A program made the translations under genes and the position numbers. Positions 1 to 64,000 of a DNA stretch of 64,000 bases are shown here, piece after piece (the stretch's first letter is position 1; the number at the start of each line of letters is the position of its first letter). Below the pieces are notes generated by a model. The model was not told the origin of the DNA, ran no database searches, and saw nothing but the letters and a program-made list of their open reading frames with translations. Origin of the DNA: Tepidanaerobacteraceae bacterium (GTDB lineage: Bacteria > Bacillota > Thermosediminibacteria > Thermosediminibacterales > Tepidanaerobacteraceae); the NCBI GenBank assembly GCA_024655905.1, contig JANLFP010000006.1, forward strand, positions 62,310 through 126,309, written 5' to 3'.

Positions 1-283
1 CGTGTGGGCCATGACTCGCACGATGGCAAACGAGCTTGGACAGTATAAAATCCGTGTGAATTCAATTACACCCGGCTATACTCTGACACAGGCTTCCATG
101 CAGTTAGCGGGGTCACCGGAGGACTTCAACAAGAACTACCAGCGCAATATCAACGATCGGTCGATTCAGCGCGGCATGATGCCTAATGATGTCGTGGGCA
201 CAGTTGTGTTCCTTGTCTCCGACGCGTCGGCTTTCATTACCGGTCAAAATATCAATGTTGATGGAGGATCAGTACATTACTAA
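1..283 (+). CDS. Short-chain dehydrogenase/reductase, C-terminal part (5' end outside window)
   Basis: About 93 codons of the C-terminal part of a classical short-chain dehydrogenase/reductase (SDR), an NAD(P)-dependent oxidoreductase of the Rossmann fold. The visible part has the alpha-F region (ELGQYKIRVNSITPGY, the typical RVN-I-PG motif after the active-site YxxxK), the substrate-loop region, and the C-terminal FLVSDASAFITGQNINVDGG signature that closes the family. The Rossmann glycine motif and catalytic Tyr/Lys lie upstream of base 1. The gene ends with TAA and is followed by a strong hairpin at 327-377. The substrate cannot be told; sugar alcohols or gluconate-type substrates are common in SDRs near ribose-type ABC importers, but that is only a guess. 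Confidence 0.9.
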   Translation, partial: VWAMTRTMANELGQYKIRVNSITPGYTLTQASMQLAGSPEDFNKNYQRNINDRSIQRGMMPNDVVGTVVFLVSDASAFITGQNINVDGGSVHY

Positions 284-326
284 AACAAGGCAATCCTTGT
301 TCCGTATGCTTGAAAGGCAGTGCAGT

Positions 327-377
327 AGCGCCCCCAAAATAGAGTAATGGTATATCTCAATTTATTTTGGGGGCGCT
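327..377. terminator. Hairpin terminator after the SDR gene
   Basis: A perfect 15-bp inverted repeat, arms 327-341 and 363-377 (AGCGCCCCCAAAATA and its complement), with a 21-nt loop. It lies about 40 bp after the SDR stop codon. The following sequence is only weakly T-rich (GTCTTGTGC), so efficiency on the plus strand is uncertain. The rest of 378-834 shows no gene I can support. Confidence 0.6.
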
Positions 378-834
378 GTCTTGTGCAGAAAATATAAAAT
401 GTTGTAAAATATACTCAGGCAAGGGTATATAAACGCCGAAAATGCTCAATATCCCAAACAAATCATGCTGGAGGATCGCTGTCCACAAAAGGAATATATT
501 TTACCGCTCAATAACCTGCTATCGTCTGGTATTATCCTGCACCGAAAAAATTGCCATAAGGATATTGAACAATCCCCAGGCAAATAGAATTCTGCATAAA
601 GACATGTTTTTACCTAGAATATGGATGCAGAAACCTGCGCAGGAGACATGGGAGTATAAAATAAATGGCTCCCAATATTCATAAATCATTCATGAGTAAC
701 GCTGCAAAATCGAATCATTTAATGCATAATCTCCAAAGTTAGGGGGGCGAGCCGATTTCTCAAGATTCATAGCTGCAGTTTGATCTGTGATAGTTTTTAT
801 CTTTCAAAAAAAGTAAAGGGAGGCATTACACAAT

Positions 835-1767
835 ATGGATTTTACTAAGGAACAGAATCAAAATGAAAAATCAAATGAAGAAGATACTCCATATCAGACT
901 AACATTGTGTATGTCCCCATGCATACGGGAGAACTCCTCGTTTATTATGCAGAAATCATTAACAGCACAATTTATGAATTTGCGCACTCCCATAATTGTT
1001 ATGAGATATATTATGTTCTGCGCGGCACCATTAAGATGAAAATATATGGCAATACAATTATCTTAAAGAAAAGGCAAATGATTCTTATTATGCCTAAAAT
1101 AGAACATGAGGTGAGTTATGAACCGTCTGAGGACAGTCAATTTTTTGTCATTACCTTTGAATTTTATCCGCGCACAGCCAAGGAAATAAAGGGATACAAT
1201 ATTCTGCTTGAACGTTTTGAGCTGGAGACATTGATACAAACCCTCAAGGTCCAGAATTTTTATACCTGCATGGATAAGTATAAATGCTATAAGATAGTTA
1301 AAGAAATAGAAAATGAGTTAAAAAGTAAAAATATAGGCTGGAATATGAAGGTGTTGAATCTTTATTTGCAATTTATTATTAATGCGTTGAGGAACATTTC
1401 AATTTCCTCACACTATCCCTACTACACCAGAGAGAATGTGAATTCAGCAATTGAAATCTCAAAATACATGCACAAGCATTTGCATGAAGACATTACTCTT
1501 GAAAAAGTCGCGGAGAGTCTTAACATGTCAACAAGAAATGTCAGCCGCCTTTTTAAAGAATACTTTGGTACAACGTTCGGCAAAGCATTGAATTGCTTTA
1601 GATTTAATTATGCTAAATTCTATATAAGCACCACCGATTATTCTGTAGAAGAGATTGCAAATCTTGTGGGTTTTAAGTCTGCCCGAACCCTGTTTAAAAT
1701 ATTTAAGGAAAATGAAGGATTAACCATATCACAATACCGCAGTAAAAAAAGGCATAATCCTATATAA
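835..1767 (+). CDS. AraC-family transcriptional regulator with N-terminal cupin domain
   Basis: A 310-residue AraC/XylS-type regulator. Residues about 35-110 form a cupin-like sensor (AHSHNCYEIYYVLRGTIKMKIYG, then IILKKRQMILIMPKIEHE), the usual effector-binding part of sugar-responsive members. Residues about 205-305 hold two helix-turn-helix motifs (ITLEKVAESLNMSTRNVSRLFKEYFG and the second one ending VGFKSARTLFKIFKENEG, which matches the AraC signature). A GGGAGG ribosome binding site lies about 12 nt before the ATG. It sits convergent to the sugar ABC importer at 1888-5958, so control of that importer or of the upstream SDR is a fair inference. No specific inducer can be named. Confidence 0.9.
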   Translation: MDFTKEQNQNEKSNEEDTPYQTNIVYVPMHTGELLVYYAEIINSTIYEFAHSHNCYEIYYVLRGTIKMKIYGNTIILKKRQMILIMPKIEHEVSYEPSEDSQFFVITFEFYPRTAKEIKGYNILLERFELETLIQTLKVQNFYTCMDKYKCYKIVKEIENELKSKNIGWNMKVLNLYLQFIINALRNISISSHYPYYTRENVNSAIEISKYMHKHLHEDITLEKVAESLNMSTRNVSRLFKEYFGTTFGKALNCFRFNYAKFYISTTDYSVEEIANLVGFKSARTLFKIFKENEGLTISQYRSKKRHNPI

Positions 1768-1795
1768 CAACATGATTAACAAAAATAAAAATGGA

Positions 1796-1819
1796 GTTGC
1801 CCCTTTTCACGGGGGCAAC
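1796..1819 (-). terminator. Rho-independent terminator of the sugar ABC operon
   Basis: GTTGCCCC at 1796-1803 pairs with GGGGCAAC at 1812-1819. Read on the minus strand the hairpin is followed by CCATTTTTATTTTTGTT, a good U-tract, about 70 bp beyond the stop of the binding-protein gene. It lies between two convergent genes and may also serve the AraC gene. Confidence 0.75.
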
Positions 1820-1887
1820 CTTATAAAATATACACTAAGCGATTTTATGTGCCGTGACCATTTTTGCAAAATCTGCTTTAGAGCTTA

Positions 1888-3270
1888 CTATTTTTCATTT
1901 GCATGTGCTGCGTTGTATTCATCAATTGTCGGCACTTCAAAGGGGATTGGCTTTGCAACATCCAAGTTTGGATCATAAAATTGGTCTACGTTTTCAGGAG
2001 TAATTATTTGGGCTGGAGTATAAGCGTTTGCAACCAAATTATTTACATCGCGGCCTTCCTCGAACATATCATGAATCAATTCTACAATCGTTGTGCCGTT
2101 AACAAGCGGGCTGTTGTATCCTGTCACCAAAAGCCTTCCCTGCTTGATGGCATCCATTGCTGCTTTTAGACCGTCAGCAGCGCATGCAACAACAATGTCT
2201 TTGCCCGGCACCATGTTATGGCTTTTGATTTCTGCCTCAACTCCGGGGAACATCGGGTCGGTTTCTACAAATAAAATGTCCATATCCGGATGTGCGGTAA
2301 GCAAATCAGTGGCTCCCTTTTGACCGCCCTGGGGATCGGGACTTCCGCCATTGCCATATCCTACCAGATTAATGCCCTTCTCGGAAAGATCAAGTTTCCC
2401 TTTATCTCTAAATTCAATCCATGCTTTATATCCCTCATACATGGCGTCATATTTCGATGGATAAGGATTGCCGGCTATCTCTGCGCTCTTGTGTAGGAAC
2501 CCTCCTATAAATCCACACGGTCTGCTCTCTGAATCTGCTGCCATACCGATCTGAGCAGCAACAACTCCCACTTTTAGAACTTTGCCTTTTTGATAGAACT
2601 TTTGAGCAATATATTCTCCCACCTGGAAACCGGGTGCATAACTGCCAGAGAGAATTGTCGTAATTACAGGAAAATCTTCCGGAGTTGGAGTAGGACCTGT
2701 AACTATGACAGGTATCCCAGCCTCTACAGCGTGTTTGATATCCTGCAAGCTTGAATTTATATGCACAGCATTAAGGACAATTACATCTACTTTCTTTGTT
2801 ATGAAAGTCTCCATATGGGTGCTTTGAGTTTGAACATTAAAGTTGGCGTTTTCATACAAAAGCTTATATCCATATTTTTTCGCCGTATCCCTCGCAGAAC
2901 CAATCATGTTCTCAAAGAATGTGCTACCCAGAGATGCCGCGCACCATCCAATTGTCACATCTTTTTTCTGTTTCACCGGAACTGCTTTGAAAATATTTGC
3001 CCTGCTATTCAGTTTGAGTGGTTGAATCCCGGACAGTGACAGATTGTCTTTCATGGAAAGCAGAGCTTCAAGAGCAGCTACGCCCGTCGGATTTTCTGTT
3101 TTGCCAGCTTCCTGACTCGTAGATTCGCTCTTGCTGGTGGCTCCTTCACTCGTGGCTTCATTCTTATTCTGTTCTGTCGCCTGTTTTGAACCACTGCTGC
3201 ATCCAACAATTAACGATGCAACCATGCAAACAACCAGAATGCACGCTAGAAGAAGTCGTAACCTTTTCAT
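1888..3270 (-). CDS. Sugar ABC transporter substrate-binding lipoprotein
   Basis: A 460-residue lipoprotein that captures the solute for the importer encoded upstream. It begins with a lipoprotein signal peptide (MKRLR, hydrophobic core, SLIVGC with lipidated Cys24), then a Ser/Thr/Glu-rich linker to about residue 60, then a type 1 periplasmic-binding fold of the RbsB/Peripla_BP_4 class (VTIGWCAASLGSTFFENMIGSA near 105; DVIVLNAVHINSS; AGIPVIVTGPTPTP; GYNSPLVNGTTIVELIHDMFEEG near 400). It is longer than ribose-binding proteins (about 300 aa) because of the linker and a larger second lobe. It is the last gene of the ATPase-permease-binding protein operon, 149 bp after the permease. The sugar is unknown. 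Confidence 0.92.
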   Translation of the reverse strand: MKRLRLLLACILVVCMVASLIVGCSSGSKQATEQNKNEATSEGATSKSESTSQEAGKTENPTGVAALEALLSMKDNLSLSGIQPLKLNSRANIFKAVPVKQKKDVTIGWCAASLGSTFFENMIGSARDTAKKYGYKLLYENANFNVQTQSTHMETFITKKVDVIVLNAVHINSSLQDIKHAVEAGIPVIVTGPTPTPEDFPVITTILSGSYAPGFQVGEYIAQKFYQKGKVLKVGVVAAQIGMAADSESRPCGFIGGFLHKSAEIAGNPYPSKYDAMYEGYKAWIEFRDKGKLDLSEKGINLVGYGNGGSPDPQGGQKGATDLLTAHPDMDILFVETDPMFPGVEAEIKSHNMVPGKDIVVACAADGLKAAMDAIKQGRLLVTGYNSPLVNGTTIVELIHDMFEEGRDVNNLVANAYTPAQIITPENVDQFYDPNLDVAKPIPFEVPTIDEYNAAHANEK

Positions 3271-3419
3271 CCTTTCTCTCCTCCTTAATATAAAATTTTA
3301 TTTTTTTTATTGTTAACCTCCCATATTATGGGAGTGTTAACTCATCTTTGCAAAACTGCCCAACTGCCTTCAGCACCTCTGAATATAATACTGTGTTGAG
3401 CATAGAAAATGAATATATA

Positions 3420-4460
3420 TTAGCCTGCCATACTTTTTGAGGTCATGCTCCGAAGCAAAACTGCCAATACTATAATCAAGCCTTTTACCATCATCTGCGG
3501 ATATACTGCAAGGCTCATGAGATTCATTATATTGCCTAATACCGCTATAACAAGAACGCCTATGACAGTATACCCTACAGTTCCTTCACCGCCGGTAAGG
3601 CTGCATCCGCCGATAACAACACCCGCTATTGAGCTGAGGTTGTAGTCAGAAGCGGTCGTTAGAGGAGTTGCGCTGCCTGCACGTGCAAGGATGATTATGC
3701 CTGCTATTCCGCTCAACAGGCCGCTTATGACATAAACCCAGAATTTATATCTTTTTACGTTTATCCCAGCCAAGTAAGCCGCCGTCTCATTGCTGCCAAT
3801 TGCAGTCACAAGCCGACCGAATGAGGTATATGACATGATAAAATAAAACACTATCACAACGACGGCAGCAAGAATAACAGGATAAGGAATTCCAAAAATC
3901 GGATCACATGCCTCTCCGAATTTTATAATTATGCTGCTCGAATGTTGGGTGAAGTCCAGCAATATTGGGGCACCATTTGTGAGTATAAACGCAACTCCCT
4001 GAATGCTGAACGATGTCGCAAGTGTAACGATAAAGGCGGGCATATTCAGATAAGATACCAGAAATCCGTTGATAGCACCAATTATTACACAGCACCCAAC
4101 CCCGATTGCGATAGCAGAAACTAACCCCAAGCCTGTATCATAACCCCAATCTTTCAAGGGAATTGCAGCCATGATACTGCCTATTGCCGCTATTGAGCTT
4201 ACCGAAAGATCAATTCCTCCTGTCAGCATAACCGTTAACATTCCTATAGAAATTATCATATAAGTGCTTTGCTGTCTCAGGAGGTTGAAAACATTGCCCT
4301 TTGTCAAAAACAGGGGGGAAATAATTGTAGAAACTATGCACAAGACAATGAGTATGAACGAAGCATTATGCCGCATCAAAATAGATCCTATGCTCCGATT
4401 TTGTATGCCAATAACTGCTTTTTGCCTTTCACCAGATTTGTTTTCAGTTTTTGATTGCAT
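3420..4460 (-). CDS. Sugar ABC transporter permease, RbsC-like
   Basis: A 346-residue polytopic membrane protein of the BPD_transp_2 family, the permease of ribose/xylose/galactofuranose-type importers. About ten hydrophobic segments run from residue 30 to the end. The family motif GGIDLSVSSIAAIGSIMAA is seen near residue 80, and GSNETAAYLAGINVKRYK, the coupling-helix region that contacts the ATPase, near 215. The start overlaps the end of the ATPase gene by 17 bp, so the two are translationally coupled. Length and topology are normal for the family. Substrate unknown. Confidence 0.92.
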   Translation of the reverse strand: MQSKTENKSGERQKAVIGIQNRSIGSILMRHNASFILIVLCIVSTIISPLFLTKGNVFNLLRQQSTYMIISIGMLTVMLTGGIDLSVSSIAAIGSIMAAIPLKDWGYDTGLGLVSAIAIGVGCCVIIGAINGFLVSYLNMPAFIVTLATSFSIQGVAFILTNGAPILLDFTQHSSSIIIKFGEACDPIFGIPYPVILAAVVVIVFYFIMSYTSFGRLVTAIGSNETAAYLAGINVKRYKFWVYVISGLLSGIAGIIILARAGSATPLTTASDYNLSSIAGVVIGGCSLTGGEGTVGYTVIGVLVIAVLGNIMNLMSLAVYPQMMVKGLIIVLAVLLRSMTSKSMAG

Positions 4461-5958
4461 GATCGTTTACCCCCATCGAATATTTTATTAGATTCAATTC
4501 GGTTAATTCATTTTTCTGCAGTTCACCAACACTGCGACCTTCCCTTATAACTACTGCTCTATCACACATGCCAATTATTTCCGTCATTTCCGAGGAGATC
4601 ATAATCACAGCACATTTCTTTTCTACCATGGAATTTATTATCTTAAAGATCTCTATCTTTGCTCCAACATCCACACCTCTGGTTGGTTCATCTAAAATCA
4701 ATACTTTGCACTTTGAGGCCAGCAATTTTGCGATAGCTACTTTTTGCTGATTTCCTCCCGATAAACTTGCGACTCTATTAAAGAGAGAAGCTGTTTTAAC
4801 AGCCAATTCCTTAGAAAGATTGGAAGCAATCTGGTATTCCTGTTTTTTATTTATCCAGCCTAATTTGCAAAACATTTTGAGGCATGACAATGTAATATTG
4901 TGCAAAATTGGCATCCGCAATAAAACACCTTGTGTCTTGCGATTTTCTGGCAAAAGTCCTATTCCCAACCTGTATGCATGTTCGGGGGATTTAATTTTAA
5001 TTTCTCTGCCATATAAAGTTACCTTGCCATCATCGAGTTTGTCCACGCCAAAGATAGCTCTCATGGCTTCCGTGCGCCCAGCGCCTACAAGGCCACTTAA
5101 ACCAAGCACTTCCCCTTCGCGCACATTAAATGATATGTCTTTTACAGCCCTACCCGAACGGATGTGTTCGACGCTCAAGACTACTTCACCTATATTTGAT
5201 TTCCTCGGTGGGAAATAATCGCTGAGTTCTCTGCCTATCATCAAATTGACAAGTTGATGAGCATCGATAGAGGAGGTTTCTAATGTTTTTACAAATTTCC
5301 CATCTTTTAAAACCGTAATTCTGTCTGTTATTCTAAAGATCTCATCGAGACGGTGAGATACATAAATAATGGCCACATCCTTGCTTTTAAGGTTTTGCAG
5401 CAAAGCAAAAAGTCGCTCCACTTCTTTTGTTGTTAAAACGGCGGTCGGTTCATCGAGAACTAAAACCGATGCATTTCTCGTCAATGCCTTGCATATTTCA
5501 ATAACTTGTTGATATGCTACACTCAAATCCATTACCCGTGCATTGACGTCAATAAACCCAAATCCAAGTTCTTCTAAAAAAGCTTTCGCTCTTTGCTTTA
5601 TATCTTTCCAATTAATGAAACCGTTGTATGCTCTCACCTCATCAATAAATATGTTTTCCGCCACTGATATATGCGGAAACAGCGCAAACTCCTGATAAAT
5701 AACTGAAATACCATGCTTTATGCCATCATCAGGCTTGGTTATGTTTACTTTCTCGCCCCTTATTTTAATTTCACCTTGATCCGGTTGAAGTGCACCCGAT
5801 AAAATACGAATGAGCGTTGATTTTCCTGCGCCATTTTCACCTACTAAAGCATGTATTTCTCCCGGTTTTACAGAAAAACTTACATCATGAAGTGCCACAA
5901 CGCCTTCAAAGCTTTTATAAATGTGGTTCATTTCTACTTGGTATTCAATTTCCGGCAC
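4444..5958 (-). CDS. Sugar ABC transporter ATP-binding protein, RbsA-like (two ABC domains)
   Basis: A double-ATPase subunit of about 504 residues that powers the importer. The first half has Walker A GENGAGKST, an ABC signature replaced by LSVAYQQVIEICKAL as is usual for RbsA proteins, and Walker B VLVLDEPTAVL. The second half has the degenerate P-loop GLVGAGRTE, the signature LSGGNQQKVAIAKLLAS and LILDEPTRGVDVGAK. I place the start at the GTG at 5958, because AAAGGGGGA lies about 10 nt before it, whereas the in-frame ATG at 5982 has no ribosome binding site. First gene of the importer operon. Confidence 0.93.
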   Translation of the reverse strand: MPEIEYQVEMNHIYKSFEGVVALHDVSFSVKPGEIHALVGENGAGKSTLIRILSGALQPDQGEIKIRGEKVNITKPDDGIKHGISVIYQEFALFPHISVAENIFIDEVRAYNGFINWKDIKQRAKAFLEELGFGFIDVNARVMDLSVAYQQVIEICKALTRNASVLVLDEPTAVLTTKEVERLFALLQNLKSKDVAIIYVSHRLDEIFRITDRITVLKDGKFVKTLETSSIDAHQLVNLMIGRELSDYFPPRKSNIGEVVLSVEHIRSGRAVKDISFNVREGEVLGLSGLVGAGRTEAMRAIFGVDKLDDGKVTLYGREIKIKSPEHAYRLGIGLLPENRKTQGVLLRMPILHNITLSCLKMFCKLGWINKKQEYQIASNLSKELAVKTASLFNRVASLSGGNQQKVAIAKLLASKCKVLILDEPTRGVDVGAKIEIFKIINSMVEKKCAVIMISSEMTEIIGMCDRAVVIREGRSVGELQKNELTELNLIKYSMGVNDHAIKN

Positions 5959-6214
5959 AATATTTTTTCCCCCTTTTAGCATAGTTTTAGAATTGCTGAA
6001 TAATATATTGCATTTTTCAAAATTCTAATTTATTATAATAATTAAACTCGTTTACAACTTCGCTCATAAGCCGGGTAGACAAATGCTTCTGTTTGGACAG
6101 GAAAATCAAGTCGTCGCTTTAAAAATAATATATTGCTATATTTAAAAACGGTCTAATTTTTATGACTTGACTGTTTTTTATTATATATTACGTAATTATA
6201 ATTTATCAATGTAT

Positions 6215-6250
6215 AAAAAGGACAATTCATATTATCGAATTGTCCTTTTT
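6215..6250. terminator. 14-bp perfect inverted repeat in a divergent promoter region
   Basis: AAAAAGGACAATTC at 6215-6228 and its exact complement at 6237-6250 with an 8-nt loop. It ends in TTTTT on the plus strand and on the minus strand, so it has the form of a bidirectional terminator, yet it lies between divergently transcribed genes (ABC operon to the left, DUF1638 gene to the right). It could be a leader attenuator or a remnant. The rest of 5983-6408 is AT-rich and holds no gene that I can see. Confidence 0.5.
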
Positions 6251-6408
6251 AAATGTTGGTGTATTATTAGACATTTTCAGCAACTTATAAAGTCGAAATA
6301 GCTATAAAGTGTATAAAAAAGGCTGCATCAGCTCATCCAAAGATATTTCTTGAATTATTCATCTGCTATTGTATAATAGTATTACAAACTCAGCGAGGAT
6401 GTGAAACC

Positions 6409-7098
6409 ATGAAAAATATCATCATCGCCTGCCGGACGCTTTACGATGAACTGAATCTGGCGATCAGCAACACGAATTGCGAATACCCGGTCATATGGGT
6501 GGATTCGGAATACCACAGCGACCCCAATCGTCTGAGGTCAAAGCTTCAGCAGGAAATAGACGCCCAGGACGGATTTGACAACATATTGCTTGCATACGGA
6601 TTTTGCGGCAATGCCATATTGGATTTGAAGGCTTCTACGGCAAACCTGATTTTCCCGAAAACCGACGACTGCATATCCATGCTCCTTTCGAGGCCTAAAG
6701 AAAAATTCGAACGCATGAAGGCGACATATTTCCTCACTAAGGGTTGGATAGAAAGCTCCAAAAGCATTATGAAGGAATACCTGAATGCGGTAAGCCGATA
6801 TGGCGAAAAAAGGACGCGGAGAATATTTCAAATCATGCTTAAACACTACAATAAACTAATGCTAATAGACACCGGGGCATATAACGTCGAAGACTACCGC
6901 GAAGAGGCATGCAAAATCTCAAAAATAGCAGACCTTGAAGTATTTACGGGAAAAGGCGGCATCTGGATGCTGGAAAAACTCGTCGCAGGGCCATATGACG
7001 ACGATTTCATCATTATCGAAAAAGGCAATTCTGTAAATGTGACAGATTTGGGGTATGTATACGACGACAAGCTTTTTCAAAACCCCACCGCAATATAG
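6409..7098 (+). CDS. DUF1638 domain protein
   Basis: A 229-residue protein that matches DUF1638: N-terminal IIIACRTLYDELNLAI, then the glycine/cysteine-containing YGFCGNAILDL and the FPKTDDCISMLLSR segment typical of the family. The C-terminal third has LEVFTGKGGIWMLEKLVAGPYDDDFIII. DUF1638 genes are commonly found beside corrinoid-dependent methyltransferase genes, and here it converges on such a pair (7288-9141). No catalytic function is established; a role in the methyl-transfer system is inferred from neighbours only. Start is the ATG with a GAGGATG ribosome binding site a few bases upstream. Confidence 0.85.
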   Translation: MKNIIIACRTLYDELNLAISNTNCEYPVIWVDSEYHSDPNRLRSKLQQEIDAQDGFDNILLAYGFCGNAILDLKASTANLIFPKTDDCISMLLSRPKEKFERMKATYFLTKGWIESSKSIMKEYLNAVSRYGEKRTRRIFQIMLKHYNKLMLIDTGAYNVEDYREEACKISKIADLEVFTGKGGIWMLEKLVAGPYDDDFIIIEKGNSVNVTDLGYVYDDKLFQNPTAI

Positions 7099-7242
7099 CT
7101 AATCTGAAAACAGATTTTTGTTCATCTGAAAAGGAGTATCGCGAAGCAAAAAGGGCGTCTACTTATGGAGGAATTGCAGATTCAGAATTTGCTGCATGCC
7201 GAGAGCGTTATTTCGGGATAGTGATGCAATATTAAAAATGTA

Positions 7243-7280
7243 TGGCACCGGACAAAGCGGACCGGTGCCAAGTCTTTTTA
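7243..7280. terminator. Bidirectional terminator between convergent genes
   Basis: TGGCACCGG at 7243-7251 pairs with CCGGTGCCA at 7262-7270. It is followed on the plus strand by AGTCTTTTTA and on the minus strand by TACATTTTTAAT. It sits between the end of the DUF1638 gene and the end of the methyltransferase gene, as expected for a shared terminator. Confidence 0.75.
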
Positions 7281-7287
7281 TAAGTAT

Positions 7288-8508
7288 TTATCCGTATTTT
7301 TCTACCGCCTCGATGATGGCGCTTATGTTTTCAAGCGGCGTGCCAGCAGGAGCGGTGCTAACACCTGGCGCCAGTATGAAGCCTCCTCCAGGCTTTACCT
7401 CATCCAGTAATTTTTTGATATATTCCTGTATTTCTGCCGGAGTTCCACCAGTCACCAGGCCCATTGGAAGTCCTCCCATAACGCATGTATGGCCTTGCAA
7501 CAGCTTTTTTGCTTTGATTATGTCGGTTTTTTCAAAATATGCTATACCCCATCCTCTGGGAAGTTCCAGTATTGTTTGCAAATGAGCCTCATGCTGTCCC
7601 TCGAAGAATATGAACGACTTGATTCCCTCATCCAAAAGTCTGAGGATGACCTTCTTTAAGTATGGCCAATAAAATTCATTGTAAAGTTTGGGCGATAAGT
7701 ATTCATTCAAATGAAGCGGGAAAAATGCATATTTTGCCCCTATCATTTTGGACGTCAGAGCATAGTTTATAACAGGCTCCACCAGTGCTTCAGTGGCTTT
7801 TTTCACTTTTTCAGGATACCTGCGCAAATCCAGCACAACTGTTTCAATTCCCCTTAAAAAGTCGCCAATAATATCAAGCGGCGCGTATCCCCACCCCAAT
7901 GCGATGGCCGGAAAGCCCAACTGAGCTGAAATCCTGCCGACTTCAGCAACAAAATCGCCGCCTTTTTTAATTTCAATGCCTAACCTCACCATAGCCGCCA
8001 TTGACTGTCTGGGGGTTGCCAGATTTCGACAAACTCTTTTTAATATGGTATCTGAAATAAAGCCTATTGGGTCCTCAATCAATTTGTCGTATTCATCAGC
8101 TTCCATAAATGTGCCGCCGATGAATTGAGGCGAGGCATTTTCCTCGATTTCCCGTCCTGGATATCTATAATATTTGTCCTGCAATATATCGTGCATTGGA
8201 CCAGTGATCATTCCCAGACTAACTGACAAATCGGGAAATTCCGAAAATGCAATGCTGAAAATCCTTCCCTCCAGCCCTGCAAGTCCAGCCATTGAAAAAT
8301 CAAAAGGAAAATCTTTAATGAATTTTTCAATTGCTTTTATAGCTTTTTCATAATCATAATTAAACTCGTACTGCGTTATGCCTGAATATGCGGGAATAAT
8401 ATCCCCGGAAACCCCCCACAACGGCACTCTATCCGGTTCTTCAAGGTTAGCTGCTGCTTCAAAGCGCGCAAGGCGTTCCTCGGCAAGCTCTTTCGGACTC
8501 TTTGCCAT
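7288..8508 (-). CDS. Uroporphyrinogen decarboxylase-fold corrinoid methyltransferase
   Basis: A 406-residue protein of the UroD/MtaA-CmuA superfamily, which moves methyl groups between a corrinoid protein and thiol acceptors or between methylated substrates and corrinoid. Seen: N-terminal RLARFEAAANLEEPDRVPLWGV (a common opening in this family), GGDFVAEVGR and the C-terminal half with FIFFEGQHEAH and TCVMGGLPMGLVTGGTP, where a His and the Cys of TCVMGG are candidate zinc ligands. It lacks the heme-pathway gene context of true HemE. The corrinoid protein gene lies 6 bp upstream, so the two form a methyltransferase/corrinoid operon. Whether it demethylates a substrate or methylates a thiol is not decidable from sequence. 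Confidence 0.87.
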   Translation of the reverse strand: MAKSPKELAEERLARFEAAANLEEPDRVPLWGVSGDIIPAYSGITQYEFNYDYEKAIKAIEKFIKDFPFDFSMAGLAGLEGRIFSIAFSEFPDLSVSLGMITGPMHDILQDKYYRYPGREIEENASPQFIGGTFMEADEYDKLIEDPIGFISDTILKRVCRNLATPRQSMAAMVRLGIEIKKGGDFVAEVGRISAQLGFPAIALGWGYAPLDIIGDFLRGIETVVLDLRRYPEKVKKATEALVEPVINYALTSKMIGAKYAFFPLHLNEYLSPKLYNEFYWPYLKKVILRLLDEGIKSFIFFEGQHEAHLQTILELPRGWGIAYFEKTDIIKAKKLLQGHTCVMGGLPMGLVTGGTPAEIQEYIKKLLDEVKPGGGFILAPGVSTAPAGTPLENISAIIEAVEKYG

Positions 8509-8514
8509 CTTTTA

Positions 8515-9141
8515 TCACCCCTCCACTCCCATTAATTGCTTGCAAAGCCTTACTCCTTTTGCCGCATCATCCGCCCAGGCATCGGCTCCCGCAAATTGTT
8601 TTACCTCTTCATCCACTCTGCCTCCGCCTATTATTATTTTTGCATCCGTTATTCCTGCTGCCTTCAATGCTTCTACCGTTTTTTTCATCGGGCTTAAACC
8701 GGCAGTTATCAGGCATGACATGCCAATTATGTCGGGGTTATGGGCTTTTGCCGCTTCCACAAATTTTTCTGCCGGTGTATCAACGCCTATGTCCACCACT
8801 TCAAAGCCAGCCGCTTCTACAAATGCCTTGAATATATCCTTTCCTATATTGTGGATGTCATCTTTAACGGTGCCAAGGACGATTTTGCCCAGCTTCTTAG
8901 TATCCCCTTTAATCAGAGGCAGGGTAAATTTCATTATGCCTCCAAAGATTTCTCCTCCGAGTATGAGCTCAGAAAGAAAATATTCTCCTTTTTCAAATTT
9001 GTCCCCTATTACACCCATCGCGTTTCTGCAAACCTCGAGCAGCTTTTGTGGATCACCGCCGTTTTCCAGATAAGCTTTTGCCATATTTATTGATTCTTCT
9101 TCTTCCATATCCACTATTTTGTTAAAAAGTTCATCAAGCAC
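8515..9141 (-). CDS. Corrinoid (B12-binding) methyl-carrier protein
   Basis: About 208 residues. The N-terminal helical cap (to about residue 80, with ELILGGEIFGGIMKFTLPLI) and the C-terminal B12-binding Rossmann domain match MtaC/MtbC-type corrinoid proteins. The cobalt-ligand motif DxHxxG is present as DDIHNIGKDI, the axial His being about residue 97, and the SCLITAGL and GGGRV elements that line the cobamide follow. I choose the GTG at 9141, which is preceded by AAAGGGGGAAG; the longer in-frame ATG at 9210 has no ribosome binding site. First gene of the operon with the UroD-like methyltransferase. Confidence 0.92.
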   Translation of the reverse strand: MLDELFNKIVDMEEEESINMAKAYLENGGDPQKLLEVCRNAMGVIGDKFEKGEYFLSELILGGEIFGGIMKFTLPLIKGDTKKLGKIVLGTVKDDIHNIGKDIFKAFVEAAGFEVVDIGVDTPAEKFVEAAKAHNPDIIGMSCLITAGLSPMKKTVEALKAAGITDAKIIIGGGRVDEEVKQFAGADAWADDAAKGVRLCKQLMGVEG

Positions 9142-9381
9142 TTTATCTTCCCCCTTTTTTAAATTGTTGAAATTCCGATAATAAAGGAGAATATTGAATC
9201 TTAACGCCACCCCCTTATATCAAGAAATAGTTGTATATACATGTTTCAATTTTAGTATAGCTTTATCTGACTGAATTGTCAAGTGTTTTTGAATATATTA
9301 TCGCAATTTGCTAATTAAAATTGTTTTTCCTGTATGATTTTTCAATTATCTCTGTCTAAAAAATGGCGTCTCTGCAAAATA

Positions 9382-9726
9382 TTATTTTGAGCATCGCTTC
9401 ATTTGCTCTATTCCCCATCTTGCGAGTTCGTCGAGCGCCGGCATCAGTTTTTTTCCAGCATCGGTCAGGGAATACTCCACGCGCGGGGGTATTTCCATGT
9501 ATTGAACGCGCTTAACCAAACCGTTTGCCTCCAGCTCTTTCAAAGATTGCGTAAGCATCATGTTGGTTATGCCGGATATTTTTCTTTTTAGCTCGTTATA
9601 CCGCATTGTCCCATTTTGGCTGAGCACCCACAGTATAGGAATCTGCCATTTTCCACCAATAAGCTTTAATGCATATGTTACAGGACAAGAATTGATTTCC
9701 CCGGAAAATTGCTTTTTATCGTTCAT
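9382..9726 (-). CDS. HxlR-family transcriptional regulator
   Basis: A winged-helix regulator of about 114 residues with the HxlR (pfam01638) pattern: CPVTYALKLIGGKWQIPILWVL with the family's conserved N-terminal Cys and GGKW, then MRYNELKRKISGITNMMLTQSLKELEANGLVKR and YSLTDAGKKLMPAL. The start is the ATG at 9726, preceded by AAAGGAGAGCAAGCC; a longer frame to 9801 is open but lacks a binding site. It is divergent from the flavin-type gene at 9848, so regulation of that neighbour, perhaps through the conserved Cys as a redox or electrophile sensor, is a reasonable inference. Confidence 0.93.
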   Translation of the reverse strand: MNDKKQFSGEINSCPVTYALKLIGGKWQIPILWVLSQNGTMRYNELKRKISGITNMMLTQSLKELEANGLVKRVQYMEIPPRVEYSLTDAGKKLMPALDELARWGIEQMKRCSK

Positions 9727-9847
9727 GGCTTGCTCTCCTTTACTCATAAAATGCTGATTAAGAATGAATAAACTGTGTACTTGATATTTTATGTGTTTCA
9801 CTTATAATGATATCAGATATGAAAATATTAGTAAAGGAGACATGTTT

Positions 9848-10255
9848 ATGAATGAAGGCCTGAAGGAAGTCCTCAAGTTTTTAACCGACAACCCCACGTT
9901 TTACATCGCCACTATCGATGGCGACAAACCGCGGGTGCGGCCTTTCGGTTTTGTAATGGAGCATGAAGGGAAACTATATTTGTGTACAAACAATCAGAAA
10001 AATGTATACAAGCAATTGAAGTCAAATCCTCGCTTTGAGATTTGCACCGCTTCACCAGATGGAAAGTGGATGCGCCTTACGGGAAAAGCCGTGTTCAATT
10101 CCACTCATGCCGCAAAAGCAAAGGCTCTGGAGGTAATGCCTTCGCTCAAAAAAATGTATTCGGCGGATGACTCGATATTCGAGGTGTTTTATGTAGAAGA
10201 CGGTGAAGCTGTTTTTTGTTCTATGACGGGCGAATCCAGGACGGTTAAGCTTTAA
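9848..10255 (+). CDS. Pyridoxamine 5'-phosphate oxidase-fold flavoprotein
   Basis: A 135-residue protein with the split-barrel flavin-binding fold of the pyridoxamine 5'-phosphate oxidase superfamily (NimA-like/general stress 26-like group). Seen: ATIDGDKPRVRPFGFVMEHEGKLYLCTNNQKNVYKQLKSNP, the FMN-contacting segment, then FEICTASPDGKWMRLTGKAVF. Family members bind FMN, F420 or heme; members this short often reduce small molecules. The start at 9848 is set by AGGAG at 9835-9839. Another ATG two codons upstream (9842) is too close to the binding site. It is paired with the divergent HxlR gene. Confidence 0.88.
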   Translation: MNEGLKEVLKFLTDNPTFYIATIDGDKPRVRPFGFVMEHEGKLYLCTNNQKNVYKQLKSNPRFEICTASPDGKWMRLTGKAVFNSTHAAKAKALEVMPSLKKMYSADDSIFEVFYVEDGEAVFCSMTGESRTVKL

Positions 10256-10288
10256 GAGCCGGGAAGCTTCCCGGCTCTTAAAGCTTTT
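10247..10288 (+). terminator. 40-bp perfect palindrome, terminator of the flavoprotein gene
   Basis: Positions 10247-10286 form a perfect 40-bp palindrome centred on AAGCTT, with the GC-rich core GCCGGGAAGCTTCCCGGC. It includes the TAA stop codon of the flavoprotein gene and is followed by only a short T run. The absence of any loop bases is unusual. Confidence 0.7.
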
Positions 10289-10371
10289 GCAGAGATTTAT
10301 TTAACATGCAAATGAGATGAATTTTATATAATGGTTCTGTACTATATCACTTTTTAAGACTCGCTGAAGTA

Positions 10372-11523
10372 TCAATAATTCTCATACATATTTCTCAGAA
10401 TCTCTACTACCTCTTGCCTGGCCAATTCTCTTGGCACGAATGCATAGCACGGGTCTTTGAAAATCATGTCGGCAATGCCCAACAAATCTTCCTTTGATAT
10501 TCCCAGTTGCTTTAGCGATTTTATTTTTATGCTCTTGCTGAATTTTCTTATCGCTTCTGCAACGATTTCTCCTATCTCTTCACTGCTTTCGTTCCCGGCA
10601 AAGGATATTCCCATTGCTTCGCCGACAATCTTAACCTTAGAAGCATCTATTCCCGCAGCATACTTCATTACCTCCGGCAGGGCCAGTGCGCACGCCTCGC
10701 CGTGTGTTACGTGAAATTTTGCGCCTATGGAATGAGCAATGGCATGTCCCAGGTGTACCAGGGCATCGTTGAAGGCTATGCCGGCAAAGTTGCTGGCCAA
10801 TATCAGGTTTCCCCTCGCCTCAATGTTCGCACCGTCTTCAAATGCCACAGGCAGATATTTCATTATCTTTTTTATTGCATCGAAAGCCAGCAGCTCGGAT
10901 TTTGGATTTGGGATTTTAGCCGTAATGGCTTCCGCTGCATGTGCGAAGGTGTCCATGCCGGTATGGGCCGTATCTTCAGGCGGCAGGGTAACCGTAGCCT
11001 CGGGGTCCAATATGCCGAGTGCGGCCGCTCCTATTACCGAATTCTTGACGCCGTTTGCTGTATCCGTTATAACGGCAACTATCGTGCTTTCGCTGCCCGT
11101 CCCGGCTGTGGTCACCACCATCACTACCGGTACGCCGGGTTTGTAAACGGGATTTCCAAAGTACTGGTTTATGGGCGGCGGATTGTTGATAAGGATGTTT
11201 ATAGCCTTAGCGGCATCCATGACGCTGCCTCCGCCTATGGCCACTATTGCATCGACCTTCCCCGCTCTGGCTACCTCTCCTCCCCGGTTTACTATATAGT
11301 CAGGCGGGTCGGGAAGCACTTCGTTGAATTCAACTATCTCTATTCCTGCATCCAGCAGGCTTTTCCTGCACCTTTCATAAAATTCGATTTTTGATACATT
11401 TTCATCCGACACCACTAGCGCTTTTGAACATCCAAGTTTTTTAACTTCTTCTCCCAGCACCGCCGCACTTCCCCTGCCGTATATTATGGGGCAAAGCTGT
11501 GCATATCTTGAAATCATTTCCAT
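10372..11523 (-). CDS. Iron-containing alcohol dehydrogenase
   Basis: A group III Fe-dependent alcohol dehydrogenase of about 383 residues. Seen: the NAD-binding GGGSVMDAAKAI near residue 100, TTAGTGSESTIVAVIT, GMDTFAHAAEAI and GHAIAHSIGAKFHVTHGEACALALP, which carry the usual Asp and His metal ligands. The start is the ATG at 11523 with AGGAGAGGG before it; a frame open to 11541 is less well supported. It follows the dienoyl-CoA-reductase-like gene by 21 bp in the same operon. Substrates in this family are small alcohols, aldehydes and hydroxyacids, and none can be picked here. Confidence 0.94.
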   Translation of the reverse strand: MEMISRYAQLCPIIYGRGSAAVLGEEVKKLGCSKALVVSDENVSKIEFYERCRKSLLDAGIEIVEFNEVLPDPPDYIVNRGGEVARAGKVDAIVAIGGGSVMDAAKAINILINNPPPINQYFGNPVYKPGVPVVMVVTTAGTGSESTIVAVITDTANGVKNSVIGAAALGILDPEATVTLPPEDTAHTGMDTFAHAAEAITAKIPNPKSELLAFDAIKKIMKYLPVAFEDGANIEARGNLILASNFAGIAFNDALVHLGHAIAHSIGAKFHVTHGEACALALPEVMKYAAGIDASKVKIVGEAMGISFAGNESSEEIGEIVAEAIRKFSKSIKIKSLKQLGISKEDLLGIADMIFKDPCYAFVPRELARQEVVEILRNMYENY

Positions 11524-11544
11524 ATATATCCCTCTCCTCAAGTT

Positions 11545-13509
11545 TTATAGTTCGTATGCTGCCATAAAGCCTGATTCAATGGCATTTCGTATTTTCCCTG
11601 CTTTTTGGGCATCCCCAAGCACTATGACATTGTCAAAGACTGACTTTATTTCATCAACAAGCTCCGTATTGGGGGTCCTCCCTAAAGACAGAACAACATA
11701 ATCAAATGCATGGCTTGATTTTTCTTTGGTTTCGGTATTTTCAAAAACCACCTTGTCTTCGCCTATCTCCACGAGCTTATGTTTGGGGTAGAATTTTGCG
11801 CCAAAAGAATTCAAATGACCCATTACATCGATTAAATTCTGGAAGAAAAGCCCTGGCCCTATATCATCCAGCATTTCAAACACGCTTACCTCGTTCCCGG
11901 CGCAAGCGAGGTAATGTGCGGTTTCCAAGCCGGTCATTCCGGAGCCGACAACGGCTACTTTTTTATTCTTAATCTCCGCCCTGCCGCTCAGTATATCCTC
12001 CGCTAAATAAACATTTTCCCTGTCTATTCCCGGGATCGATTTCGGCAGGATCGGGTTTGACCCCTGCGCTATGAACACCGCATAGGGACTCAGCTCTTTT
12101 AAAGCCGCCACTGTTGGCGCTGTATTGTACCTGACCTCGATTCCGGCTTTTTCTATCTGGGTTTTTAAGTAATTTATCAGCCAGTTTATCTTATCCTTTT
12201 TTGGCGGTTTATTCGCAAGCTGCAATTGACCGCCCGGTTTATCCGACTTTTCAAATATGACCGGCTTGAATCTTCTTTTTGCCAGGATCCTTGCCGCCTC
12301 AAGACCGGCAGGTCCCGCGCCTATTATCGCAACAACCCTTTGATCTCCATCCTCTTTAAAGTCACCGAGTTCCCCTTCTCTGCCGCTTTGAATGTTGACG
12401 GCGCACTGGGCTGATGTCCCCGCTATGTCGGCATTCATCAGAGTCTCCATGCAGTAGAGGCAGGAGATGCATTTCCTTATTTCATCCAATCTGCCTTCCT
12501 TCGCCTTGTTTGCCCATTCCGGATCCGCAAAGTGCTGCCTTGCCGAACCCGCAAAGTCGATCTTTCCTTCTTTTATCATTCTGTTGGCATATTCAGGATC
12601 CCTGTACACCGATACACCTATTACGGGTATTTTTACCGATTTTTTAATTGTTTCGGCCAAATGTGACTTCCAGCCCTGCTCATAAGAAGAAGGTTCCCAG
12701 GCGACGTTCATGGTCTCATATATGCCGCAGCTTATATCCAGAGCATCCACACCGAGCTCTTCCATCCTCTTTGCGATCTTTACACCTTCTTCTATATGGA
12801 GACCTTCGTTCGGAAGCCCCACCATTTCCAGAAATTCATCCACCGACAGCCTGACAAGCAGCGGAAAATCTTTGCCGCATTTTTCTCTTATGCCTGTTAC
12901 AATTTCTTCTAAAAATCTCATTCTGTTTTCAAGGCTTCCGCCGTATTTGTCCGTCCTTTTATTGGTATATGGGCTCAAAAACTGATTTATCAAATATCCG
13001 TGGGCCCCGTGAACCTCTACCCCGTCCATGCCCGCATTTTTGATTCTCACTGCAGCATCTATGAATTTTTGCACCATTTCCTCTATCTGCTCGATGGTCA
13101 TGGCCTGTACCGGCTGCCGCACCACCTTGCATTCCACATCACTGGGAGCTAACATGGGGACATTGCCGTTAATAGCGGAAATCCCCTGTCTCCCAGGATG
13201 ATAAATCTGGACAGCTATTTTCCCGCCGTATTTGTGAACCTCATCGGCCAACGCTTTAAGCCCTGGTATAAACCTGTCATCGTATACGCATATCTGTTTA
13301 GTATTCCCCTTGCCCCTTTCGTCAACTATCGTGCATTCCGTAATGATGAGTCCTACCCCGCCTTTCGCCCTGGCCCCGTAAAAATCGATATCCCGCTGCG
13401 ATACCGTTCCATCGCTATTGGCCAGGGCGTTTCCCATGGCAGTCATAACTATGCGGTTTCTGGTTTCCATCGTGCCTATTTTGCCTTTTGAAAACAGCGC
13501 GTCAAACAT
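11545..13509 (-). CDS. NADH:flavin oxidoreductase/2,4-dienoyl-CoA reductase-like Fe-S flavoprotein
   Basis: A 654-residue three-part enzyme of the FadH/trimethylamine dehydrogenase type. Residues 1-335 form the old-yellow-enzyme barrel for FMN (GVDGVEVHGAHGYLINQFLSP-like segment with its HGAHG, RTDKYGGSLENR). A Cys cluster near 350 (CISCLYC and a later Cys in SAQCAVN) ligates a 4Fe-4S centre. The rest carries FAD and NAD(P) motifs (VAIIGAGPAGLEAARILA; VAVVGSGMTGLETAHYLA). The family reduces enoyl or dienoyl double bonds with electrons from NAD(P)H. It is first in an operon with an alcohol dehydrogenase and divergent from a LysR gene, which suggests induction by its own substrate. Confidence 0.93.
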   Translation of the reverse strand: MFDALFSKGKIGTMETRNRIVMTAMGNALANSDGTVSQRDIDFYGARAKGGVGLIITECTIVDERGKGNTKQICVYDDRFIPGLKALADEVHKYGGKIAVQIYHPGRQGISAINGNVPMLAPSDVECKVVRQPVQAMTIEQIEEMVQKFIDAAVRIKNAGMDGVEVHGAHGYLINQFLSPYTNKRTDKYGGSLENRMRFLEEIVTGIREKCGKDFPLLVRLSVDEFLEMVGLPNEGLHIEEGVKIAKRMEELGVDALDISCGIYETMNVAWEPSSYEQGWKSHLAETIKKSVKIPVIGVSVYRDPEYANRMIKEGKIDFAGSARQHFADPEWANKAKEGRLDEIRKCISCLYCMETLMNADIAGTSAQCAVNIQSGREGELGDFKEDGDQRVVAIIGAGPAGLEAARILAKRRFKPVIFEKSDKPGGQLQLANKPPKKDKINWLINYLKTQIEKAGIEVRYNTAPTVAALKELSPYAVFIAQGSNPILPKSIPGIDRENVYLAEDILSGRAEIKNKKVAVVGSGMTGLETAHYLACAGNEVSVFEMLDDIGPGLFFQNLIDVMGHLNSFGAKFYPKHKLVEIGEDKVVFENTETKEKSSHAFDYVVLSLGRTPNTELVDEIKSVFDNVIVLGDAQKAGKIRNAIESGFMAAYEL

Positions 13510-13533
13510 CTTTCGTCCTCCTTTTACGTATTT

Positions 13534-13553
13534 GTTAAAGTGAATACTTTAAC
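13534..13553. promoter_or_regulatory. Palindromic candidate operator between LysR and flavoenzyme genes
   Basis: GTTAAAGT-GAAT-ACTTTAAC, a perfect 8-bp dyad with a 4-nt centre, lies 25-44 bp before the start of the flavoenzyme gene in the 237-bp divergent intergenic region. LysR proteins usually bind such dyads near the regulated promoter. A role as an operator is inferred. Confidence 0.45.
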
Positions 13554-13746
13554 ATTCCATATTAATATTTTAAATTATTCGCACACATTTGCATATCAAT
13601 AAAGTTTTGTGGCAGCCACAACCGTTCTAAACAATTTTATGTGCCTTTCGCGAGTACTCTTAAAAACATTGCTATTTTCCGTCAAATCGTGTAACATTAT
13701 TATAATCCCTCTTGTCATTATTATTGATGTATAGAGGCGGAATGTT

Positions 13747-14643
13747 ATGGATATAACATCTTTAAAATATTTCGTAAAGATATGCCAGAACAACAGCTTT
13801 ACCAAAACGGCAAAGGAGCTCTTTATCACCCAGCAGGCCTTGAGCAGGAGGATAAGTAAGCTTGAAAAGGAGATTGGCGCCCCCCTCTTCAACAGAAATT
13901 CCAGAGGAGTCGATCTCACCGAACTCGGCAGATATATGCTTCCCAGGGCAGAAGCCCTGGTTAGTGCCTGCGATGACCTCATTGCTGATATAAAAAGTAA
14001 AATCGAGCGGGAAAAGGCAAGGATAAGGATAGGCTTTGCTCCGGGGACTTTGCAGATCCTAGGAGTTAAAGCAATTATCGAATTCGAACAGAAACACAGC
14101 GATATAAACATCGATATCGCGGAGTTTTCTGATGTGGACTGCGAATCCAACGTCTTAAACGGCAGTCTGGATCTCGCCTTAACGGTGAAGCCCAATGATA
14201 TAAGCAGTTTCGATTATTATCATTTAATAAGAGAGAAGCTAGTTGCCATAATAAATAAAAATAATTCCCTTGCGCAAAGAACTAGTGTTAAATTTGAGGA
14301 TCTGAGAAATGAAAGGTTTATTCTTCTCACCGATACGTTTCGCATTCAGCCGGTTATACTTGAGCATTTTAGCAGGGCGGACATTGTCCCGAACGTTTAC
14401 TTTAAATCCAGCCATGATTTAAAAGTCGCCTACGATTTTGTCGTGTTGAACAAGGGCGTATTCGTTTTTGTGGATAAGCTTACCCATATCGAAGAATACA
14501 GCAATATATGTGCAATTCCCATAGACGAGCCTACCGCCTTTTGGGATGCAGGCTTTATAGTAAAAAAGGATGCGCGGCCAAATAAAGCCGTAAAAAAGTT
14601 TATGGAATATTTTCTAAATAAGTGTTGTAGTAACCTGAGCTAG
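13747..14643 (+). CDS. LysR-family transcriptional regulator
   Basis: A 298-residue LysR-type regulator. The N-terminal winged helix is clear (MDITSLKYFVKICQNNSFTKTAKELFITQQALSRRISKLEKEIGAPLFNR, of which SFTKTAKELFITQQALSRRI is the recognition motif), followed by the linker helix and a periplasmic-binding-like effector domain from about residue 90. It is divergent from the flavoenzyme/alcohol dehydrogenase operon and probably activates or represses it. The effector is unknown. An antisense open frame over its first half (13596-14195, minus) has no family features and is ignored. Confidence 0.93.
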   Translation: MDITSLKYFVKICQNNSFTKTAKELFITQQALSRRISKLEKEIGAPLFNRNSRGVDLTELGRYMLPRAEALVSACDDLIADIKSKIEREKARIRIGFAPGTLQILGVKAIIEFEQKHSDINIDIAEFSDVDCESNVLNGSLDLALTVKPNDISSFDYYHLIREKLVAIINKNNSLAQRTSVKFEDLRNERFILLTDTFRIQPVILEHFSRADIVPNVYFKSSHDLKVAYDFVVLNKGVFVFVDKLTHIEEYSNICAIPIDEPTAFWDAGFIVKKDARPNKAVKKFMEYFLNKCCSNLS

Positions 14644-14665
14644 CGGAATATTTTCTTTTCCCCTG

Positions 14666-15229
14666 TTATCTCTTGCCATTTTGCCGCATGGCTTCGAAAA
14701 ATTTCTTAAGATTTTCTGGGAGCTGATATTTTTGTTTTTCTTTATTTTCATCAATATTCGATGATCTACTACTGCCATATGCTTCGCTCAGTATCGCATC
14801 AATTATCATTGCTTTAGGTGGAACATTATATTCTTTGCCATTATATATCCATACCCGGCAGTCAACTTCATCTCCACATAAATCACCACATGATTCACAA
14901 ATGGATTCTTTCGTTTCCAATTGTATATCTTTTCCATTAATTCGGATAGTGGGGGAACTCTCAAATCGATATTGTATAGCCTTTTCCTCGCTATCAATAT
15001 GAATTTTATTTACAACCACTTCAACTCCAGTTAACTCAAGCATCCTTTTAACTTCAGCGATGGCTTCTTCAAGGCTCCCCTCTGTGCCATTGCATCTCTC
15101 ACATGCGCTTAAATCCAAATACATAAAGTCGATTACAATTCTTTTCTTTTTAGCATTATTATTTTGCTCTAAGCATCCGCAGATTGCATTGCAACAATTG
15201 TTATTTGCCCGAGTTTCACAACACCTCAT
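14666..15229 (-). CDS. DUF2703 cysteine-rich protein
   Basis: A 187-residue protein whose core (residues about 28-160) matches DUF2703: IVIDFMYLDLSACERCNGTEGSLEEAI, TGVEVVVNKIHIDSEEKA, SSPTIRINGKDI, then CESCGDLCG and CRVW. The family is thought to have a thioredoxin-like fold, with the CERC pair in the expected active-site place. The N-terminus adds a Cys-rich stretch (CCETRANNNCC, CGC). It follows the SigZ-like sigma gene by 86 bp on the same strand, so co-expression is likely. The real job is unknown; metal or arsenic/mercury handling is suggested for the family only by association. Confidence 0.75.
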   Translation of the reverse strand: MRCCETRANNNCCNAICGCLEQNNNAKKKRIVIDFMYLDLSACERCNGTEGSLEEAIAEVKRMLELTGVEVVVNKIHIDSEEKAIQYRFESSPTIRINGKDIQLETKESICESCGDLCGDEVDCRVWIYNGKEYNVPPKAMIIDAILSEAYGSSRSSNIDENKEKQKYQLPENLKKFFEAMRQNGKR

Positions 15230-15315
15230 AATAAATATAAACCTCCATCCATAGAATTTAGTTTCACTTTTACAGACGGAGATTTTTTAAAAAGGACGCA
15301 AAATACTTATATGAT

Positions 15316-15870
15316 TCAGCAATATTTACAGCTGTTTTCCTTGTGCTGATATTCAATAATATTCCCATATCCATCGAATTGAAACTTGCAGCACTCAAAA
15401 AACTTTTCTTTCAGCATGATTCTACCGCGTTGAACTCTCGACTTAGCCCCTGAGATTGACATGCCGAGTTTTCGAGCCAATTCTTTTTGTGTCAAACCGC
15501 CTAATTCTGTTAGCAGGATAGCCCGCTTATATTTATCCGGAAGGCTCTCGATCATATTTTTAAGGCATAAGATTAATTCATTTATTATTTCATCTTCATC
15601 ATTTTTGATTAAACCTTCTTCAGGTAAATCCGAAATTTCAGCCCTAAATCTTCTCCTTCTATAATAATCATTAATAGTGTTTCGTGTTATCTTATAAATC
15701 CACGCATATATTCTATCGTCGTCCTCTAGCTGATCTAAATTTGTAAATATTTTTAAAAATACATCCTGCAATATATCTTCCGCATCATGCTCATTCCCTA
15801 CTTTTTTCAAGATAAATGTTTTTAGGTTCGAGCTTAGTTCTTTCCATAAAGCACCGATATCATCCTTCAT
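15316..15870 (-). CDS. sigZ: SigZ-like sigma-70 family (ECF) RNA polymerase sigma factor
   Basis: A 184-residue ECF sigma factor. Region 2 is clear (NEHDAEDILQDVFLKIFTNLDQL, IYAWIYKITRNTINDYYRRRR) and region 4 follows (LPDKYKRAILLTELGGLTQKELARKLGMSISGAKSRVQRGR). The short Cys-containing tail (ECCKFQFDGYGNIIEYQHK then CKYC) is the feature that points to the SigZ subfamily rather than SigW types. No anti-sigma gene is next to it. It heads a probable operon with the DUF2703 gene. Its promoter targets are not visible. Confidence 0.85.
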   Translation of the reverse strand: MKDDIGALWKELSSNLKTFILKKVGNEHDAEDILQDVFLKIFTNLDQLEDDDRIYAWIYKITRNTINDYYRRRRFRAEISDLPEEGLIKNDEDEIINELILCLKNMIESLPDKYKRAILLTELGGLTQKELARKLGMSISGAKSRVQRGRIMLKEKFFECCKFQFDGYGNIIEYQHKENSCKYC

Positions 15871-15902
15871 GGTCTTACCACCTCTGCCATTTTTCAGAAT
15901 AT

Positions 15903-16453
15903 TTATACTCTATCGTTTAATAAAACCATATGTATATGATCCTCCCACTTTCCATTAATTTTTAGATATTTATATGCTATTCCTTCATTATAAAATCCTA
16001 ATTTCTCAACTACTTTTAGTGAAGGCTTGTTCTTAGGCATAATATTTGCTTCAATTCTATGCAACTTATAATTATTAAACATTATATCAATTCCTCTATG
16101 CACTGCTTCAGTGGTATACCCTTTATTGATTTCATCTTTATCTAATTTATACCCCAAATGGCACGACAGGAATGCACCTCTTACAATGTTGTTGAAAGCA
16201 ACTGTGCCGATTATTCTGGTATCATCATTCTTTTTGAACACCCAAAGTCTAAGTAAATTATCATTTTCAATACTGGATAATTCCTTTTCGAGATTTTCTT
16301 TATGATACTTTTTTGTGTAAAAAATTTCATCTCTAAGAGGCTCCCATTCTTGAAAAAAAGCTTATTTCTTAAATAATAATCCAATACTAATTCTGCATAT
16401 GAACTATCAAGCACTTTTAATATCAATCTTTCAGTTTCATAGACTTTTTGCAT
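15903..16453 (-). pseudogene. GNAT acetyltransferase, frameshifted
   Basis: The gene starts at 16453 (MQKVYETERLILKVLD, the usual RimJ-type opening) and then leaves frame at an A7 run (16353-16359 on the plus strand). Adding one base restores a continuous protein: ...KLFF then EWEPLRDEIFYTKKYHKENL, continuing to IIGTVAFNNIVRGAFLSCHLGY and GYTTEAVHRGIDIMFNNYKLHRIEANIMP, the acetyl-CoA site and the end at 15903. The whole would be about 184 residues, normal for ribosomal-protein-alanine-type N-acetyltransferases. A single deletion in a homopolymer can be a real mutation or a sequencing error. Confidence 0.8.
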
Positions 16454-16653
16454 AGATATCTCTTTTCCTCCATATCCTGGCTATCCAAAATCTTTTGAAT
16501 ATGAGTTTTGAATGTAGAAAGGCTGTAGACTTCTCCTTTAATTAATTTATCCAAAAGCAGCAAATGAAGATTTCTCTTTCATCTACAGTGGGATTTGAAA
16601 ACAAACTCTTTATTTAGTCAAGTTTATAATTTTAGAGTAAAATTATTATGTAT

Positions 16654-16956
16654 TTAACAATCAAGACCCAGAATAATATCTACCGCTCTTTCTACATCTG
16701 CATGCGGAATTGTTATCCTGCATAAATCAGGATTGCTAACAAGACGTTTTAACCCCATTCCCAAATTGTTGCTAGTAGATTTTGCCTTAATAAGTATGCC
16801 TTGACTATGCACTAAAATTCTTGTATTCTTCTCATCTATTACAAATTCTACTGTATCTTTATCTTTCTCCTCTGACGGAATTGCTAATATAGATTTCTTA
16901 TTTGCAGTCACTCCCATCACTATTTTTGCTATTGAATTGCTTATTGTTGATTTCAT
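16654..16956 (-). CDS. Hypothetical small protein
   Basis: About 100 residues from the ATG at 16956, which has AAGGAGAGATTGATT before it. I do not recognise a family. The C-terminal half (SNPDLCRITIPHADVERAVDIILGLDC) has regular alternation of strands and helices and ends in a conserved-looking Cys. No signal peptide or membrane segment. It follows another unrecognised gene (17000-17389) by 43 bp, so the two look like a small operon in the accessory island. Confidence 0.6.
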   Translation of the reverse strand: MKSTISNSIAKIVMGVTANKKSILAIPSEEKDKDTVEFVIDEKNTRILVHSQGILIKAKSTSNNLGMGLKRLVSNPDLCRITIPHADVERAVDIILGLDC

Positions 16957-16999
16957 AATCAATCTCTCCTTTTTATAAAAATTAAGACTAAGATTTTCT

Positions 17000-17389
17000 T
17001 TAATTATCTATTTTTTCTATAATTAATGTTTTGTCTTCCGTATTGTACTCTAATTTTACTTCATCGCCAACTTGAAAATTCTTAATTATTGCTGACAGTC
17101 TATCGATTCGTCCTAAAGCCTTTTTATGAGTATGAGCCTGGTATTTCAATCCATTGTAAACTACTATCAAATCTTGGTCTGATTCAAGGCGCCTTCCTAT
17201 TGGTGATTTGCTGCCAAGCGTAAGTATTCCATAACGTATCTCTGAATCTTGAAGGACTCTATGCATAGTTATAACTTTTGACTCATTAGGGCTATCAATT
17301 CGTGCTGCATTATTCTTAATAGTAAATGTGTTTGTTATGGTATTATAAACTATATCTAATTCAATAGAAACAGAAAAATTCTTTAGCAT
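17000..17389 (-). CDS. Hypothetical protein
   Basis: A 129-residue protein with a very good ribosome binding site (GGAGGTGAAAGA before the ATG at 17389). Composition and pattern suggest a small mostly beta protein: VYNTITNTFTIKNNAARI, then VGDEVKLEYNTEDKTLIIEKI at the end, which resembles the GDEV-type turn of small beta-barrels. No known family is recognised. It is the first of two genes next to a Tn7-like end at 17474, and could be cargo of a former element. Confidence 0.6.
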   Translation of the reverse strand: MLKNFSVSIELDIVYNTITNTFTIKNNAARIDSPNESKVITMHRVLQDSEIRYGILTLGSKSPIGRRLESDQDLIVVYNGLKYQAHTHKKALGRIDRLSAIIKNFQVGDEVKLEYNTEDKTLIIEKIDN

Positions 17390-17473
17390 TCTTTCACCTC
17401 CTGCGTTATTGATTGTTTTGACTGTTTTATTTCAATCAATAGAATATCAAATATTTATTTATAAGTCAATAGG

Positions 17474-17976
17474 TGTATATTTAAAATAACTCCACTCCAG
17501 CCCCCACACCATCAAACCCTTATCCCTTCTCACCTTAGGCCTATTCCCCTAATTCTTTCCATATAATAAAGTCGGTTCTAAAATTCAATATTTTTATTCC
17601 ATTTAATAACATTTCTTCCTTAATTCTTGTAGTAATTTTTAAAATAAAGTCGGTTCCGAATAGGGACAAGGTGAAAGGGAAAAGGTATAAGGTTGCATTT
17701 TCTCATGTTCTTTTTCTAATCTTTTTATCAATCCTGGTATCAATATTTAAATCAATATAGTAATCTCAATCCCTTTAAAATCAATACCTATAGCCTTATT
17801 TCTTACTCCTTAACCCTAACAACCTTAACCCTTGCACCTTAGCCCTTTCCCCTGTAAAAAAAGCAAACCCGCAGCAAAATAGGAGTTATCCTGCATCTGC
17901 TACGGGATTTTGGAATGGACTTTATTTTATAGAGCGAAGCTTATTATTACGGAGTGGAGTTTATTTGAATTATACA
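17474..17976. mobile_element. Gene-free Tn7-like miniature element (element A)
   Basis: Begins TGTATATTTAAAATAACTCC at 17474 and ends with the inverted counterpart of TGTATAATTCAAATAAACTC at 17976. The left end has three direct repeats of an (A)AATAAAGTC/CTC-type site at about 17483, 17566 and 17641, spaced about 80 bp. The right end has inverted copies at 17911-17929 and 17951-17966 with a decayed one between, in 20-bp register. This is the site layout of Tn7 ends (three spaced left sites, packed right sites). No gene lies inside. Its right end directly interrupts a tnsA reading frame. Flanks (ATAGG and CCGGA) do not form a 5-bp duplication, so one side has since been deleted. Confidence 0.75.
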
Positions 17977-18084
17977 CCGGACAGTAAACCAGGGCTTGTA
18001 GTCTTTTCCTTCTCCCTGCCCCCTGCCCTCCTGTATCCATTTATTTAATTTATTTTCATCCCTATCTGTTTTCCACTTAGCCAT
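17977..18084 (-). pseudogene. tnsA: tnsA transposase endonuclease, N-terminal remnant
   Basis: From the ATG at 18084 (ribosome binding site CGGGAGGCG) the frame reads MAKWKTDRDENKLNKWIQEG then RGQGEGKDYKPWFTVR and meets the end of element A. The EGRGQGxGKDYxPWxTV pattern is the N-terminal hallmark of TnsA, the Tn7 subunit that cuts the 5' ends of the transposon (about 270 residues when whole). Only some 36 codons remain, before the catalytic core. The frame then runs for a few codons into the transposon end and stops. No tnsB, tnsC or tniQ/tnsD is present in the window. Confidence 0.85.
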
Positions 18085-18231
18085 ACAAACGCCTCCCGAG
18101 TTAGAAATTAAGTACAAAGGATTATGGAACAAGGGGAATGATATGGTAATGTAATTCATCCACCACTTCCTTAAGTCCCTTATCCCTTGCCTCTAAAACC
18201 TTTTTTTAATAAAACTCTTATCCCTTTTCCG

Positions 18232-18589
18232 TTATTCGTCTGTTCCCTGAAAAACCACATTGTAGCAGCAATACAAAAACAGATAGTATAATTCTGCTTC
18301 TTTTAATCCACCAATGTTAAATAATCAACTTCATCTATAATTTGCACCTTCGAATAATGTTTTAAATCATTTATGTAACTTTTTCTATTTTCGCTATCAC
18401 AACACAAACCTCAGTCAAAACCCATTGGGGGATAAGAATCATATCATACTGGCTAAATATCTTTTCAGGGCTGATGCTCTTGCGTACCCACGTTAAAAAT
18501 TCTACAGAATTATTATCCAAGATGCATACCTTGAGAGACTTGCCCGTGGAAAGGTATTTTTTTAAGTCATTTATGCCTTCTCCTTTCAT
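18232..18589 (-). pseudogene. PIN-like toxin gene, degraded
   Basis: From 18589 the frame gives about 72 residues (LKVCILDNNSVEFLTWVRKSI, MILIPQWVLTEVC) and then stops. Two frame changes restore the rest: CDSENRKSYINDLKHYSK, VQIIDEVDYLTLV, then GLKEAELYYLFLYCCYN. The early Asp after a hydrophobic strand and the later LTEV Glu resemble the acidic residues of PIN-like nuclease toxins. It overlaps the stop of the upstream peptidase gene by 4 bp (ATGA), so the two were a coupled pair. At least two frameshifts mean it is dead. Confidence 0.55.
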
Positions 18590-19245
18590 TTGGCAAGCCC
18601 CTCCACTTCTTTTTTGATTGTATTCTTTAACGTAAGTAAAAATTGATAGTTGTCTTTATGATGAGAAACATCTTGATTTTCTTTCATAGCGTTTTGTATT
18701 TTTTTCTCTAATCCTCCCAAACTTACAATATAGGAGGGTTTTACTAACTCTGCATCCAATTCCAAATCTATAAATTTTTGCACTAAGTTCTCAGGTTTAT
18801 TATCAAAATGCTCAAGAATTTTTTCTTTTAAATCCAAATCATTATATTTTGTAACGGCTTCTTCAAACAGTTCTATCAGTACTGCCTTATATGGTGCCTT
18901 ATATACATCCATGCATTTTATGACTCTGTCAATAAAATCTTCATCATCTAATGAATAGTAGTAGTCGTACACATTGCCAAAAATCATTTTTGCAGCAAAA
19001 TAATCTGCTCTTCTTTCATTTAAATCCATATCAACGGCAATATTATGGGTCTCATCCATTAAATTGAGGTCATAGAACAAATGATATATTTCATGCCATG
19101 CAACAAAATATTGATAGACACGGGGCTGGGCTGTATTGATAACTGGTATTTTAATACTTCCCTTTGTAATAATAGCCCCGCCCCAATACTCATCATTACG
19201 GGATTTGTTGGAAGATGGAATTATGGCACAGCTCACCAAATACAC
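18586..19245 (-). CDS. ImmA/IrrE-type metallopeptidase-like protein, N-terminally truncated
   Basis: 219 residues from a GTG at 19245, with the zinc-peptidase motif HExxH (FVAWHEIYHLFYDLN) and a downstream NERRADYFAAKMIF segment that supplies the third ligand, as in ImmA/IrrE (COG2856) proteins that cleave or regulate partner repressors. An in-frame stop lies four codons before the GTG, and no XRE-type helix-turn-helix partner is found upstream, so the original N-terminus is probably lost. It is coupled to the PIN-like remnant, as in toxin-antitoxin or abortive-defence modules. Likely inactive as a system. Confidence 0.6.
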   Translation of the reverse strand: MYLVSCAIIPSSNKSRNDEYWGGAIITKGSIKIPVINTAQPRVYQYFVAWHEIYHLFYDLNLMDETHNIAVDMDLNERRADYFAAKMIFGNVYDYYYSLDDEDFIDRVIKCMDVYKAPYKAVLIELFEEAVTKYNDLDLKEKILEHFDNKPENLVQKFIDLELDAELVKPSYIVSLGGLEKKIQNAMKENQDVSHHKDNYQFLLTLKNTIKKEVEGLAK

Positions 19246-19330
19246 AGTAAAGCCTTAAGGATCTTCAAAATATTAGGATCTGGCTCTAGTGAATAAAATA
19301 TTCTTACAACCTGCAATATCTCTGCTTCTA

Positions 19331-19491
19331 ACAAAATATCTCCAAGAGCCGTTTTCTTCTCGGAGGCATTGGACTTTTTTTAAATTGGTATGCGTCAGGC
19401 AAAAAGATTCCATTTGAAGTGATGGCAATTACTTTACAAAAAATTATGGCGATAAAGGATGATATCATTAAAATAGATTTTAGAGATTAAG
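19331..19491 (+). pseudogene. Unidentified C-terminal gene remnant
   Basis: A plus-strand frame ending at the TAA at 19489-19491 encodes GLFLNWYASGKKIPFEVMAI then TLQKIMAIKDDIIKIDFRD. It looks like the natural C-terminus of a protein but has no start and is closed by an upstream stop near 19331. I do not recognise the family. It is the only content of the gap 19246-19552. Confidence 0.3.
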
Positions 19492-19552
19492 TGCAAATCA
19501 TGATGCTTTGAGATTATACTTCAAAAACAAAGTGTTTACTGACATGCTTCTG

Positions 19553-20806
19553 CTATACCCTTATTCCCTCAAAAGGTATACTGCCCATGGGTGTTTTCAG
19601 ATTGCATAGAATTTTATCGCCATCTAATTTGCCGTTAACATGCACCTTTGCTTTTCCTATCGGCGTTTTCATTATATATTGGAAAGCAAATCCGTCGACC
19701 GTCGCTCTTCCGTTTTCAATTTCAAACGAGTTTCCAAGTGCGGATACGGTTCCGGTGAGTACGGTGTCTTTTACATGGAAAGAAAAGACCACTTCTTGAT
19801 CGCCCATCGGGGTTTTTATTGTGGCTTTGTAGGTACCTTCTAACGATTTGTCCAAAACCCCTGTACTTTGCTCGTGTGCTGTTGTGTCTGTACTGTTTTC
19901 ATCGTCAGTATCTATATCAAATTTTTCGTTTTTCAAAGTTTGACCGCCATCAACGGTGATATTGACACCGCTGATATAGGAAGCCATATCAGATGCCAGA
20001 AACAGCACGGCATTGGCGATATCATCTGGATAGCCGGGGCGGCCAAGCGGTGTTATTTTCGATAGCATTTTGGCAAAGTCATTGTTCTTCAGAGCGCTAT
20101 CTATCTTCTTCATTGTCTCAGATACATTGGAGCCTAAGGTATGTTCAACCAAATTTCCGTTGCTTAACGCAGCGATGCGTTCGGCTGTCATAGTGGCTCC
20201 CGGTGTTACCGCATTTACTAAGATGTGATATTTGGCAAGCTCTTGCGCCATAGCCTGAGTGATATACCATAGGCTGGCTTTGGCTGCACCATAGGCAATC
20301 AATGGCGAAGCAATTTGAAATGCAGCCGTGGACAATATGTTAATGATGCGACCACCGTGACCGGCAGCTATCATCGCTTCTGCAGCGAACTTGGCAAAGA
20401 AAAATGCGCCTTTGGTATCGACGTCAAACGTCTCATCCCAAATTTCTTCGGTCATATCCATTGCCGTACTTCCCGGAAACACTGCAGCATTATTTACCAA
20501 AATGTCAATATGCCCGAACTTTTCCACTGCAAGATTGATTACCTTTTTGGAATCCTCAATATGGCTGGAATCTGCCTGAACCCCAAACACCTTTCCGCCT
20601 GCGGCGGTGAGCTTTTCTTCAACACGCTTCAATGCGTCAAGACCTCTACCGGTAAACACAACTGTGGCCCCTGCCTCCACAAAGCGTCTTACGATTTCCT
20701 CGCCAATCCCTCTGGTGCCGCCGGTCACCACGGCACATTTACCCTCCAATGACAACAGGTGTTCCAAAGGCTTAGGCTCAGGAATAGAAAATGATGATTG
20801 ACTCAT
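19553..20806 (-). CDS. SDR-family oxidoreductase fused to a C-terminal KTPMG-repeat domain
   Basis: 417 residues. Residues 1-295 are a complete classical SDR: NAD(P) motif TGGTRGIGEEIVRRF, NNAA strand, AYGAAKAS active-site Tyr/Lys, VNAVTPGAT, and the C-terminal FLASDMASYISGVNITVDGG. After an acidic, Thr/Ser-rich linker (residues about 297-322) comes a beta-rich domain of about 95 residues with three spaced copies of KTP(M/I)G (GTYKATIKTPMGDQEVVFSF; FQYIMKTPIGKAKVHVNGKL; LCNLKTPMGSIPFEG). This second domain resembles small ligand- or lipid-type beta domains found alone in other proteins, but I cannot name its function. The gene is intact among decayed neighbours in the island. Confidence 0.85.
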   Translation of the reverse strand: MSQSSFSIPEPKPLEHLLSLEGKCAVVTGGTRGIGEEIVRRFVEAGATVVFTGRGLDALKRVEEKLTAAGGKVFGVQADSSHIEDSKKVINLAVEKFGHIDILVNNAAVFPGSTAMDMTEEIWDETFDVDTKGAFFFAKFAAEAMIAAGHGGRIINILSTAAFQIASPLIAYGAAKASLWYITQAMAQELAKYHILVNAVTPGATMTAERIAALSNGNLVEHTLGSNVSETMKKIDSALKNNDFAKMLSKITPLGRPGYPDDIANAVLFLASDMASYISGVNITVDGGQTLKNEKFDIDTDDENSTDTTAHEQSTGVLDKSLEGTYKATIKTPMGDQEVVFSFHVKDTVLTGTVSALGNSFEIENGRATVDGFAFQYIMKTPIGKAKVHVNGKLDGDKILCNLKTPMGSIPFEGIRV

Positions 20807-20839
20807 TGTAAAATTCTCCTTTCGTTTATTAACAGCTTT

Positions 20840-21126
20840 TAAAAGATACTATATTGATTCAAGTATGCCTAGCACCATGCTGGTTGCAGACAGCCATATA
20901 ATTTGTGAAAAAAGCAACGGTACGACTCCAACGTACAAAGTCAATAAGAATAAGGCAAAATGCCCGATACCTTCAAATCACTTCTTTTGCGGAGACGCCA
21001 AGGTTCACTGCATTTAATTCATTAAATCCAAATAGCTTTTCTTCCCATTCATGAGCGGCAATAGCAATGAACATGAAACAAATCTGTTTTGAGTTCTACA
21101 GTCCTGTTGTACCATTCATAATGACG
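20840..21126 (-). pseudogene. HXXEE-domain membrane protein, decayed copy
   Basis: Reading the minus strand, fragments FIAIAAHEWEEKLFGFNELN and, after a frame change, FALFLLTLYVGVVPLLF and SQIIWLSATSMVLGILESI can be assembled. The HEWEE motif matches the HXXEE family of small membrane proteins, and the following hydrophobic segments fit its helices. No open frame joins them. It is next to a second frameshifted HXXEE gene (21133-21845), so this may be a tandem paralogue. Confidence 0.5.
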
Positions 21127-21132
21127 TAACAG

Positions 21133-21845
21133 TTATTGATTTATTTTTTCGAAATCAATAGTTTCATTAAATCTTTTACCAGTAAAATAATATAGTCCTA
21201 TAGTAACAATTGCTGCTCCAGCCATCCAAATCGCTTGCATGGCATTCCCGAATGCACCGCTGTTTGCAAACCTTTGATCCACAAGAATTAATGCCATATA
21301 GAGTATTCCAATACCCAAGTTGGTAAATAAAATTTTCCAAGGATGCTTATTTTTAATAAAGCATACATATATCACCCAAAGACCAACTGGTATCATAAGG
21401 AACAGCCCTGTTCCAAAGCCCGGACCATACGCATGGTCTTTGATTACACCAATTGTATGTGATATTCCATTAGCAATATAAAAATCCCTATCGCTGATGA
21501 AAGCGATTTATATTTTCTTGCAAGAATAGCAACTATAGGACCTGCAATCCATACAAAACCTATATTTACACCAAGAAAAAATCCATCTTGGAGATTCTTT
21601 ATACCCATTTGTCTGCAAAGTTCCGGAAATGCATACTGCTTACCAGTAAAGTCTATCCCGTACTCTTCTAAATTATGCAAGAAGTGTAGGGAGGCCGCAA
21701 ACCATGCAAGCCATGCTGGGTCCAGCCATCTTACAACCTTTTGATCAAGTCTAAAAACATCTGTAAAAAACGCAAATATTAAAAGCACAATTCCAGCGCC
21801 TAAACCGATCCATGGCCACACATAATACAACAAACTATGTTCCAT
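21133..21845 (-). pseudogene. HXXEE-domain membrane protein, frameshifted
   Basis: The start is the ATG at 21845, with GGAGGG upstream. The N-terminal part has a membrane helix (WPWIGLGAGIVLLIFAFF) and the motif HNLEE (FAASLHFLHNLEEYG). The frame breaks near 21465-21490. In the next frame the protein continues ANGISHTIGVIKDHAYGPGF with GTGLFLMIPVGLWVIYVCF and further helices to 21133, which matches the family's second half (a His followed by YxPG). Total about 235 residues, a normal length. Function of the family is unknown. Confidence 0.7.
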
Positions 21846-21957
21846 ATCGAAACCCTCCAATCATTTATTTAGACATATTTTTTATAACCTTGCCGAATCG
21901 TTAGGGTGCAAGGTTTTTCCTGTTCTAAAGTCGCTTTATTTAATGTTTGACTTTAAT

Positions 21958-22766
21958 CTAAAAATCCATTTTGATAACCACTTTACCTTGAGGATGCTCA
22001 TTTACTACGTAGGTTACAGCTTCTTTAATATCTTTTGCCGCATACACCTTGTCAATTAACGGTTTGATGTTTCCTAACTCTGCTGCTTGTGTAAGGCATT
22101 GTAGGCTCTCACTTTTGTTTACAAAGAAATACGTAGATCCCCACATCATTTTACCGCTTCCTATAGCATAGATTGGCCCCAGCATAAATCCCTTCATAAA
22201 TTGAATCATATTGCCAACCGCGATATATCTTCCGCCTTTTTTAACACCTTCTTATATTTCCAAAGCGGATTATTCCCGTTGATTCCGAACACTACATCGT
22301 AAGATTTTCCCGAATTTGAAAAGTCCTCTTTTTTGTAGTCGATTACTTCATCAGCGCCAAATCTGCGGCAAATGTCTAGATTTCTTGTGCTACATACACC
22401 CGTCACTTTTGCGCCGCGCATTTTTGCAAGCTGAACTACGTACTGACCAACTCCACCCGAGGCTCCATATACAAGTACGTTCTGATTCTTAGTGACTTTT
22501 GCGAGATTTACGGCACCATATGCAGATATTCCTGATAAACACATCGTTGCAGCTTCTTCAAATGTCAGAATAGATAGTTTTATCGCAGTTACATTTACAC
22601 TTGCACACACATATTCTACCCAACCACCATGATATCCGGCGGTAATCGCCATGACTTCATCGCCAGGCTTAAACTTCTTCACGTTTTTCCCTACTGCTTC
22701 TACGACACCGGACACTTCCATCCCTGCCGCCTTGTTGATCTTCGGCATAACAGTCAAATCCATCAT
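21958..22766 (-). pseudogene. Zinc-type/quinone oxidoreductase (MDR family), frameshifted
   Basis: A medium-chain dehydrogenase/reductase cut in two. The first part has GMEVSGVVEAVGKNVKKFKP, the GDEV turn, and the NAD(P) site VLVYGASGGVGQYVVQLAKM. It leaves frame in a six-base homopolymer at 22237-22242; one extra base gives KKGGRYIAVGNMIQFMKGFM and the normal C-terminus ending HPQGKVVIKMDF. The N-terminal catalytic domain is also incomplete: upstream codons to about 22840 can be read only in a broken frame. Full-length relatives are about 310-330 residues. Confidence 0.8.
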
Positions 22767-22941
22767 TAGTGTAAGAAATCCGACTTTCCCTTTCTCTGCT
22801 TTGTCAACAAAATTGCCATAATCAACTTGTGTAAAACAAACAATAATTTTCCATTAACGCCGGCCAAATTGGCCTCTTTTTTTTTGGCATCCTGAATATA
22901 TGAATACAAGAACGGCAATCATTCAAGCCTTTTGGGCATTA

Positions 22942-23277
22942 CTAAAAGAAAAGGGCTTTTCTCAACGCCTGGGCATATCCTGCACATTCACTTTCTCCCG
23001 GACCGATTACCTTCTTCTTATCTTCGATGATGTCTCTAGCAAGTATGTTTATAGATATGTCTTTCTTCCTATCTACAATCTTAAATATACTCCCGTCCTT
23101 ACGAATTGCTTCGTTAATCACACCATAATATCTTCCTGCATTTTTCTTTATTTCTATATCATATACAAATTGAGGAATGATGATTTCTTTAAACAAAAGT
23201 TCTAGAATATCCAATCTGTTAACCCTGGCTAAATTAATCAGGATATCAGCATCAGATATGGCTCCTGTATATCTCAT
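22942..23277 (-). pseudogene. PIN-domain toxin, C-terminally truncated
   Basis: About 111 residues from the ATG at 23277, one base after the TAA of the upstream gene. The start MRYTGAISDADILINLARVN has the first PIN Asp (SDADILI), and GPGESECAGYAQAL gives the central GExE/A motif of PIN ribonucleases. The protein then stops at ALRKALFF, before the strand with the last acidic residue (normally LLTDD-like), so the active site is incomplete. With the upstream gene it forms a toxin-antitoxin-like pair of the DUF3368 kind. Confidence 0.65.
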
Positions 23278-23278
23278 G

Positions 23279-23557
23279 TTAATAGTCCTCTTCCTGGGGA
23301 TACTCATATCCGAATTGTTCAGGAGCCAGTCCGATAAATTCAAGGCTGTTTTTCATATTCTTGTATGAGATATTCCCTCTTTCGTAGTTGGTTTTTATAA
23401 ACTCAATATATTCTTTTGGCACATATGTTTCTTTTGATGGAGTTATCAAGTCTATACTGTAGCCTTCTCTTATGGTTAAAGATTGGAGTTGTTCCGTACA
23501 TGACTTTTTTATTTTTAACACGAGTTTTTTTGGGTTATACAACAATTGTATACACAT
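23279..23557 (-). CDS. Putative antitoxin whose N-terminus is encoded by a transposon end
   Basis: 92 residues; no family recognised. Residues about 30-92 (SLTIREGYSIDLITPSKETY, YKNMKNSLEFIGLAPEQFGY) look like a native small protein upstream of a PIN gene, hence the antitoxin call. The first 25-27 codons coincide with the Tn7-like end at 23498-23541 and the ATG lies in the neighbouring element, so this start was probably created, or the original one lost, by transposition. Translation is uncertain: no Shine-Dalgarno is obvious before the ATG at 23557. Confidence 0.45.
   Translation of the reverse strand: MCIQLLYNPKKLVLKIKKSCTEQLQSLTIREGYSIDLITPSKETYVPKEYIEFIKTNYERGNISYKNMKNSLEFIGLAPEQFGYEYPQEEDY
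23498..23541 (-). mobile_element. Tn7-like right end (element C)
   Basis: Read on the minus strand this begins TGTATAACCCAAAAAAACTC and carries two 20-bp-spaced sites of type AAAAAA(G/C)TC(G/A)TGT. It is nearly identical to the right end of the neighbouring element B (23901-23975) and points leftwards into the antitoxin and PIN genes. Between it and element B lie exactly five bases, ACAAT. I take it as the glmS-proximal end of an older insertion whose distal end I cannot locate. Confidence 0.7.
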
Positions 23558-23975
23558 AAAAAACTCATGTCAAACCTCCACCCCTTTCAACCCCTTGTCC
23601 CATCTATCCTTAACCCTATTTTTCTATTTCTTTCCAGATAAAAAAGTCATGTCAAAAATCACCCCTATTTCCTTGCTCCTATCTCCTACTTTTTTCCTAT
23701 TTTTAGCCTCATTTTAGATAAAAAAGTCGTGTCAAGAATAGGGAAAAGTTAAAAGGGAAAAGTTTTAATCAATATCTTTCATCAATACACAATTCAAACC
23801 CAATAAAATCAATACTTTTACCCTTATACCTTAACCCTTAATCCTACTCACCCTAAAACAAAAATCATGGTTCGAATAAGGTTTTCCACCCTATTTTCAC
23901 CATGACTTTTAACATGACTTTTTTATTTTTAACACGACTTTTTTATTTGTGACACGAGTTTTTTTGAATTATACA
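23547..23975. mobile_element. Gene-free Tn7-like miniature element at attTn7 (element B)
   Basis: Starts TGTATACAC at 23547 and ends TTATACA at 23975. Distal end: three direct repeats AAAAAA(C/G)TC(A/G)TGTCAA at about 23558, 23641 and 23721, 80 bp apart. glmS-proximal end: four inverted copies starting near 23901, 23912, 23932 and 23952, the last three 20 bp apart. This is the Tn7 left/right layout. The right boundary is 25 bp from the glmS stop codon, the standard Tn7 insertion point. ACAAT precedes the left end; the right side reads TTATACACAATC, which fits the same ACAAT duplication with one A lost or shared. No gene lies inside. Confidence 0.8.
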
Positions 23976-24000
23976 CAATCACTGCGCGCCTTGCTTTGCT
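23976..24000. other. Probable attTn7 insertion site downstream of glmS
   Basis: The 25 bases between the end of element B and the TAA of glmS. In Tn7, TnsD binds the conserved 3' end of the glmS coding sequence and insertion occurs about 25 bp beyond the stop codon with the right end next to glmS. Distance, orientation and end type all agree here. Confidence 0.7.
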
Positions 24001-25830
24001 TTACTCCACCGTGACGCTTTTGGCCAGATTCCTGGGTTTATCCACATCGCAGCCGCGGGCGACGGCGGCGTAATATGCCAGAAGCTGCATGGGTATCACC
24101 GTTAGGACCGGCGACAGGATGGGATGCGTTTTGGGGATGTAAATCACATCATCCACCGATTTTTTAATTTCCTCATTCCCATCGTTAGCTATGGCAATTA
24201 CATATCCTTCCCTGGCTTTGACCTCTTTAATGTTGCTCAGGGTTTTTTCAAAAAGATGTTCCTGGGTAACCGGAGCAATCACGGGAACGCCTTCCTCAAT
24301 CAGCGCCAGGGTGCCGTGTTTCAGTTCTCCTGCAGCATATGCCTCGGCATGGATATACGAAATCTCCTTGAGTTTCAGGGCGCCTTCCAGGGAAAGGGGG
24401 TAATCCAGCCCCCTGCCGATATAGAAGACGTCTTGATGCCCTGAAATCTTCTGGCCGATTGCTTTCAGCCTGTCTTCTGATTCAAGCAGGGTTTTTGCCT
24501 GGTCAGGAAGCTTTTTCATGGCTGCGATTATATCTTTAGCATCTTCATCCGGCATGGTTCCGAGAATGCGCGCGATATACAGCGCTATCATGTCCAGCGC
24601 TATGAGCTGGGTGCTGTATGCTTTGGTGGAAGCCACGGCTATTTCCGGCCCAGCCCAGGTGTAAATAATGTCGTCTGCCTCGCGGGAAACCGAGCTTCCC
24701 ACTACGTTTGTGACGGCAAGCACTCTTGCCCCCTGTTTTCTTGATTCCCTGAGCGCCGCCAGGGTATCCGCCGTTTCTCCCGACTGGCTTATTATGATGA
24801 CCAGCATATCCTTATCTATCATCGGGTTCCTATAACGAAATTCCGATGCTATATCCACTTCAACGGGAATCCGCGTCAATTTTTCAATGATGTATTTTCC
24901 CACCATTCCGGCATGGTAGGCGGTGCCGCATGCAACAATGAAAATCTTCTTTAGGTTTTGCAGGTAGTCCTTCCCCAGATGGACATCGTCGAGCCTAATC
25001 TCGCCTTTTTCCGGGAAGATTCTGCCTGCCATGGTATCTTTGAAGGCTCTTGGCTGCTCGTGAATTTCCTTCAGCATGAAATGGGGATAGCCGCCCCTTT
25101 CGGCCGCCACCGCATCCCATTTTACTTCGAAGACGGATTTTGCCACGGGAGTCCCTAAAAAGTCGTATACTTCAACGCTGTCTTTTGTAATCTTTACCAT
25201 TTCGCCGTCTTCCAAAATATATACTTTGCGGGTATGCTGAAGTATGGCCGGAATATCGGACGCGATGAAGTTCTCCCCTTCGCCGAGGCCTGCGATAAGC
25301 GGGCTGGATTTGCGGGCTGCCGCTATGGTGCCGGGCTCCCTCCTGGAGATGACTCCCAGGGCGAAAGAGCCTTCCAGCCTGCTTATGGTCTTCTTCAGAG
25401 CTTCCAAAAGGTCACCGTCATAAAAATGTTCAATCATATGGGGAATCACTTCTGTATCGGTTTCGGATTTGAAAACATGTCCTTTCGACTGCAGCCATTC
25501 CTTCAATTCCTGGTAATTTTCAATGATTCCGTTGTGAACCACCATAAAATCCCCGGTGCAATCAGTATGGGGATGGGCATTCACATCCGACGGCCTGCCG
25601 TGGGTCGCCCAACGGGTGTGCCCTATGCCCGCACAGCCTTCGGGATATGCTCCGCCAAGCTTTTCCTCCAGCACTTTTATCTTGCCTTCTGCTTTAATCA
25701 GATTGGTGTGCCTGCAGTTATGGATGGCTATGCCCGCCGAATCGTATCCTCTATATTCAAGCCTTTTAAGGCCGTCCAGCAAAATCGGAGCCGCCTGTCT
25801 GCCTCCTACGTAACCTACTATTCCGCACAT
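24001..25830 (-). CDS. glmS: Glutamine--fructose-6-phosphate aminotransferase (isomerizing)
   Basis: 609 residues; makes glucosamine 6-phosphate from fructose 6-phosphate and glutamine, the first step to UDP-GlcNAc. It starts MCGIVGYVGG, with Cys2 as the N-terminal glutaminase nucleophile, and has GHTRWATHG and the HNGIIENY loop. Two SIS domains follow (FIVACGTAYHAGMVGKYIIE with ISQSGETADT; IGRGLDYPLSLEGALKLKEISYIHAEAYAAGELKHG). The C-terminus DKPRNLAKSVTVE is the conserved tail whose codons serve as the TnsD target. It is preceded by a glmS ribozyme and the glmM gene. Confidence 0.98.
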   Translation of the reverse strand: MCGIVGYVGGRQAAPILLDGLKRLEYRGYDSAGIAIHNCRHTNLIKAEGKIKVLEEKLGGAYPEGCAGIGHTRWATHGRPSDVNAHPHTDCTGDFMVVHNGIIENYQELKEWLQSKGHVFKSETDTEVIPHMIEHFYDGDLLEALKKTISRLEGSFALGVISRREPGTIAAARKSSPLIAGLGEGENFIASDIPAILQHTRKVYILEDGEMVKITKDSVEVYDFLGTPVAKSVFEVKWDAVAAERGGYPHFMLKEIHEQPRAFKDTMAGRIFPEKGEIRLDDVHLGKDYLQNLKKIFIVACGTAYHAGMVGKYIIEKLTRIPVEVDIASEFRYRNPMIDKDMLVIIISQSGETADTLAALRESRKQGARVLAVTNVVGSSVSREADDIIYTWAGPEIAVASTKAYSTQLIALDMIALYIARILGTMPDEDAKDIIAAMKKLPDQAKTLLESEDRLKAIGQKISGHQDVFYIGRGLDYPLSLEGALKLKEISYIHAEAYAAGELKHGTLALIEEGVPVIAPVTQEHLFEKTLSNIKEVKAREGYVIAIANDGNEEIKKSVDDVIYIPKTHPILSPVLTVIPMQLLAYYAAVARGCDVDKPRNLAKSVTVE

Positions 25831-25983
25831 GGTTTTTCCTGCCTTTCTTAATTATATTTTCAAGGTTCGCCGCAATTTTGACAAAAAACTGCCCTCCGGT
25901 ATATGGCCGCCAAACGGCCTTTCTCGCAAATACCGGGTATGCAGCATTCAATATGCAATATCGAAAAGATGTCTCAAATCTGC

Positions 25984-26135
25984 CGGAGTCCCTTTGTGCC
26001 GGCGATTGCTCGCCGGTTTTGTGGACTTCTGTCGGTGGCAGGCCACCGTGGGGCATCCGCCGAAATTTCGATAAACCCCAACCTCGTCAGCTTTGCCGCC
26101 CATTTTCCGAGCGACGGCAAGCTCTGGCGCTTTTC
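25984..26135 (-). ncRNA. glmS ribozyme (glucosamine-6-phosphate-activated, self-cleaving)
   Basis: On the minus strand the sequence begins A|GCGCCAGAGC, with the predicted cleavage before the G at 26130. It contains the conserved core blocks CTGACGAGGTTGGGGTTTAT, CGAAATTTCGGCGGATGCC, CAGAAGTCCACAAAACCGG and the 3' AAGGGACTCC. These match the glmS ribozyme (Rfam RF00234) in order and spacing. A GCCGGCGA/TCGCCGGC hairpin is the P4 arm. It lies about 155 nt before the glmS start, the normal place for negative feedback by glucosamine 6-phosphate. The bases 25831-25983 form the rest of the leader. Confidence 0.95.
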
Positions 26136-26390
26136 TAGAAGTTCGATGTTCGAAGTTCGATGTTCGAACATTGCTTTCAAATCAAACATTGTAGAATAAC
26201 TACTTGTTGTCTAAACTTATCATGCCTCCTTTTTCATTTTGTTTTATGCTTTGTCGTCTTTTCCCATCACCCCCTTTAAAGATGCTCTTGTAAAGATGCT
26301 TTTAAACGACGACAAAGACAAAATCTTTTTTTCGAATGCGCGGGGCCAATGGATGTTTGAAGCCGGACGCATTGAAGAGCTTAGAAGCCC

Positions 26391-27728
26391 CTACCGCAGT
26401 TCCTCCTTTATCACCGCCGCTATATCCTCCGCTATGCGGTTTATTTCGACTTCATCCTCGCCTTCCACCATGACCCTTATCAGCGGTTCGGTGCCCGATG
26501 GGCGCACAACTATTCGGCCTCTTTCGCCCATGGCTTCCTCGGCCCTTTTTACAGATTCCTGTATTCTTGTGTTGGCGGCATATTTTGATTTGTCCTCGAC
26601 TCTCACGTTTAAAAGCACCTGGGGATAGACTTTCATCACTTTTGCAAGTTCGGACAGGGGTTTTTTCTCCTGGACCATCACTTTGACAAGGTTTACCGCG
26701 GTTATGAGCCCGTCTCCGGTGGTGTTGTGATCCAGGAATATGATGTGGCCCGATTGTTCGCCTCCAAAATTGTGTCCACCCTTCAATATTTCCTCCAGCA
26801 CGTAGCGGTCCCCCACCTTTGTCCGGATTGTGCTTATTCCGGCTTTTTTCAGGGCTGCCGCCAGGCCCATGTTGCTCATGACAGTGGTCACCACGGTGCC
26901 GTTTTTAAGAAGGCCGCAGCGGTGAAGATGTACTCCGCATATGGCCATGATATGATCGCCGTCTACGATTTGTCCATTTTCATCCACTGCAATCAATCTG
27001 TCGGCATCGCCGTCAAAGGAAAGGCCCAGATCGGCGCCGGCTTTTTTCACAAAATCCGATATGGCCTCCGGGTGGGTGGAGCCGCATTTCACATTTATAT
27101 TGCAGCCATCAGGGCAGTCATTTATAGCCAGAACCTCGGCGCCCAAGGCTCTAAAAGCGGTCGGGGCGACCCGGTATGATGCTCCGTTGGCGCAGTCCAT
27201 GGCTATCTTCAGCCCGGAAAAATCCATATCCGCCACATTCGTTATAAAATCCACATATGGTTTGTGGCCGTCTTCCTCCATGACCCTGCCGATTTCTGGT
27301 CCGGTGGGATTCTGCATCCATCCGTCGGGATTTTTCACCAGAGCTTCGATTTCGTCTTCCATTGCATCCGGCAGCTTGTAGCCCTCTTTATTGAAAAATT
27401 TTATGCCGTTATACTCCACCGGATTGTGAGAAGCGGATATGACCACTCCCGCATCTGCATTAAAATGGCGGGTGAGAAAGGCTATGGAAGGGGTGGGCAT
27501 CACTCCCACCTTCAGAACATCGGCTCCGGCCGAAAGAATACCCGATACCAGTGCCGACTCCAGCATGTCTCCGGATATCCGGGTATCCTTGCCCACAACT
27601 ATGACGGGCTTTTTATGATTTTCTGAAAGCACATGCGCTCCTGCTCTCCCAAGATAATATGCCAGAATGGGGGGCAAATCCCGGTTGGCTACTCCCCTCA
27701 CCCCATCGGTTCCAAACAGTCTTGTCAT
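26391..27728 (-). CDS. glmM: Phosphoglucosamine mutase
   Basis: 445 residues; converts glucosamine 6-phosphate to glucosamine 1-phosphate. It opens with LFGTDGVRGVAN, the active-site phosphoserine is Ser100 in VISASHNPVEYNGIKFF, the metal loop is SFDGDADRL, and GGEQSGHIIF and the C-terminal RVVRPSGTEPLIRVM-type phosphate-binding loop (RIVVRPSGTEPLIRVMVEGE) are all present. It is directly downstream of cdaA and cdaR, the arrangement in which CdaR and GlmM modulate c-di-AMP synthesis, and upstream of glmS. Confidence 0.98.
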   Translation of the reverse strand: MTRLFGTDGVRGVANRDLPPILAYYLGRAGAHVLSENHKKPVIVVGKDTRISGDMLESALVSGILSAGADVLKVGVMPTPSIAFLTRHFNADAGVVISASHNPVEYNGIKFFNKEGYKLPDAMEDEIEALVKNPDGWMQNPTGPEIGRVMEEDGHKPYVDFITNVADMDFSGLKIAMDCANGASYRVAPTAFRALGAEVLAINDCPDGCNINVKCGSTHPEAISDFVKKAGADLGLSFDGDADRLIAVDENGQIVDGDHIMAICGVHLHRCGLLKNGTVVTTVMSNMGLAAALKKAGISTIRTKVGDRYVLEEILKGGHNFGGEQSGHIIFLDHNTTGDGLITAVNLVKVMVQEKKPLSELAKVMKVYPQVLLNVRVEDKSKYAANTRIQESVKRAEEAMGERGRIVVRPSGTEPLIRVMVEGEDEVEINRIAEDIAAVIKEELR

Positions 27729-27761
27729 GCATTCTCTCCTCTCTGCAATACATTGTATGAA

Positions 27762-28985
27762 TTAAAGCCGCTTCAATGTCACTTTAATTATATCGGGCTC
27801 AATCTTTTGTATGAAAAAAGGACTCGGGACTTCCGCTCTTAACTTCACATGGTGTTCGCCTTCCGAAAGCCCGGCGGCATCCAGGTAAACTTTTATTGCA
27901 TCGCTGTTTACCCTATCAATAATACTCTCGGGGCCGTTAACTGTCAATACGATGTCTGTATTTTCAATATCCGCCGCAAGTTCCGGAGAAAGGTCTATTA
28001 GGCTTATCTCAGCGGGTGAAACGGTCACTGACTTTGAAGAGATTTTTTCTATTTCAACAGTCACCCGCACCGTTTTTGCGTTCGCATCGTCTATCCTGTT
28101 ATCCTCCAGTATTTTCACACCGCGGGGCAGCGCCGGTTTCACTTCCCTAACAACCGTGCGTGTATATCCCTGAATGTTCAGAGGTTCTGTGGCCACGCTC
28201 TGGAGCTGTTTCAAAACATCTTCGGGAGCTGTGACTGTTATTATCGACGGGTCAGCCTGCACATCTTTTATAATATATCCTTCAAGGGGTGCACCCTTTA
28301 TATTCGGGATTATCGATACGCTGTTTACAGGCACTACAGGCACCGTTACCTCCACCACATCCGGCCGGAAAGATACGTCTTTCTGTTCTTTGCCCTGAGA
28401 ATCCAGCACCCTGAGCGGAAGTGTGTTCACAACGGTGGAGTCTTTGCCGGAAATGTCAATTTGAGCCGATACAGTTTTTACGGCATCGACGCGGCTTCTG
28501 GGGCCCTTCAGCACCACCGCCTGGGGCTTTGCCACGGGTTTTACCCATTCAAATCCATCGGCGGGAGCGCCTTTCACATCCACCGCAACCTGCATCTGTT
28601 CCTCAACAATGGAATCCAGAGACACCATTATCTCTTTCGGAGAAAAATCTATTAGTTCCACGTTGCCCGGTACGCTGACGCTGACGGGAAGAAGATTCTC
28701 GCCCTCCATTCGGCCCCTCAGGTTTGCTTCCGCTTCAATATCCTGAGGCTTTATATTTGCAATCAGGCTGCGGCGCCCCTTCACCTTTACATTAACAAAA
28801 TACTTAATTGCATCATCCAGCAGAGCGAATTTGCTCGTGTCGAGGTTCTCCAATTTTACGGGCACATCCCTAACCACATACGTAACCTGGGGATTTTGTT
28901 CGTTCATAACGTACATCCACATTAAAACTGCGGCCAATACTGAAAATATCTTGATGGCCAGGTCGCTCGAAAAAAATCTAACCAT
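27762..28985 (-). CDS. cdaR: YbbR-domain protein, regulator of diadenylate cyclase CdaA
   Basis: 407 residues: one N-terminal membrane helix (LAIKIFSVLAAVLMWMYVMN) and then YbbR repeats facing the outside, each with the pattern of a short strand, a Pro-containing turn and a V-L-KGP element (QAVVLKGPRSRVDAVKTV; PSIITVTAPEDVLKQL; DIVLTVNGPESIIDRV). CdaR binds CdaA at the membrane and alters its cyclase activity. The start overlaps the end of cdaA by 8 bp. Length and repeat count are normal for the family. Confidence 0.93.
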   Translation of the reverse strand: MVRFFSSDLAIKIFSVLAAVLMWMYVMNEQNPQVTYVVRDVPVKLENLDTSKFALLDDAIKYFVNVKVKGRRSLIANIKPQDIEAEANLRGRMEGENLLPVSVSVPGNVELIDFSPKEIMVSLDSIVEEQMQVAVDVKGAPADGFEWVKPVAKPQAVVLKGPRSRVDAVKTVSAQIDISGKDSTVVNTLPLRVLDSQGKEQKDVSFRPDVVEVTVPVVPVNSVSIIPNIKGAPLEGYIIKDVQADPSIITVTAPEDVLKQLQSVATEPLNIQGYTRTVVREVKPALPRGVKILEDNRIDDANAKTVRVTVEIEKISSKSVTVSPAEISLIDLSPELAADIENTDIVLTVNGPESIIDRVNSDAIKVYLDAAGLSEGEHHVKLRAEVPSPFFIQKIEPDIIKVTLKRL

Positions 28986-29799
28986 TGGATCTCCTCCAGT
29001 ACCACAGGGATGATTTCTTCTCCTTTATCTGATATATGTCTTTCAGCATATTTTTAAGAGTCTTCACATCCAGATAACGGCTCAGCTTGCCCTCCCTGGC
29101 TACAGAGATGACCCCTGTTTCTTCGGACACAATGATGGCCACTGCATCCGACTGCTCTGTGACTCCAAGAGCGGCACGGTGCCTGGTTCCGAGCTCTTTG
29201 CTGAGGTTGGGGTTTTCCGTGAGGGGTAGATAGCAGCCTGCAGCCATTATTTTATCATTCCTAATGATGACCGCTCCGTCGTGGAGGGGGGTATTTGGGA
29301 TGAAGATGTTTATTAATAGTTCCGCAGTCACGTTGCCGCCAATCTTTACACCGGTCTCTATGTACTCGTTCAGGCCGGTCTGCCTTTCCAGGACCATGAG
29401 GGCACCAGTTTTGTCCTTCGACATTTCCTCAGCGGCTCCGGCGATGTGGTCGATGAGGCGATTGAGTTCCTCTTCGCCCAATCCCAAAAGAGGCGTTGAG
29501 AAAAACCTTCCCCTGCCCATCTGCTCCAGAGCCCTGCGGAGCTCAGGTTGAAATACGATGAGCAGGGCGATGGCACCAACGGTCATTGCATTTTTCAAAA
29601 TCCAGTTGATAGTATAAAGGCCGAGCCATTCGCTTAGTTTTGTGGATACCACCAGAACCACCAGCCCCTTCAAAAGCTGTACAGCCCTTGTGCCACGGAT
29701 TAGTTGAATGGCTTTGTAGGAAACATATGCCACAATCCCTATGTCGAGCAGATCCATCAGGCGAAAACCTTTAAAAAGTTCGAACAGCTGAGAAGACAT
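28978..29799 (-). CDS. cdaA: Diadenylate cyclase CdaA
   Basis: 273 residues. Three N-terminal membrane helices are followed by a DAC domain that joins two ATP into c-di-AMP. The catalytic motifs are visible: PLHDGAVIIR (DGA) and GTRHRAALG (RHR). The membrane part begins LLDIGIVAYVSYKAIQLIRGTRAVQLLKGL, typical of CdaA (formerly DisA_N/YbbP). It is the first gene of cdaA-cdaR-glmM. c-di-AMP controls potassium and osmolyte balance and cell wall homeostasis in Firmicutes. Confidence 0.97.
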   Translation of the reverse strand: MSSQLFELFKGFRLMDLLDIGIVAYVSYKAIQLIRGTRAVQLLKGLVVLVVSTKLSEWLGLYTINWILKNAMTVGAIALLIVFQPELRRALEQMGRGRFFSTPLLGLGEEELNRLIDHIAGAAEEMSKDKTGALMVLERQTGLNEYIETGVKIGGNVTAELLINIFIPNTPLHDGAVIIRNDKIMAAGCYLPLTENPNLSKELGTRHRAALGVTEQSDAVAIIVSEETGVISVAREGKLSRYLDVKTLKNMLKDIYQIKEKKSSLWYWRRSNG

Positions 29800-29945
29800 C
29801 TTTTCACCCCAAAAATTTTACTGCAAAAATCAAAGGTCCTTATATAATTATAACATTTTATAGCGTATATAAGTATATTTTTAGCAAGCTTTGTTAAAAA
29901 ATTTTTGAGTCAAGTACAGTTGCCCTATTTATCGGCTCGCGATTT

Positions 29946-30815
29946 TCAGGAGATTGTTCTGGTGCCGAATCGGGTATCGGCCGCAATGCCCAGCGCCAGC
30001 ATCAGCACCAGCAGGCTGGATATGGGGCCTGCAAAGGGCACAATCTGAACCAGCCAGAGCAGCAGCGCTCCCATTATATATTCTGTGAAGACTCCGGGTC
30101 TTAAATGAAGGTGCTCGTTGAGTTTTCTGCCCAGGAATATGCTTATGCCCAGGTATCCGCAAAATCCGGCAGCAGCCACCAGCAGCAGCGCCAGTGGTAT
30201 AAGGGGAATTCCGATTATGGTTACCACCATCAGGATTATCACAAGAGGCATCAGCAATATAGCCAGACATCCGATTAAAAGCCTTTTTGCTGCCTCCCTG
30301 TCGACTTCATCGGCCAGATTCTTTATGCTGTTGGGGAATAGGATGATCGCAAGGGACCCTAATGCCATCAGGCCCAAGAGATGCATCAGTCTAGCAACGT
30401 ACGGAATGCCCATATTAAATACCGTCATTCCCCGATAATAACCCGGCCCCCGGTGAAAACCATATTTCGTTATGTTTTTTATGATATCCCCCAGGCCTTC
30501 TCCCACTCCCACCTGAGTCACCTTGCCGTATATTCTGGCGCTGTCGCTCCTTATTACCCGTCCTCCGACAGCAGTCACATCCCCCATCACTTCGCCGTTT
30601 ACAGTGACATCGCCCATGATGGCCACCACATCGCCCATTACCTTGCCATCAACGGTGACGTTGCCCATAATGGATACCGCATCGCCCATTATAACCTCGT
30701 TTTTTTCCACCAATACATTCCCCTGAATCAGCACCCTGTCATTCTTCCCGTCTGCCATGGCGGCTTTGGGAAGCATCAACACGAATATAGCCAGAATCAC
30801 CAAAATTTTCTTCAT
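29946..30815 (-). CDS. Membrane protein with bactofilin-like polymer-forming repeats
   Basis: 289 residues from the ATG at 30815 (GGAGGGAATTTGC upstream). A signal peptide (MKKILVILAIFVLMLPKAAMA) is followed by short repeats VIMGDAVSIMGNVTVDGKV, MGDVVAIMGDVTVNGEV and MGDVTAVGGRV, which resemble the right-handed beta-helix turns of polymer-forming/bactofilin domains. The C-terminal half has four or five hydrophobic helices (LLIGCLAILLMPLVIILMVV and others). It is the third gene after a sigma and an anti-sigma factor gene, so it may be part of an envelope stress regulon. Function unknown. Confidence 0.75.
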   Translation of the reverse strand: MKKILVILAIFVLMLPKAAMADGKNDRVLIQGNVLVEKNEVIMGDAVSIMGNVTVDGKVMGDVVAIMGDVTVNGEVMGDVTAVGGRVIRSDSARIYGKVTQVGVGEGLGDIIKNITKYGFHRGPGYYRGMTVFNMGIPYVARLMHLLGLMALGSLAIILFPNSIKNLADEVDREAAKRLLIGCLAILLMPLVIILMVVTIIGIPLIPLALLLVAAAGFCGYLGISIFLGRKLNEHLHLRPGVFTEYIMGALLLWLVQIVPFAGPISSLLVLMLALGIAADTRFGTRTIS

Positions 30816-30836
30816 GCAAATTCCCTCCATTTTTGT

Positions 30837-31430
30837 TCACTGCTCAATCTTTCCTGGCGAGAGCAACTTTCCCCACAGGAAACATTCCAATAAAAACGCA
30901 GCAGCTATCAGAGCTGCTCCCGCAGGGTATTTATTCAGCAATACCCCGGGAATTGTTTCCAGAAAATACATGGATGGCTGAAGGTCTAAGAGCATTTTTA
31001 CAGCAAAGTCCATCATCCATAGCACAGCATTGAAAATGCCGCTCAATCCCTTAATCATCACTGCAAACCATGCTGCAAAATTAATCGCGGCCGGAACGAC
31101 ACCGGCCAGATGGCCGGATTTTGGAATGCATAAAGCCAGAACTGCAGCAACAAGAATAATCGCCGGCATGATCTGCATTTTCGTGATGTCCGTTGTGCCA
31201 TCGTCAGCTTTTTTGCTCCCTATATTGCTCATGACTTTCTGTGTAAAATCCTGACCGGGCGACAGCAGCAACAGTGCGGAAAGCATTTCGTATTGCTGCT
31301 GCATTGCCGAAAGAAATTCCGAGCAATGCGCGCATTTTTTCAGGTGTTGTTCTGTTTCTGTCTTTTTTACCGCATTGAGTTCCCCATCCAGGTATTCCAT
31401 TATATTTTCTTCATAAACATCACATTTCAC
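30837..31430 (-). CDS. Anti-sigma factor with zinc-finger (zf-HC2) domain
   Basis: About 197 residues. The N-terminus carries the anti-sigma zinc motif HxxxCxxC (ETEQHLKKCAHCSEFLSAM). Two or three hydrophobic helices follow (IMPAIILVAAVLALCIP; AGAALIAAAFLLECFLWG). Such proteins hold an ECF sigma factor at the membrane until a signal arrives. The start is either the GTG at 31430, after GTGGAGGTGAGAGC, or the in-frame codon at 31445; both overlap the end of the sigma gene, showing translational coupling. Confidence 0.88.
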   Translation of the reverse strand: MKCDVYEENIMEYLDGELNAVKKTETEQHLKKCAHCSEFLSAMQQQYEMLSALLLLSPGQDFTQKVMSNIGSKKADDGTTDITKMQIMPAIILVAAVLALCIPKSGHLAGVVPAAINFAAWFAVMIKGLSGIFNAVLWMMDFAVKMLLDLQPSMYFLETIPGVLLNKYPAGAALIAAAFLLECFLWGKLLSPGKIEQ

Positions 31431-32007
31431 CGCTCTCACCTCCACTTAATTTTTCTTTCAACATTTTTCTAGCCCTGAAAAGCCGGTTTTTTACGATGGA
31501 AAGGGGCACTTTCAACACCACGCATATTTCCCTGTATGAAAGGCCCTGAAAGTGGAAAAGCACCAGCGGGACCCTGTATTCCTCAGGCAAGTTCTGCACC
31601 GCCTCGCGGATAAGTCTGTCTCTGTCAGCCGCGGCTATCAGTTCTTCAGGGGCTTTTGAAGATGCCGCCGGCATATTTTCATCCAGCGGAGCCGTCTTTT
31701 TCCTTTTTCGGAGGTGGTCCACGCACAGGTTGTAAGTTATCCTGTATATCCAGGTGGAAAATTTGGTGCGACCGGCATCATAAGTTTTCAGGCTTTTGTA
31801 AATTTTAACAAAAGCCTCCTGAGACACATCTTCCGCCTCCTCCCTGCAAGACAGCATGCTGTATGCCAGTGTAAAGACCCTTGCCTTGTATCGGTCCACA
31901 ATGGGGGCAAAAGCATCGGCGTTGCCCGACAGCACCTCTTGTATCAACTTTTCATCTTCCTTTATTTTGCCGGTTGGATTTTCTTCTGCCGCCTGCCGTA
32001 GGCCCAT
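31420..32007 (-). CDS. ECF sigma factor, SigW-like
   Basis: 195 residues. Region 2 (ADAFAPIVDRYKARVFTLAYSML, EEAEDVSQEAFVKIYKSLKTY, KFSTWIYRITYNLCVDHLRKRKK) and region 4 (LPEEYRVPLVLFHFQGLSYREICVVLKVPLSIVKNRLFRARKMLKEKL) are complete. It heads the three-gene operon with the zf-HC2 anti-sigma factor and the repeat-containing membrane protein. By family habit it probably controls its own promoter; no clear consensus could be picked out in 32008-32262. Confidence 0.95.
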   Translation of the reverse strand: MGLRQAAEENPTGKIKEDEKLIQEVLSGNADAFAPIVDRYKARVFTLAYSMLSCREEAEDVSQEAFVKIYKSLKTYDAGRTKFSTWIYRITYNLCVDHLRKRKKTAPLDENMPAASSKAPEELIAAADRDRLIREAVQNLPEEYRVPLVLFHFQGLSYREICVVLKVPLSIVKNRLFRARKMLKEKLSGGESGEM

Positions 32008-32262
32008 GCGATCACCCGACTTTAAAAATCCTTTTAAGGATTTATATATATTTTATACGCATGAAAATTGTTTTGGTCTGATTCATTATACTATATAACA
32101 CGGTTAAACCAAAGAAAATAAATTAAGGCCTGCTACAGAATTCACGATCGACCGTAAAAAAGATTTCTTTAGAAATCGTATGCCTTTATCATTTTAATGT
32201 GTGATATAATTAAGGTTAGAAAGCAAGTCCCATGACAAAATCCATGGAAAGGGTGACGCGCA

Positions 32263-33666
32263 TTGGGATTTCGAATAGAACACGACCTGCTGGGGGAAAA
32301 ACTCGTGCCCGAAGACGCTTATTACGGCATTCATACTTTGAGGGCAGCGGAGAATTTCCCCATTACGGGGCGGCCCATACATAAAAAACTGGTCATGGCG
32401 CTGGTGACTGTGAAGAAAGCCGCGGCCATGGCCAATACCGAACTTGAGTTTTTGCCGGAAAGAATCGGCCGCGCCATTGTGGCGGCCTGCGATGATATAC
32501 TTTCCGGGAACCTGCTGGACCAGTTCTTGGTGGACTCCATTCAGGGCGGAGCCGGGACTTCATCCAATATGAACGCCAATGAGGTTATTGCCAACAGGGC
32601 CATCGAGATGCTCGGGGGGAAAAAGGGCGATTATTCCATTGTCCATCCCATAAACCATGTTAACATGTTTCAATCCACCAATGATGTTTATCCGACGGCC
32701 CTCAGAATAGCTTCCATATGGCTTTTGAAGCCTCTGAGCGAGGATATGGCGGGGCTGCAGGATGCCCTGCAGCAAAAGGAAAATGAGTTTTGCGACGTGA
32801 TCAAGGTGGGCAGGACCCAGCTCCAGGATGCTGTGCCCATCATGCTGGGGCAGGAGTTTGGCGCCTATGCACAGGCCATTGCCCGGGACCGATGGCGGCT
32901 CTACAAGGTGCAGGAGCGCCTGCGGCAGGTGAACATCGGAGGCACTGCAGTGGGCACGGGCCTCAACGCGGACCGAAGGTATATATACCTTGTAACGGAA
33001 AAACTCCAGGACCTTACGGGATTAGGCCTTGCCCGGGCGGAGTACCCTATGGACCCCACGCAGAACTCGGATGTTTTTGTGGAGGTGTCGGGGCTTCTGA
33101 AGTCCGCCGCAGTGAACCTTTCAAAAATCGCGAGTGATTTGCGCCTGCTTTCTTCAGGCCCGAGAGCAGGTCTTATGGAAATCAGCCTTCCGCCCATGCA
33201 GGCGGGCTCCTCCATAATGCCGGGCAAGGTGAACCCCATCATACCGGAAGCGGTAAACCTGGCGGCCTTTCAGGTAATGGCCAATGATGTCGCAATCACT
33301 CTGGCCGCACAAGCCGGTCAGCTGGAGTTGAACGCAATGCTGCCGCTCATCGCCCGCAACCTTCTGGAATCTCTGGAAATTATGGATAATGCGGTAAAAA
33401 TATTTATTAAGCGCTGTGTTTCTGGAATAACGGCAAACCGCGAGCACTGCCGCAAACTGCTGGAGGAAAGCTTTTCTACCCTTCCGGCTCTGACACCTTA
33501 CATAGGTTATGACGCTGCCACAGCAGCAGCACAGAAGGCATTGGCCGAAAACAAACCCGTGCGGCAGACGGTCCTGGAAATGGGGCTTATGGATGAAAAG
33601 ACACTGGATAAGGTGTTAAATCCTTACGAGCTTACCAAACCGGGCGTGTTTGAGGTCAGAAGTTAG
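32263..33666 (+). CDS. aspA: Aspartate ammonia-lyase
   Basis: 467 residues of the fumarase/aspartase superfamily; splits aspartate to fumarate and ammonia. Seen: RIEHDLLGEKLVPEDAYYGIHTLRA (the aspartase opening), the TNDVYPTA loop, GRTQLQDAVPI, and the signature GSSIMPGKVNPIIPE. Start is the TTG at 32263 after GGAAAGGGTGACGCGCA; an N-terminal ATG does not exist. The gene lies just before hydF, an association seen in other clostridia, where aspartase may serve the maturation of the hydrogenase cofactor or anaerobic nitrogen metabolism. Confidence 0.94.
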   Translation: MGFRIEHDLLGEKLVPEDAYYGIHTLRAAENFPITGRPIHKKLVMALVTVKKAAAMANTELEFLPERIGRAIVAACDDILSGNLLDQFLVDSIQGGAGTSSNMNANEVIANRAIEMLGGKKGDYSIVHPINHVNMFQSTNDVYPTALRIASIWLLKPLSEDMAGLQDALQQKENEFCDVIKVGRTQLQDAVPIMLGQEFGAYAQAIARDRWRLYKVQERLRQVNIGGTAVGTGLNADRRYIYLVTEKLQDLTGLGLARAEYPMDPTQNSDVFVEVSGLLKSAAVNLSKIASDLRLLSSGPRAGLMEISLPPMQAGSSIMPGKVNPIIPEAVNLAAFQVMANDVAITLAAQAGQLELNAMLPLIARNLLESLEIMDNAVKIFIKRCVSGITANREHCRKLLEESFSTLPALTPYIGYDAATAAAQKALAENKPVRQTVLEMGLMDEKTLDKVLNPYELTKPGVFEVRS

Positions 33667-33773
33667 AAATTAGGTTCGATGTAAATAGTATAAAGGCATG
33701 GCGGTATTCCTATTTCGCCTGATGTCCGCCGATGAATTGAATCTGTACCTTTTTCATGAAAGGATGAATTGTT

Positions 33774-35006
33774 ATGGAAAATACGTTGAATTCCACCCCT
33801 TCATCCAGCAGATTGCATATTGCCATCTTCGGAAGAAGAAATGCCGGGAAATCAAGCCTCATAAACGCAATCACCAATCAGGATATTGCCCTGGTTTCAC
33901 CGGTGGCAGGGACCACTACTGACCCGGTCTTCAAAGCCATGGAACTTTTGCCGCTGGGGCCCGTGGTCTTCATAGACACAGCCGGAATCGACGATGTGGG
34001 GGAACTGGGGGAGCTTCGTGTAAAAAAGACATACCAGATTTTGAACAAGACGGATTTAGCCGTACTCATAATCGACGGGGAGACTGGTGTTACCGATTAT
34101 GACCTGGATGTGCTTTCAAGAATAAAAGAAAAAAATATCCCGGTGGTGGGAGTGATAAACAAAAAGGATGCGGCACGTTTTAGCCCTGAAGATAAGAAAA
34201 ACTGGGAAAATCAATTGGGCATAAATCTGGTGGAAGTCTCGGCTTTGCAAAGGCGCGGCATTGATGAACTCAAAAGAGAAATAATCAATAAGGCGCCTGT
34301 GGATTTTTCAGAAATACCCATAATCAGCGACCTTTTAAATCCCGGCGACTTAGCGGTGCTGGTGATTCCCATCGATAAAGCCGCTCCCAAGGGGAGGCTC
34401 ATCCTGCCCCAGCAGCAGACCATAAGGGATATCCTTGACCATGATGCCATGGCCATCGTTACGAAAGAATATGAATTGAAGGAAACCCTTGACAGCCTTT
34501 CTAAAAAGCCGAGGATTGTGGTCACCGATTCCCAGGCTTTTTTAAAGGTGGCCGCTGATACCCCGAAGGACGTATGGATGACATCCTTCTCCATCTTGTT
34601 TGCCCGCCACAAGGGTGAGCTGTCTCAGCTGGTTGAAGGTGTGAAGGCTGTAGAGAACTTGAAGGCGGGGGACAAGGTTCTCATATCCGAGGCCTGCACC
34701 CACCACCGACAGGCAGACGACATTGGAAAAGTCAAAATACCCCGATGGCTTCGTCAGATAGTTGGAGGGGATCTTCACTTTGAATGGTCCAGCGGGTTCT
34801 CCTTCCCGGAAAACCTGTCGGAGTTCAAGCTGGTGGTGCACTGCGGGGCATGCATGCTCAACCGCCGGGAGATGCTGTACCGCCTGTCCATCTTGAAGCA
34901 TAAAAATATCCCCGTTGTAAACTACGGGGTGCTGATAGCCTACGTGCACGGCATCCTGCCCAGGGCTCTGGAACCCTTTCCTTACGCAAGAATGCTGCTG
35001 AATTAA
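33774..35006 (+). CDS. hydF: [FeFe]-hydrogenase maturation GTPase HydF
   Basis: 410 residues; the scaffold on which the 2Fe subcluster is assembled and from which it is passed to HydA. The GTPase domain is at residues 1-175: P-loop FGRRNAGKSSLI, GTTTDP, DTAGIDD, NKKD. A dimerisation part follows. The C-terminal metal domain has the family ligands EACTHHRQADDIG and, about 50 residues later, VVHCGACML (CxH...HCxxC). ATG with GAAAGGATG upstream. HydE, HydG and the hydrogenase itself are not in the window. Confidence 0.96.
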   Translation: MENTLNSTPSSSRLHIAIFGRRNAGKSSLINAITNQDIALVSPVAGTTTDPVFKAMELLPLGPVVFIDTAGIDDVGELGELRVKKTYQILNKTDLAVLIIDGETGVTDYDLDVLSRIKEKNIPVVGVINKKDAARFSPEDKKNWENQLGINLVEVSALQRRGIDELKREIINKAPVDFSEIPIISDLLNPGDLAVLVIPIDKAAPKGRLILPQQQTIRDILDHDAMAIVTKEYELKETLDSLSKKPRIVVTDSQAFLKVAADTPKDVWMTSFSILFARHKGELSQLVEGVKAVENLKAGDKVLISEACTHHRQADDIGKVKIPRWLRQIVGGDLHFEWSSGFSFPENLSEFKLVVHCGACMLNRREMLYRLSILKHKNIPVVNYGVLIAYVHGILPRALEPFPYARMLLN

Positions 35007-35010
35007 GATT

Positions 35011-35083
35011 GCGACAGCGGGGACGGTTCTCGATTTGTCGCACTCTCGAAGTGCGACAAATCGAGAACCGTCCCCGCTGTCGC
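35011..35083. repeat. 73-bp perfect hairpin between convergent genes
   Basis: Arms 35011-35044 and 35050-35083 are perfect 34-bp inverted repeats around CTCGA. The arm starts GCGACAGCGGGGACGGTTCT. It fills the whole gap between hydF and the V-ATPase D gene and can act as a bidirectional terminator. The GGGACGGTTCT core resembles intergenic palindromes dispersed in other Firmicutes, but I see only this copy here. Confidence 0.7.
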
Positions 35084-35088
35084 GCGAC

Positions 35089-35709
35089 TCACCGGCGGAG
35101 TTTTTTTCGTTTCAAGACTTTGAGGCGGAAGAAGTCTTCCCTTTCCTTTTCTTCCAGTACTTCGGATATCATCTTCACACGGGCTTCATACCGGGGTATC
35201 TGGATATTCTGGAGAGCGTTGGCCCTTTTCTGGGTTCTTTTTATCTCCACCGCCAGCTTATATACCGAATCTTCCACTTCCGCCAGCTCGTATATCAGGT
35301 ATTTCACCTGGTGAAATTTGGAAAGGGCCACATCCAGAGCCGTATTGGTATGATAGAAGCTGTAATAGTGCTCCAGTTCCTGCTTCTCATATTTTATCTC
35401 GGGTATTTCCACTCCCATGACGCTGTGGGTAAGCACCGTAAATCCTGTGGCCAGGGGTATGGATTTGGCCACTTCATGCACTTCGTTGATGCCCAGAGTG
35501 ATGTTGGCCAGCGTCAGAGCTTCATATGCATCTTTAAAGATTTCTCTCATTTTGCGCTGGATTTCTTCGGCCCTGTCCATGAGGCTCATCATTTCCCTTA
35601 TGAGCACGTTCCTCTTTTTGTCAAGCAGTTCATATCCCTTTTTAGAAAAGGCCAGGGCGGCCTGGGCCGCCATTAAATTAGACTTGGTGGGCGCAATGTT
35701 TTCCTGCAT
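35089..35709 (-). CDS. atpD: V-type ATP synthase subunit D
   Basis: 206 residues; forms the central rotor shaft of the V1 part. It has the family's N-terminal APTKSNLMAAQAALAFSKKGYELLDKKRNVLIREMM pattern (TK-L-L---L-A-KG-ELLKKKRD-L), a long coiled coil, and the C-terminal YEARVKMISEVLEEKEREDFFRLKVLKRKK. It is last in the nine-gene operon, 4 bp after subunit B. The gene terminates in the large hairpin at 35011-35083. Confidence 0.96.
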   Translation of the reverse strand: MQENIAPTKSNLMAAQAALAFSKKGYELLDKKRNVLIREMMSLMDRAEEIQRKMREIFKDAYEALTLANITLGINEVHEVAKSIPLATGFTVLTHSVMGVEIPEIKYEKQELEHYYSFYHTNTALDVALSKFHQVKYLIYELAEVEDSVYKLAVEIKRTQKRANALQNIQIPRYEARVKMISEVLEEKEREDFFRLKVLKRKKLRR

Positions 35710-35713
35710 GAAA

Positions 35714-37084
35714 TCACTTCCTCAAGTATTTTTTTACAAGGGAAGGATCTATCCTTGTGAGCTCCTGCTCGGGCAATATGGCGAGAAGTTCCCACATCAG
35801 GTCCAGGGTTTTAAATATATCCCTGTCTTCCTCGAAATCCTGCTTTGCAAACCGCTCCTCAAACTGCCGTCCGAATTCCATGTACTTTTTGTCCGTCTCC
35901 GAGAGTTCGTCTTCTCCTATGACCTGGGCCAGAGCCCTTATCTCCTGAACCCTTGAGTATGCGGAAAAAACCTGGTTTGCCACATCCGGATGGTCCTCCC
36001 GGGTGTATTCCTTTCCTATGCCATCCTTCATCAGGCGCGACAGTGATGGAAGCACGTTGATGGGAGGATAAATGCCCATCTGGTATAAAGACCGGTTAAG
36101 CACTATCTGGCCTTCGGTGATGTATCCGGTAAGGTCCGGCACCGGATGAGTGATATCGTCATTGGGCATGGTCAGTATGGGTATCTGGGTGATGCTTCCC
36201 TTAGAATCCTTAAGCATGCCCGCCCTCTCATACAGGCTGGCCAGATCCGAGTACAGGTATCCCGGGTATCCCTTTCTGGACGGCACTTCTTCCCTGGCGG
36301 AGGAAATCTCCCTCAGGGCTTCGCAGTAGCTGGTTATATCCGTCATTATGACAAGCACATGCATGTCGCATTCAAAGGCCAGGTATTCCGCCGCGGTCAG
36401 CGCGCATCTCGGGGTGATGATCCGCTCCACCACGGGATCGTCGGCAAGATTCATGAACATCACGACCCTATCCATGACTCCAGCCTCTTCGAAAACCTTT
36501 CTGAAATAGTCCGCCTCATCGTGTTTTATGCCCATGGCTGCAAATACCACGGCAAATTTACCGGCTTCTTCATCGGAAATCCTGGCCTGCCTTACTATCT
36601 GCGCCGCCACCTGGTTATGGGGCAGGCCATCTCCTGAGAATATGGGAAGCTTCTGTCCCCTTATCAGCGTGATTAATCCGTCGATGGAGGATATGCCGGT
36701 CTGGATGTAGTTTCTCGGATAAAGTCTTGCCACGGGGTTCATGGGTCTACCGTTTATGTTGTAATATTTGCTGGAATATATCTCTCCCGCACCGTCGATG
36801 GGCACCGCAATGCCGCTGAACACCCTTCCCAGGATTTCCGGCGACAGAGGTATTTCCATGGGCTTTCCGGTAAAGCTCACGCTCACATCGTTAAGCGAGA
36901 TTCCAGAAGTCCCCTGGAAAACCTGGATTATCACTTTATCTCTGTCTATCTGCACCACTTTGCCCATCCTGCGCTCTGACGGCATCTGTATCTCCACTAT
37001 TTCATCGTATACAGCGCCCTCCACCTCATTCATGACTATAAGAGGACCTTCGGCTTTATCCAGTTTCAGATATTTAACTTTCAT
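35714..37084 (-). CDS. atpB: V-type ATP synthase subunit B
   Basis: About 456 residues; the non-catalytic subunit of the A3B3 head. Seen: [45 protein letters not shown], the [14 protein letters not shown] stretch, and [17 protein letters not shown]. The P-loop is degenerate ([13 protein letters not shown]), as it should be in B. Start is the ATG at 37084 after GAAGGTG; it overlaps the end of subunit A by 11 bp. The GTG at 37093 is an alternative. Confidence 0.96.
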
Positions 37085-38858
37085 TTGCAGCACCTTCTTT
37101 GTACACGCTCTCCAGGCCGTCGTAGTACCTGTCTATCCTCTCCTCAAGCTCCTGAAAGAGCCCGGGCTTTTCATCGGAAGCGTTGTATTTCATCATTATT
37201 ATATCGGAAAACAGCTTCTCATCCTTGATTTTCGAAAGAGGAATACCATTCTTCACGCATGAATACGCCCTGTCGTAAAGCCTCTCGATAACCTTGAGCA
37301 TCCTATACTGGCGCGAAAGGGGAACGTACGAGTCCTGCGGGTGGTATGCGTTCTGCTGCAGGTATCCCATCTTTATTATTCTGGAAATCTCCAGTATGAC
37401 CCTCTGGTCGTCCGGCAACACATCTTCGCCCACCAGCTTTACTATATCCATCAATTTGTTTTCTTCCTGAAGTATTCTGAGCATCTTCACCCTTAAAGCC
37501 ATCATATCCGGGGCGACGTTTTCCTTGAACCAGCCTCCCAGCATCGGTACATAGCCGCTGTAAGACGAAAGCCAGTTTATGGAAGGAAAGTGTCTAGCGT
37601 AAGCCAGTTCCCTGTCCAGAGCCAGGAAAGCGCCCACGATCCTCTTGGTCGCCTGGGTCACGGGTTCAGAAAAGTCTCCGCCAGCAGGGGAAACCGCTCC
37701 TATTACTGTTATGGAGCCCTCCGTGCCGTTCAGGTTCTTGACGTATCCGGCCCTTTCATAAAATGCTGCCAGCCTGGATGCAAGGTAAGCGGGGTAGCCT
37801 TCTTCGGCAGGCATCTCCTCCAGCCTTCCGGCGATTTCCCTCAGGGCTTCGGCCCATCTCGAAGTGGAATCCGCCATTATGGCCACGTTGTAGCCCATAT
37901 CCCTGAAATATTCTGCTATGGTTATGCCGGTATAGATGGATGCTTCCCTGGCGGCCACAGGCATGTTGGAAGTGTTCGCGATAAGCACGGTCCTGTCCAT
38001 GAGGGGCTTGCCTGTCCTGGGGTCCTTTAGTTTCGGGAAATCCTCCAGAACTTCCGTCATCTCGTTGCCCCGCTCGCCGCAGCCTATATACACGATGATG
38101 TCGGCATCGCTCCATTTGGCCAGCTGGTGCTGCGTTATGGTCTTCCCCGTGCCGAACCCGCCCGGGATGGCTGCGGTGCCTCCTTTGGCCAGCGGGAAGA
38201 AGGTATCGATTACCCTCTGCCCCGTCACCAGCAGCTTTTCTATAGGCATCCTCCGCGCTACAGGCCTGGGTTTTCTTACAGGCCATTCCTGATACATCGC
38301 GAGTTCGTATTTCTTCCCCTGGTTTTCCAGCGCCACCAGTGTCTGGCGTATATTGTATGAACCGCTTTCGGCAACTTCCGTCACCCGGCCTTTTATCCCC
38401 GGCGGAACCATGATTTTATGGTCCACCATGGACGTTTCCTGCACCACGGCAAATACGTCGCCGGAATCGAGCATATCCCCTGGCTTTGCCAGTATCCGGA
38501 CATCCCACTTTTTACTTTCGTCTATGGAAATGAGACCGATGCCCTCGGGGATGAATTTTTGTCCGGAATCGTATATTTTGGAAAGGGGCCTTTCGATGCC
38601 GTCGAATATATTTCCGATGATGCCGGGGCCGAGTTTTACACAAAGGGGCATGCCCGTGCCGTGCACCTCTTCACCCATCCTCAGGCCCGAAGTTTCTTCA
38701 TATACCTGGATGGTTCCAAGATCCTTCTCCAGGGAAATGACTTCTCCTATGAGCTTTTTTTCGCCCACCATCACCATTTCCCGCACCATAAAACCTTCCA
38801 TATGAACGGCCTTAACCACAGGGCCGTTGATGTTTATTATTTTCCCCTGATTTGCCAT
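37074..38858 (-). CDS. atpA: V-type ATP synthase subunit A (catalytic)
   Basis: 594 residues; the catalytic subunit. Seen: N-terminal [20 protein letters not shown], the non-homologous bulge region typical of A subunits, P-loop [19 protein letters not shown], Walker B region [20 protein letters not shown] with the catalytic Glu, [20 protein letters not shown], and the C-terminal [16 protein letters not shown]. The ATG is followed 1 bp after the end of subunit E. Like other clostridial V-ATPases it could make ATP or pump ions; the ion can be judged only from the c-ring. Confidence 0.97.
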
Positions 38859-38859
38859 T

Positions 38860-39486
38860 CTACCACCCCTCGCCGAATCTGGAAGACAGCATTTCTCCCA
38901 CTAGCTGGCGGCTCTCCTCTATGGTGGTATTTACCGTATAATCTATCTCCAGCCTGCCGTCGCCGCTTTTTGCAAAGATGCCGCCTATCATTTCGTCGCT
39001 TTCTTTGATGCTGAAAGTATTCTCATCTCTAGAAGACTTTATGGCGCTTAAAATGGTTTCCCTGTAGCTTTCAACATCCTTTCTGCTGAAGGTGAAATTT
39101 ACAAATTCGTAGCCGGCGAATTTTTGCACTACCAGCCGGATAGCCTCCCGCAAAAATTCCACATATTCGGGTGTGTCCGTAAAGGCCCTCGCTTTTTCCT
39201 TAACCTCTTTCATGATTCTTTCGGCAAATTCATTTCTTTTCTTCAGCACTGCAAGATGCATGTCGGATCTGGCTTTTGAAATCATCTGCTGTTTTTTGGT
39301 TTCAGCTTCTTTTACTGCCTCGCGCATGGCAGAGTTCCTTTTTTCTTCAAAATCCTTGATTATATCGGCTTTTCTTGCTTCATAATATTCCACAAGTTTC
39401 TTTTGCCTTTCCTGAAAGTCATGTTCTATCCTCTCTATCAGCACCTTTGTGAAAAGGGAAATCTTGTCTTCTATAGTGGTGGACAT
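38860..39486 (-). CDS. atpE: V-type ATP synthase subunit E
   Basis: About 208 residues; part of the peripheral stalk. A charged helical N-terminal half (IERIEHDFQERQKKLVEYYE, EKRNSAMREAVKEAETKKQQMISKAR) is followed by a globular C-terminal domain (AIRLVVQKFAGYEFVNFTFS; ESDEMIGGIFAKSGDGRLEIDYTVNTTIEESR, of which the last 13 residues are a family hallmark). Start is the ATG at 39486 after TTTGAGGTGAGGATA; three more codons upstream are open. Confidence 0.92.
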   Translation of the reverse strand: MSTTIEDKISLFTKVLIERIEHDFQERQKKLVEYYEARKADIIKDFEEKRNSAMREAVKEAETKKQQMISKARSDMHLAVLKKRNEFAERIMKEVKEKARAFTDTPEYVEFLREAIRLVVQKFAGYEFVNFTFSRKDVESYRETILSAIKSSRDENTFSIKESDEMIGGIFAKSGDGRLEIDYTVNTTIEESRQLVGEMLSSRFGEGW

Positions 39487-39496
39487 TATCCTCACC

Positions 39497-39805
39497 TCAA
39501 ATCTTAAGTCCTATGGATTCCCTTATATATCTGGTCAAAAAGTCTTGCGGCCGTCTGGAACCGTGCCTGTCGGGAATCTCGATTATTACCGGAGGACTGC
39601 TGGAAAGCTTCATTTCGTCCAGTTCCTGCTGCACTTTTTCCGCCAGCAGTTCAGTTATCAGCAGAATCCCGGTATCCCGGCTTTCCCTGATTTTTGTCAG
39701 CTCTCTCAAAACTTCTTCCCGCTCATGGACCACTACGCCCTCCACGCCCGCCAGCCTCATGCCGGTAAGGGTATGGGTGTTGTCGCTTATGAGGAATATT
39801 TTCAT
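39497..39805 (-). CDS. atpF: V-type ATP synthase subunit F
   Basis: 102 residues; a small rotor-associated regulatory subunit. It fits the family in length and pattern: MKIFLISDNTHTLTGMRLAG at the start, GILLITELLAEKVQQELDEM in the middle, PVIIEIPDRHGSRR near the end. Its place between K and E in the operon agrees. Spacing to its neighbours is 9-10 bp. Confidence 0.93.
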   Translation of the reverse strand: MKIFLISDNTHTLTGMRLAGVEGVVVHEREEVLRELTKIRESRDTGILLITELLAEKVQQELDEMKLSSSPPVIIEIPDRHGSRRPQDFLTRYIRESIGLKI

Positions 39806-39814
39806 AAAAATCCC

Positions 39815-40234
39815 CTACAGTCTGCCCAGAATCATGATGGAAACTATGAGACCGTATATGGCGATGCCTTCGGCCAGGCCCACAAAAATCAGGGTCTTGC
39901 CGAGGATGTTCGGGTCTTCAGACACGGCGCCCAGGGCCGATGAACCCACAGCGCCCACCGCATATCCGGCCCCAACCGTGGCAAGGCCCGTGGCAAGGGC
40001 TGCCGCAATAAATCCCATACCGGAGGAAGGATTTGTGGAAGAAGCCGCGCTGGCGATTCCCGGCACCACGAAAAACAGGAAAGCCGCTACCAGCAATGCA
40101 TATAAGGACACGCTGAGTCTCGCCATTCTCTTAAGTCTTTTCGCCTTTTTTCCATCCTTCGCAAGATAGATATAGAACCCGCAAGCCACGGTCAATCCCG
40201 ATATGGCCATGGCAATAAACAATACTGTATACAT
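39815..40234 (-). CDS. atpK: V-type ATP synthase subunit K (c-ring proteolipid)
   Basis: About 139 residues with four hydrophobic helices. Helices 3-4 carry the paired glycine-rich hairpin (GMGFIAAALATGLATVGAGYAVG; AVGSSALGAVSEDPNILGKTLIFVGLAEGIAIYGLIVSIMI), in which the Glu of GLAEGIAIYG is the ion-binding carboxylate. The N-terminal helical pair lacks an obvious carboxylate, so the ring would have one ion site per four-helix unit. The Gln/Ser environment before it should be checked to decide Na+ or H+. Start is the ATG at 40234 after ATGGAGGTAATCAGC. Confidence 0.95.
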   Translation of the reverse strand: MYTVLFIAMAISGLTVACGFYIYLAKDGKKAKRLKRMARLSVSLYALLVAAFLFFVVPGIASAASSTNPSSGMGFIAAALATGLATVGAGYAVGAVGSSALGAVSEDPNILGKTLIFVGLAEGIAIYGLIVSIMILGRL

Positions 40235-40358
40235 GCTGATTACCTCCATTTAAAAATTTATATCAATAATATCAAAGATTTATTCAAATCAAGAAAAGCC
40301 GCTTCCTGACCATGCGGCACTGTCAAAGACTCGATTTTAAGCCTGAATCAGGATTATA

Positions 40359-42401
40359 TCACAATGCCGCAATGATGTGAGTTCCGATTTCCCGGGAAAT
40401 CTTCATGCTCCGGAAGAAATTCACCCTGCCGGAAGCCTGCGGAATGCCCTTCAGCCTTGCGGGCAGATATTCCACTCCATCACCCCTGAAATACCTCGTG
40501 AAGAGCTCGTAGTATTCCAGCCTCAATGCCTGTATGAATACTATCAGGCCTTCCAGGCCGATGATGATTATATTTCCTATTACTAGAATCACGACATCTT
40601 CCCATGCGGAACCCATCATCTCCCCCATGGTGGCAAAGGCCACATAGAGCCCTACATGGTTTAGGGCAAAGGCTCCCACCCTTATGAAGGAAATGGTGTT
40701 CGACATCATTGATAGCAGGGTCTCTATGACCCCGAAACCTTCTTCTATATAGTAATCGGCCGGCGAACCCTTGTAAAGCTTATCCGCATGCGCGATCCTT
40801 CCGGCCAGAGGCTGCTTGAAAACCATCAAAAGCAAAAGCCCCGCCATTATGAAAACCAGAGCCGGGGATATGCCGCTTTTCGCCAGGGCGGCATGAGAAG
40901 CGGCATACAGAAGAATCATATAGAATGCAAGCCCCGCCACGCCGTTTCTGCCGAACAATCCTTCTTCAATATCCCCTTCCAGCTTTGAATTCAAGATGTT
41001 GTATATATATCCACCCATTATGAGCACTATGCCGAAAACAACCGCTGCGGCAAGCACAAAATTGATATTGGCCATAGGCCTGACGACAAGAGGCCGTATA
41101 ATTTCTTCCGAACCGAATACGCTGCCGTATAAAAACCCGAATACGGTGGATGCAAGGCCTATTCTGCTCAGCACTCCTCCCAGGCCGGTCCTTTTTGCGG
41201 CATGCTCCAAGAAGAGCCCCGCCAGAAGCAGCACCAGGCCCTGGCCCACATCTCCGAACATTGCACCGAACAGCAGCATGTACGTGATTCCGAAAAATAC
41301 CGTTGGATCTTTTTCGTTGTAAGCCGGTGTGCCGTACATTTTCACCAGCGTCTCAAAGGGCTTGAACAGTTTCGAATTGTTCAGCTTCGTTGGCGGGGTT
41401 ATGCCTGGCCCGCCGTTTATGTCATCCACCAGCACTATGACGTCTTCCCCGAACTGGCTTTCCAGAGCCTTCTTGAAGTCCTGCACGCTGCCGGTCGGCA
41501 CGAATCCGAACAGGAAAAACAGCTTATCGCCCACGGCAAGCTCTGTTTTCAGCTCCTCGATTTTTTTCTCCATCTCAAGCCTGGAAAAACTCTTCTCGAA
41601 CTCTTCAATGTATTTCACCCTGTAATCTTCCAGAGAAGTCTTCAGGGCGTCAATCGCTTTTTCATCATCTTCTATGCTTTTCGCCAGGTCTTCGATGACT
41701 TCCGCCGCAGTACCTGCAAAGCCTTCAGGCAAAGGAAGAATGGTATGGTTGAGCGAACTGAAGATTTTTTCCACGGTCTCCTCCAGGCTAACCGGGGTAA
41801 TCGAAGCCACAATCACGTATTTGCCTTCCGCAGCAATCTTTATGACCACCGCGGGGATGTTTTCATAATTCTTTTTGAGTTTGTCGTAATTTTCCCGGGT
41901 TATTTTAACAAGCCTGAACGCCATGTATTTCATGCCGGTCAGGCGGCCCATGTCAAAGCTGTAATTTGCCAGGTATCTAAGGCTTTCGATATACTTGCTT
42001 TTTTGCTCGATGGAACGCATTCTTTCATTTATCTCGATGTCTTTTGAATGCACTTCTTCATGGATGTCGGAAAGCTTTTTCATGAACTCGTCATAATCGT
42101 AATCCTGGCCCAGGTGCTCCAGCTTCACCTTCGGAGAAATCCCGAACAGGTTCATCAACGACGATACGACTTCTTCATCGTGTGAAAAATCTCTTTTTGA
42201 AGAATAAGGTTTAAGGAAGGGCAGTTCTTCCAGAGCCTCTATGTTTTTCTCGCTGGGCGGCAGGAAAAAATCGCTGGAATTGACCCGCACCAGAGCGTTT
42301 ATCACATGCATGCTGCCGTTTACCACCACCAGCCGGAGCACTCGGCTCAGGAGACTGTTTTTCCCTATCACCCCTACTATCTTCATTTTTTCTACAGCCA
42401 A
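40359..42401 (-). CDS. atpI: V-type ATP synthase subunit I (a-type stator)
   Basis: About 680 residues; the stator membrane subunit that holds the ion half-channels. The N-terminal half is soluble and coiled coil-rich (KMKIVGVIGKNSLLSRVLRL at the start); the C-terminal half has seven or eight membrane helices (FFGITYMLLFGAMFGDVGQG, MLSNTISFIRVGAFALNHVG, which carries the channel Arg in FIRVGAF, and VILVIGNIIIIGLEGLIVFI). I prefer the TTG start at 42401 after GGGAGGTGATTGGC; an in-frame codon at 42410 is also open. Confidence 0.95.
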   Translation of the reverse strand: MAVEKMKIVGVIGKNSLLSRVLRLVVVNGSMHVINALVRVNSSDFFLPPSEKNIEALEELPFLKPYSSKRDFSHDEEVVSSLMNLFGISPKVKLEHLGQDYDYDEFMKKLSDIHEEVHSKDIEINERMRSIEQKSKYIESLRYLANYSFDMGRLTGMKYMAFRLVKITRENYDKLKKNYENIPAVVIKIAAEGKYVIVASITPVSLEETVEKIFSSLNHTILPLPEGFAGTAAEVIEDLAKSIEDDEKAIDALKTSLEDYRVKYIEEFEKSFSRLEMEKKIEELKTELAVGDKLFFLFGFVPTGSVQDFKKALESQFGEDVIVLVDDINGGPGITPPTKLNNSKLFKPFETLVKMYGTPAYNEKDPTVFFGITYMLLFGAMFGDVGQGLVLLLAGLFLEHAAKRTGLGGVLSRIGLASTVFGFLYGSVFGSEEIIRPLVVRPMANINFVLAAAVVFGIVLIMGGYIYNILNSKLEGDIEEGLFGRNGVAGLAFYMILLYAASHAALAKSGISPALVFIMAGLLLLMVFKQPLAGRIAHADKLYKGSPADYYIEEGFGVIETLLSMMSNTISFIRVGAFALNHVGLYVAFATMGEMMGSAWEDVVILVIGNIIIIGLEGLIVFIQALRLEYYELFTRYFRGDGVEYLPARLKGIPQASGRVNFFRSMKISREIGTHIIAAL

Positions 42402-42420
42402 GCCAATCACCTCCCTGAAC

Positions 42421-43467
42421 TCATGAAGCCTTCACCAGAAATTTCCTGATTTCCTCTGGCGCAAGCTCGTATCTGATGCTTTCTATTATCGATATTATAT
42501 CCCTTATTTCAAAATCGAAGGACCATACATACCCCACAGTCCGGATTATGCTCATGGGGTATTTGCGCATGAGTGCCCTGAGCCTGTAGTATATGAATCG
42601 GTTTATGCGCCTTTCCATATAAATGTCCCTGGACATCTCTTCTTTTTTGAATAAAAATCCATAACCGGAATCCATGGTCATGCGGTAAAGCTCATCGAGA
42701 TTTTTTGCATAGCACATGGCTTTTCTGTCGGCAAAAGTCAACTTGTCTCCGAAGTCAATGGTATAATTTAAAAGCTCTTCCGGCGACAGTCTATAGAATT
42801 TTTTTCCCCGGTAAATCCACTGGATATTGTACAGATCCGCCACCATGCCTTCCCACTTTTTCAGCACCATTCTATCCTCGCCGGATACCTTCTGCATCCT
42901 GTCCCTAACAATGCTGAAATATCCCATGTCCAGAGCCATTTCAAATCTGAAAAGGTTTTCCCTTTTGCCGTCCAGCAAAGGTTTTAATATCTCGAAGAAT
43001 GCCGAGCCTTCCAGCGCATATATGAGGTTTCTTATAGACGTGGCTTTGAAAAGCTTTGCGGTGTCGGCACCGCTGTATTTGCCCAGAAACGCCAGGGGCC
43101 TTTCCATGTCTTCCGGCCTTTTGCCGTTGAATATGACCCTGGCAAGACTTTTCAAATCCTCTATTTCATATCTTGTGTAAAGGGAGTGTATAAAGTCCCT
43201 GTAGTCATCGCGGAAATAATGGGTAAGTCTATCGATGTTCTTTATCATGTTTCGCTTTAAAATGTCTTCCAGATCTCTCCTGCTGACATTTTCTACGCGA
43301 ATATCCCCAAGAAGCCTGCTGTAAGAAGTCCTTTCCTTAAGATAACGTGTAGCATCCGCCACAGTTTTTTTCTGCAGCAGGTTCATGTAGTCTTCCCTTT
43401 TAAGAAAATCTCCTTCCATGGCTCTAATCTTTGTGTTGACGGCAGCGTATAACGCAACTTTATCCAT
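42421..43467 (-). CDS. atpC: V-type ATP synthase subunit C
   Basis: 348 residues, all helical; the funnel-like socket that links the rotor to the c-ring. N-terminal YAAVNTKIRAMEGDFLKREDYMNLLQ and the repeats DIEDLKSLARVIFNGK-type and YRLRALMRKYPMSIIRTVGYVWSFDFEIRDIISIIESIRYELAPEEIR, of which the segment around WSFDFEIRDII matches the family (E--NLR-I-). It overlaps the upstream coiled-coil gene by 8 bp. Confidence 0.93.
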   Translation of the reverse strand: MDKVALYAAVNTKIRAMEGDFLKREDYMNLLQKKTVADATRYLKERTSYSRLLGDIRVENVSRRDLEDILKRNMIKNIDRLTHYFRDDYRDFIHSLYTRYEIEDLKSLARVIFNGKRPEDMERPLAFLGKYSGADTAKLFKATSIRNLIYALEGSAFFEILKPLLDGKRENLFRFEMALDMGYFSIVRDRMQKVSGEDRMVLKKWEGMVADLYNIQWIYRGKKFYRLSPEELLNYTIDFGDKLTFADRKAMCYAKNLDELYRMTMDSGYGFLFKKEEMSRDIYMERRINRFIYYRLRALMRKYPMSIIRTVGYVWSFDFEIRDIISIIESIRYELAPEEIRKFLVKAS

Positions 43468-43837
43468 GGGTCTCCCTCTTTATGTCAAAAATCCGCCCGA
43501 GAATTTCATCCGCCATATCTTTGCAGATTTTTTCAAAATCCCGTTCCATGTTTTCAAGGATTTGCGCGATTTTCAAATTGAGCTTTTCCACTTCCTCCTT
43601 TCCCTCCTGCAGTATTTTCCGGGCTGCTTCTCCTGTTTCATCTTCAATCCTCCGAGCAAAATCCCGAATCATCTTCTGCTCTTCTTCTTTATACCGGCGC
43701 TCCAGATCCTCCAGCTGCTTTTCTCTGCTGGCGCTTATTTCCACAGCCCTGGCATCGATTTGTATCAACCTTTCTATTGCCTGCTCTTCCAAAATCTCAC
43801 CTTCTTCAAAACAACTAATTTTTTCCAGGAAGCTCAA
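43460..43837 (-). CDS. V-type ATP synthase subunit H/G-like coiled-coil protein
   Basis: 125 residues, almost entirely charged coiled coil (LERRYKEEEQKMIRDFARRI, EGKEEVEKLNLKIAQILENM). It is first in the V-ATPase operon, the position of the small peripheral stalk subunit (NtpF/AhaH, partner of E). Sequence conservation in this family is weak, so the call relies on position, length and heptad-like composition. The region 43838-44110 upstream should hold the operon promoter; it is AT-rich and I mark no exact site. Confidence 0.75.
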   Translation of the reverse strand: MSFLEKISCFEEGEILEEQAIERLIQIDARAVEISASREKQLEDLERRYKEEEQKMIRDFARRIEDETGEAARKILQEGKEEVEKLNLKIAQILENMERDFEKICKDMADEILGRIFDIKRETHG

Positions 43838-44070
43838 AAACCTGCCCGCAAAAGGGACAGGCTGAATAAATTAAGATTTTCAAGTTTTTCACAGACTTAT
43901 ATCTAAGTATATTACTGTTATGTTACAAAAGCAATTATATTTTAGCGCAAAAATACAATAAAATAACGGCAAATAGCATCAATACGGTGTTTTGGCGAAT
44001 ATTTGCTTGAAAATCATTTCATTTGCTGTGAAATACTAATCGGCATACAATATACATGATTTTAAAAAAT

Positions 44071-44100
44071 TGAAGCTGTTGAAACGGCTCAACAGCTTCA
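44071..44100 (-). terminator. Terminator of the dhaKLM operon
   Basis: TGAAGCTGTTGA at 44071-44082 pairs with TCAACAGCTTCA at 44089-44100 around a 6-nt loop. On the minus strand it is followed by ATTTTTTAAAA. It lies 11 bp after the dhaM stop. Confidence 0.85.
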
Positions 44101-44110
44101 GATTCCATCA

Positions 44111-44506
44111 TTATGCTATTTTTTTCATCCCTCTGGTGTTTTCAGCGGCATTTTTCACATCCTGAAGGCCCTTTCCGAAGCTGGCTTCCATAGCGGCGGC
44201 TATAGCTCCCTCGATAAAAGGGGCATCGGCAATGGCCGCCCTAGATCTCGCAGGTTCTTCCAGGGATTCTATGGCGACTTCGGTGCTCATGATGGAGCTG
44301 CCCAAGTCTACTATAACTATCACTCCATCGCCAGTATCCGCTTTTCTTATCTTTTCTCCGATCAGCACCGGATCGGTGCCCAGGCGGTTGTCGCAGGTTC
44401 CGGCTGCAGTTTCTATCAAGACTTTTTCCCCGGTCATCTGCTTTATCAATTCCAGCGTGCCTTCAGCAATCTTCGGGGCATGGGATACCAGGACGATTCC
44501 TACCAT
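44111..44506 (-). CDS. dhaM: PTS-dependent dihydroxyacetone kinase, phosphotransferase subunit DhaM
   Basis: 131 residues of the EIIA-mannose fold. His9 in GIVLVSHAPKIAEG is the phosphorylation site, and GDGVIVIVDLGSSIMSTEVAIE is the conserved second half of the site. This is the short single-domain form, lacking the HPr and EI-like parts found in E. coli DhaM, so it must take phosphate from a separate HPr. It rephosphorylates ADP on DhaL. Third gene of dhaK-dhaL-dhaM. Confidence 0.96.
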   Translation of the reverse strand: MVGIVLVSHAPKIAEGTLELIKQMTGEKVLIETAAGTCDNRLGTDPVLIGEKIRKADTGDGVIVIVDLGSSIMSTEVAIESLEEPARSRAAIADAPFIEGAIAAAMEASFGKGLQDVKNAAENTRGMKKIA

Positions 44507-44527
44507 TAAAATGCCTCCTCCTCAAAT

Positions 44528-45175
44528 TTATAATCCGTTAACGGACATCTCTTTTATCTTTTCGATAGCCGCCTGCAGCATCAAATAGCACGAGGTGGCT
44601 CCCGGGTCCTGATGCCCTATGCTCCTTTCTCCCAGGTAGCTGGCCCTGCCCTTTTTTGCAATTATGCTTCGGGTATACTCCACTCCCTCTTTCGCGGCAT
44701 TCAGCGCCTTTTCCATAACAAGGCCCTTATCACCCGAATCTTTTTCATCTTTCAGGATATCTACGGCTGGTTCCAGCGAGTCGACGATGGTCTTTTCCCC
44801 CCGCTGAGCTTTCCCGCGGTATTTTATACCTTCCAGAGCCTGTTCCAGTATTGTAACAAAATCTTGAAAATCCAGGCTAGACTTTCCCGCCACTGCCTGG
44901 CCAGCTTTCATAAAGGCGGTGCCATAAAGCGGTCCCGACGCTCCGCCCACGGTCGACACCAACGTCATGCCGACGGTTTTCAAAATCGCTCCGCAATCAT
45001 CGATTTTCTGGGAATGAAGTTTTTCCACCACCGCAGAAAATCCCTTGGACATGTTTATGCCGTGGTCCGCATCCCCTATGGCCGAATCCAGTTCGGTCAG
45101 GAACTCTCGGTTTTCGCTGATTTTTTCCGCCACTTTTTCAAGTATTTTCACCAGACCCGCTGCGTCCGTTGCCAT
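44528..45175 (-). CDS. dhaL: Dihydroxyacetone kinase, ADP-binding subunit DhaL
   Basis: 215 residues from the ATG at 45175 (GAAAGGAGACCTGTCAA upstream); the longer open frame to 45286 has no support. The Mg-ADP site is made by Asp30, Asp35 and Asp37 (LDSAIGDADHGINM), with TVGGASGPLYGTAF and the SYLGERSIGHQDPGATS loop at the C-terminus. DhaL carries ADP as a fixed cofactor and passes phosphate from DhaM to dihydroxyacetone bound on DhaK. The 117-bp gap to dhaK is long for this operon and contains a small GACGG/CCGTC dyad. Confidence 0.96.
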   Translation of the reverse strand: MATDAAGLVKILEKVAEKISENREFLTELDSAIGDADHGINMSKGFSAVVEKLHSQKIDDCGAILKTVGMTLVSTVGGASGPLYGTAFMKAGQAVAGKSSLDFQDFVTILEQALEGIKYRGKAQRGEKTIVDSLEPAVDILKDEKDSGDKGLVMEKALNAAKEGVEYTRSIIAKKGRASYLGERSIGHQDPGATSCYLMLQAAIEKIKEMSVNGL

Positions 45176-45292
45176 TTGACAGGTCTCCTTTCGCAATAGT
45201 CGTGTGTAGCGCAAAGCTCTTTTGTTATTGCGACGGCCTTTCGCGCGACCGTCACAAACCCGCGCGCATTTTGCACCGTAATGCAATCGGCT

Positions 45293-46291
45293 CTAAAATT
45301 GTCTGAAAGCGGGTGTATCCGCCGGTGCATCCAGCAGTTTTTTCAATTCCTCGTCCAGCTTGAGCAGAGTTATCGAAGCGCCCGCCATTTCCAGCGAAGT
45401 CATGAATTCGCCGATGTATGTCCTGTGAACTTTTATGTCATGCTCTTTCAATATCTTGCTCACTTTATTGTACATTATGAATTGTTCCATGATGGGGGTG
45501 GCTCCAAGGCCGTTTATCATGACAGCCACTTCGTCTCCGGGTTTGAACGGAATGTCTGTCAGTATTTTTGACATCAGATGCTCCACTATTTCGTCGGCCT
45601 TCATGATTTTCGTCCGCATGGTGCCCGGTTCGCCGTGGATTCCCATGCCTATTTCCATTTCGTCTTCACCCAGAGTAAAGGTGGGCTTCCCCGCAGCGGG
45701 CACAACGCACGGAGTCAGGGCCATTCCCATGCTTCTCACATTGGCTATGACCTTTTCAGCTACGGCTTTAACTTCATCCAGGGTGCCCCCGGCCTGGGCC
45801 TTTGCTCCGGCAATTTTGTGCACGAAGACCGTGCCCGCTATGCCCCTCCTGCCGGTGGTGTAAGTGCTGTTTTCCACCGCCACGTCGTCGTTTACCACGA
45901 CTTTGGCCACTTTGATGCCTTCCATCTCCGCCATTTCGCCGGCCATTTCAAAGTTCATCACATCGCCGGTGTAGTTTTTAATTATGAGCAGCACTCCGGC
46001 ACCGCCGTCCACCGCTTTTACAGCCTCGAATATCTGGTCCGGAGTGGGAGAAGTGAATACGGCTCCGGCAACGCCGGCATCCAGCATGCCCCTGCCCACG
46101 AAACCGGCATGAGAAGGCTCATGGCCGCTGCCGCCTCCGGACACAAGGCCCACCTTGCCTTTTACCGGCGCATCGGCTCTCACGATGACGTTAAAGCCTT
46201 CCAGCTTCCTCACATATCCCGGAAAAGCCGCCACCATCCCCTCAAGCATTTCTTCCACCACATGTTCGGGGTTGTTGATGAGTTTTTTCAT
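45293..46291 (-). CDS. dhaK: Dihydroxyacetone kinase, substrate-binding subunit DhaK
   Basis: 332 residues. Residues VGLVSGGGSGHEPSHAGFVG (near 50) and GVLLIIKNYTGDVMNFEMA form the substrate pocket; His219 in EIGMGIHGEPG is the residue that binds dihydroxyacetone covalently as a hemiaminal. Complete at both ends with an AAAGGAGGGC ribosome binding site. It is transcribed from a probable sigma-54 promoter at 46343-46360. Product is dihydroxyacetone phosphate for glycolysis. Confidence 0.97.
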   Translation of the reverse strand: MKKLINNPEHVVEEMLEGMVAAFPGYVRKLEGFNVIVRADAPVKGKVGLVSGGGSGHEPSHAGFVGRGMLDAGVAGAVFTSPTPDQIFEAVKAVDGGAGVLLIIKNYTGDVMNFEMAGEMAEMEGIKVAKVVVNDDVAVENSTYTTGRRGIAGTVFVHKIAGAKAQAGGTLDEVKAVAEKVIANVRSMGMALTPCVVPAAGKPTFTLGEDEMEIGMGIHGEPGTMRTKIMKADEIVEHLMSKILTDIPFKPGDEVAVMINGLGATPIMEQFIMYNKVSKILKEHDIKVHRTYIGEFMTSLEMAGASITLLKLDEELKKLLDAPADTPAFRQF

Positions 46292-46342
46292 TTCAAGCCC
46301 TCCTTTAAAATAATAGATGTCAATATATCACACTAATATTAT

Positions 46343-46360
46343 TAGCAAGAATTGTGCCAA
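46343..46360 (-). promoter_or_regulatory. Sigma-54 (RpoN) promoter upstream of dhaKLM
   Basis: On the minus strand TTGGCACAATTCTTGCT has the -24 GG and -12 GC elements exactly 10 nt apart, close to the consensus TTGGCACNNNNNTTGCW. It lies 52-69 bp before the dhaK start and just after the terminator hairpin at 46365-46390. A sigma-54 activator gene (48154-49875) lies 2 kb upstream. Confidence 0.85.
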
Positions 46361-46364
46361 TTAA

Positions 46365-46390
46365 AAAAAGGGCATTATTATGCCCTTTTT
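46365..46390. terminator. Terminator between the receptor gene and dhaK
   Basis: AAAAAGGGCA at 46365-46374 pairs with TGCCCTTTTT at 46381-46390 around a 6-nt loop, with T-runs on both strands. It ends the upstream glp/regulator operon before the dhaKLM promoter. Confidence 0.85.
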
Positions 46391-46413
46391 GTCCATCAGC
46401 TTGGTAATTTTTA

Positions 46414-48132
46414 TCAACCCGCATCCTTGGCGACGGCTCTGATTATGTCATAATTCTCATCGGAAGCCTCAATAAATCCGTTTATGATAGTGCTGCCTTG
46501 CTCCGTCCGGACTTTGCCGCCCCTGTAAGCCATGAAACCTCTCTTTAGGTTTTCCACTACGCTTTTTTCAAGTCCCGGCCTGGCAGCTATGCAGTCTTTC
46601 GGGATCGGGTCGGTTTTTGCAAGATATACTAGTTTTTCCACCGCAAGCCCCCGCTTTTTTGCGTCGTCAAGGGCTTCGGAATAAGTGGCGCCCGCATCCA
46701 CTGTCCCCTGCAGCACCGCTTCCACCACTCTGCTGTGGGTGCCCAGAAAGATTTTTTCCGCAAGGTCTCTATCCGGATCGATCCCCGCCTTTTTTAAAAG
46801 CATCCTCGGATAAGCGTACCCCGAAGCCGACTTTGGGTCTACGAAGGCCATTTTTTTCCCTTTCAATCCTTTTATATCGGTAATACCGGAACCGGGCCCC
46901 GTTACTATATAGCCCATGTAACTGGCAGCTCCGTTTACCACCGGCGTCGCAATGGGAGTTATATCGGCTTTATATCTAGCGTTGACGTACGCCAGGGGAG
47001 AAAACCAGCCCACATCCACTATCCCTTCTATTAGACAATCGGCCAGAGCGTTGTAATCCGCTGCAATCATCACCCTGAAGTTGAATCCTGACGTTTCCCC
47101 CACTGCGTTGATGGCCGGCAGGTACATGGCTTTTATTACATCAGGGCTTAAAGCGGGATTTATTCCTATAATAAATTCATCCTTTTTCTTGAACTTCAAC
47201 GTGGTTTTCTGAAGGGAGTACACATTTTTCACGAGTTTTTCCGCAATGTCCAGAAGCATCCCGTTGTTTTTTTCCTGTTCTTTTATCAATTCCGCTACCC
47301 TGCGTGTGGACTCCGACGTAGCGGCAGTCTCCATGGCAAGAGAAGAAAAAATCTCGCTCAGGGAACCCATCGTTTTTGCCTGGCGGGATATTGATTCGAA
47401 CAATTTTTCATATACGGCGGCAATTTCTTCCAATACTTTCACCGATTCATCCATGACGTTCCCGCTGAGCTGAGTCTTTTCTCTGACACCTTTCAATCTG
47501 GCGGTGCTTTCTCGGGAGATGGAGTGCGCCCGGCTTATGCCTTCGTTGATTATGCCTGCAGTCTCTTGAATCTCGTGGGCTCTTGTACTGCTCAATTCCG
47601 CCAGCTTCCTTATCTCCGACGCCACCACGCCGAAGCCCCTGCCGACCTCTCCCGCTCTAGCCGCCTCGATTGTCGCGTTTATGGCCAGAAGGTGCGTCTG
47701 TCGGGCTATGCTCCTCACAAAAGTAACAAATCCCGCCACCTTATCGGTAAGCTCAAGGAGGCCGGCCACATCATTCGAAGATTTATCCATTTCTTCAGAG
47801 ACCCTGTCAACCAGGTTCTGAACTTCCGAAATAGCAAGGCTTCCCTCCCTTATTTTCACAAGGCTTTCTCTGGACTTGTTCAATACCTCGAGGGCACTCT
47901 CCTTCAGTCCCGAAGAAAATTTGGAAAGCTCCTCCAGGTCCGATGTGCCTGCAGTTAAACTATTACTGTTTTTCTGGGAATTTGCATTTATACCTTCTAT
48001 TATTTCTACCAATTTTCTGGATTTTTCGGAATTCCTGTCAACTATCCAGTTTATCTCATGGGCATCATAACCTAATTTTTCACTAAGAGGCAGAATGTCG
48101 TCAATCCCCGATAACTCCAAATCGACCGGCAT
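46414..48132 (-). CDS. Soluble chemoreceptor signalling domain fused to a PhnD-type solute-binding domain
   Basis: 572 residues without a signal peptide or membrane helix. Residues about 60-310 are a methyl-accepting chemotaxis signalling coiled coil with the conserved hairpin tip ([40 protein letters not shown]). Residues about 318-560 are a PhnD/phosphonate-type binding protein ([74 protein letters not shown]). Normally the second module is an exported ABC binding protein. It is the last gene of the glycerol-3-phosphate dehydrogenase operon and 22 bp after a sigma-54 activator gene. A cytoplasmic phospho-metabolite sensor is an inference. Confidence 0.88.
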
Positions 48133-48153
48133 GATAATACTCCTTTCTCCGCT

Positions 48154-49875
48154 TTACACCAAAAGGCCGTACTTTCTGGCTTTGGCCGCCACCGTCTTAT
48201 GAGTGAGCCCCAGGGCTTTTCCGGCGGCGTTGAAACTTTTATACTTTTTCAGGGCAAATTTAATTATTTCCTTTTCATATTCCTCAAAAGGAGCTATCTC
48301 TCCGTCAGCGTCAGGATTGACCAGGAATTGTTTGTCTTCTATACTGATGCCCGTCACGTACGTCGGAAGATCATCTACGTCTATTACGTTATCGTCGGTG
48401 AGATTTATGGCCCGCTCTATAACGTTCTCAAGCTCCCTGACATTTCCCGGCCAGTCGTAACCCAGCAAATATTTCATGGCCCGGCGGGTTATGGCCGTAA
48501 CGTCCTTTTCCAGCTCACAGCTCAACTTGTTTAAAAAATGCTCGGCCAGGTCCGGTATGTCTTCTTTTCTTTCTCTCAGCGGCGGAAGCACAATCGGCAC
48601 CACGTTCAGCCTGTAGTAAAGGTCCTCCCGGAATGCTCCGCTTTTGACCATTTCTTCCAGGTTTCTGTTGGTGGCGGCTATGACCCTTACATCCACTTTT
48701 ATCGTCTGGTTGCCCCCGACTCTCTCGAATTCTCTTTCCTGCAGTATCCTCAGAAGCTTTGCCTGCATTTCCACGTTCATTTCTCCGATTTCATCAAGAA
48801 AAACGGTGCCGCCGTTGGCCAGTTCAAATCTCCCCAGCTTTTGATAGATGGCTCCCGTAAATGAACCCTTCTCATGGCCGAAGAGTTCGCTTTCCAAAAG
48901 AGGCGAAGGTATGGCGGGGCAGTTCACCCGAACAAAAGGTTTATCCTTCCTTCGGCTGGCATAATGTATGGCTCTCGCAATGAGTTCCTTTCCCGTGCCG
49001 CTTTCCCCGCGGATCAAAACTGTGGAATGGGTCTCGGCAGCCTTGGATGCGATGGCCAGCGCATCCTGCAGCCGCCCGCTTCTGCCCACTATGGGCTCAA
49101 AAGCACTGTCAAGCTTCTGGGTCCGTTTTAATTCCTCTTCAAGGTACTCGGCTTTTGCCACCGCTTCATTTATCAAATCGATCCTGTCTTTTAATTCTTT
49201 AAATTCATCCAGTTTGTCTATAAGCCTTTCAATCTGAAGGATATCCTGAAATACTATAACGGCTCCGAGTATTTCATTGTTGATGATTATCGGAGTGATA
49301 TCGGTGACCACTGCGGATTTCCCTATGACCTTTTTGCTGCCCAGCTCGTCCCTTCCATCCCGCAGTATGTTTTCCATTTTTATTCCGGGAATGATATTTT
49401 CTATTTTTTCACCGATTACCTCATGGCTCTTGAATCCGGTAATCTCTTCAGCCGCACGGTTGAACATCGTAATGCAGCCCTTTTTATTTACCACTATAAG
49501 GCCGTCGGCAATACTCTGAAAGATTGTGTCCGAAGTTAAAGCATTTTCCTCCAGGATGTTATCCATTTTTTCAATCTCTTCACTGTTTTTTGGCGAAAAA
49601 TCGCTCTGCAGCAGCCTGTCGAAGCAATCTACGGCTTCAACCACCTTGTTGCCCTTTGCCACAATCGTTACTTTTTCTCCGAATTTTAAATTCAGCGAAT
49701 GGAGGGCCATGAGAGCGGTAGCAGGAACTTCCCTCCCGTACCGGTTGCGTATATATACATTGGTGCCCCAGTTGTGTTCAATCTCATGCGCTTTCTGAAC
49801 CATCATGGCCGCCGCTCTTATGTGCAGACCTTTCGGATGACAGAATACCACTTCTTTTTGAAGCAAGTTCCTCAC
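48154..49875 (-). CDS. Sigma-54-dependent activator with N-terminal HPr-like and PAS domains
   Basis: 573 residues, four domains. Residues 1-90 resemble HPr: [20 protein letters not shown] keeps the phosphorylatable His (His18) and the Arg; the Ser46 region reads [12 protein letters not shown], with Ala where HPr has the regulatory Ser. A PAS domain follows ([20 protein letters not shown]) to about 230. The AAA+ domain has Walker A GESGTGKE, the sigma-54 loop GSFTGA (GAFTGA variant) and [12 protein letters not shown] Fis-type helix-turn-helix ends it ([20 protein letters not shown]). It plays the part of DhaR and probably activates dhaKLM. It follows the DUF1667 gene by 27 bp. Confidence 0.93.
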
Positions 49876-49902
49876 CCCTAATGCGAGATGGCCTTGAAAT
49901 TA

Positions 49903-50265
49903 TCAGGACCAGTTTCTCGAGGCTATTACGTCCACTCCCGTACCCGCCACATCTTTTAAAACTATATCACCCATATTCACAGGCGCGGCAACTGATACAT
50001 TTTTAAGCTCCTGCATGGCTTCTTTCAGCTTAGATTTGGGAATCGGAGCCCGTGTACGGACAGGCAGAACATGAGCAGCCTCCGCCTTCAATCTGACCGT
50101 TGTGGTCAGAATCCTCTTCGGCGACGTCACTTCGTCTTTGGCATATTGAAGGCCCCGCCTGCAGCGATAACCGCTCAGGTTCAGTATATTTCCATTTTCA
50201 ATCTCCACCTCTATTCGGCATCCCACGGGACATATTATGCATGTCACATTTCTCTTATCACTCAT
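49903..50265 (-). CDS. DUF1667 protein, small subunit of the glycerol-3-phosphate oxidising cluster
   Basis: 120 residues from the ATG at 50265 (GAAGGTGCTTCCG upstream). It matches DUF1667: VTCIICPVGCRIEVEIENG with a CxxCxxxC cluster, GYRCRRGLQYAKDEVTSPKRILTTTVRL with a further Cys, and the C-terminal NVSVAAPVNMGDIVLKDVAGTGVDVIASR. The Cys set could bind an Fe-S centre. Genes of this family accompany the two flavoproteins upstream in many anaerobes, probably as an electron-transfer subunit. It overlaps the upstream gene by 8 bp. Confidence 0.9.
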   Translation of the reverse strand: MSDKRNVTCIICPVGCRIEVEIENGNILNLSGYRCRRGLQYAKDEVTSPKRILTTTVRLKAEAAHVLPVRTRAPIPKSKLKEAMQELKNVSVAAPVNMGDIVLKDVAGTGVDVIASRNWS

Positions 50266-51529
50266 CGGAAGCACCTTCTTCCTGAAGGATAAATTTCAGA
50301 TGGCCCGCCGCTTTGGATATTTCCGATTTGCCAAGTTCAATATTTATCATTTCGCTGGGCTTTACATATGAAAGCATCTTCGTTTTTATAGTGCCGTTTT
50401 CGGATTCAATGGCAAGTTTTGCTTTTTTCATGGGTCTCGTGCTTCTCATGAAAAAGTTCTGTTTTTCATCGAGCATTTTTTCTACGCCAACAGCGTGCGG
50501 AAGCACATATCTCAGGCCTTCGCCCGCGATGACGGACATCTGCCGGTAAGCCCCATCTTTTTCTTTCAGGTACCGGGCGGCTCCCCGGGCCGCAAGTTTT
50601 GCTTCCATCGTCACAAAGTCCACTAAATCATGAACGTGCAGCACATTGCCGCAGGCAAAAATTCCCTCGCAGGAGGTTTCCATCCATTGATTCACCATCG
50701 GCCCCTGGGTGTTTGCATCAAAATCGGCACCGGTCATTTTTGTTAATTCATTTTCGGGTATCAAGCCCACCGATAGCAGCAGAGTGTCGCAGGGTATGAA
50801 TTCCGCAGTCGACAGGATCGGTTTCAGGTTTTCATCAACCTTCGCTACGGTGACTCCTTCCACTCTTTTTTTGCCATGAATCTCTATTACTGTATGGCTC
50901 AGCCTGAGGGGTATTCCATAATCCTCCAAACACTGCACCACATTTCTGGTCAGGCCGTTGGAATAGGGCATTATTTCAAGGACGCATTTTACTCTGGCTC
51001 CTTCCAGCGTAAACCTTCTAGCCATGATGAGACCAATGTCTCCCGAACCTAAAATTACTATCTCTTTCCCGGGCATGTAACCTTCAATGTTCACATATCT
51101 CTGGGCCGTCCCGGCGGTAAAGATACCCGCCGGCCTGAATCCGGGGATGTTCAGGGCCCCCCGGGTGCGCTCCCGGCATCCCATGGCCAGGATCACGGCT
51201 TTTGCCTGAATCTCCAGAACGCCTTTTTTGCTGTTTACGGCAAATATTCTTTTGTCCTGCGTGATTTCAATCACCATGGTGTCCAGTAAAACTTCAATTC
51301 CCGTGTTTTCCAGCCTATCGATGAATCTCTGGGCATATTCCGGCCCTGTCAGTTCTTCTTTGAATACGTGCAGCCCGAAACCGTTGTGTATGCACTGCTG
51401 CAGGATACCCCCCAGACCCGAATCCCTTTCGACTATCATAACATCCTTTACGCCCTGTTCAGCGGCCTCCAGAGCCGCGGCAAGCCCCGCAGGACCTCCT
51501 CCGATTATTACCAAATCCTTATAAAGCAT
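50258..51529 (-). CDS. NAD(FAD)-dependent oxidoreductase of the glycerol-3-phosphate dehydrogenase cluster
   Basis: About 423 residues with an FAD-binding start (LVIIGGGPAGLAAALEAAEQG), GILQQCIHNGFGL, a second nucleotide-binding motif (EIVILGSGDIGLIMARRFTLEGA) and GIFACGNVLHVHDLVDFVT, which matches the subgroup sold in annotations as sarcosine-oxidase-alpha- or GlpB-like flavoproteins. It likely passes electrons from the GlpA-like subunit to NAD or an Fe-S carrier. I prefer the ATG at 51529; the frame is open to 51562. It overlaps the end of the GlpA-like gene. Confidence 0.88.
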   Translation of the reverse strand: MLYKDLVIIGGGPAGLAAALEAAEQGVKDVMIVERDSGLGGILQQCIHNGFGLHVFKEELTGPEYAQRFIDRLENTGIEVLLDTMVIEITQDKRIFAVNSKKGVLEIQAKAVILAMGCRERTRGALNIPGFRPAGIFTAGTAQRYVNIEGYMPGKEIVILGSGDIGLIMARRFTLEGARVKCVLEIMPYSNGLTRNVVQCLEDYGIPLRLSHTVIEIHGKKRVEGVTVAKVDENLKPILSTAEFIPCDTLLLSVGLIPENELTKMTGADFDANTQGPMVNQWMETSCEGIFACGNVLHVHDLVDFVTMEAKLAARGAARYLKEKDGAYRQMSVIAGEGLRYVLPHAVGVEKMLDEKQNFFMRSTRPMKKAKLAIESENGTIKTKMLSYVKPSEMINIELGKSEISKAAGHLKFILQEEGASDE

Positions 51530-53039
51530 CTGCCGCACCGCCTTTCCAGCTAAGGCTTTCAACTTCTACAGTGTTTAAATATTCATCCATGTCCTTTTCT
51601 GCAATAAATTCTTTATAGCCGCCTTTTAAAATCTCCGAACCCGGGCCGCACTTGGTCACCTGCCGCGGATCTATCTTAAGCTCCCTCGCCAGGATAGACA
51701 GCACCCTGGATGAGCAGAAGCCTCCCTGACACCTTCCCATGCCGGCTCTGGTCCGCCGCTTGATTCCATCCAGACTTTTCGCCCCCAGCGGCCTTCTTAT
51801 GGCATCGACTATTTCCGCTTCCGTCACGGTTTCACAGCGGCATATCACATGACCGAAGGCGGGGTTTTCTTCTATCAGCTTCTGCCGCGTCAAATTGTCC
51901 ATTTCCCGGAAGCGATACTTTCTGGGTCGTGTGGGTACAAAATTCTGTTTTTCTCTTAAATCCATACCTTCTTCCTTCAAAATTTCGACGACGGTTTCGG
52001 CTATGGCCGGAGCCGAAGTGAAGCCGGGTGACTGTATCCCGCCCACATTGACAAAGCCCTTTACCTTTCTGGACGCTTCGATAATAAAGTCGTTGGTATT
52101 GGAAACGGCCCGAAGCCCCGCAAAAGAAGTTATCACTCCCGACAGAGGCAGCTCTGGGACAAGCTTTCTTCCCCCCTCGATAATCTCTTCGATGCCTTCC
52201 CGGGTGACGCTCACGTCGGTTTTGTCCTTGATGTCGTTGGAATTGGGGCCTATGAAAATATTTCCGTCCACCGTGGGGCATACCAGAATGCCCTTGGATA
52301 TCTCCGAAGGGGTGGGGAATATGACTTTCTTTATAAGGTAGCCGAATTTTTTATCAAATATGAGATATTCTCCTTTTCGGGGTGTAACAGTATATTCTTC
52401 CGCCCCCGCCATTTTTGAAATTTCATCCGAGAACAGGCCCGCTGCATTTATTATATACCGTGCCTTCACAAATTCATAGGGGGTATTTACAATAAAGGCG
52501 CCGTCTTCCACCACAATCTTGATCACGGGAGAATTGAATCTGAATTCCACGCCGTTTATAGCGGCGTTTTCGGCCAGTGCTATAGTAAATTCGTAGGGAC
52601 ATACTATTCCCGCCGTAGGGGCATAAAGCGCCGCTTTTGACATGGGATTCAGGTGGGGCTCCATTTTCATCAACTCGTCGTGCCCTATGATCTCAAGACC
52701 AGGAACGCCATTTACCCTGCCCTGATTCAATAATTTCTCAAGAATCTTGATTTCTCCTTCTTCAACAGCCACCACCAGCGAACCGTTGTTTATATACGGT
52801 ACATCCAGCTCTTCGCATATTCCTGGGAATAAGACATTTCCCCTCACATTCATCTTAGCCTTCCAGGTGCCCGGCTTGGCGTCGAAACCCGCATGGATGA
52901 CCGCACTGTTGGCCTTGCTGGTACCGCAGGCTACATCCTCCTCTTTTTCCAGCAGTATAACCTTTATATCATACCTTGACAGCTCTCTTGCTATCATGCA
53001 GCCCGTCACGCCGCCGCCTATAATTGCCGCATCATACAT
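51519..53039 (-). CDS. glpA: Glycerol-3-phosphate dehydrogenase (GlpA-like) with BFD-type 2Fe-2S domain
   Basis: 506 residues. The N-terminal DAO-type FAD domain (YDAAIIGGGVTGCMIARELS, GTSKANSAVIHAGFDAKPGT) oxidises glycerol 3-phosphate to dihydroxyacetone phosphate. From about residue 405 a BFD-like domain follows (CRCETVTEAEIVDAIRRPLG, then MGRCQGGFCSSRVLSILA), giving a CxC...CxxxxC set for a 2Fe-2S cluster. First gene of the five-gene operon that also holds the second flavoprotein, DUF1667, the sigma-54 activator and the receptor fusion. A hairpin at 53063-53089 lies in its leader. Confidence 0.92.
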   Translation of the reverse strand: MYDAAIIGGGVTGCMIARELSRYDIKVILLEKEEDVACGTSKANSAVIHAGFDAKPGTWKAKMNVRGNVLFPGICEELDVPYINNGSLVVAVEEGEIKILEKLLNQGRVNGVPGLEIIGHDELMKMEPHLNPMSKAALYAPTAGIVCPYEFTIALAENAAINGVEFRFNSPVIKIVVEDGAFIVNTPYEFVKARYIINAAGLFSDEISKMAGAEEYTVTPRKGEYLIFDKKFGYLIKKVIFPTPSEISKGILVCPTVDGNIFIGPNSNDIKDKTDVSVTREGIEEIIEGGRKLVPELPLSGVITSFAGLRAVSNTNDFIIEASRKVKGFVNVGGIQSPGFTSAPAIAETVVEILKEEGMDLREKQNFVPTRPRKYRFREMDNLTRQKLIEENPAFGHVICRCETVTEAEIVDAIRRPLGAKSLDGIKRRTRAGMGRCQGGFCSSRVLSILARELKIDPRQVTKCGPGSEILKGGYKEFIAEKDMDEYLNTVEVESLSWKGGAADAL

Positions 53040-53062
53040 TAAAATCCCTCCTAAAAAAGGAA

Positions 53063-53089
53063 AACCACACCCCTTAAAAGAGTGTGGTT
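53063..53089 (-). terminator. Leader terminator before the glycerol-3-phosphate dehydrogenase operon
   Basis: AACCACAC at 53063-53070 pairs with GTGTGGTT at 53082-53089. On the minus strand the hairpin is followed by TTCCTTTTTTAGGAGGG, that is a U-run directly before the ribosome binding site of the GlpA-like gene. It can end glpFK transcripts, and as a GlpP-controlled attenuator it would be released by glycerol 3-phosphate. Confidence 0.7.
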
Positions 53090-53132
53090 CTCCTCATCTC
53101 CTCCACGCATCTTTCTTAAAGTTATATATAAC

Positions 53133-54653
<1,521 letters not shown>

Positions 54654-54718
54654 TTAAGATTTTTATTTATTGCAATCCATGAGGGCGAAACAATTAATAG
54701 AAGCCGGAGCCTGGGAAA

Positions 54719-55528
54719 TTAAGACCTCATGGATTTGTCGGCCTTAAGGTTCTCCTCCATCTTCTTCGGCAGGAATGGCGAAACGAGGTAGTCGTAAGCA
54801 TAAGCGCCGAGCGGACCGCCGATCAATGGACCAACTATTGGTACCAGCAGCCAGTAGCTGCCAGAGAATGCTCCCTGATCGCCAATCATAGCCGCAAACA
54901 ACCTGGGTCCGAAGTCACGGGCCGGGTTTATTGCATATCCGGTAGGTCCACCCAGGGAAAGACCCAGAGCATATATCGCGCAGCCGACTACCAGAGGCCA
55001 TAGATTGCCAGCGGGGCCCAAGTTGTATACATTATCAACTATAGCGTATATGAAAAGCACAAGGAAAAAAGTACCTGCAATTTCAACAAGCATACTGTTT
55101 CCGATACTGTATGCTTCATTTGCCGCACCGGTGTAAAAAATGTTCATGTATCCATCTTTAATGAAGTTCCCAAGGTAAATCTTGTGGATGATGAAAGCTC
55201 CAACAAAAGCCCCCAGTACCTGGGCAATCCAGTACCCTATGGCTTTGCCGAAACTCATCCCGCGGCGCAGAACTGCCGCCAGAGTAACTGCTGGGTTCAA
55301 ATGAGCGCCGGTTATCCCGCCTGCCACATAAACCGCCATTGTAACTGCAAGAGCCCAGCCGACGTTTATAGTATTCCAGTCATAACCTGCGCCGTTCTTG
55401 AAAATGCCGAAACCGTTAAGTCGCGGAGCAAAAATGACGTTTGCCACAACACCGCATCCGAAAATGATAAGGATTACAGTCCCGAAGAACTCAGCCCAGA
55501 GTTCCTGCATCAAAGTGTCCCTTTTCAT
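54719..55528 (-). CDS. glpF: Glycerol uptake facilitator (aquaglyceroporin)
   Basis: 269 residues of the MIP family: six membrane helices and the two pore motifs GAHLNPAVTLAAVL and YAINPARDFGPRL, with the second in the GlpF form (NPARDFGPR). An Asp after the NPAR motif and extra length between helices 3 and 4 agree with glycerol rather than water transport. A GGGG-rich ribosome binding site lies before the ATG. First gene of glpF-glpK, downstream of glpP and of a leader terminator. Confidence 0.96.
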   Translation of the reverse strand: MKRDTLMQELWAEFFGTVILIIFGCGVVANVIFAPRLNGFGIFKNGAGYDWNTINVGWALAVTMAVYVAGGITGAHLNPAVTLAAVLRRGMSFGKAIGYWIAQVLGAFVGAFIIHKIYLGNFIKDGYMNIFYTGAANEAYSIGNSMLVEIAGTFFLVLFIYAIVDNVYNLGPAGNLWPLVVGCAIYALGLSLGGPTGYAINPARDFGPRLFAAMIGDQGAFSGSYWLLVPIVGPLIGGPLGAYAYDYLVSPFLPKKMEENLKADKSMRS

Positions 55529-55684
55529 TGAATGATCCCCCTTTTAAATTTTAATAGATTTTTTAATGATGGCGCATGATAGCAAGACCAGTCAAATATA
55601 ATAAATTGTTTTTTTGATTCGATCCCCCCTTTTTTCATTATGGGCGTTGATAAAAATATTGTCTCACCTCCTTTTCTCAAATTA

Positions 55685-55732
55685 AAAATCCTCCTCACGC
55701 AAATAGCAAATACACTATCTGCCCGAGGAGGA
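55685..55732 (-). terminator. Leader terminator before glpF, probable GlpP target
   Basis: On the minus strand TCCTCCTC (55732-55725) pairs with GAGGAGGA (55696-55689), followed by TTTTTAATTT. It lies just after glpP and about 155 nt before glpF. In Bacillus, GlpP with bound glycerol 3-phosphate prevents termination in the leaders of glpFK and glpD, so this hairpin is the likely control point. Confidence 0.75.
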
Positions 55733-55740
55733 CTTTCTCC

Positions 55741-56325
55741 TTATCTCCAAGTCCTCGTGTGGATTTCATCCCACAACTCCTCTTTGCTGACCGATACCGC
55801 CAACGCCCCTTCCCTCAGCGCCGCCTTTACCTCATCCATGTTTTCGATTAGGCCGCCCGCTATCACCGGATAATGCACTTCCCTATGGATCTTGTTAATT
55901 ATCTTGGGTATGACGCCGGGCAGTATCTCTACAGCATCAGGATCCACCTGGTTTATGGATTTTTCGGCGGTATCTTTTGCCAGACTATCGAGGATGAACA
56001 CTCTTTGAATTGTAAATATCCCTTCGCTTTTGGCACAGCTTATAAGATTTCCCCTGGTAGTAATAATTCCGTCCGGTTTGACTTCCTCAGCTATATATTT
56101 AATTCCCATACCATCCTTGCTAATCCCCTCGAGGAGGTCAAGATGGACGAAAGCGCGCTTTCCGGCTTTTTTAATGTGTGTAACCGCATATTTAATATTG
56201 AGAATAGTGCCCGTAAGAAGAAAGAGGCAGCGAAGGGGCTTATCTAAAGCCACATCCACCTTTTCTATATCCCTTATGGCAGCTATGATGGGATATTTTT
56301 TTATGTCGGATAAAACATCCCCCAA
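55741..56325 (-). CDS. glpP: Glycerol-3-phosphate responsive antiterminator
   Basis: 194 residues with a TIM-barrel-like GlpP fold: PIIAAIRDIEKVDVALDKP, AFVHLDLLEGISKDGMGIKYIAE, ITTRGNLISCAKSEGIFTIQ, RVFILDSLAKDTAEKSI, DAVEILPGVIPKII and PVIAGGLIENMDEV, each a family block. It binds glycerol 3-phosphate and leader mRNA. Located directly upstream of glpF on the same strand, in the same order as in Bacillus. Confidence 0.96.
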   Translation of the reverse strand: MGDVLSDIKKYPIIAAIRDIEKVDVALDKPLRCLFLLTGTILNIKYAVTHIKKAGKRAFVHLDLLEGISKDGMGIKYIAEEVKPDGIITTRGNLISCAKSEGIFTIQRVFILDSLAKDTAEKSINQVDPDAVEILPGVIPKIINKIHREVHYPVIAGGLIENMDEVKAALREGALAVSVSKEELWDEIHTRTWR

Positions 56326-56561
56326 ACGATCACCTTCCGCTATAAATAAACATCAAATTTTGAATCTGATATATTTTATATAATGAATGCGTAATTGAAT
56401 ATTTCTTAAATTTTTATATTGCAAGAAACATGCCATGACTCGAAGCCTGAATTTATTATAATTTTTTATGCTTACCTGGTAATTTATATCAATTAAAATA
56501 AATTTGACATGATTTTATTGATATATTTTACCCATCATCATGCAATATGCTCAAACAGGAA

Positions 56562-57161
56562 TTAAACCGCTTTGATTTTCTGGCCAATCTTATTCTCAGT
56601 CCCGGACAATAATCTTTTTATATTGCTTCTGTGCCGCCAGACTGCCATGATAGCAAGCGCTAATCCAAAATATAAATATTTTACAGGATATTTGTATACA
56701 ACAAGTAGAATAGGTAGCAAAATCGCTCCGGTGATAGAGCCGAGGGATACGAACCTGAAAAGAATTATTACTGCGGCACCGGCAATGAGAACCCATAATG
56801 CGACAACTGGTGAAATACCCAGCACCACTCCCAAACTGGAGGCTATCCCCTTCCCGCCGCTGAACTTCAAAAAAACAGACCAATCATGGCCAACGACGAC
56901 CGCCAGGCCGCATAAAAGCGCCAGATTTTCGCCGCCGATATATCGGGCCAGCAGCACAACAAGAAGGCCTTTTAAAAGGTCCATAGCAAAAACAAGAGCT
57001 GCCGGTTTTGCTCCAAGCACCCGCAGGACATTGGTGGAGCCGGGGTTTTTGCTGCCGTGCTGGCGTATGTCAACTTTATAAATATTTTTAGAGACCAAAT
57101 AAGCCGTTGATATTGACCCGACAAAGTAACTTGCTATGAGGGATATAATATACTTCGCCAT
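56562..57161 (-). CDS. plsY: Acyl-phosphate:glycerol-3-phosphate acyltransferase PlsY
   Basis: About 199 residues, an integral membrane enzyme that makes lysophosphatidic acid from acyl-phosphate and glycerol 3-phosphate. Conserved blocks: SYFVGSISTAYLVSK (the S-x4-A-YL site), DIRQHGSKNPGSTNVLRVLG, and GHDWSVFLKFSGGKGIASSLG. Five hydrophobic segments. Start at the ATG at 57161 after AAAAGGATG. It stands alone 236 bp upstream of glpP and is the phospholipid branch of glycerol-3-phosphate use. Confidence 0.96.
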   Translation of the reverse strand: MAKYIISLIASYFVGSISTAYLVSKNIYKVDIRQHGSKNPGSTNVLRVLGAKPAALVFAMDLLKGLLVVLLARYIGGENLALLCGLAVVVGHDWSVFLKFSGGKGIASSLGVVLGISPVVALWVLIAGAAVIILFRFVSLGSITGAILLPILLVVYKYPVKYLYFGLALAIMAVWRHRSNIKRLLSGTENKIGQKIKAV

Positions 57162-57392
57162 AGTCTTCATCCTTTTGTAATATTAATTTATTTTAGAATT
57201 CTAGTAATATTATATCCCTTTTGGTCGATTCAGTCAATCAAAAAAATGTCTAGACGGGTCTTTGACAGTTGAATAAATATCGAAATCGTTAAAAGCCTTG
57301 AAAACAGGGCTTTTTTTATTAAAAAAAGTCAAATTTAGCCATGGAAATATTGCGTAATGTGTTACAATAAAAGGGATGGGAGGTATTTTACT

Positions 57393-57589
57393 ATGAGATT
57401 ATGCGTATCAAGATCAAAGAATGCCGCATCCTTGTACATAACAAATCTATGATTAGAGTACCCTTGACAAAGGAATATATGCTCAAAGCAATATTGACGG
57501 ATATTAAAAAGGCTTCATATGCATGGATTGATAAAAAAGGTCAAGAAGAGCTACAGATATTATCTGAACCAAACTTGGTAAAGCTATAA
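57393..57589 (+). pseudogene. Short remnant, possibly N-terminus of an IS1634-type transposase
   Basis: After GGGAGG the ATG at 57393 reads MRLCVSRSKNAASLYITNL and stops. One added base would continue SLYITKSMIR. The beginning resembles the usual opening of IS1634-family transposases (MRL-SRSKN-SLY--KS) as I remember it. A different overlapping frame, 57401-57589, encodes 62 residues ending SEPNLVKL that I do not recognise. No inverted repeats were seen. Weak call. Confidence 0.3.
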
Positions 57590-57693
57590 TTGCTACGGGT
57601 TTAAAATTGAAGAATCTTTTCGTAGTACTTGACCTTGCTGAGATTCAGGTTCCTTCATTATGATTTTTTTCCATTTTGAGATGAATTTAGTCC

Positions 57694-58419
57694 TTAACGG
57701 ACTAAAGTTATACCGACAAATACGGCTGCCCATAACACATATAATATCATAATAACGTAATCAATCTTTTTAAAGCAAACTTCCCGGTAATAAGTTCTTG
57801 CAGGGTTGGTTCTGAATCCCCGTAGCTCGAGCAATATGGCCAGCTTCTCAGCCTTATCCCATACACTGTATATTATAGGGGAAAAAATGCTCACATAAAC
57901 TTTAATTACTTTCCTTTTGTAGATTTTTCGCATGTCTACACCGCGAAGCTGTACGGAATTTAATATTTCCCCCATCTCTTCAAAAAAAACGGGAATGAAC
58001 CTCGCCCCCAACTGAATCATAAAAGCAATTTCAAAAGGCATACCCAGTTTGACCAAACCGCGGGTCAGCTCGGATATATTGCTGTTTAAAACAAACAACC
58101 CCGATAGGATCAATATGATAAATCTTAAAAAAATAGCGGCACCGTATATAATGCCATCGTCGGTCAAAAGACATATACCGCCCGGCTTTAAAAGCGGATG
58201 GCCGGTCCTGACAAACATGCTCTGAAGCACAATCATTATAACTGACATATATAAAAGTTTTTTTATGCATAAAAGTAGTTTTATTCGTATTTTGAAAAGA
58301 GCGAGGGTCAGTATGTTGAATAATAATATAATCAGCAGGTAGTCGATTTTTTGATATACAAGGGCCATTCCCGAAAAAATAGCAGATATTAAAAGCTTTG
58401 TCCTTATGTCAATGTTCAT
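57694..58419 (-). CDS. ecfT: Energy-coupling factor transporter transmembrane protein EcfT
   Basis: 241 residues of the CbiQ family, with five or six membrane helices (LYMSVIMIVLQSMFV; AAIFLRFIILILSGLFVLNS) and the coupling helices with the conserved Ala-Arg-Gly type motifs in this family (VQLRGVDMRKIYKRK and LAILLELRGFRTNPARTYYRE, the first being the usual RG motif). It joins the two ATPases to the S component. The start overlaps the end of the second ATPase gene by 11 bp. Last gene of the six-gene operon. Confidence 0.92.
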   Translation of the reverse strand: MNIDIRTKLLISAIFSGMALVYQKIDYLLIILLFNILTLALFKIRIKLLLCIKKLLYMSVIMIVLQSMFVRTGHPLLKPGGICLLTDDGIIYGAAIFLRFIILILSGLFVLNSNISELTRGLVKLGMPFEIAFMIQLGARFIPVFFEEMGEILNSVQLRGVDMRKIYKRKVIKVYVSIFSPIIYSVWDKAEKLAILLELRGFRTNPARTYYREVCFKKIDYVIMILYVLWAAVFVGITLVR

Positions 58420-59074
58420 CAGCCATTATCCTTCCATCTGCCATATATATTTTTCTTGCACAAAGATTATCAACAAAATCGTAATCATGGGTTATTATGA
58501 TAAGCCCCGTCCCCCTGGCCCATATATCCAGAAGCAATTTTTTCAGTTTTTCCTTCCTGTAATTATCTATATTTTTAGTAGGTTCATCCATAATTAAGCA
58601 TTCGGGCTCCAAAGCCAGGATTGCCGAAAGGACGACTATCTGCTTTTGCCCCTGGCTAAGATTGAATGGCAGTTCATCCCGCAGGTCCCATATATCAAAG
58701 TAATGCAAATAATCACAACAAATATGTTCCGCTTCACGCCTTTTTTCCCCTTTCCATTTCAGCCCGAAAGCTACCTCATTATAAACACTGGTATTAAACA
58801 ACATGTGACTAGGGTTTTGCAGGACAAATCCCAGTTTCCGGCCAATTTCCGGAAGGGAGTATTCTTCTATCGGTCTGCCGCTTAGTGTGATTTTCCCTTC
58901 CTGGGGTCTTAAAAGCCCCACCATTAGTCTTGCTAGAGTAGATTTACCGCTGCCATTTAATCCCACAATAGCCACGCTTTCTCCAGCGTCAAATGAGATT
59001 GAAACATCATCAACTGCAGGGGTCTTTTTACCTTCATAAGTAAAACTAACCGAGTTGAGGCAGATAAAGCACAT
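58409..59074 (-). CDS. ecfA: Energy-coupling factor ATPase EcfA (second)
   Basis: About 221 residues: Walker A IVGLNGSGKSTLARLMVGLL, Q-loop GFVLQNPSHMLF, signature NLSQGQKQIVVLSAILALEP, Walker B CLIMDEPTKNID. The ATG at 59074 follows AGAGGGAAATGT; the frame is open to 59092. Q-loop and signature forms are those of ECF (CbiO) ATPases. It pairs with the ATPase encoded just upstream to form a heterodimer. Confidence 0.93.
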   Translation of the reverse strand: MCFICLNSVSFTYEGKKTPAVDDVSISFDAGESVAIVGLNGSGKSTLARLMVGLLRPQEGKITLSGRPIEEYSLPEIGRKLGFVLQNPSHMLFNTSVYNEVAFGLKWKGEKRREAEHICCDYLHYFDIWDLRDELPFNLSQGQKQIVVLSAILALEPECLIMDEPTKNIDNYRKEKLKKLLLDIWARGTGLIIITHDYDFVDNLCARKIYMADGRIMADEH

Positions 59075-59128
59075 ACATTTCCCTCTTTTCACGAATCAAA
59101 CAATAATAGAAACTATTTCTTAAAGGTT

Positions 59129-59794
59129 TTATGTTATTATCTTCCCGTCTTCCATTACAAGGATTTTTTTTGCCAGCTTTAGAGCTTTTGGAGTATGTTC
59201 AACTAAAATCAATGTTTTTCCTATTTTATTCAGCCTCTCCATTACCGAGATAATCCTGTTTTGCGCTGCTTCATCGAGCATGGACAAGGACTCATCGAAG
59301 ATGATTATTTCGGGTTCCAGAGCAAGAGCGGCGGCAATGGCCACAAGCTGCTTTTCGCCTCCGGACAGGTGTACTGGGTTCTCGTCTTTAAGTTTGATGA
59401 TGCCGACGAGTTCCATGGCTTCATAAATCCTTTCCCGAATGAGGGCAGGCGTTATGCCGCGGTTTTCCAGGCCAAAAGCCAGTTCGTCCTCTACGGTAGG
59501 CATCATTATCTGTAGATTGGGATCCTGAAAAATTATGCCCACTTCCCTTGCTATCACACCCAGGGGGATTTCTTTGGTATCCCGGCCGTTTATTAAAACC
59601 TTCCCCTCCATTATGCCGCCCAGATAATGAGGAATGATGCCGGATAGGCAGTAGCACAATGTAGTCTTGCCGCTTCCGTTGGTTCCTGTAATCCCGAGCA
59701 AATTGCCCGATTCCAGTTCAAAAGTTATATCTCTCAATACCTGTTTGCCTAAATGGTAGGAGTAGCAGAGATGTTCCACTTGCAATACCTTCAA
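59129..59794 (-). CDS. ecfA: Energy-coupling factor ATPase EcfA (first)
   Basis: About 221 residues: Walker A LLGITGTNGSGKTTLCYCLS, Q-loop GIIFQDPNLQIMMPTVEDEL, signature HLSGGEKQLVAIAAALALEP, Walker B IIIFDESLSMLD. I prefer the TTG at 59794, since AAAGAGGTGCAACAA precedes it; the open frame to 59824 lacks a binding site. Partner of the ATPase at 58409. Confidence 0.93.
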   Translation of the reverse strand: MKVLQVEHLCYSYHLGKQVLRDITFELESGNLLGITGTNGSGKTTLCYCLSGIIPHYLGGIMEGKVLINGRDTKEIPLGVIAREVGIIFQDPNLQIMMPTVEDELAFGLENRGITPALIRERIYEAMELVGIIKLKDENPVHLSGGEKQLVAIAAALALEPEIIIFDESLSMLDEAAQNRIISVMERLNKIGKTLILVEHTPKALKLAKKILVMEDGKIIT

Positions 59795-59856
59795 TTGTTG
59801 CACCTCTTTAAGAATAATCCGCACGTTTTATAAAAAGATACTGATTCAATCGTTCA

Positions 59857-60405
59857 TCAATAGCTTTCCGTCTTTTTAAACATCCTGACTATTTCAGCAA
59901 GTCTGTAACCAATAACCCCTCCGATGCCTCCGGATATACCCCCCACCATAGTGGAAACCATGAGGGGAATCATCGGCATGCGCATAAATACAGCCCCGAC
60001 TACGAGGGAGCCTGTAGCGTTGACCAGCATTCCGGCCAAAAAACCAGTAAGCATAGAATAGACATAGCCCGGTATCAACAGCATTCCCAGCTCCATTACA
60101 ATTACCGGGACCACATATGTCAGCAGGTTGGCAATACCCCTGTTTCCGAGCATATCGAAAGCTACTACAAGTACCGACTGGACTATACCCACCAGAAGGG
60201 CGGTTCCTCTTTTTCTGACTATCGCACATGCAAGAACGATCCATATCATGTATATGATGCCGGCCACCGTTCCGGCAGGGATAAAAGTACCCACCGCCAT
60301 CTGAGTAAGCAGCCTGACAAACGGTTTAATTGCTATTCCGCATGCCGATAAAAGGGAAATTATTATCAAATCAAAGGGTGAAAACCTGTTTAAAAATTTA
60401 CTCAT
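59857..60405 (-). CDS. ECF transporter S component (substrate unknown)
   Basis: About 182 residues with six hydrophobic helices (LIIISLLSACGIAIKPFVRL, TFIPAGTVAGIIYMIWIVLA, ELGMLLIPGYVYSMLTGFLA, VSTMVGGISGGIGGVIGYRL). Helix 1 has an Ala-rich stretch like the EcfT-contact motif of S components, and the whole resembles the YkoE/HMP-like S proteins, without clear vitamin-specific residues. The ATG at 60405 overlaps the stop of the upstream methyltransferase (ATGA). The transported compound is unknown. Confidence 0.8.
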   Translation of the reverse strand: MSKFLNRFSPFDLIIISLLSACGIAIKPFVRLLTQMAVGTFIPAGTVAGIIYMIWIVLACAIVRKRGTALLVGIVQSVLVVAFDMLGNRGIANLLTYVVPVIVMELGMLLIPGYVYSMLTGFLAGMLVNATGSLVVGAVFMRMPMIPLMVSTMVGGISGGIGGVIGYRLAEIVRMFKKTESY

Positions 60406-61175
60406 ACTGATTGCCTCCTCCATGTTATAATTACACTTTTTCTGGGATTAGGTACCCAGTACATGCCATTTCTTATAGTAATGATATCTCTCAAATGTTT
60501 TCTCATAAGTTCTGTCGGGTTTAATCCTTCATCAAGTTCCAATTTTTCGCAAAGAAATAGGGCGCATTTTCCCAGGGTTGCTTCATTATCGCTCTCCAGG
60601 GGCATTCCAAAGTCATACTCCACCACTTCAAACTCGACCTGCTGACCTAATTCATTGAAGATCCGCAACAAATCGGTATAATCACTGGAAAATGCCGTAG
60701 GAGTTTTCCCTATTTTTTGATATAAATCTTTGCTCAAAAAATCGGTTTTAATTTTCTCGTATGGGGTAATAAAATAAGCAATCTTGTTCGTATATTGCAG
60801 GATTTTTTTAATGCCGCCTATCGTTCCGATATCACCTCCGAAACTGTAAGCCGATATACAGACATCGGCATTTTTTACTTCAACATCAAGCCAGTTTCCA
60901 TAGATTGTCGTCATATTTTCAAGTCGCATTTTTCTGCATTTATTCTTTAGAGCTTCCAAGTTTTTTTCACTGATATCCACCGCCTGAACAGCCATACCGG
61001 CTCGGGCAGCCGCAAGAGCAAAAGCTCCGGGGCCGCATCCTATATCGATAAGAGAGTGGTATGCTTTGATTTCTTCCAGAATCTTTTTCCAGAATATCCG
61101 GGGATAATCACTATACTTTATTCCCTTAAAGTAATAGTCTATTTGCTCATCCGTCCATATTCTGAGATTATTCAC
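60402..61175 (-). CDS. SAM-dependent methyltransferase in the ECF operon
   Basis: 257 residues with a class I methyltransferase fold: motif I LIDIGCGPGAFALAAARAGM, motif II AVDISEKNLEALKNKC, and the motif IV-like region VKNADVCISAYSFGGDIG. The N-terminus (RIWTDEQIDYYFKGIKYSDYPRIFWKKILEEI) and the C-terminal tail are not of a recognised subfamily. Start is the GTG at 61175, which overlaps the end of the NTPase gene. It is translationally coupled to the S component, so a small molecule taken up by the transporter may be its substrate. Confidence 0.82.
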   Translation of the reverse strand: MNNLRIWTDEQIDYYFKGIKYSDYPRIFWKKILEEIKAYHSLIDIGCGPGAFALAAARAGMAVQAVDISEKNLEALKNKCRKMRLENMTTIYGNWLDVEVKNADVCISAYSFGGDIGTIGGIKKILQYTNKIAYFITPYEKIKTDFLSKDLYQKIGKTPTAFSSDYTDLLRIFNELGQQVEFEVVEYDFGMPLESDNEATLGKCALFLCEKLELDEGLNPTELMRKHLRDIITIRNGMYWVPNPRKSVIITWRRQSV

Positions 61176-61800
61176 AGCAAAAAACCCTTTCCATAAACAA
61201 TTTTAATCTCTTTTCCGGAGCAAAGTTCGTTTTGTCAGTCAAAGTCAATATATCTACCTCCCTGAGGTTTTTTATTTTATTGCATACCTGCAGTACTTTT
61301 TCGATTGCAACGTCAAATTTTCCTCCCGCTGCTTTCCTTAGTTTTTCTATATTTCCAAAGGATTTCAATACACCGAGCACGGGAACGGTCCCATCCAGGA
61401 CATTAAATACCATGTCCGAAAATAAGTTATCCTCCAGTTCCATTCCTCCCAGTTCATCCATTATTATAAGTTTTTTTCTTTGCAACAGGGCATTCTTCAA
61501 AAAATCAGTTGCTGCTTTGGCGAAAGCTCCGGGAATCTGTTGCCAAATCCCATCGGTGTTGCAGAAAAGAAAAAGCCCTTTGACTTCAGCGAGATTATCG
61601 ATTGAGATGCTTAGCTGATAGTTCTTATCATTATCCAGGGGTTTTACGGCAAATCCCATGTATTTTTTCTGGTTTTCACCGAGATAAATGCGCTGGACAA
61701 AGTAGCCTCCAGCATCATTCAGATATGGAAGTACGGCTTTTCTTATCAGTGTCGATTTGCCTATTCCGATTTCTCCCTGTAAAAAAAGATGACGCTTCAT
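61168..61800 (-). CDS. Nucleoside-triphosphatase, THEP1-like P-loop protein
   Basis: About 210 residues of the NTPase_1 (THEP1, pfam03266) family: P-loop FLQGEIGIGKSTLIRKAVLP, the GGYFVQRIYL segment, Walker B with the family's KLIIMDELGGMELEDNLFSD, and the PVLGVLKSFGN strand. These enzymes hydrolyse nucleoside triphosphates; their cell role is not established. Start is the ATG at 61800 after AGGAGTATCGTT. First gene of the six-gene operon ending in ecfT. Confidence 0.85.
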   Translation of the reverse strand: MKRHLFLQGEIGIGKSTLIRKAVLPYLNDAGGYFVQRIYLGENQKKYMGFAVKPLDNDKNYQLSISIDNLAEVKGLFLFCNTDGIWQQIPGAFAKAATDFLKNALLQRKKLIIMDELGGMELEDNLFSDMVFNVLDGTVPVLGVLKSFGNIEKLRKAAGGKFDVAIEKVLQVCNKIKNLREVDILTLTDKTNFAPEKRLKLFMERVFCCE

Positions 61801-61894
61801 AACGATACTCCTGATCAAATTTTTTCCGTTTCAATTTATTGAAACAGCCTTATACTTATAGCAGGATAACGCATGCGATAAAAAGATTTAAACT

Positions 61895-62704
61895 TTATTT
61901 CTTATCTTTTAAAGAAGGAACCTTTTTTCCGTATTTAACTGCTTGCATTTCTGCCATTATTGCAAGAGAGATTTCCTCGGGTGTTTCGCCTCCAAGGTCT
62001 ATTCCTATGGGTGAATAAACTTTTGTCAGTTTTTCTTCACTTATGCCTTTTTTTTTCAACGTTTCAAAACAGGTTTTCACTTTATTCATACTGCCTATCA
62101 TGCCGATATATCTGGCAGTACTATTGATAACTGCTTCAAGTGCCATTGCATCATATTTGTGGCCATGGGTAACAATTACTATATTCGTATTTTCATCGAT
62201 GGATACGGTCTTAAGGTTTGATGGAATATCCCCCATCAGAAGTTCATCGGCTTCAGGAAATCTCTCTTTTGTTATCATTTCCTGCCTGTCATCTAGAATT
62301 GTGACGATATATCCAAGGATTTTTGCTATTTTATAAAGTTTCTCGGCTATGTGCCCCGCTCCCGCAATTATCAGTTTGTCCTTTTGTCTGAATACTTGAA
62401 TGAATATTTCCACACTCCCGCCGCACATCATGGGCAATGATTCCTTTTCGGCCTTTTCATTTAGGTTATAGCTTATTGTTCTGGATGTCCCCCGCCTTAT
62501 GCACTCGGCGGCATCTTGCTTTGCTTTTTCTTCTATGGCACCACCTCCTATGGTTCCATCTATCAGATTTCCGGCACTGTCCACAATCATCATCGCCCCC
62601 ACTCCCCTGGGACTTGCACCCAGAGAGTTTATGATCGTCACCAGAGCTATGTTTTGCTGCTCATCCAATAATTGGGAAAGTTTTTTTATTAATGATGCTT
62701 CCAA
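61895..62704 (-). CDS. XdhC/CoxI-family molybdenum hydroxylase maturation protein
   Basis: About 269 residues. The N-terminal XdhC_CoxI domain (IALVTIINSLGASPRGVGAMMIVDSAG, IGGGAIEEKAKQDA) is followed by a Rossmann domain with LIIAGAGHIAEKLYKIAKILG, VTILDDRQEMITKERF, NIVIVTHGHKYDAMAL and IGMIGSMNKV, then the LTKVYSPIGIDLGGETPEEISLAIMAEM signature. XdhC proteins insert the sulfurated molybdenum cofactor into hydroxylases. The TTG at 62704 after TGGAGGTTTGACT is the likely start. It is next to MocA- and YqeC-like genes. Confidence 0.92.
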   Translation of the reverse strand: MEASLIKKLSQLLDEQQNIALVTIINSLGASPRGVGAMMIVDSAGNLIDGTIGGGAIEEKAKQDAAECIRRGTSRTISYNLNEKAEKESLPMMCGGSVEIFIQVFRQKDKLIIAGAGHIAEKLYKIAKILGYIVTILDDRQEMITKERFPEADELLMGDIPSNLKTVSIDENTNIVIVTHGHKYDAMALEAVINSTARYIGMIGSMNKVKTCFETLKKKGISEEKLTKVYSPIGIDLGGETPEEISLAIMAEMQAVKYGKKVPSLKDKK

Positions 62705-62834
62705 AGTCAAACCTCCAGTCTGTCTAAAAATCAATAATTACATGAAGCTAGTTAATAAATATCACAGCCGCATCGATACATCTGCATCCAATGATTTATT
62801 TTGTTTTTATATAAATCATAATTGAATCATAATA

Positions 62835-63410
62835 TTATACTATACCATGAGTTTCATCAAAATAATCATAATCCTTAATGACTCCAGGGTCATCGACTTC
62901 TATTAGCATAATGTCGTTAGAATATTTTTTTACAACCATACGTGCTCCAACATCCCCCGTTATATTCATTAATTCAGCTTTATACTTTGCTGAAAATACA
63001 CGGGGATGACCCATTTCACCACTATATGTTGGTATTACTATGCCATTATGTTCTTTAAATACATGCACTAGATTATCTATGGTTTCTGTTTTAACAAATG
63101 GCATATCTCCTAAAATTATAACAAATCCTGATATATCTTTTGGAAGGGCCGATAGACCTTTTTTCAGGGACCAACTCATCCCCGACGCATATTTTTCATT
63201 GTAGACCGGTTCAACGTTATATTTCAGGCATAATTTTTCAGCAAAATCTTTTTCATATCCGGTCACTACAATTAATTTTTCCAAATTTGCCACTGACGCA
63301 TTTCGCAAAGTCCACTCTAACAAGGTTAAGCTTTTTATTTTGCGCGAAAGCTTTTTTCCTCCCGCACGCTTTCCTTCTCCTGCTGCTAGAATAATGCCAC
63401 AGATGTTCAT
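62835..63410 (-). CDS. mocA: Molybdenum cofactor cytidylyltransferase-like NTP transferase (MocA family)
   Basis: 191 residues: IILAAGEGKRAGGKKLSRKIKSLTLLEWTL (nucleotide-binding GxG-R-GG-K), NAS-type strand, VIILGDMPFVKTETIDNLV (the GDMP metal-binding strand), and TYSGEMGHPRVFSAKY (GHPR). This pattern is that of MocA/MobA-like enzymes that add CMP or GMP to molybdopterin. It overlaps the upstream YqeC-like gene by 4 bp. Genes of this set usually sit near selenium-dependent molybdenum hydroxylases such as xanthine dehydrogenase. Confidence 0.9.
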   Translation of the reverse strand: MNICGIILAAGEGKRAGGKKLSRKIKSLTLLEWTLRNASVANLEKLIVVTGYEKDFAEKLCLKYNVEPVYNEKYASGMSWSLKKGLSALPKDISGFVIILGDMPFVKTETIDNLVHVFKEHNGIVIPTYSGEMGHPRVFSAKYKAELMNITGDVGARMVVKKYSNDIMLIEVDDPGVIKDYDYFDETHGIV

Positions 63411-64000
63411 AAAAACACCTCAATTACCGGTTCAATCTCCAGAAAAGACGAAAATAATATTTTATCAGGTACCACCCCCGTTTTATTCATCGATACTTTA
63501 TATGCAATTTCTTCAGCAGCACTACGCCTTTTCGGATTATCAACCTTATTAAAGATTAATAACTTGCGGGCGTCAGGCGGAACATTTTTGAAAAGCCCTC
63601 GTTCCCAATTTATGAGGGCTGCAACCACATCCGTGTCAATAGTTGAATTGGGCGGAAAATCGTTATACTTTAAAAAAATATTGACTCTGTGAAAAGTTTT
63701 TTCATTCAGTAAATTGCCTATTGCGTCCATTCCTATTACACCTAATACAGTTGTAGTTTTTTCTGGTATACATGGTTCAAACTCTGCTGGGGCTTTTATT
63801 GGTTTTTGCCTGGCTCCATCAGCTTCTATTAGAATATAATCAATAATATCTTTTTGAAATAAAAAGTCGAGAACATTACATTCGACACCAAGAAGTTTAT
63901 CTTTATCTCCAGCCTGCTTGAAAATGCCTCTTCCCCATATTTTTAATTTTTCCCTTCCGGTTAAAATCTCAGGGTTATTAACAATATCACCCTCGCGTTT
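63407..64000 (-). CDS. yqeC: Selenium-dependent hydroxylase accessory protein YqeC, 5' end outside window
   Basis: At least 197 codons run in one minus-strand frame from base 64000 to the stop at 63407. Seen: IIDYILIEADGARQKPIKAP then AEFEPCIPEKTTTVLGVIGM and DAIGNLLNEKTFHRVNIFLK, and PPDARKLLIFNKVDNPKRRS. The EADGAK-like, KAP-E-EP and GV-G-DA-G blocks are those of the YqeC family (selenium-dependent hydroxylase accessory). The P-loop N-terminus (GKTT type) lies beyond the window. It is coupled to the MocA-like gene. Confidence 0.88.
   Translation of the reverse strand, partial: KREGDIVNNPEILTGREKLKIWGRGIFKQAGDKDKLLGVECNVLDFLFQKDIIDYILIEADGARQKPIKAPAEFEPCIPEKTTTVLGVIGMDAIGNLLNEKTFHRVNIFLKYNDFPPNSTIDTDVVAALINWERGLFKNVPPDARKLLIFNKVDNPKRRSAAEEIAYKVSMNKTGVVPDKILFSSFLEIEPVIEVFL

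Follow-up and report, generated by a model that had tools for sequence, protein, structure and literature searches.

Background

Tn7 and its glmS-targeting relatives (the TnsABCD elements) combine the TnsABC proteins with a target selector of the TnsD family, have multi-site ends bounded by TGT..ACA termini, and insert approximately 25 bp past glmS with a 5-bp duplication that flanks the whole element. Residues E63, D114 and K132 of Tn7 TnsA have catalytic roles, and active-site mutants of this protein, studied by May and Craig in 1996, reportedly give a product in which a donor backbone is enclosed by two copies of the mini-transposon (mini-Tn - donor backbone - mini-Tn). Adjacent deletions are a known by-product of replicative transposition and are made in a single step. 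In IS26-type translocatable units and pseudo-compound transposons, a circle carrying one end unit inserts to leave two direct copies of that unit, and solo LTRs derive from copies that are identical at insertion and of which one remains after recombination. In the laboratory, the TnsA active-site mutant D90A of a Vibrio CAST yields >95% cointegrates, again of the form mini-Tn - donor backbone - mini-Tn (PMC8188705). Elements of the Tn5053 type and V-K CAST, which have no TnsA, follow a replicative pathway, and many TnsA-less elements carry resolvase genes (PMC8649781, PMC11406308); across Tn7-like elements, one survey found the loss of tnsA to be associated with the acquisition of resolvases (PMC8649781).

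The locus described here, positions 17474-17976 of the window (the whole 64,000-nucleotide stretch of DNA that was analysed), belongs with a clade that resembles Tn7 in its proteins, ends, target and whole-element duplication, but whose TnsA lacks Asp114 and in which whole mini-elements (hereafter minis) are duplicated at both sides with the tns genes between them. Compared with the laboratory TnsA mutants, the change is natural and clade-wide, and the tns genes lie inside the backbone; compared with Tn5053-type elements and V-K CAST, the TnsA protein is kept minus its aspartate and TnsB is close to that of Tn7. The IS26-type units differ in that the unit here is geneless and its target is glmS or another fixed site, and solo LTRs offer an analogy only, there being no RNA step. 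A literature search, with subscription journals mostly outside its reach, found no report of a naturally aspartate-less TnsA or of minis as terminal repeats. On the comparisons set out below, we consider it probable (roughly 0.7) that 17474-17976 is a solo end cassette of a replicatively inserting Tn7-like clade, and that in the window an adjacent deletion took tnsD, tnsC, tnsB and the greater part of tnsA.

A geneless mini in a glmS island

The mini comprises a left end, a hairpin and a right end. Its left end (17474-17657, forward strand) begins with the terminus TGTATA at 17474 and holds three TnsB-type sites at approximately 17484, 17565 and 17643, spaced 81 and 78 bp apart; its right end (17912-17976, reverse strand) holds three TnsB-type sites in a 20-bp register, ending at 17926, 17945 and 17965, and the terminus TATACA ending at 17976. 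With both Tn7-type ends present, no transposase gene and no open reading frame of at least 90 aa inside it, the stretch has the constitution of a non-autonomous mini-Tn7 or MITE. An earlier reading, made from the sequence alone, had observed that its site letters (code B) differ from those of the element on the glmS side (code A), which is correct; shared by both are A-A/T-AAA-G/C-TC and, outermost, AACTC (not AAGTC).

Immediately beyond the right terminus, and severed by it, lie codons 1-36 of a tnsA (17977-18084, reverse strand, recognised by homology), which are 61% identical to the TnsA of a Shewanella plasmid and 91% identical over 35 aa to the TnsA of genome G108, where tnsABCD is intact and the island terminates at glmS. 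Matches to this tnsA start were found in 9 of 398 genomes of the phylum, the window's own among them. It is followed, on the same strand, by tnsA-upstream DNA (18085-18255) and by cargo (18256-19245) with an ORF at 18586-19245 that, judged by eye and from its homology to a G108 cargo gene, encodes an M78-type peptidase. Window positions 17981-18255 (85.6% identity) and 18256-19196 (91.5%) reproduce the tnsA start, upstream DNA and cargo of G108 with order and orientation kept, 992 bp of G108 being absent from the window at the junction 18255/18256. Relative to G108, the window is without tnsD, tnsC, tnsB and the rest of tnsA, and what is missing begins exactly at the right terminus of the mini.

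Towards glmS, the remnant of a cargo pair (PIN-like and M78-like) that stands beside tnsD in G108 occupies 22942-23498 (reverse strand) and is cut at a code-A right-end array. This array, with a TATACA terminus, forms a solo code-A right end (23495-23541, reverse strand) 5 bp from the next mini, a code-A mini at 23547-23975 that is homologous to the code-B mini at approximately 70-78% in two pieces. The code-A mini sits at attTn7, 25 bp past the stop of glmS (24001-25830, reverse strand, with the target at its 3' end), and its flanks (ACAAT / (A)CAATC) are within one base of a duplication. Pairs of PIN-like and M78-peptidase-like genes stand on both sides of tns, in the window at 22942-23557 and 18586-19245 and in locus L023 at 407-1796 and 9422-11115; by eye they are toxin-antitoxin-like, and one window copy is cut by the right-end array near 23498.

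The sequence-only reading had placed the code-B mini inside the tnsA of a further copy, away from any glmS and hence not directed to attTn7. The tnsA is not split, however: its 36 codons abut the right end only, no homology to tnsA, tnsB, tnsC or tnsD was found to the left of the mini, and a 5-bp target duplication of its own is absent (flanks ATAGG / CCGGA). Nor need another copy be invoked, since fragment and flank are arranged and oriented as they are in this element of G108, and tnsD, tnsC, tnsB and the remaining tnsA are missing precisely from the right terminus. The mini lies in a glmS island, approximately 6 kb from glmS with other Tn7 remains in between, and stacking at one site would give such a distance, which therefore says nothing against attTn7 targeting. 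Code-B ends are found 26 bp past glmS in Lutispora and Clostridium AS24 and in the glmS islands of G001 and G108, contradicting the claim that insertion was not attTn7-directed; among right ends of various codes, 10 of 11 lie 24-26 bp past the glmS stop and one lies 48 bp past it. In G001, from the same genus, a code-B left end, a code-A left part and sites of a third code follow one another within approximately 0.7 kb of glmS. The third-code sites in G001 (L008, 9276-9600) resemble AAAGTCTTTCC, as in G293 and T. wiegelii. The element in G012 (C6:17133-41827; L007, L140-L142) sits not at glmS but at the 3' end of a gene reading by eye as ribosomal protein S9, and its TnsD is shorter, at 425 aa.

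Much of the window's anatomy would also suit a non-autonomous, MITE-like mini that was mobilised in trans into the tnsA of another copy and later lost the left half of tnsA together with the target duplication. Minis are numerous and geneless, the termini are exact on both sides, the tnsA homology reaches the right terminus, and a mini that entered tnsA, the left part of which was then lost, would leave the same junction, so that the junction alone is not decisive. Nevertheless, the complete lack of tnsA, tnsB, tnsC and tnsD on the left tells against this account, as do the intact relatives described below, and we regard it as unlikely. A local autonomous partner was sought by screening the window genome for PF08722, PF09299 and PF06527 (TnsA, TnsB C-terminal and TniQ); this gave no match and the candidate was rejected, a result to be weighed lightly because control genomes were equally matchless.

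Minis as terminal direct repeats in intact relatives

A TnsB alignment, used to scan 84,980 species genomes, returned 14 loci. In the relatives, homologues of TnsA, TnsB, TnsC and TnsD/TniQ are encoded in one operon, as in Tn7-like elements. Loci were counted as intact where tns and both flanks lay on one contig (n=5), which set aside drafts with a contig end inside a mini, G442 (broken tnsC and tnsD) and G443 (broken tnsA only). Near-identical direct repeats straddle tns in all five, at 98.6-100% identity: 1440 bp at 99.7% in G108, 354 bp at 98.6% in G293, 1179 bp at 100% in G080 (tandem minis), 342 bp at 99.7% in T. wiegelii and 462 bp at 100% in G012. In four of the five, the edges of the repeat are the transposon termini, the arrangement that characterises a cointegrate; the window retains only one copy. 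G108 is the exception, with a repeat that runs 1 kb past the mini, a left terminus reading CGTATA and no whole-element 5-bp duplication; the extension and the altered terminus make it a poor fit to a clean cointegrate. Both chimeric G108 minis (L022 at 19914, L028 at 10500) have CGTATA for TGTATA and lie inside the 1440-bp duplication, which includes 1 kb of left flank.

Duplications of 5 bp flank whole elements exactly in three of four cases (ATAAC/ATAAC in G293, TCTCT/TCTCT in G012 and CCCAT/CCCAT in G080), that of T. wiegelii being one base off (ATTTC/(A)TTTC). Among 17 minis tabulated, one of which has no right flank, identical 5-bp flanks of the mini's own occur in 0 of the 16 with both flanks readable, and minis as ordinary insertions with their own duplications were rejected on this count. 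This result, and the finding that minis are parts of larger elements in 5/5 intact loci, are what chiefly weigh against independently mobilised, MITE-like minis.

In the relatives, it is the right end of a mini that is turned towards tnsD, and no separate left end was seen between the two; in all intact relatives but one the right copy is at glmS, approximately 25 bp beyond its stop codon. Inner flanks do not change (in codes A and B, CTAACTA precedes the left end and the right end is followed by TAGTTAG or TAGTAGG), and the outer flanks vary; CTAACTA also precedes the left end in G080 and T. wiegelii. Trimmed to their termini, minis are 99.7% identical within one element, compared with 83.5-84.1% between G293 and T. 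wiegelii, the tns DNA of which is 88.5% alike. Minis that are alike within elements and diverged between them are thus either made anew with each insertion or homogenised by gene conversion. The copies in the degraded G442 element are more diverged (88%).

Six elements that keep Asp114, in five records, served as controls (the G324 contig reaches 3 kb beyond tns on one of its sides). Four of the six are without a straddling repeat of at least 100 bp; pLEW6932 has one of 352 bp at 94%, which overlaps a gene and is without TGT..ACA edges, and in G146 the straddling repeat is 85% identical and recurs three times.

Loss of the catalytic aspartate from TnsA

Aligned to Tn7 TnsA, D114 is replaced by Ser or Thr in 11/11 distinct elements of the clade, none of which therefore has the full E63/D114/K132 set of a cut-and-paste TnsA: the three positions read E/S/K in nine and Q/S-or-T/K in two (G080 and G012, with Gln for E63). 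The aspartate is kept in 9/9 outgroup elements, and also in pLEW6932; serine at its position is found too in G442 and in the G443 pseudogene. These counts are of distinct elements with Tn7 excluded, drawn from an alignment of 26 rows from which L037 was dropped (active site uncovered), and in which L012/L023, L014/L025 and L021/L025 are duplicates and L120 is a near-copy of L023. In a TnsB tree of 22 rows, a branch supported at 97/94, and present in 98% of bootstrap trees, has the aspartate-less group on one side; L042 and L110, whose TnsA is unreadable, fall in no group. The TnsB catalytic residues D291, D379 and E414 are kept in the three members aligned. An AlphaFold model of a T. wiegelii TnsA was poor (pLDDT 51, pTM 0.36).

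It could be argued that these are ordinary large cut-and-paste elements that move by their outermost ends, with the internal ends as passengers, gene conversion keeping the minis alike, and the change in TnsA tolerated or compensated. Such elements would likewise be expected to show a whole-element 5-bp duplication, and TnsA is retained and conserved. We find this quite unlikely given that D114 is lost throughout the clade and E63 with it in two members, that minis are so much closer within an element than between elements (99.7% against 84%), and that repeat edges fall exactly at the termini in four of five intact loci.

A proposed replicative route to solo minis

In the reading that we prefer, that of a solo end cassette from a replicatively inserting clade, TnsA without its aspartate would be unable to cut the 5' strands. 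The donor would be a circle carrying a single mini, the ends of which TnsB, together with TnsC and TnsD, would join to attTn7; replication across that mini (340-500 bp) would then produce a cointegrate in which two minis enclose the donor with its tns genes and cargo. Host RecA, or the tyrosine or serine recombinase encoded by most of these elements, could recombine the two minis and release the circle again, with a solo mini staying behind. The anatomy, the duplications, the loss of the aspartate and the constant inner and variable outer flanks are read from sequence, and from them we infer the circle and the biochemistry. The code-B and code-A stretches of the window would both be such solo remains, the code-B mini most likely being the left mini of a G108-like element from which a deletion extended from the right terminus to tnsA codon 36. 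Gene-free mini-Tn7 copies at glmS would thereby be explained as scars, and the clade would provide a case of site-specific integration whose usual outcome may be the insertion of an entire circle.

Reality of the cassette and its hairpin

A consensus allowing one mismatch fits five of the six sites in the code-B mini; 2,000 dinucleotide shuffles gave 0.06 such sites on average and never more than 2. Homology to other genomes is the best evidence that 17474-17976 is real. In a search of 19 genomes, nine matched at E <= 0.001, and near-full-length homologues (>=493 of 503 query bases, 76-89% identity) were found in G108, G410, G411, G413, G414 and G416; G413 and G108 being near-copies, these represent five other distinct genomes, and their homologues have the same edges as the window's mini. 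Sites, ORF list, shuffles and homologues together bear out the layout given by the sequence-only reading, of three left sites approximately 80 bp apart, right sites in 20-bp register, TGTATA ends and no gene. The same reading had held that a structured RNA would overturn it; an Rfam scan of 17300-18200 returned no family above cut-off (best 18.5 bits vs 35.7), and this candidate was ruled out. That the stretch is a mere chance arrangement or a structured RNA is hardly conceivable: a strong hairpin does lie within the mini, but the site count was reached in none of the shuffles, Rfam gave no match above cut-off, and the same-edged homologues already refute it.

The hairpin (17861-17920, reverse strand, -22.1 kcal/mol per 60 nt) is followed by a T-rich stretch and is terminator-like; it faces transcription entering through the right end of the mini, and a similar one is present in minis of other codes. 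A hairpin was seen in 8/8 minis folded, covering five codes (A, B, C, D and E), and in seven of the eight the best one belongs to the strand that is read from the right end, where a T-run often accompanies it. Its presence fits a terminator that takes over from that of glmS, and the inverted repeat inside each mini fits a recombinase site or, equally well, a terminator.

Site codes follow TnsB clades

From two elements of equal architecture and unequal code, the sequence-only reading had proposed two transposase lineages, to be refuted if mixed repeat sets occurred within single elements. Code does track TnsB clade, with at least five codes distinguished: the end that faces tnsD is of code B in all four assessable elements of the G108 clade (G108, G442, Lutispora and Defluviitalea) and of code A in 2/2 of the Caloramator/Geosporobacter clade, a third code is common to G293 and T. 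wiegelii, and a fourth and a fifth occur in G080 and G012, respectively. AS24, Thermotalea and N3C, which also belong to the G108 clade, do not enter this count, as their tns contigs showed no end. Mixed sets were looked for and do exist, in 2 of the 17 minis, namely in G108 (left A, right B) and in Geosporobacter C104 (outermost left site A, the rest B), so the refuting case named by the reading itself occurs, while its pairing of code with lineage is supported. In outline, then, the code goes with TnsB, and codes do recombine with one another. In the mini table, the code-A site letters count overlapping matches of one site twice. The pairs of TnsB and site code constitute a resource for studies of end recognition and target immunity. 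The inner flank contains a second array resembling a right end, approximately 66 bp beyond the outermost left site and mostly in the code of the adjacent mini (L008 8837-8917, L022 17319-17339, L105 16278-16318, L107 9850-9870, L109 529-591 and L112 3594-3634).

Plasmid-like genes in element interiors

Recombinase genes are present in four of the five interiors, encoding tyrosine recombinases in G293, T. wiegelii and G012 and a serine resolvase in G080; in G108, none was found among the best 25 of 48 families, and tblastn with the enzymes of the other elements gave no match. An intact ParM-type actin is encoded in G012, in G080 and in a Geosporobacter island, with pieces of one remaining in G108, G001 and Lutispora; the control stretches yielded none. 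The G080 actin has PDB matches to Ta0583 and ALP12, and DnaG-type primases are encoded in G293 and T. wiegelii. These plasmid-like genes suggest a circular stage of the element. No free circle came to light: searches of plasmid records found no TnsB above 60% identity, the 417 and 453 records retrieved having weaker matches only, and phage records had no match to TnsB. A viral origin was also considered and rejected: with the G108 TnsB as query, viral contigs gave a single match, weak and partial, and phage records gave none.

A wider picture, which we offer tentatively and at somewhat less than even odds, is of Tn7 turned inside out: a plasmid-like circle, with its ParM-type actin, DnaG-type primase, recombinase and defence cargo, would use TnsBCD and a nuclease-dead TnsA as its integrase, and the sole transposon proper would be the geneless 340-500 bp mini, duplicated on integration at glmS and left behind on excision. 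Divergence of TnsB and code might then let later elements stack past target immunity. Four of the five interiors also encode a four-helix-bundle protein of the 23S rRNA intervening-sequence / TIGR02436 family (L128:11155-11559, L139:5255-5659, L028:6737-7174 and L131:5171-5611).

Follow-up and report, generated by a model that had tools for sequence, protein, structure and literature searches.

Metabolism-dependent taxis, the coupling of swimming to metabolism, is an old question, and few receptors are known that sense metabolism directly. In the 64,000-nucleotide stretch of Tepidanaerobacteraceae DNA analysed here (the window), one reading frame joins a chemoreceptor signalling hairpin to a PhnD-type binding domain, which raises the question of what such a protein senses, on which side of the membrane it does so, and where its signal goes. 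Taken as a complete chain, the reading towards which we lean slightly is that of a cytoplasmic chemoreceptor for metabolism-dependent taxis, with a phosphorylated C3 metabolite as ligand, either glycerol 3-phosphate (G3P) or dihydroxyacetone phosphate (DHAP), and CheA as the recipient of the signal. The proposal draws on an intact signalling tip, a phosphoryl pocket, the lack of a membrane crossing, and a glycerol/dihydroxyacetone gene cluster with sigma-54-type promoters (Table 1).

Table 1. Features of the fusion gene and its surroundings (window coordinates; residues are those of the fusion protein).
Feature	Coordinates	Strand	Evidence
MCP-PhnD fusion gene, 572 aa	46414..48132	-	ORF and Pfam/NCBIfam matches; full length kept in all 26 sequences compared
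Chemoreceptor signalling coiled-coil hairpin, residues 10-314	47191..48105	-	Pfam MCPsignal; 2ch7 alignment; AF2 model
Hairpin tip, residues 142-178, expected CheA/CheW contact region	47599..47709	-	Conservation in 26 fusions
PhnD-type sensor domain (type II periplasmic-binding-protein fold), residues 316-572	46417..47187	-	PF12974; structure-model matches; pocket mapping
GlpP, glycerol-3-phosphate-responsive antiterminator	55741..56325	-	PF04309 6.7e-66
Glycerol facilitator GlpF (MIP family)	54719..55528	-	MIP 3.6e-51
Glycerol kinase GlpK	53133..54626	-	TIGR01311 780 bits, over cut-off
Type-2 glycerol-3-phosphate oxidase/dehydrogenase with Fer2_BFD	51519..53039	-	DAO 1.3e-71; NCBIfam type 2 G3P oxidase 3e-102, below its cut-off
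FAD/NAD(P) oxidoreductase, glycerol-3-phosphate oxidation set	50258..51562	-	Pyr_redox_2 4.6e-37
DUF1667 protein, glycerol-3-phosphate oxidation set	49903..50274	-	PF07892 4e-33
Sigma-54 activator (HPr-like, PAS, AAA+, HTH), directly upstream of the fusion	48154..49875	-	PTS-HPr 3e-14, PAS, Sigma54_activat 2e-74, HTH_50
DhaK, dihydroxyacetone kinase subunit	45293..46291	-	TIGR02363 518.8 bits, over cut-off
DhaL, dihydroxyacetone kinase subunit; probably begins at a more internal start	44528..45286	-	TIGR02365 257.7 bits
DhaM, phosphoryl donor subunit, EIIA domain only	44111..44506	-	TIGR02364 131.8 bits
Predicted sigma-54 promoter ahead of the glpP-glpF-glpK... unit, TGGCATGTTTCTTGCA	56420..56435	-	Pattern match
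Predicted intrinsic terminator, end of the fusion's unit	46363..46390	-	11-bp stem AAAAAGGGCAT/ATGCCCTTTTT, then T run
Predicted sigma-54 (-24/-12) promoter of dhaKLM, TGGCACAATTCTTGCT	46344..46359	-	Pattern match, between fusion and dhaK

The open reading frame is real and matches the description in the earlier note; it starts with ATG and contains its stop codon within the tabulated coordinates. MCPsignal (PF00015) matches residues 102-263 (E = 4.5e-26, 92.2 bits against a curated cut-off of 34.6), Phosphonate-bd (PF12974) matches residues 322-561 over the whole profile (1-242 of 242, E = 4.4e-63, 213 bits), and the NCBIfam model TIGR01098 matches above its cut-off. Pfam, NCBIfam and the structure model agree with the order noted earlier, with the signalling part first and the PhnD-type domain at the C-terminus. 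The first homologue search recovered the same architecture at 37-91% identity in 13 other genomes, in one frame throughout except for the G005 copy described below, and the fusion is therefore not an assembly artefact. An assembly fusion is also ruled out on the wider scale, as the identical architecture occurs in one clade in 21 of 398 genomes sampled evenly across the phylum, at identities down to 32%. Compared with the 91% relative, the gene has a dN/dS of about 0.15 (0.13 for the MCP part and 0.19 for the PhnD part). No Rfam family was found between positions 40000 and 60000 of the window.

Within the class, 14 of the 26 genomes carry the fusion, and the phylum sampled also includes Megasphaera. 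Altogether 27 members were considered, namely the 26 in the alignment and a frameshifted one in a single-contig genome (G005; L011/L040). The frame of the latter breaks near residue 525 and loses the last ~45 residues, by sequencing error or recent decay. In other phyla, searches run without a positive control gave no match at E <= 1e-40 among 198 and 247 genomes from the phyla of a Treponema MAG and a Geobacter MAG. In a tree of PhnD domains, a single branch (support 89/83, 90% of bootstrap trees) sets all 26 fusions apart, and one fusion event is the simplest reading of the sequences. A Nitrospirae match that seemed to span both domains (L071) turned out to be a normal exported PhnD protein, and a Phaeobacter PhnD-like gene considered as a bridge to GpxB was dropped, being nearer to PtxB. 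A Thermodesulfovibrio MAG (G412, contig C47, 4788-6347; L055) contains a 599-aa frame with two successive PhnD-like domains.

The signalling hairpin is of the chemoreceptor type. The family profile aligns with the Thermotoga receptor 2ch7 from position 14 to position 305 with zero indels (HMMER), and from its length the hairpin would belong to the 44-heptad class, with ~22 heptads per arm. In the AF2 model, a monomer built from a shallow alignment (pTM 0.57), residues ~10-314 form a single continuous helix; the structure-model matches span residues 316-572 only, and the helical part was assessed from sequence. The tip motif NAxIEAARAGxxGRGFxVVAxE is invariant or nearly so across the 26 fusions, with N152, I155-R159, G164, G166, F167 and E173 strictly invariant, and the tip sequence is common to eight other MCPs of the host genome. 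At the base of the hairpin, where the PhnD domain is attached, E18 is nearly invariant and W29 invariant in all 26 fusions; judging from length, both would face residues ~290-307 across the hairpin. Q286 and L307 are also conserved at this base. The host genome has 14 MCPsignal matches and encodes two CheA proteins (H-kinase_dim) and the flagellar protein FliG, so that a chemotaxis pathway is available to the fusion. Both cheA genes are on contigs other than that of the window (C32 and C11 against C34), and the remark in the earlier note that no che genes are nearby thus holds for CheA, the component for which it was checked. Among the 14 fusion-carrying genomes of the class, CheA is found in 13, the exception being a MAG that is 89% complete, and FliG in all 14. 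We consider it very likely that the fusion acts in the CheA/CheW pathway as a cytoplasmic receptor.

The proposed cytoplasmic location was borne out by hydropathy prediction. The best 19-residue Kyte-Doolittle mean of the protein is 1.34, with no hydrophobic stretch, and neither a signal peptide nor a transmembrane segment was found in the window protein or its 10 closest relatives; for the window protein, export was ruled out on these grounds. A transmembrane segment between the signalling and PhnD domains was likewise absent from all 26 relatives compared. Eleven distant members bear hydrophobic segments at the extreme N-terminus (two in L104, L105, L107-L110 and L114; one in L103 and L111-L113), followed by the same hairpin and PhnD domain, and these anchors leave no space for an external domain. 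The family has thus shifted between soluble and N-terminally membrane-anchored forms, with the sensor cytosolic throughout. As the tip must reach CheA in the cytosol and no transmembrane segment follows it, the PhnD domain, on the predicted topology, must be cytosolic across the whole family. The premise that in known receptors the ligand domain lies outside the membrane was overstated, since cytoplasmic receptors such as TlpD are a recognised class (PMC13001251).

The sensor domain has the fold of the PhnD-type binding proteins. Its model matches ArrX (Z 27.4), PtxB (Z 26.9), GpxB (Z 24.9) and E. coli PhnD (Z 24.5), and the pocket comprises Y360, Y405, S435-A436-S437, H466, E486 and D513. In the alignment, Y47, Y93, S127, T128, S129 and H157 of E. 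coli PhnD, from a pocket whose residue roles are described in PMC5700983 and PMC12718374, correspond to Y360, Y405, S435, A436, S437 and H466. These phosphoryl-binding residues are invariant in 26/26 fusions, save position 436 (A or T), and from this conservation a phosphoryl head on the ligand is strongly indicated. At the tail end of the pocket, E177 and D205 of PhnD correspond to E486 (25/26, once D) and D513 (26/26), positions that are variable in the free PhnD proteins of the comparison set. The E177/D205 pair of E. coli PhnD holds the amino group of 2-aminoethylphosphonate (PMC5700983). The PhnD relative GpxB binds G1P and G3P at 1-2.5 uM (G3P at ~1 uM) and contacts the glycerol tail through R223/T247 (PMC12718374). 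The latter pair is absent from the fusion, where E486/D513 stand instead, an equivalence taken from PMC12718374 by way of E. coli PhnD E177/D205. The two carboxylates could bind either an amino group, by analogy with PhnD, or the hydroxyls of G3P/DHAP. An internal phosphate ester, as the earlier note suggested, is still the likeliest ligand given the intact phosphoryl pocket, but the tail pair is that of E. coli PhnD rather than that of GpxB. The glycerol and triose-phosphate operons around the gene speak for a C3 phosphate, which we regard as the probable ligand, with reasonable though limited confidence.

The gene cluster reads glpP, glpF, glpK, type-2 G3P oxidase, FAD oxidoreductase, DUF1667, sigma-54 activator, fusion, dhaK, dhaL, dhaM. 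Membership of a glycerol/G3P operon, claimed before, is upheld; the fusion begins 21 bp after the activator gene, which itself follows the DUF1667 gene of the G3P oxidation set. The sigma-54 promoter pattern TGGCAY-N5-TTGCW has two matches in the 64 kb, against 0.2 expected; the site upstream of dhaK is also present in L039, L040, L043 and L072, and that upstream of glpP in eight relatives. The terminator hairpin behind the fusion (-20 kcal/mol, z -5.4), together with the -24/-12 promoter that follows, makes dhaKLM probably a separate transcription unit. From these predicted signals, a sigma-54-driven glp unit probably ends with the fusion, and dhaKLM would form a second unit within that regulon. 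The suggestion of co-transcription with glycerol genes is thus retained, as a prediction, for the glp side but not for dhaKLM. The activator carries an HPr-like domain with a GLH motif, while DhaM here consists of an EIIA domain only, and on this domain content the activator could be part of a phosphoryl chain that senses DhaKLM activity. In one relative (L049, G012), the aligned activator begins at residue 90, and the HPr domain may be missing.

The association with glycerol recurs among relatives in several arrangements, as searching other genomes for the fusion and its neighbours revealed, with glycerol/triose-phosphate genes adjoining the fusion in 18 of the 27 members. In the closest clade, made up of 11 relatives and the window, the activator gene and dhaK of the glp-dha cluster flank the fusion (12/12). 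Further away, it stands between DUF1667 and dhaKLM without the activator (L111 and L113, 34-35% identity), in the order glpP, fusion, glpF, glpK, glpABC (L103, 45%), next to glpP (L114, 37%), or last after glpBC-pyk-gap-pgk-tpi-eno (L101/L102, 48%). In L101 and L102 the fusion ends a lower-glycolysis run rather than a glycerol operon, and an aldehyde dehydrogenase gene follows. L101 glpB and pyk were assigned by reading the sequence, the other neighbours by Pfam or by similarity to the window genes. Of the remaining nine, eight distant members have nothing of the kind beside the fusion, and the ninth (L108) lies at a contig end. Judging from gene content, DHAP and G3P are the metabolites common to the arrangements.

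At the genome level, dhaK is present in 18 of 21 carriers, compared with 73 of 398 genomes overall (Fisher 7e-12, shared ancestry ignored). Where dhaK is not adjacent to the fusion, 10 of 13 carriers still possess it (Fisher 1.7e-6, shared ancestry again ignored), and 10 of the 12 carrier families include a carrier with dhaK. One relative has a second dhaK-dhaL pair directly after dhaM (L042, 9026-10684), and the host genome has an additional divergent dhaK on contig C35. In a Tepidanaerobacteraceae MAG (L072, 9900-10450), only decayed N- and C-terminal remnants of the fusion are left between an intact activator and dhaK. The receptor is thus dispensable for the pathway, a loss to be expected of a sensor rather than of an enzyme or obligate regulator, and neutral to mildly favourable for our proposal.

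We postulate the following course of events. Use of glycerol (GlpF, GlpK) or of dihydroxyacetone (DhaKLM) would enlarge the pool of glycerol 3-phosphate or dihydroxyacetone phosphate, and the PhnD clamshell would close on the phosphorylated C3 intermediate. Closure could alter how the two arms of the hairpin are spaced or packed at the base, within a dimer, and this change would travel along the coiled coil to the tip, altering CheA activity through CheW as in other receptors. The altered CheA activity may then bias swimming towards places of ongoing glycerol metabolism.

Other readings have to be weighed against this proposal. The same receptor might bind a different phosphorus ligand, such as inorganic phosphate, phosphite, a phosphonate (for example 2-aminoethylphosphonate), an aminated phosphate ester like phosphoethanolamine or phosphoserine, or a nucleotide, which we think unlikely. 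In its favour, the pocket matches E. coli PhnD including the E177/D205 pair (PMC5700983), and the PhnD-fold protein XAC2383 was solved with ATP; however, the carboxylates could equally take hydrogen bonds from glycerol hydroxyls, and the neighbours are glycerol/triose-phosphate genes, with no phn or pst genes. A phosphite sensor is disfavoured, as the cap tyrosine of phosphite binders (Te_PtxB Y208) is replaced by D513 in 26/26 fusions. A search for the C-P lyase PhnJ, in which E. coli served as positive control, found it in only one of the 27 carriers and not in the host genome; this weighs against a phosphonate ligand and led us to reject a C-P lyase-linked phosphonate sensor. The sole C-P lyase carrier (G016; L050, 8430-10205) is without dhaK and glycerol neighbours, and its fusion has Asp for Glu at the PhnD E177 position, perhaps reflecting a changed ligand.

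Less likely still, the protein would have no part in swimming, and its coiled coil would be a scaffold that senses the phosphorylated intermediate and regulates the operon, for example via the HPr-PAS-AAA+ activator or the DhaKLM phosphoryl chain. The constant place of the gene in the closest clade suits such a role, and receptor-like regulators of gene expression exist, Tls of E. coli being one (PMC12623472). Such a role fits poorly with a fully conserved tip motif that the host genome's other MCPs share. Moreover, in L101-L103, L111 and L113 the fusion is near glycerol genes without the activator beside it, and L072 retains the activator and both operon halves without the receptor. PhnD-type domains are normally periplasmic or lipoprotein-anchored, and a sensor outside the cell, on an exported protein with a misread N-terminus or in an inverted topology, would keep to this usual site. 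We find that reading barely credible, given the lack of a signal peptide or transmembrane segment described above and the anchored homologues, whose membrane segments all precede a hairpin that must face CheA. The free PhnD proteins of the phylum, by comparison, do bear N-terminal export or lipoprotein signals (judged by eye), and they branch separately from the fusions.

A cytoplasmic chemoreceptor of CheA thus remains the preferred reading, and known systems show which part of it may be new. On the broader view, that an ancient chemoreceptor family gauges an internal phosphorylated C3 metabolite by a cytosolic clamshell, so that taxis follows glycerol/dihydroxyacetone catabolic flux, our judgement is evenly poised. 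If true, the family would be the first among chemoreceptors to keep a sensor of the binding-protein type in the cytosol, and also the first to sense a phosphorylated metabolite inside the cell. This view suggests that the clostridia-like carriers steer by the rate at which they burn glycerol, not by tasting glycerol outside. With a soluble receptor whose pocket residues can be named and whose gene sits in the operon producing its likely ligand, the question of metabolism-dependent taxis would also become directly testable. In the literature searched, we found no cytosolic PhnD-type sensor of a chemoreceptor; PF12974 and PF00015, or MCP and Phosphonate-bd, were never named together there, and a mention elsewhere is possible. 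Within that literature, cytoplasmic receptors are already known, and the PhnD-type cytosolic sensor is the new part.

TlpD of Helicobacter pylori and McpA of Salmonella are, like the fusion, soluble receptors without transmembrane segments, in which a hairpin precedes a C-terminal sensor and the output is CheW/CheA (PMC13001251). The TlpD sensor is a small zinc-binding helical CZB domain, in contrast to the sensor found here, a two-lobed binding-protein fold of 257 residues that carries a phosphoryl site, and unlike TlpD, the fusion gene belongs to a catabolic operon. MtpA, the methylotaxis receptor of Methylobacterium aquaticum, is likewise cytosolic and mediates taxis dependent on an intracellular metabolic product, but it lacks a recognisable sensor domain, and no ligand of it is known (PMC10613068). 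PacP and the sCache_PC3 receptors, reported as the first chemoreceptors with demonstrated binding of phosphorylated compounds, respond to the phosphorylated C3 compounds G3P/DHAP (PMC12395807); PacP differs in its periplasmic sCache domain, which has an unrelated fold, lies between two transmembrane segments and senses external G3P. The fusion's sensor shares its fold and phosphoryl-binding residues with PhnD, PtxB, GpxB and ArrX (PF12974). Those proteins work outside the cytoplasm as partners of ABC transporters or kinases, whereas the domain described here is cytosolic and covalently joined to the signalling part of a receptor. The traits of a PhnD-type ABC-transporter binding protein are absent, with no permease or ATPase genes alongside. 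A domain known from outside the cell, as a partner of transporters, would thus have been re-employed as an internal metabolite gauge.
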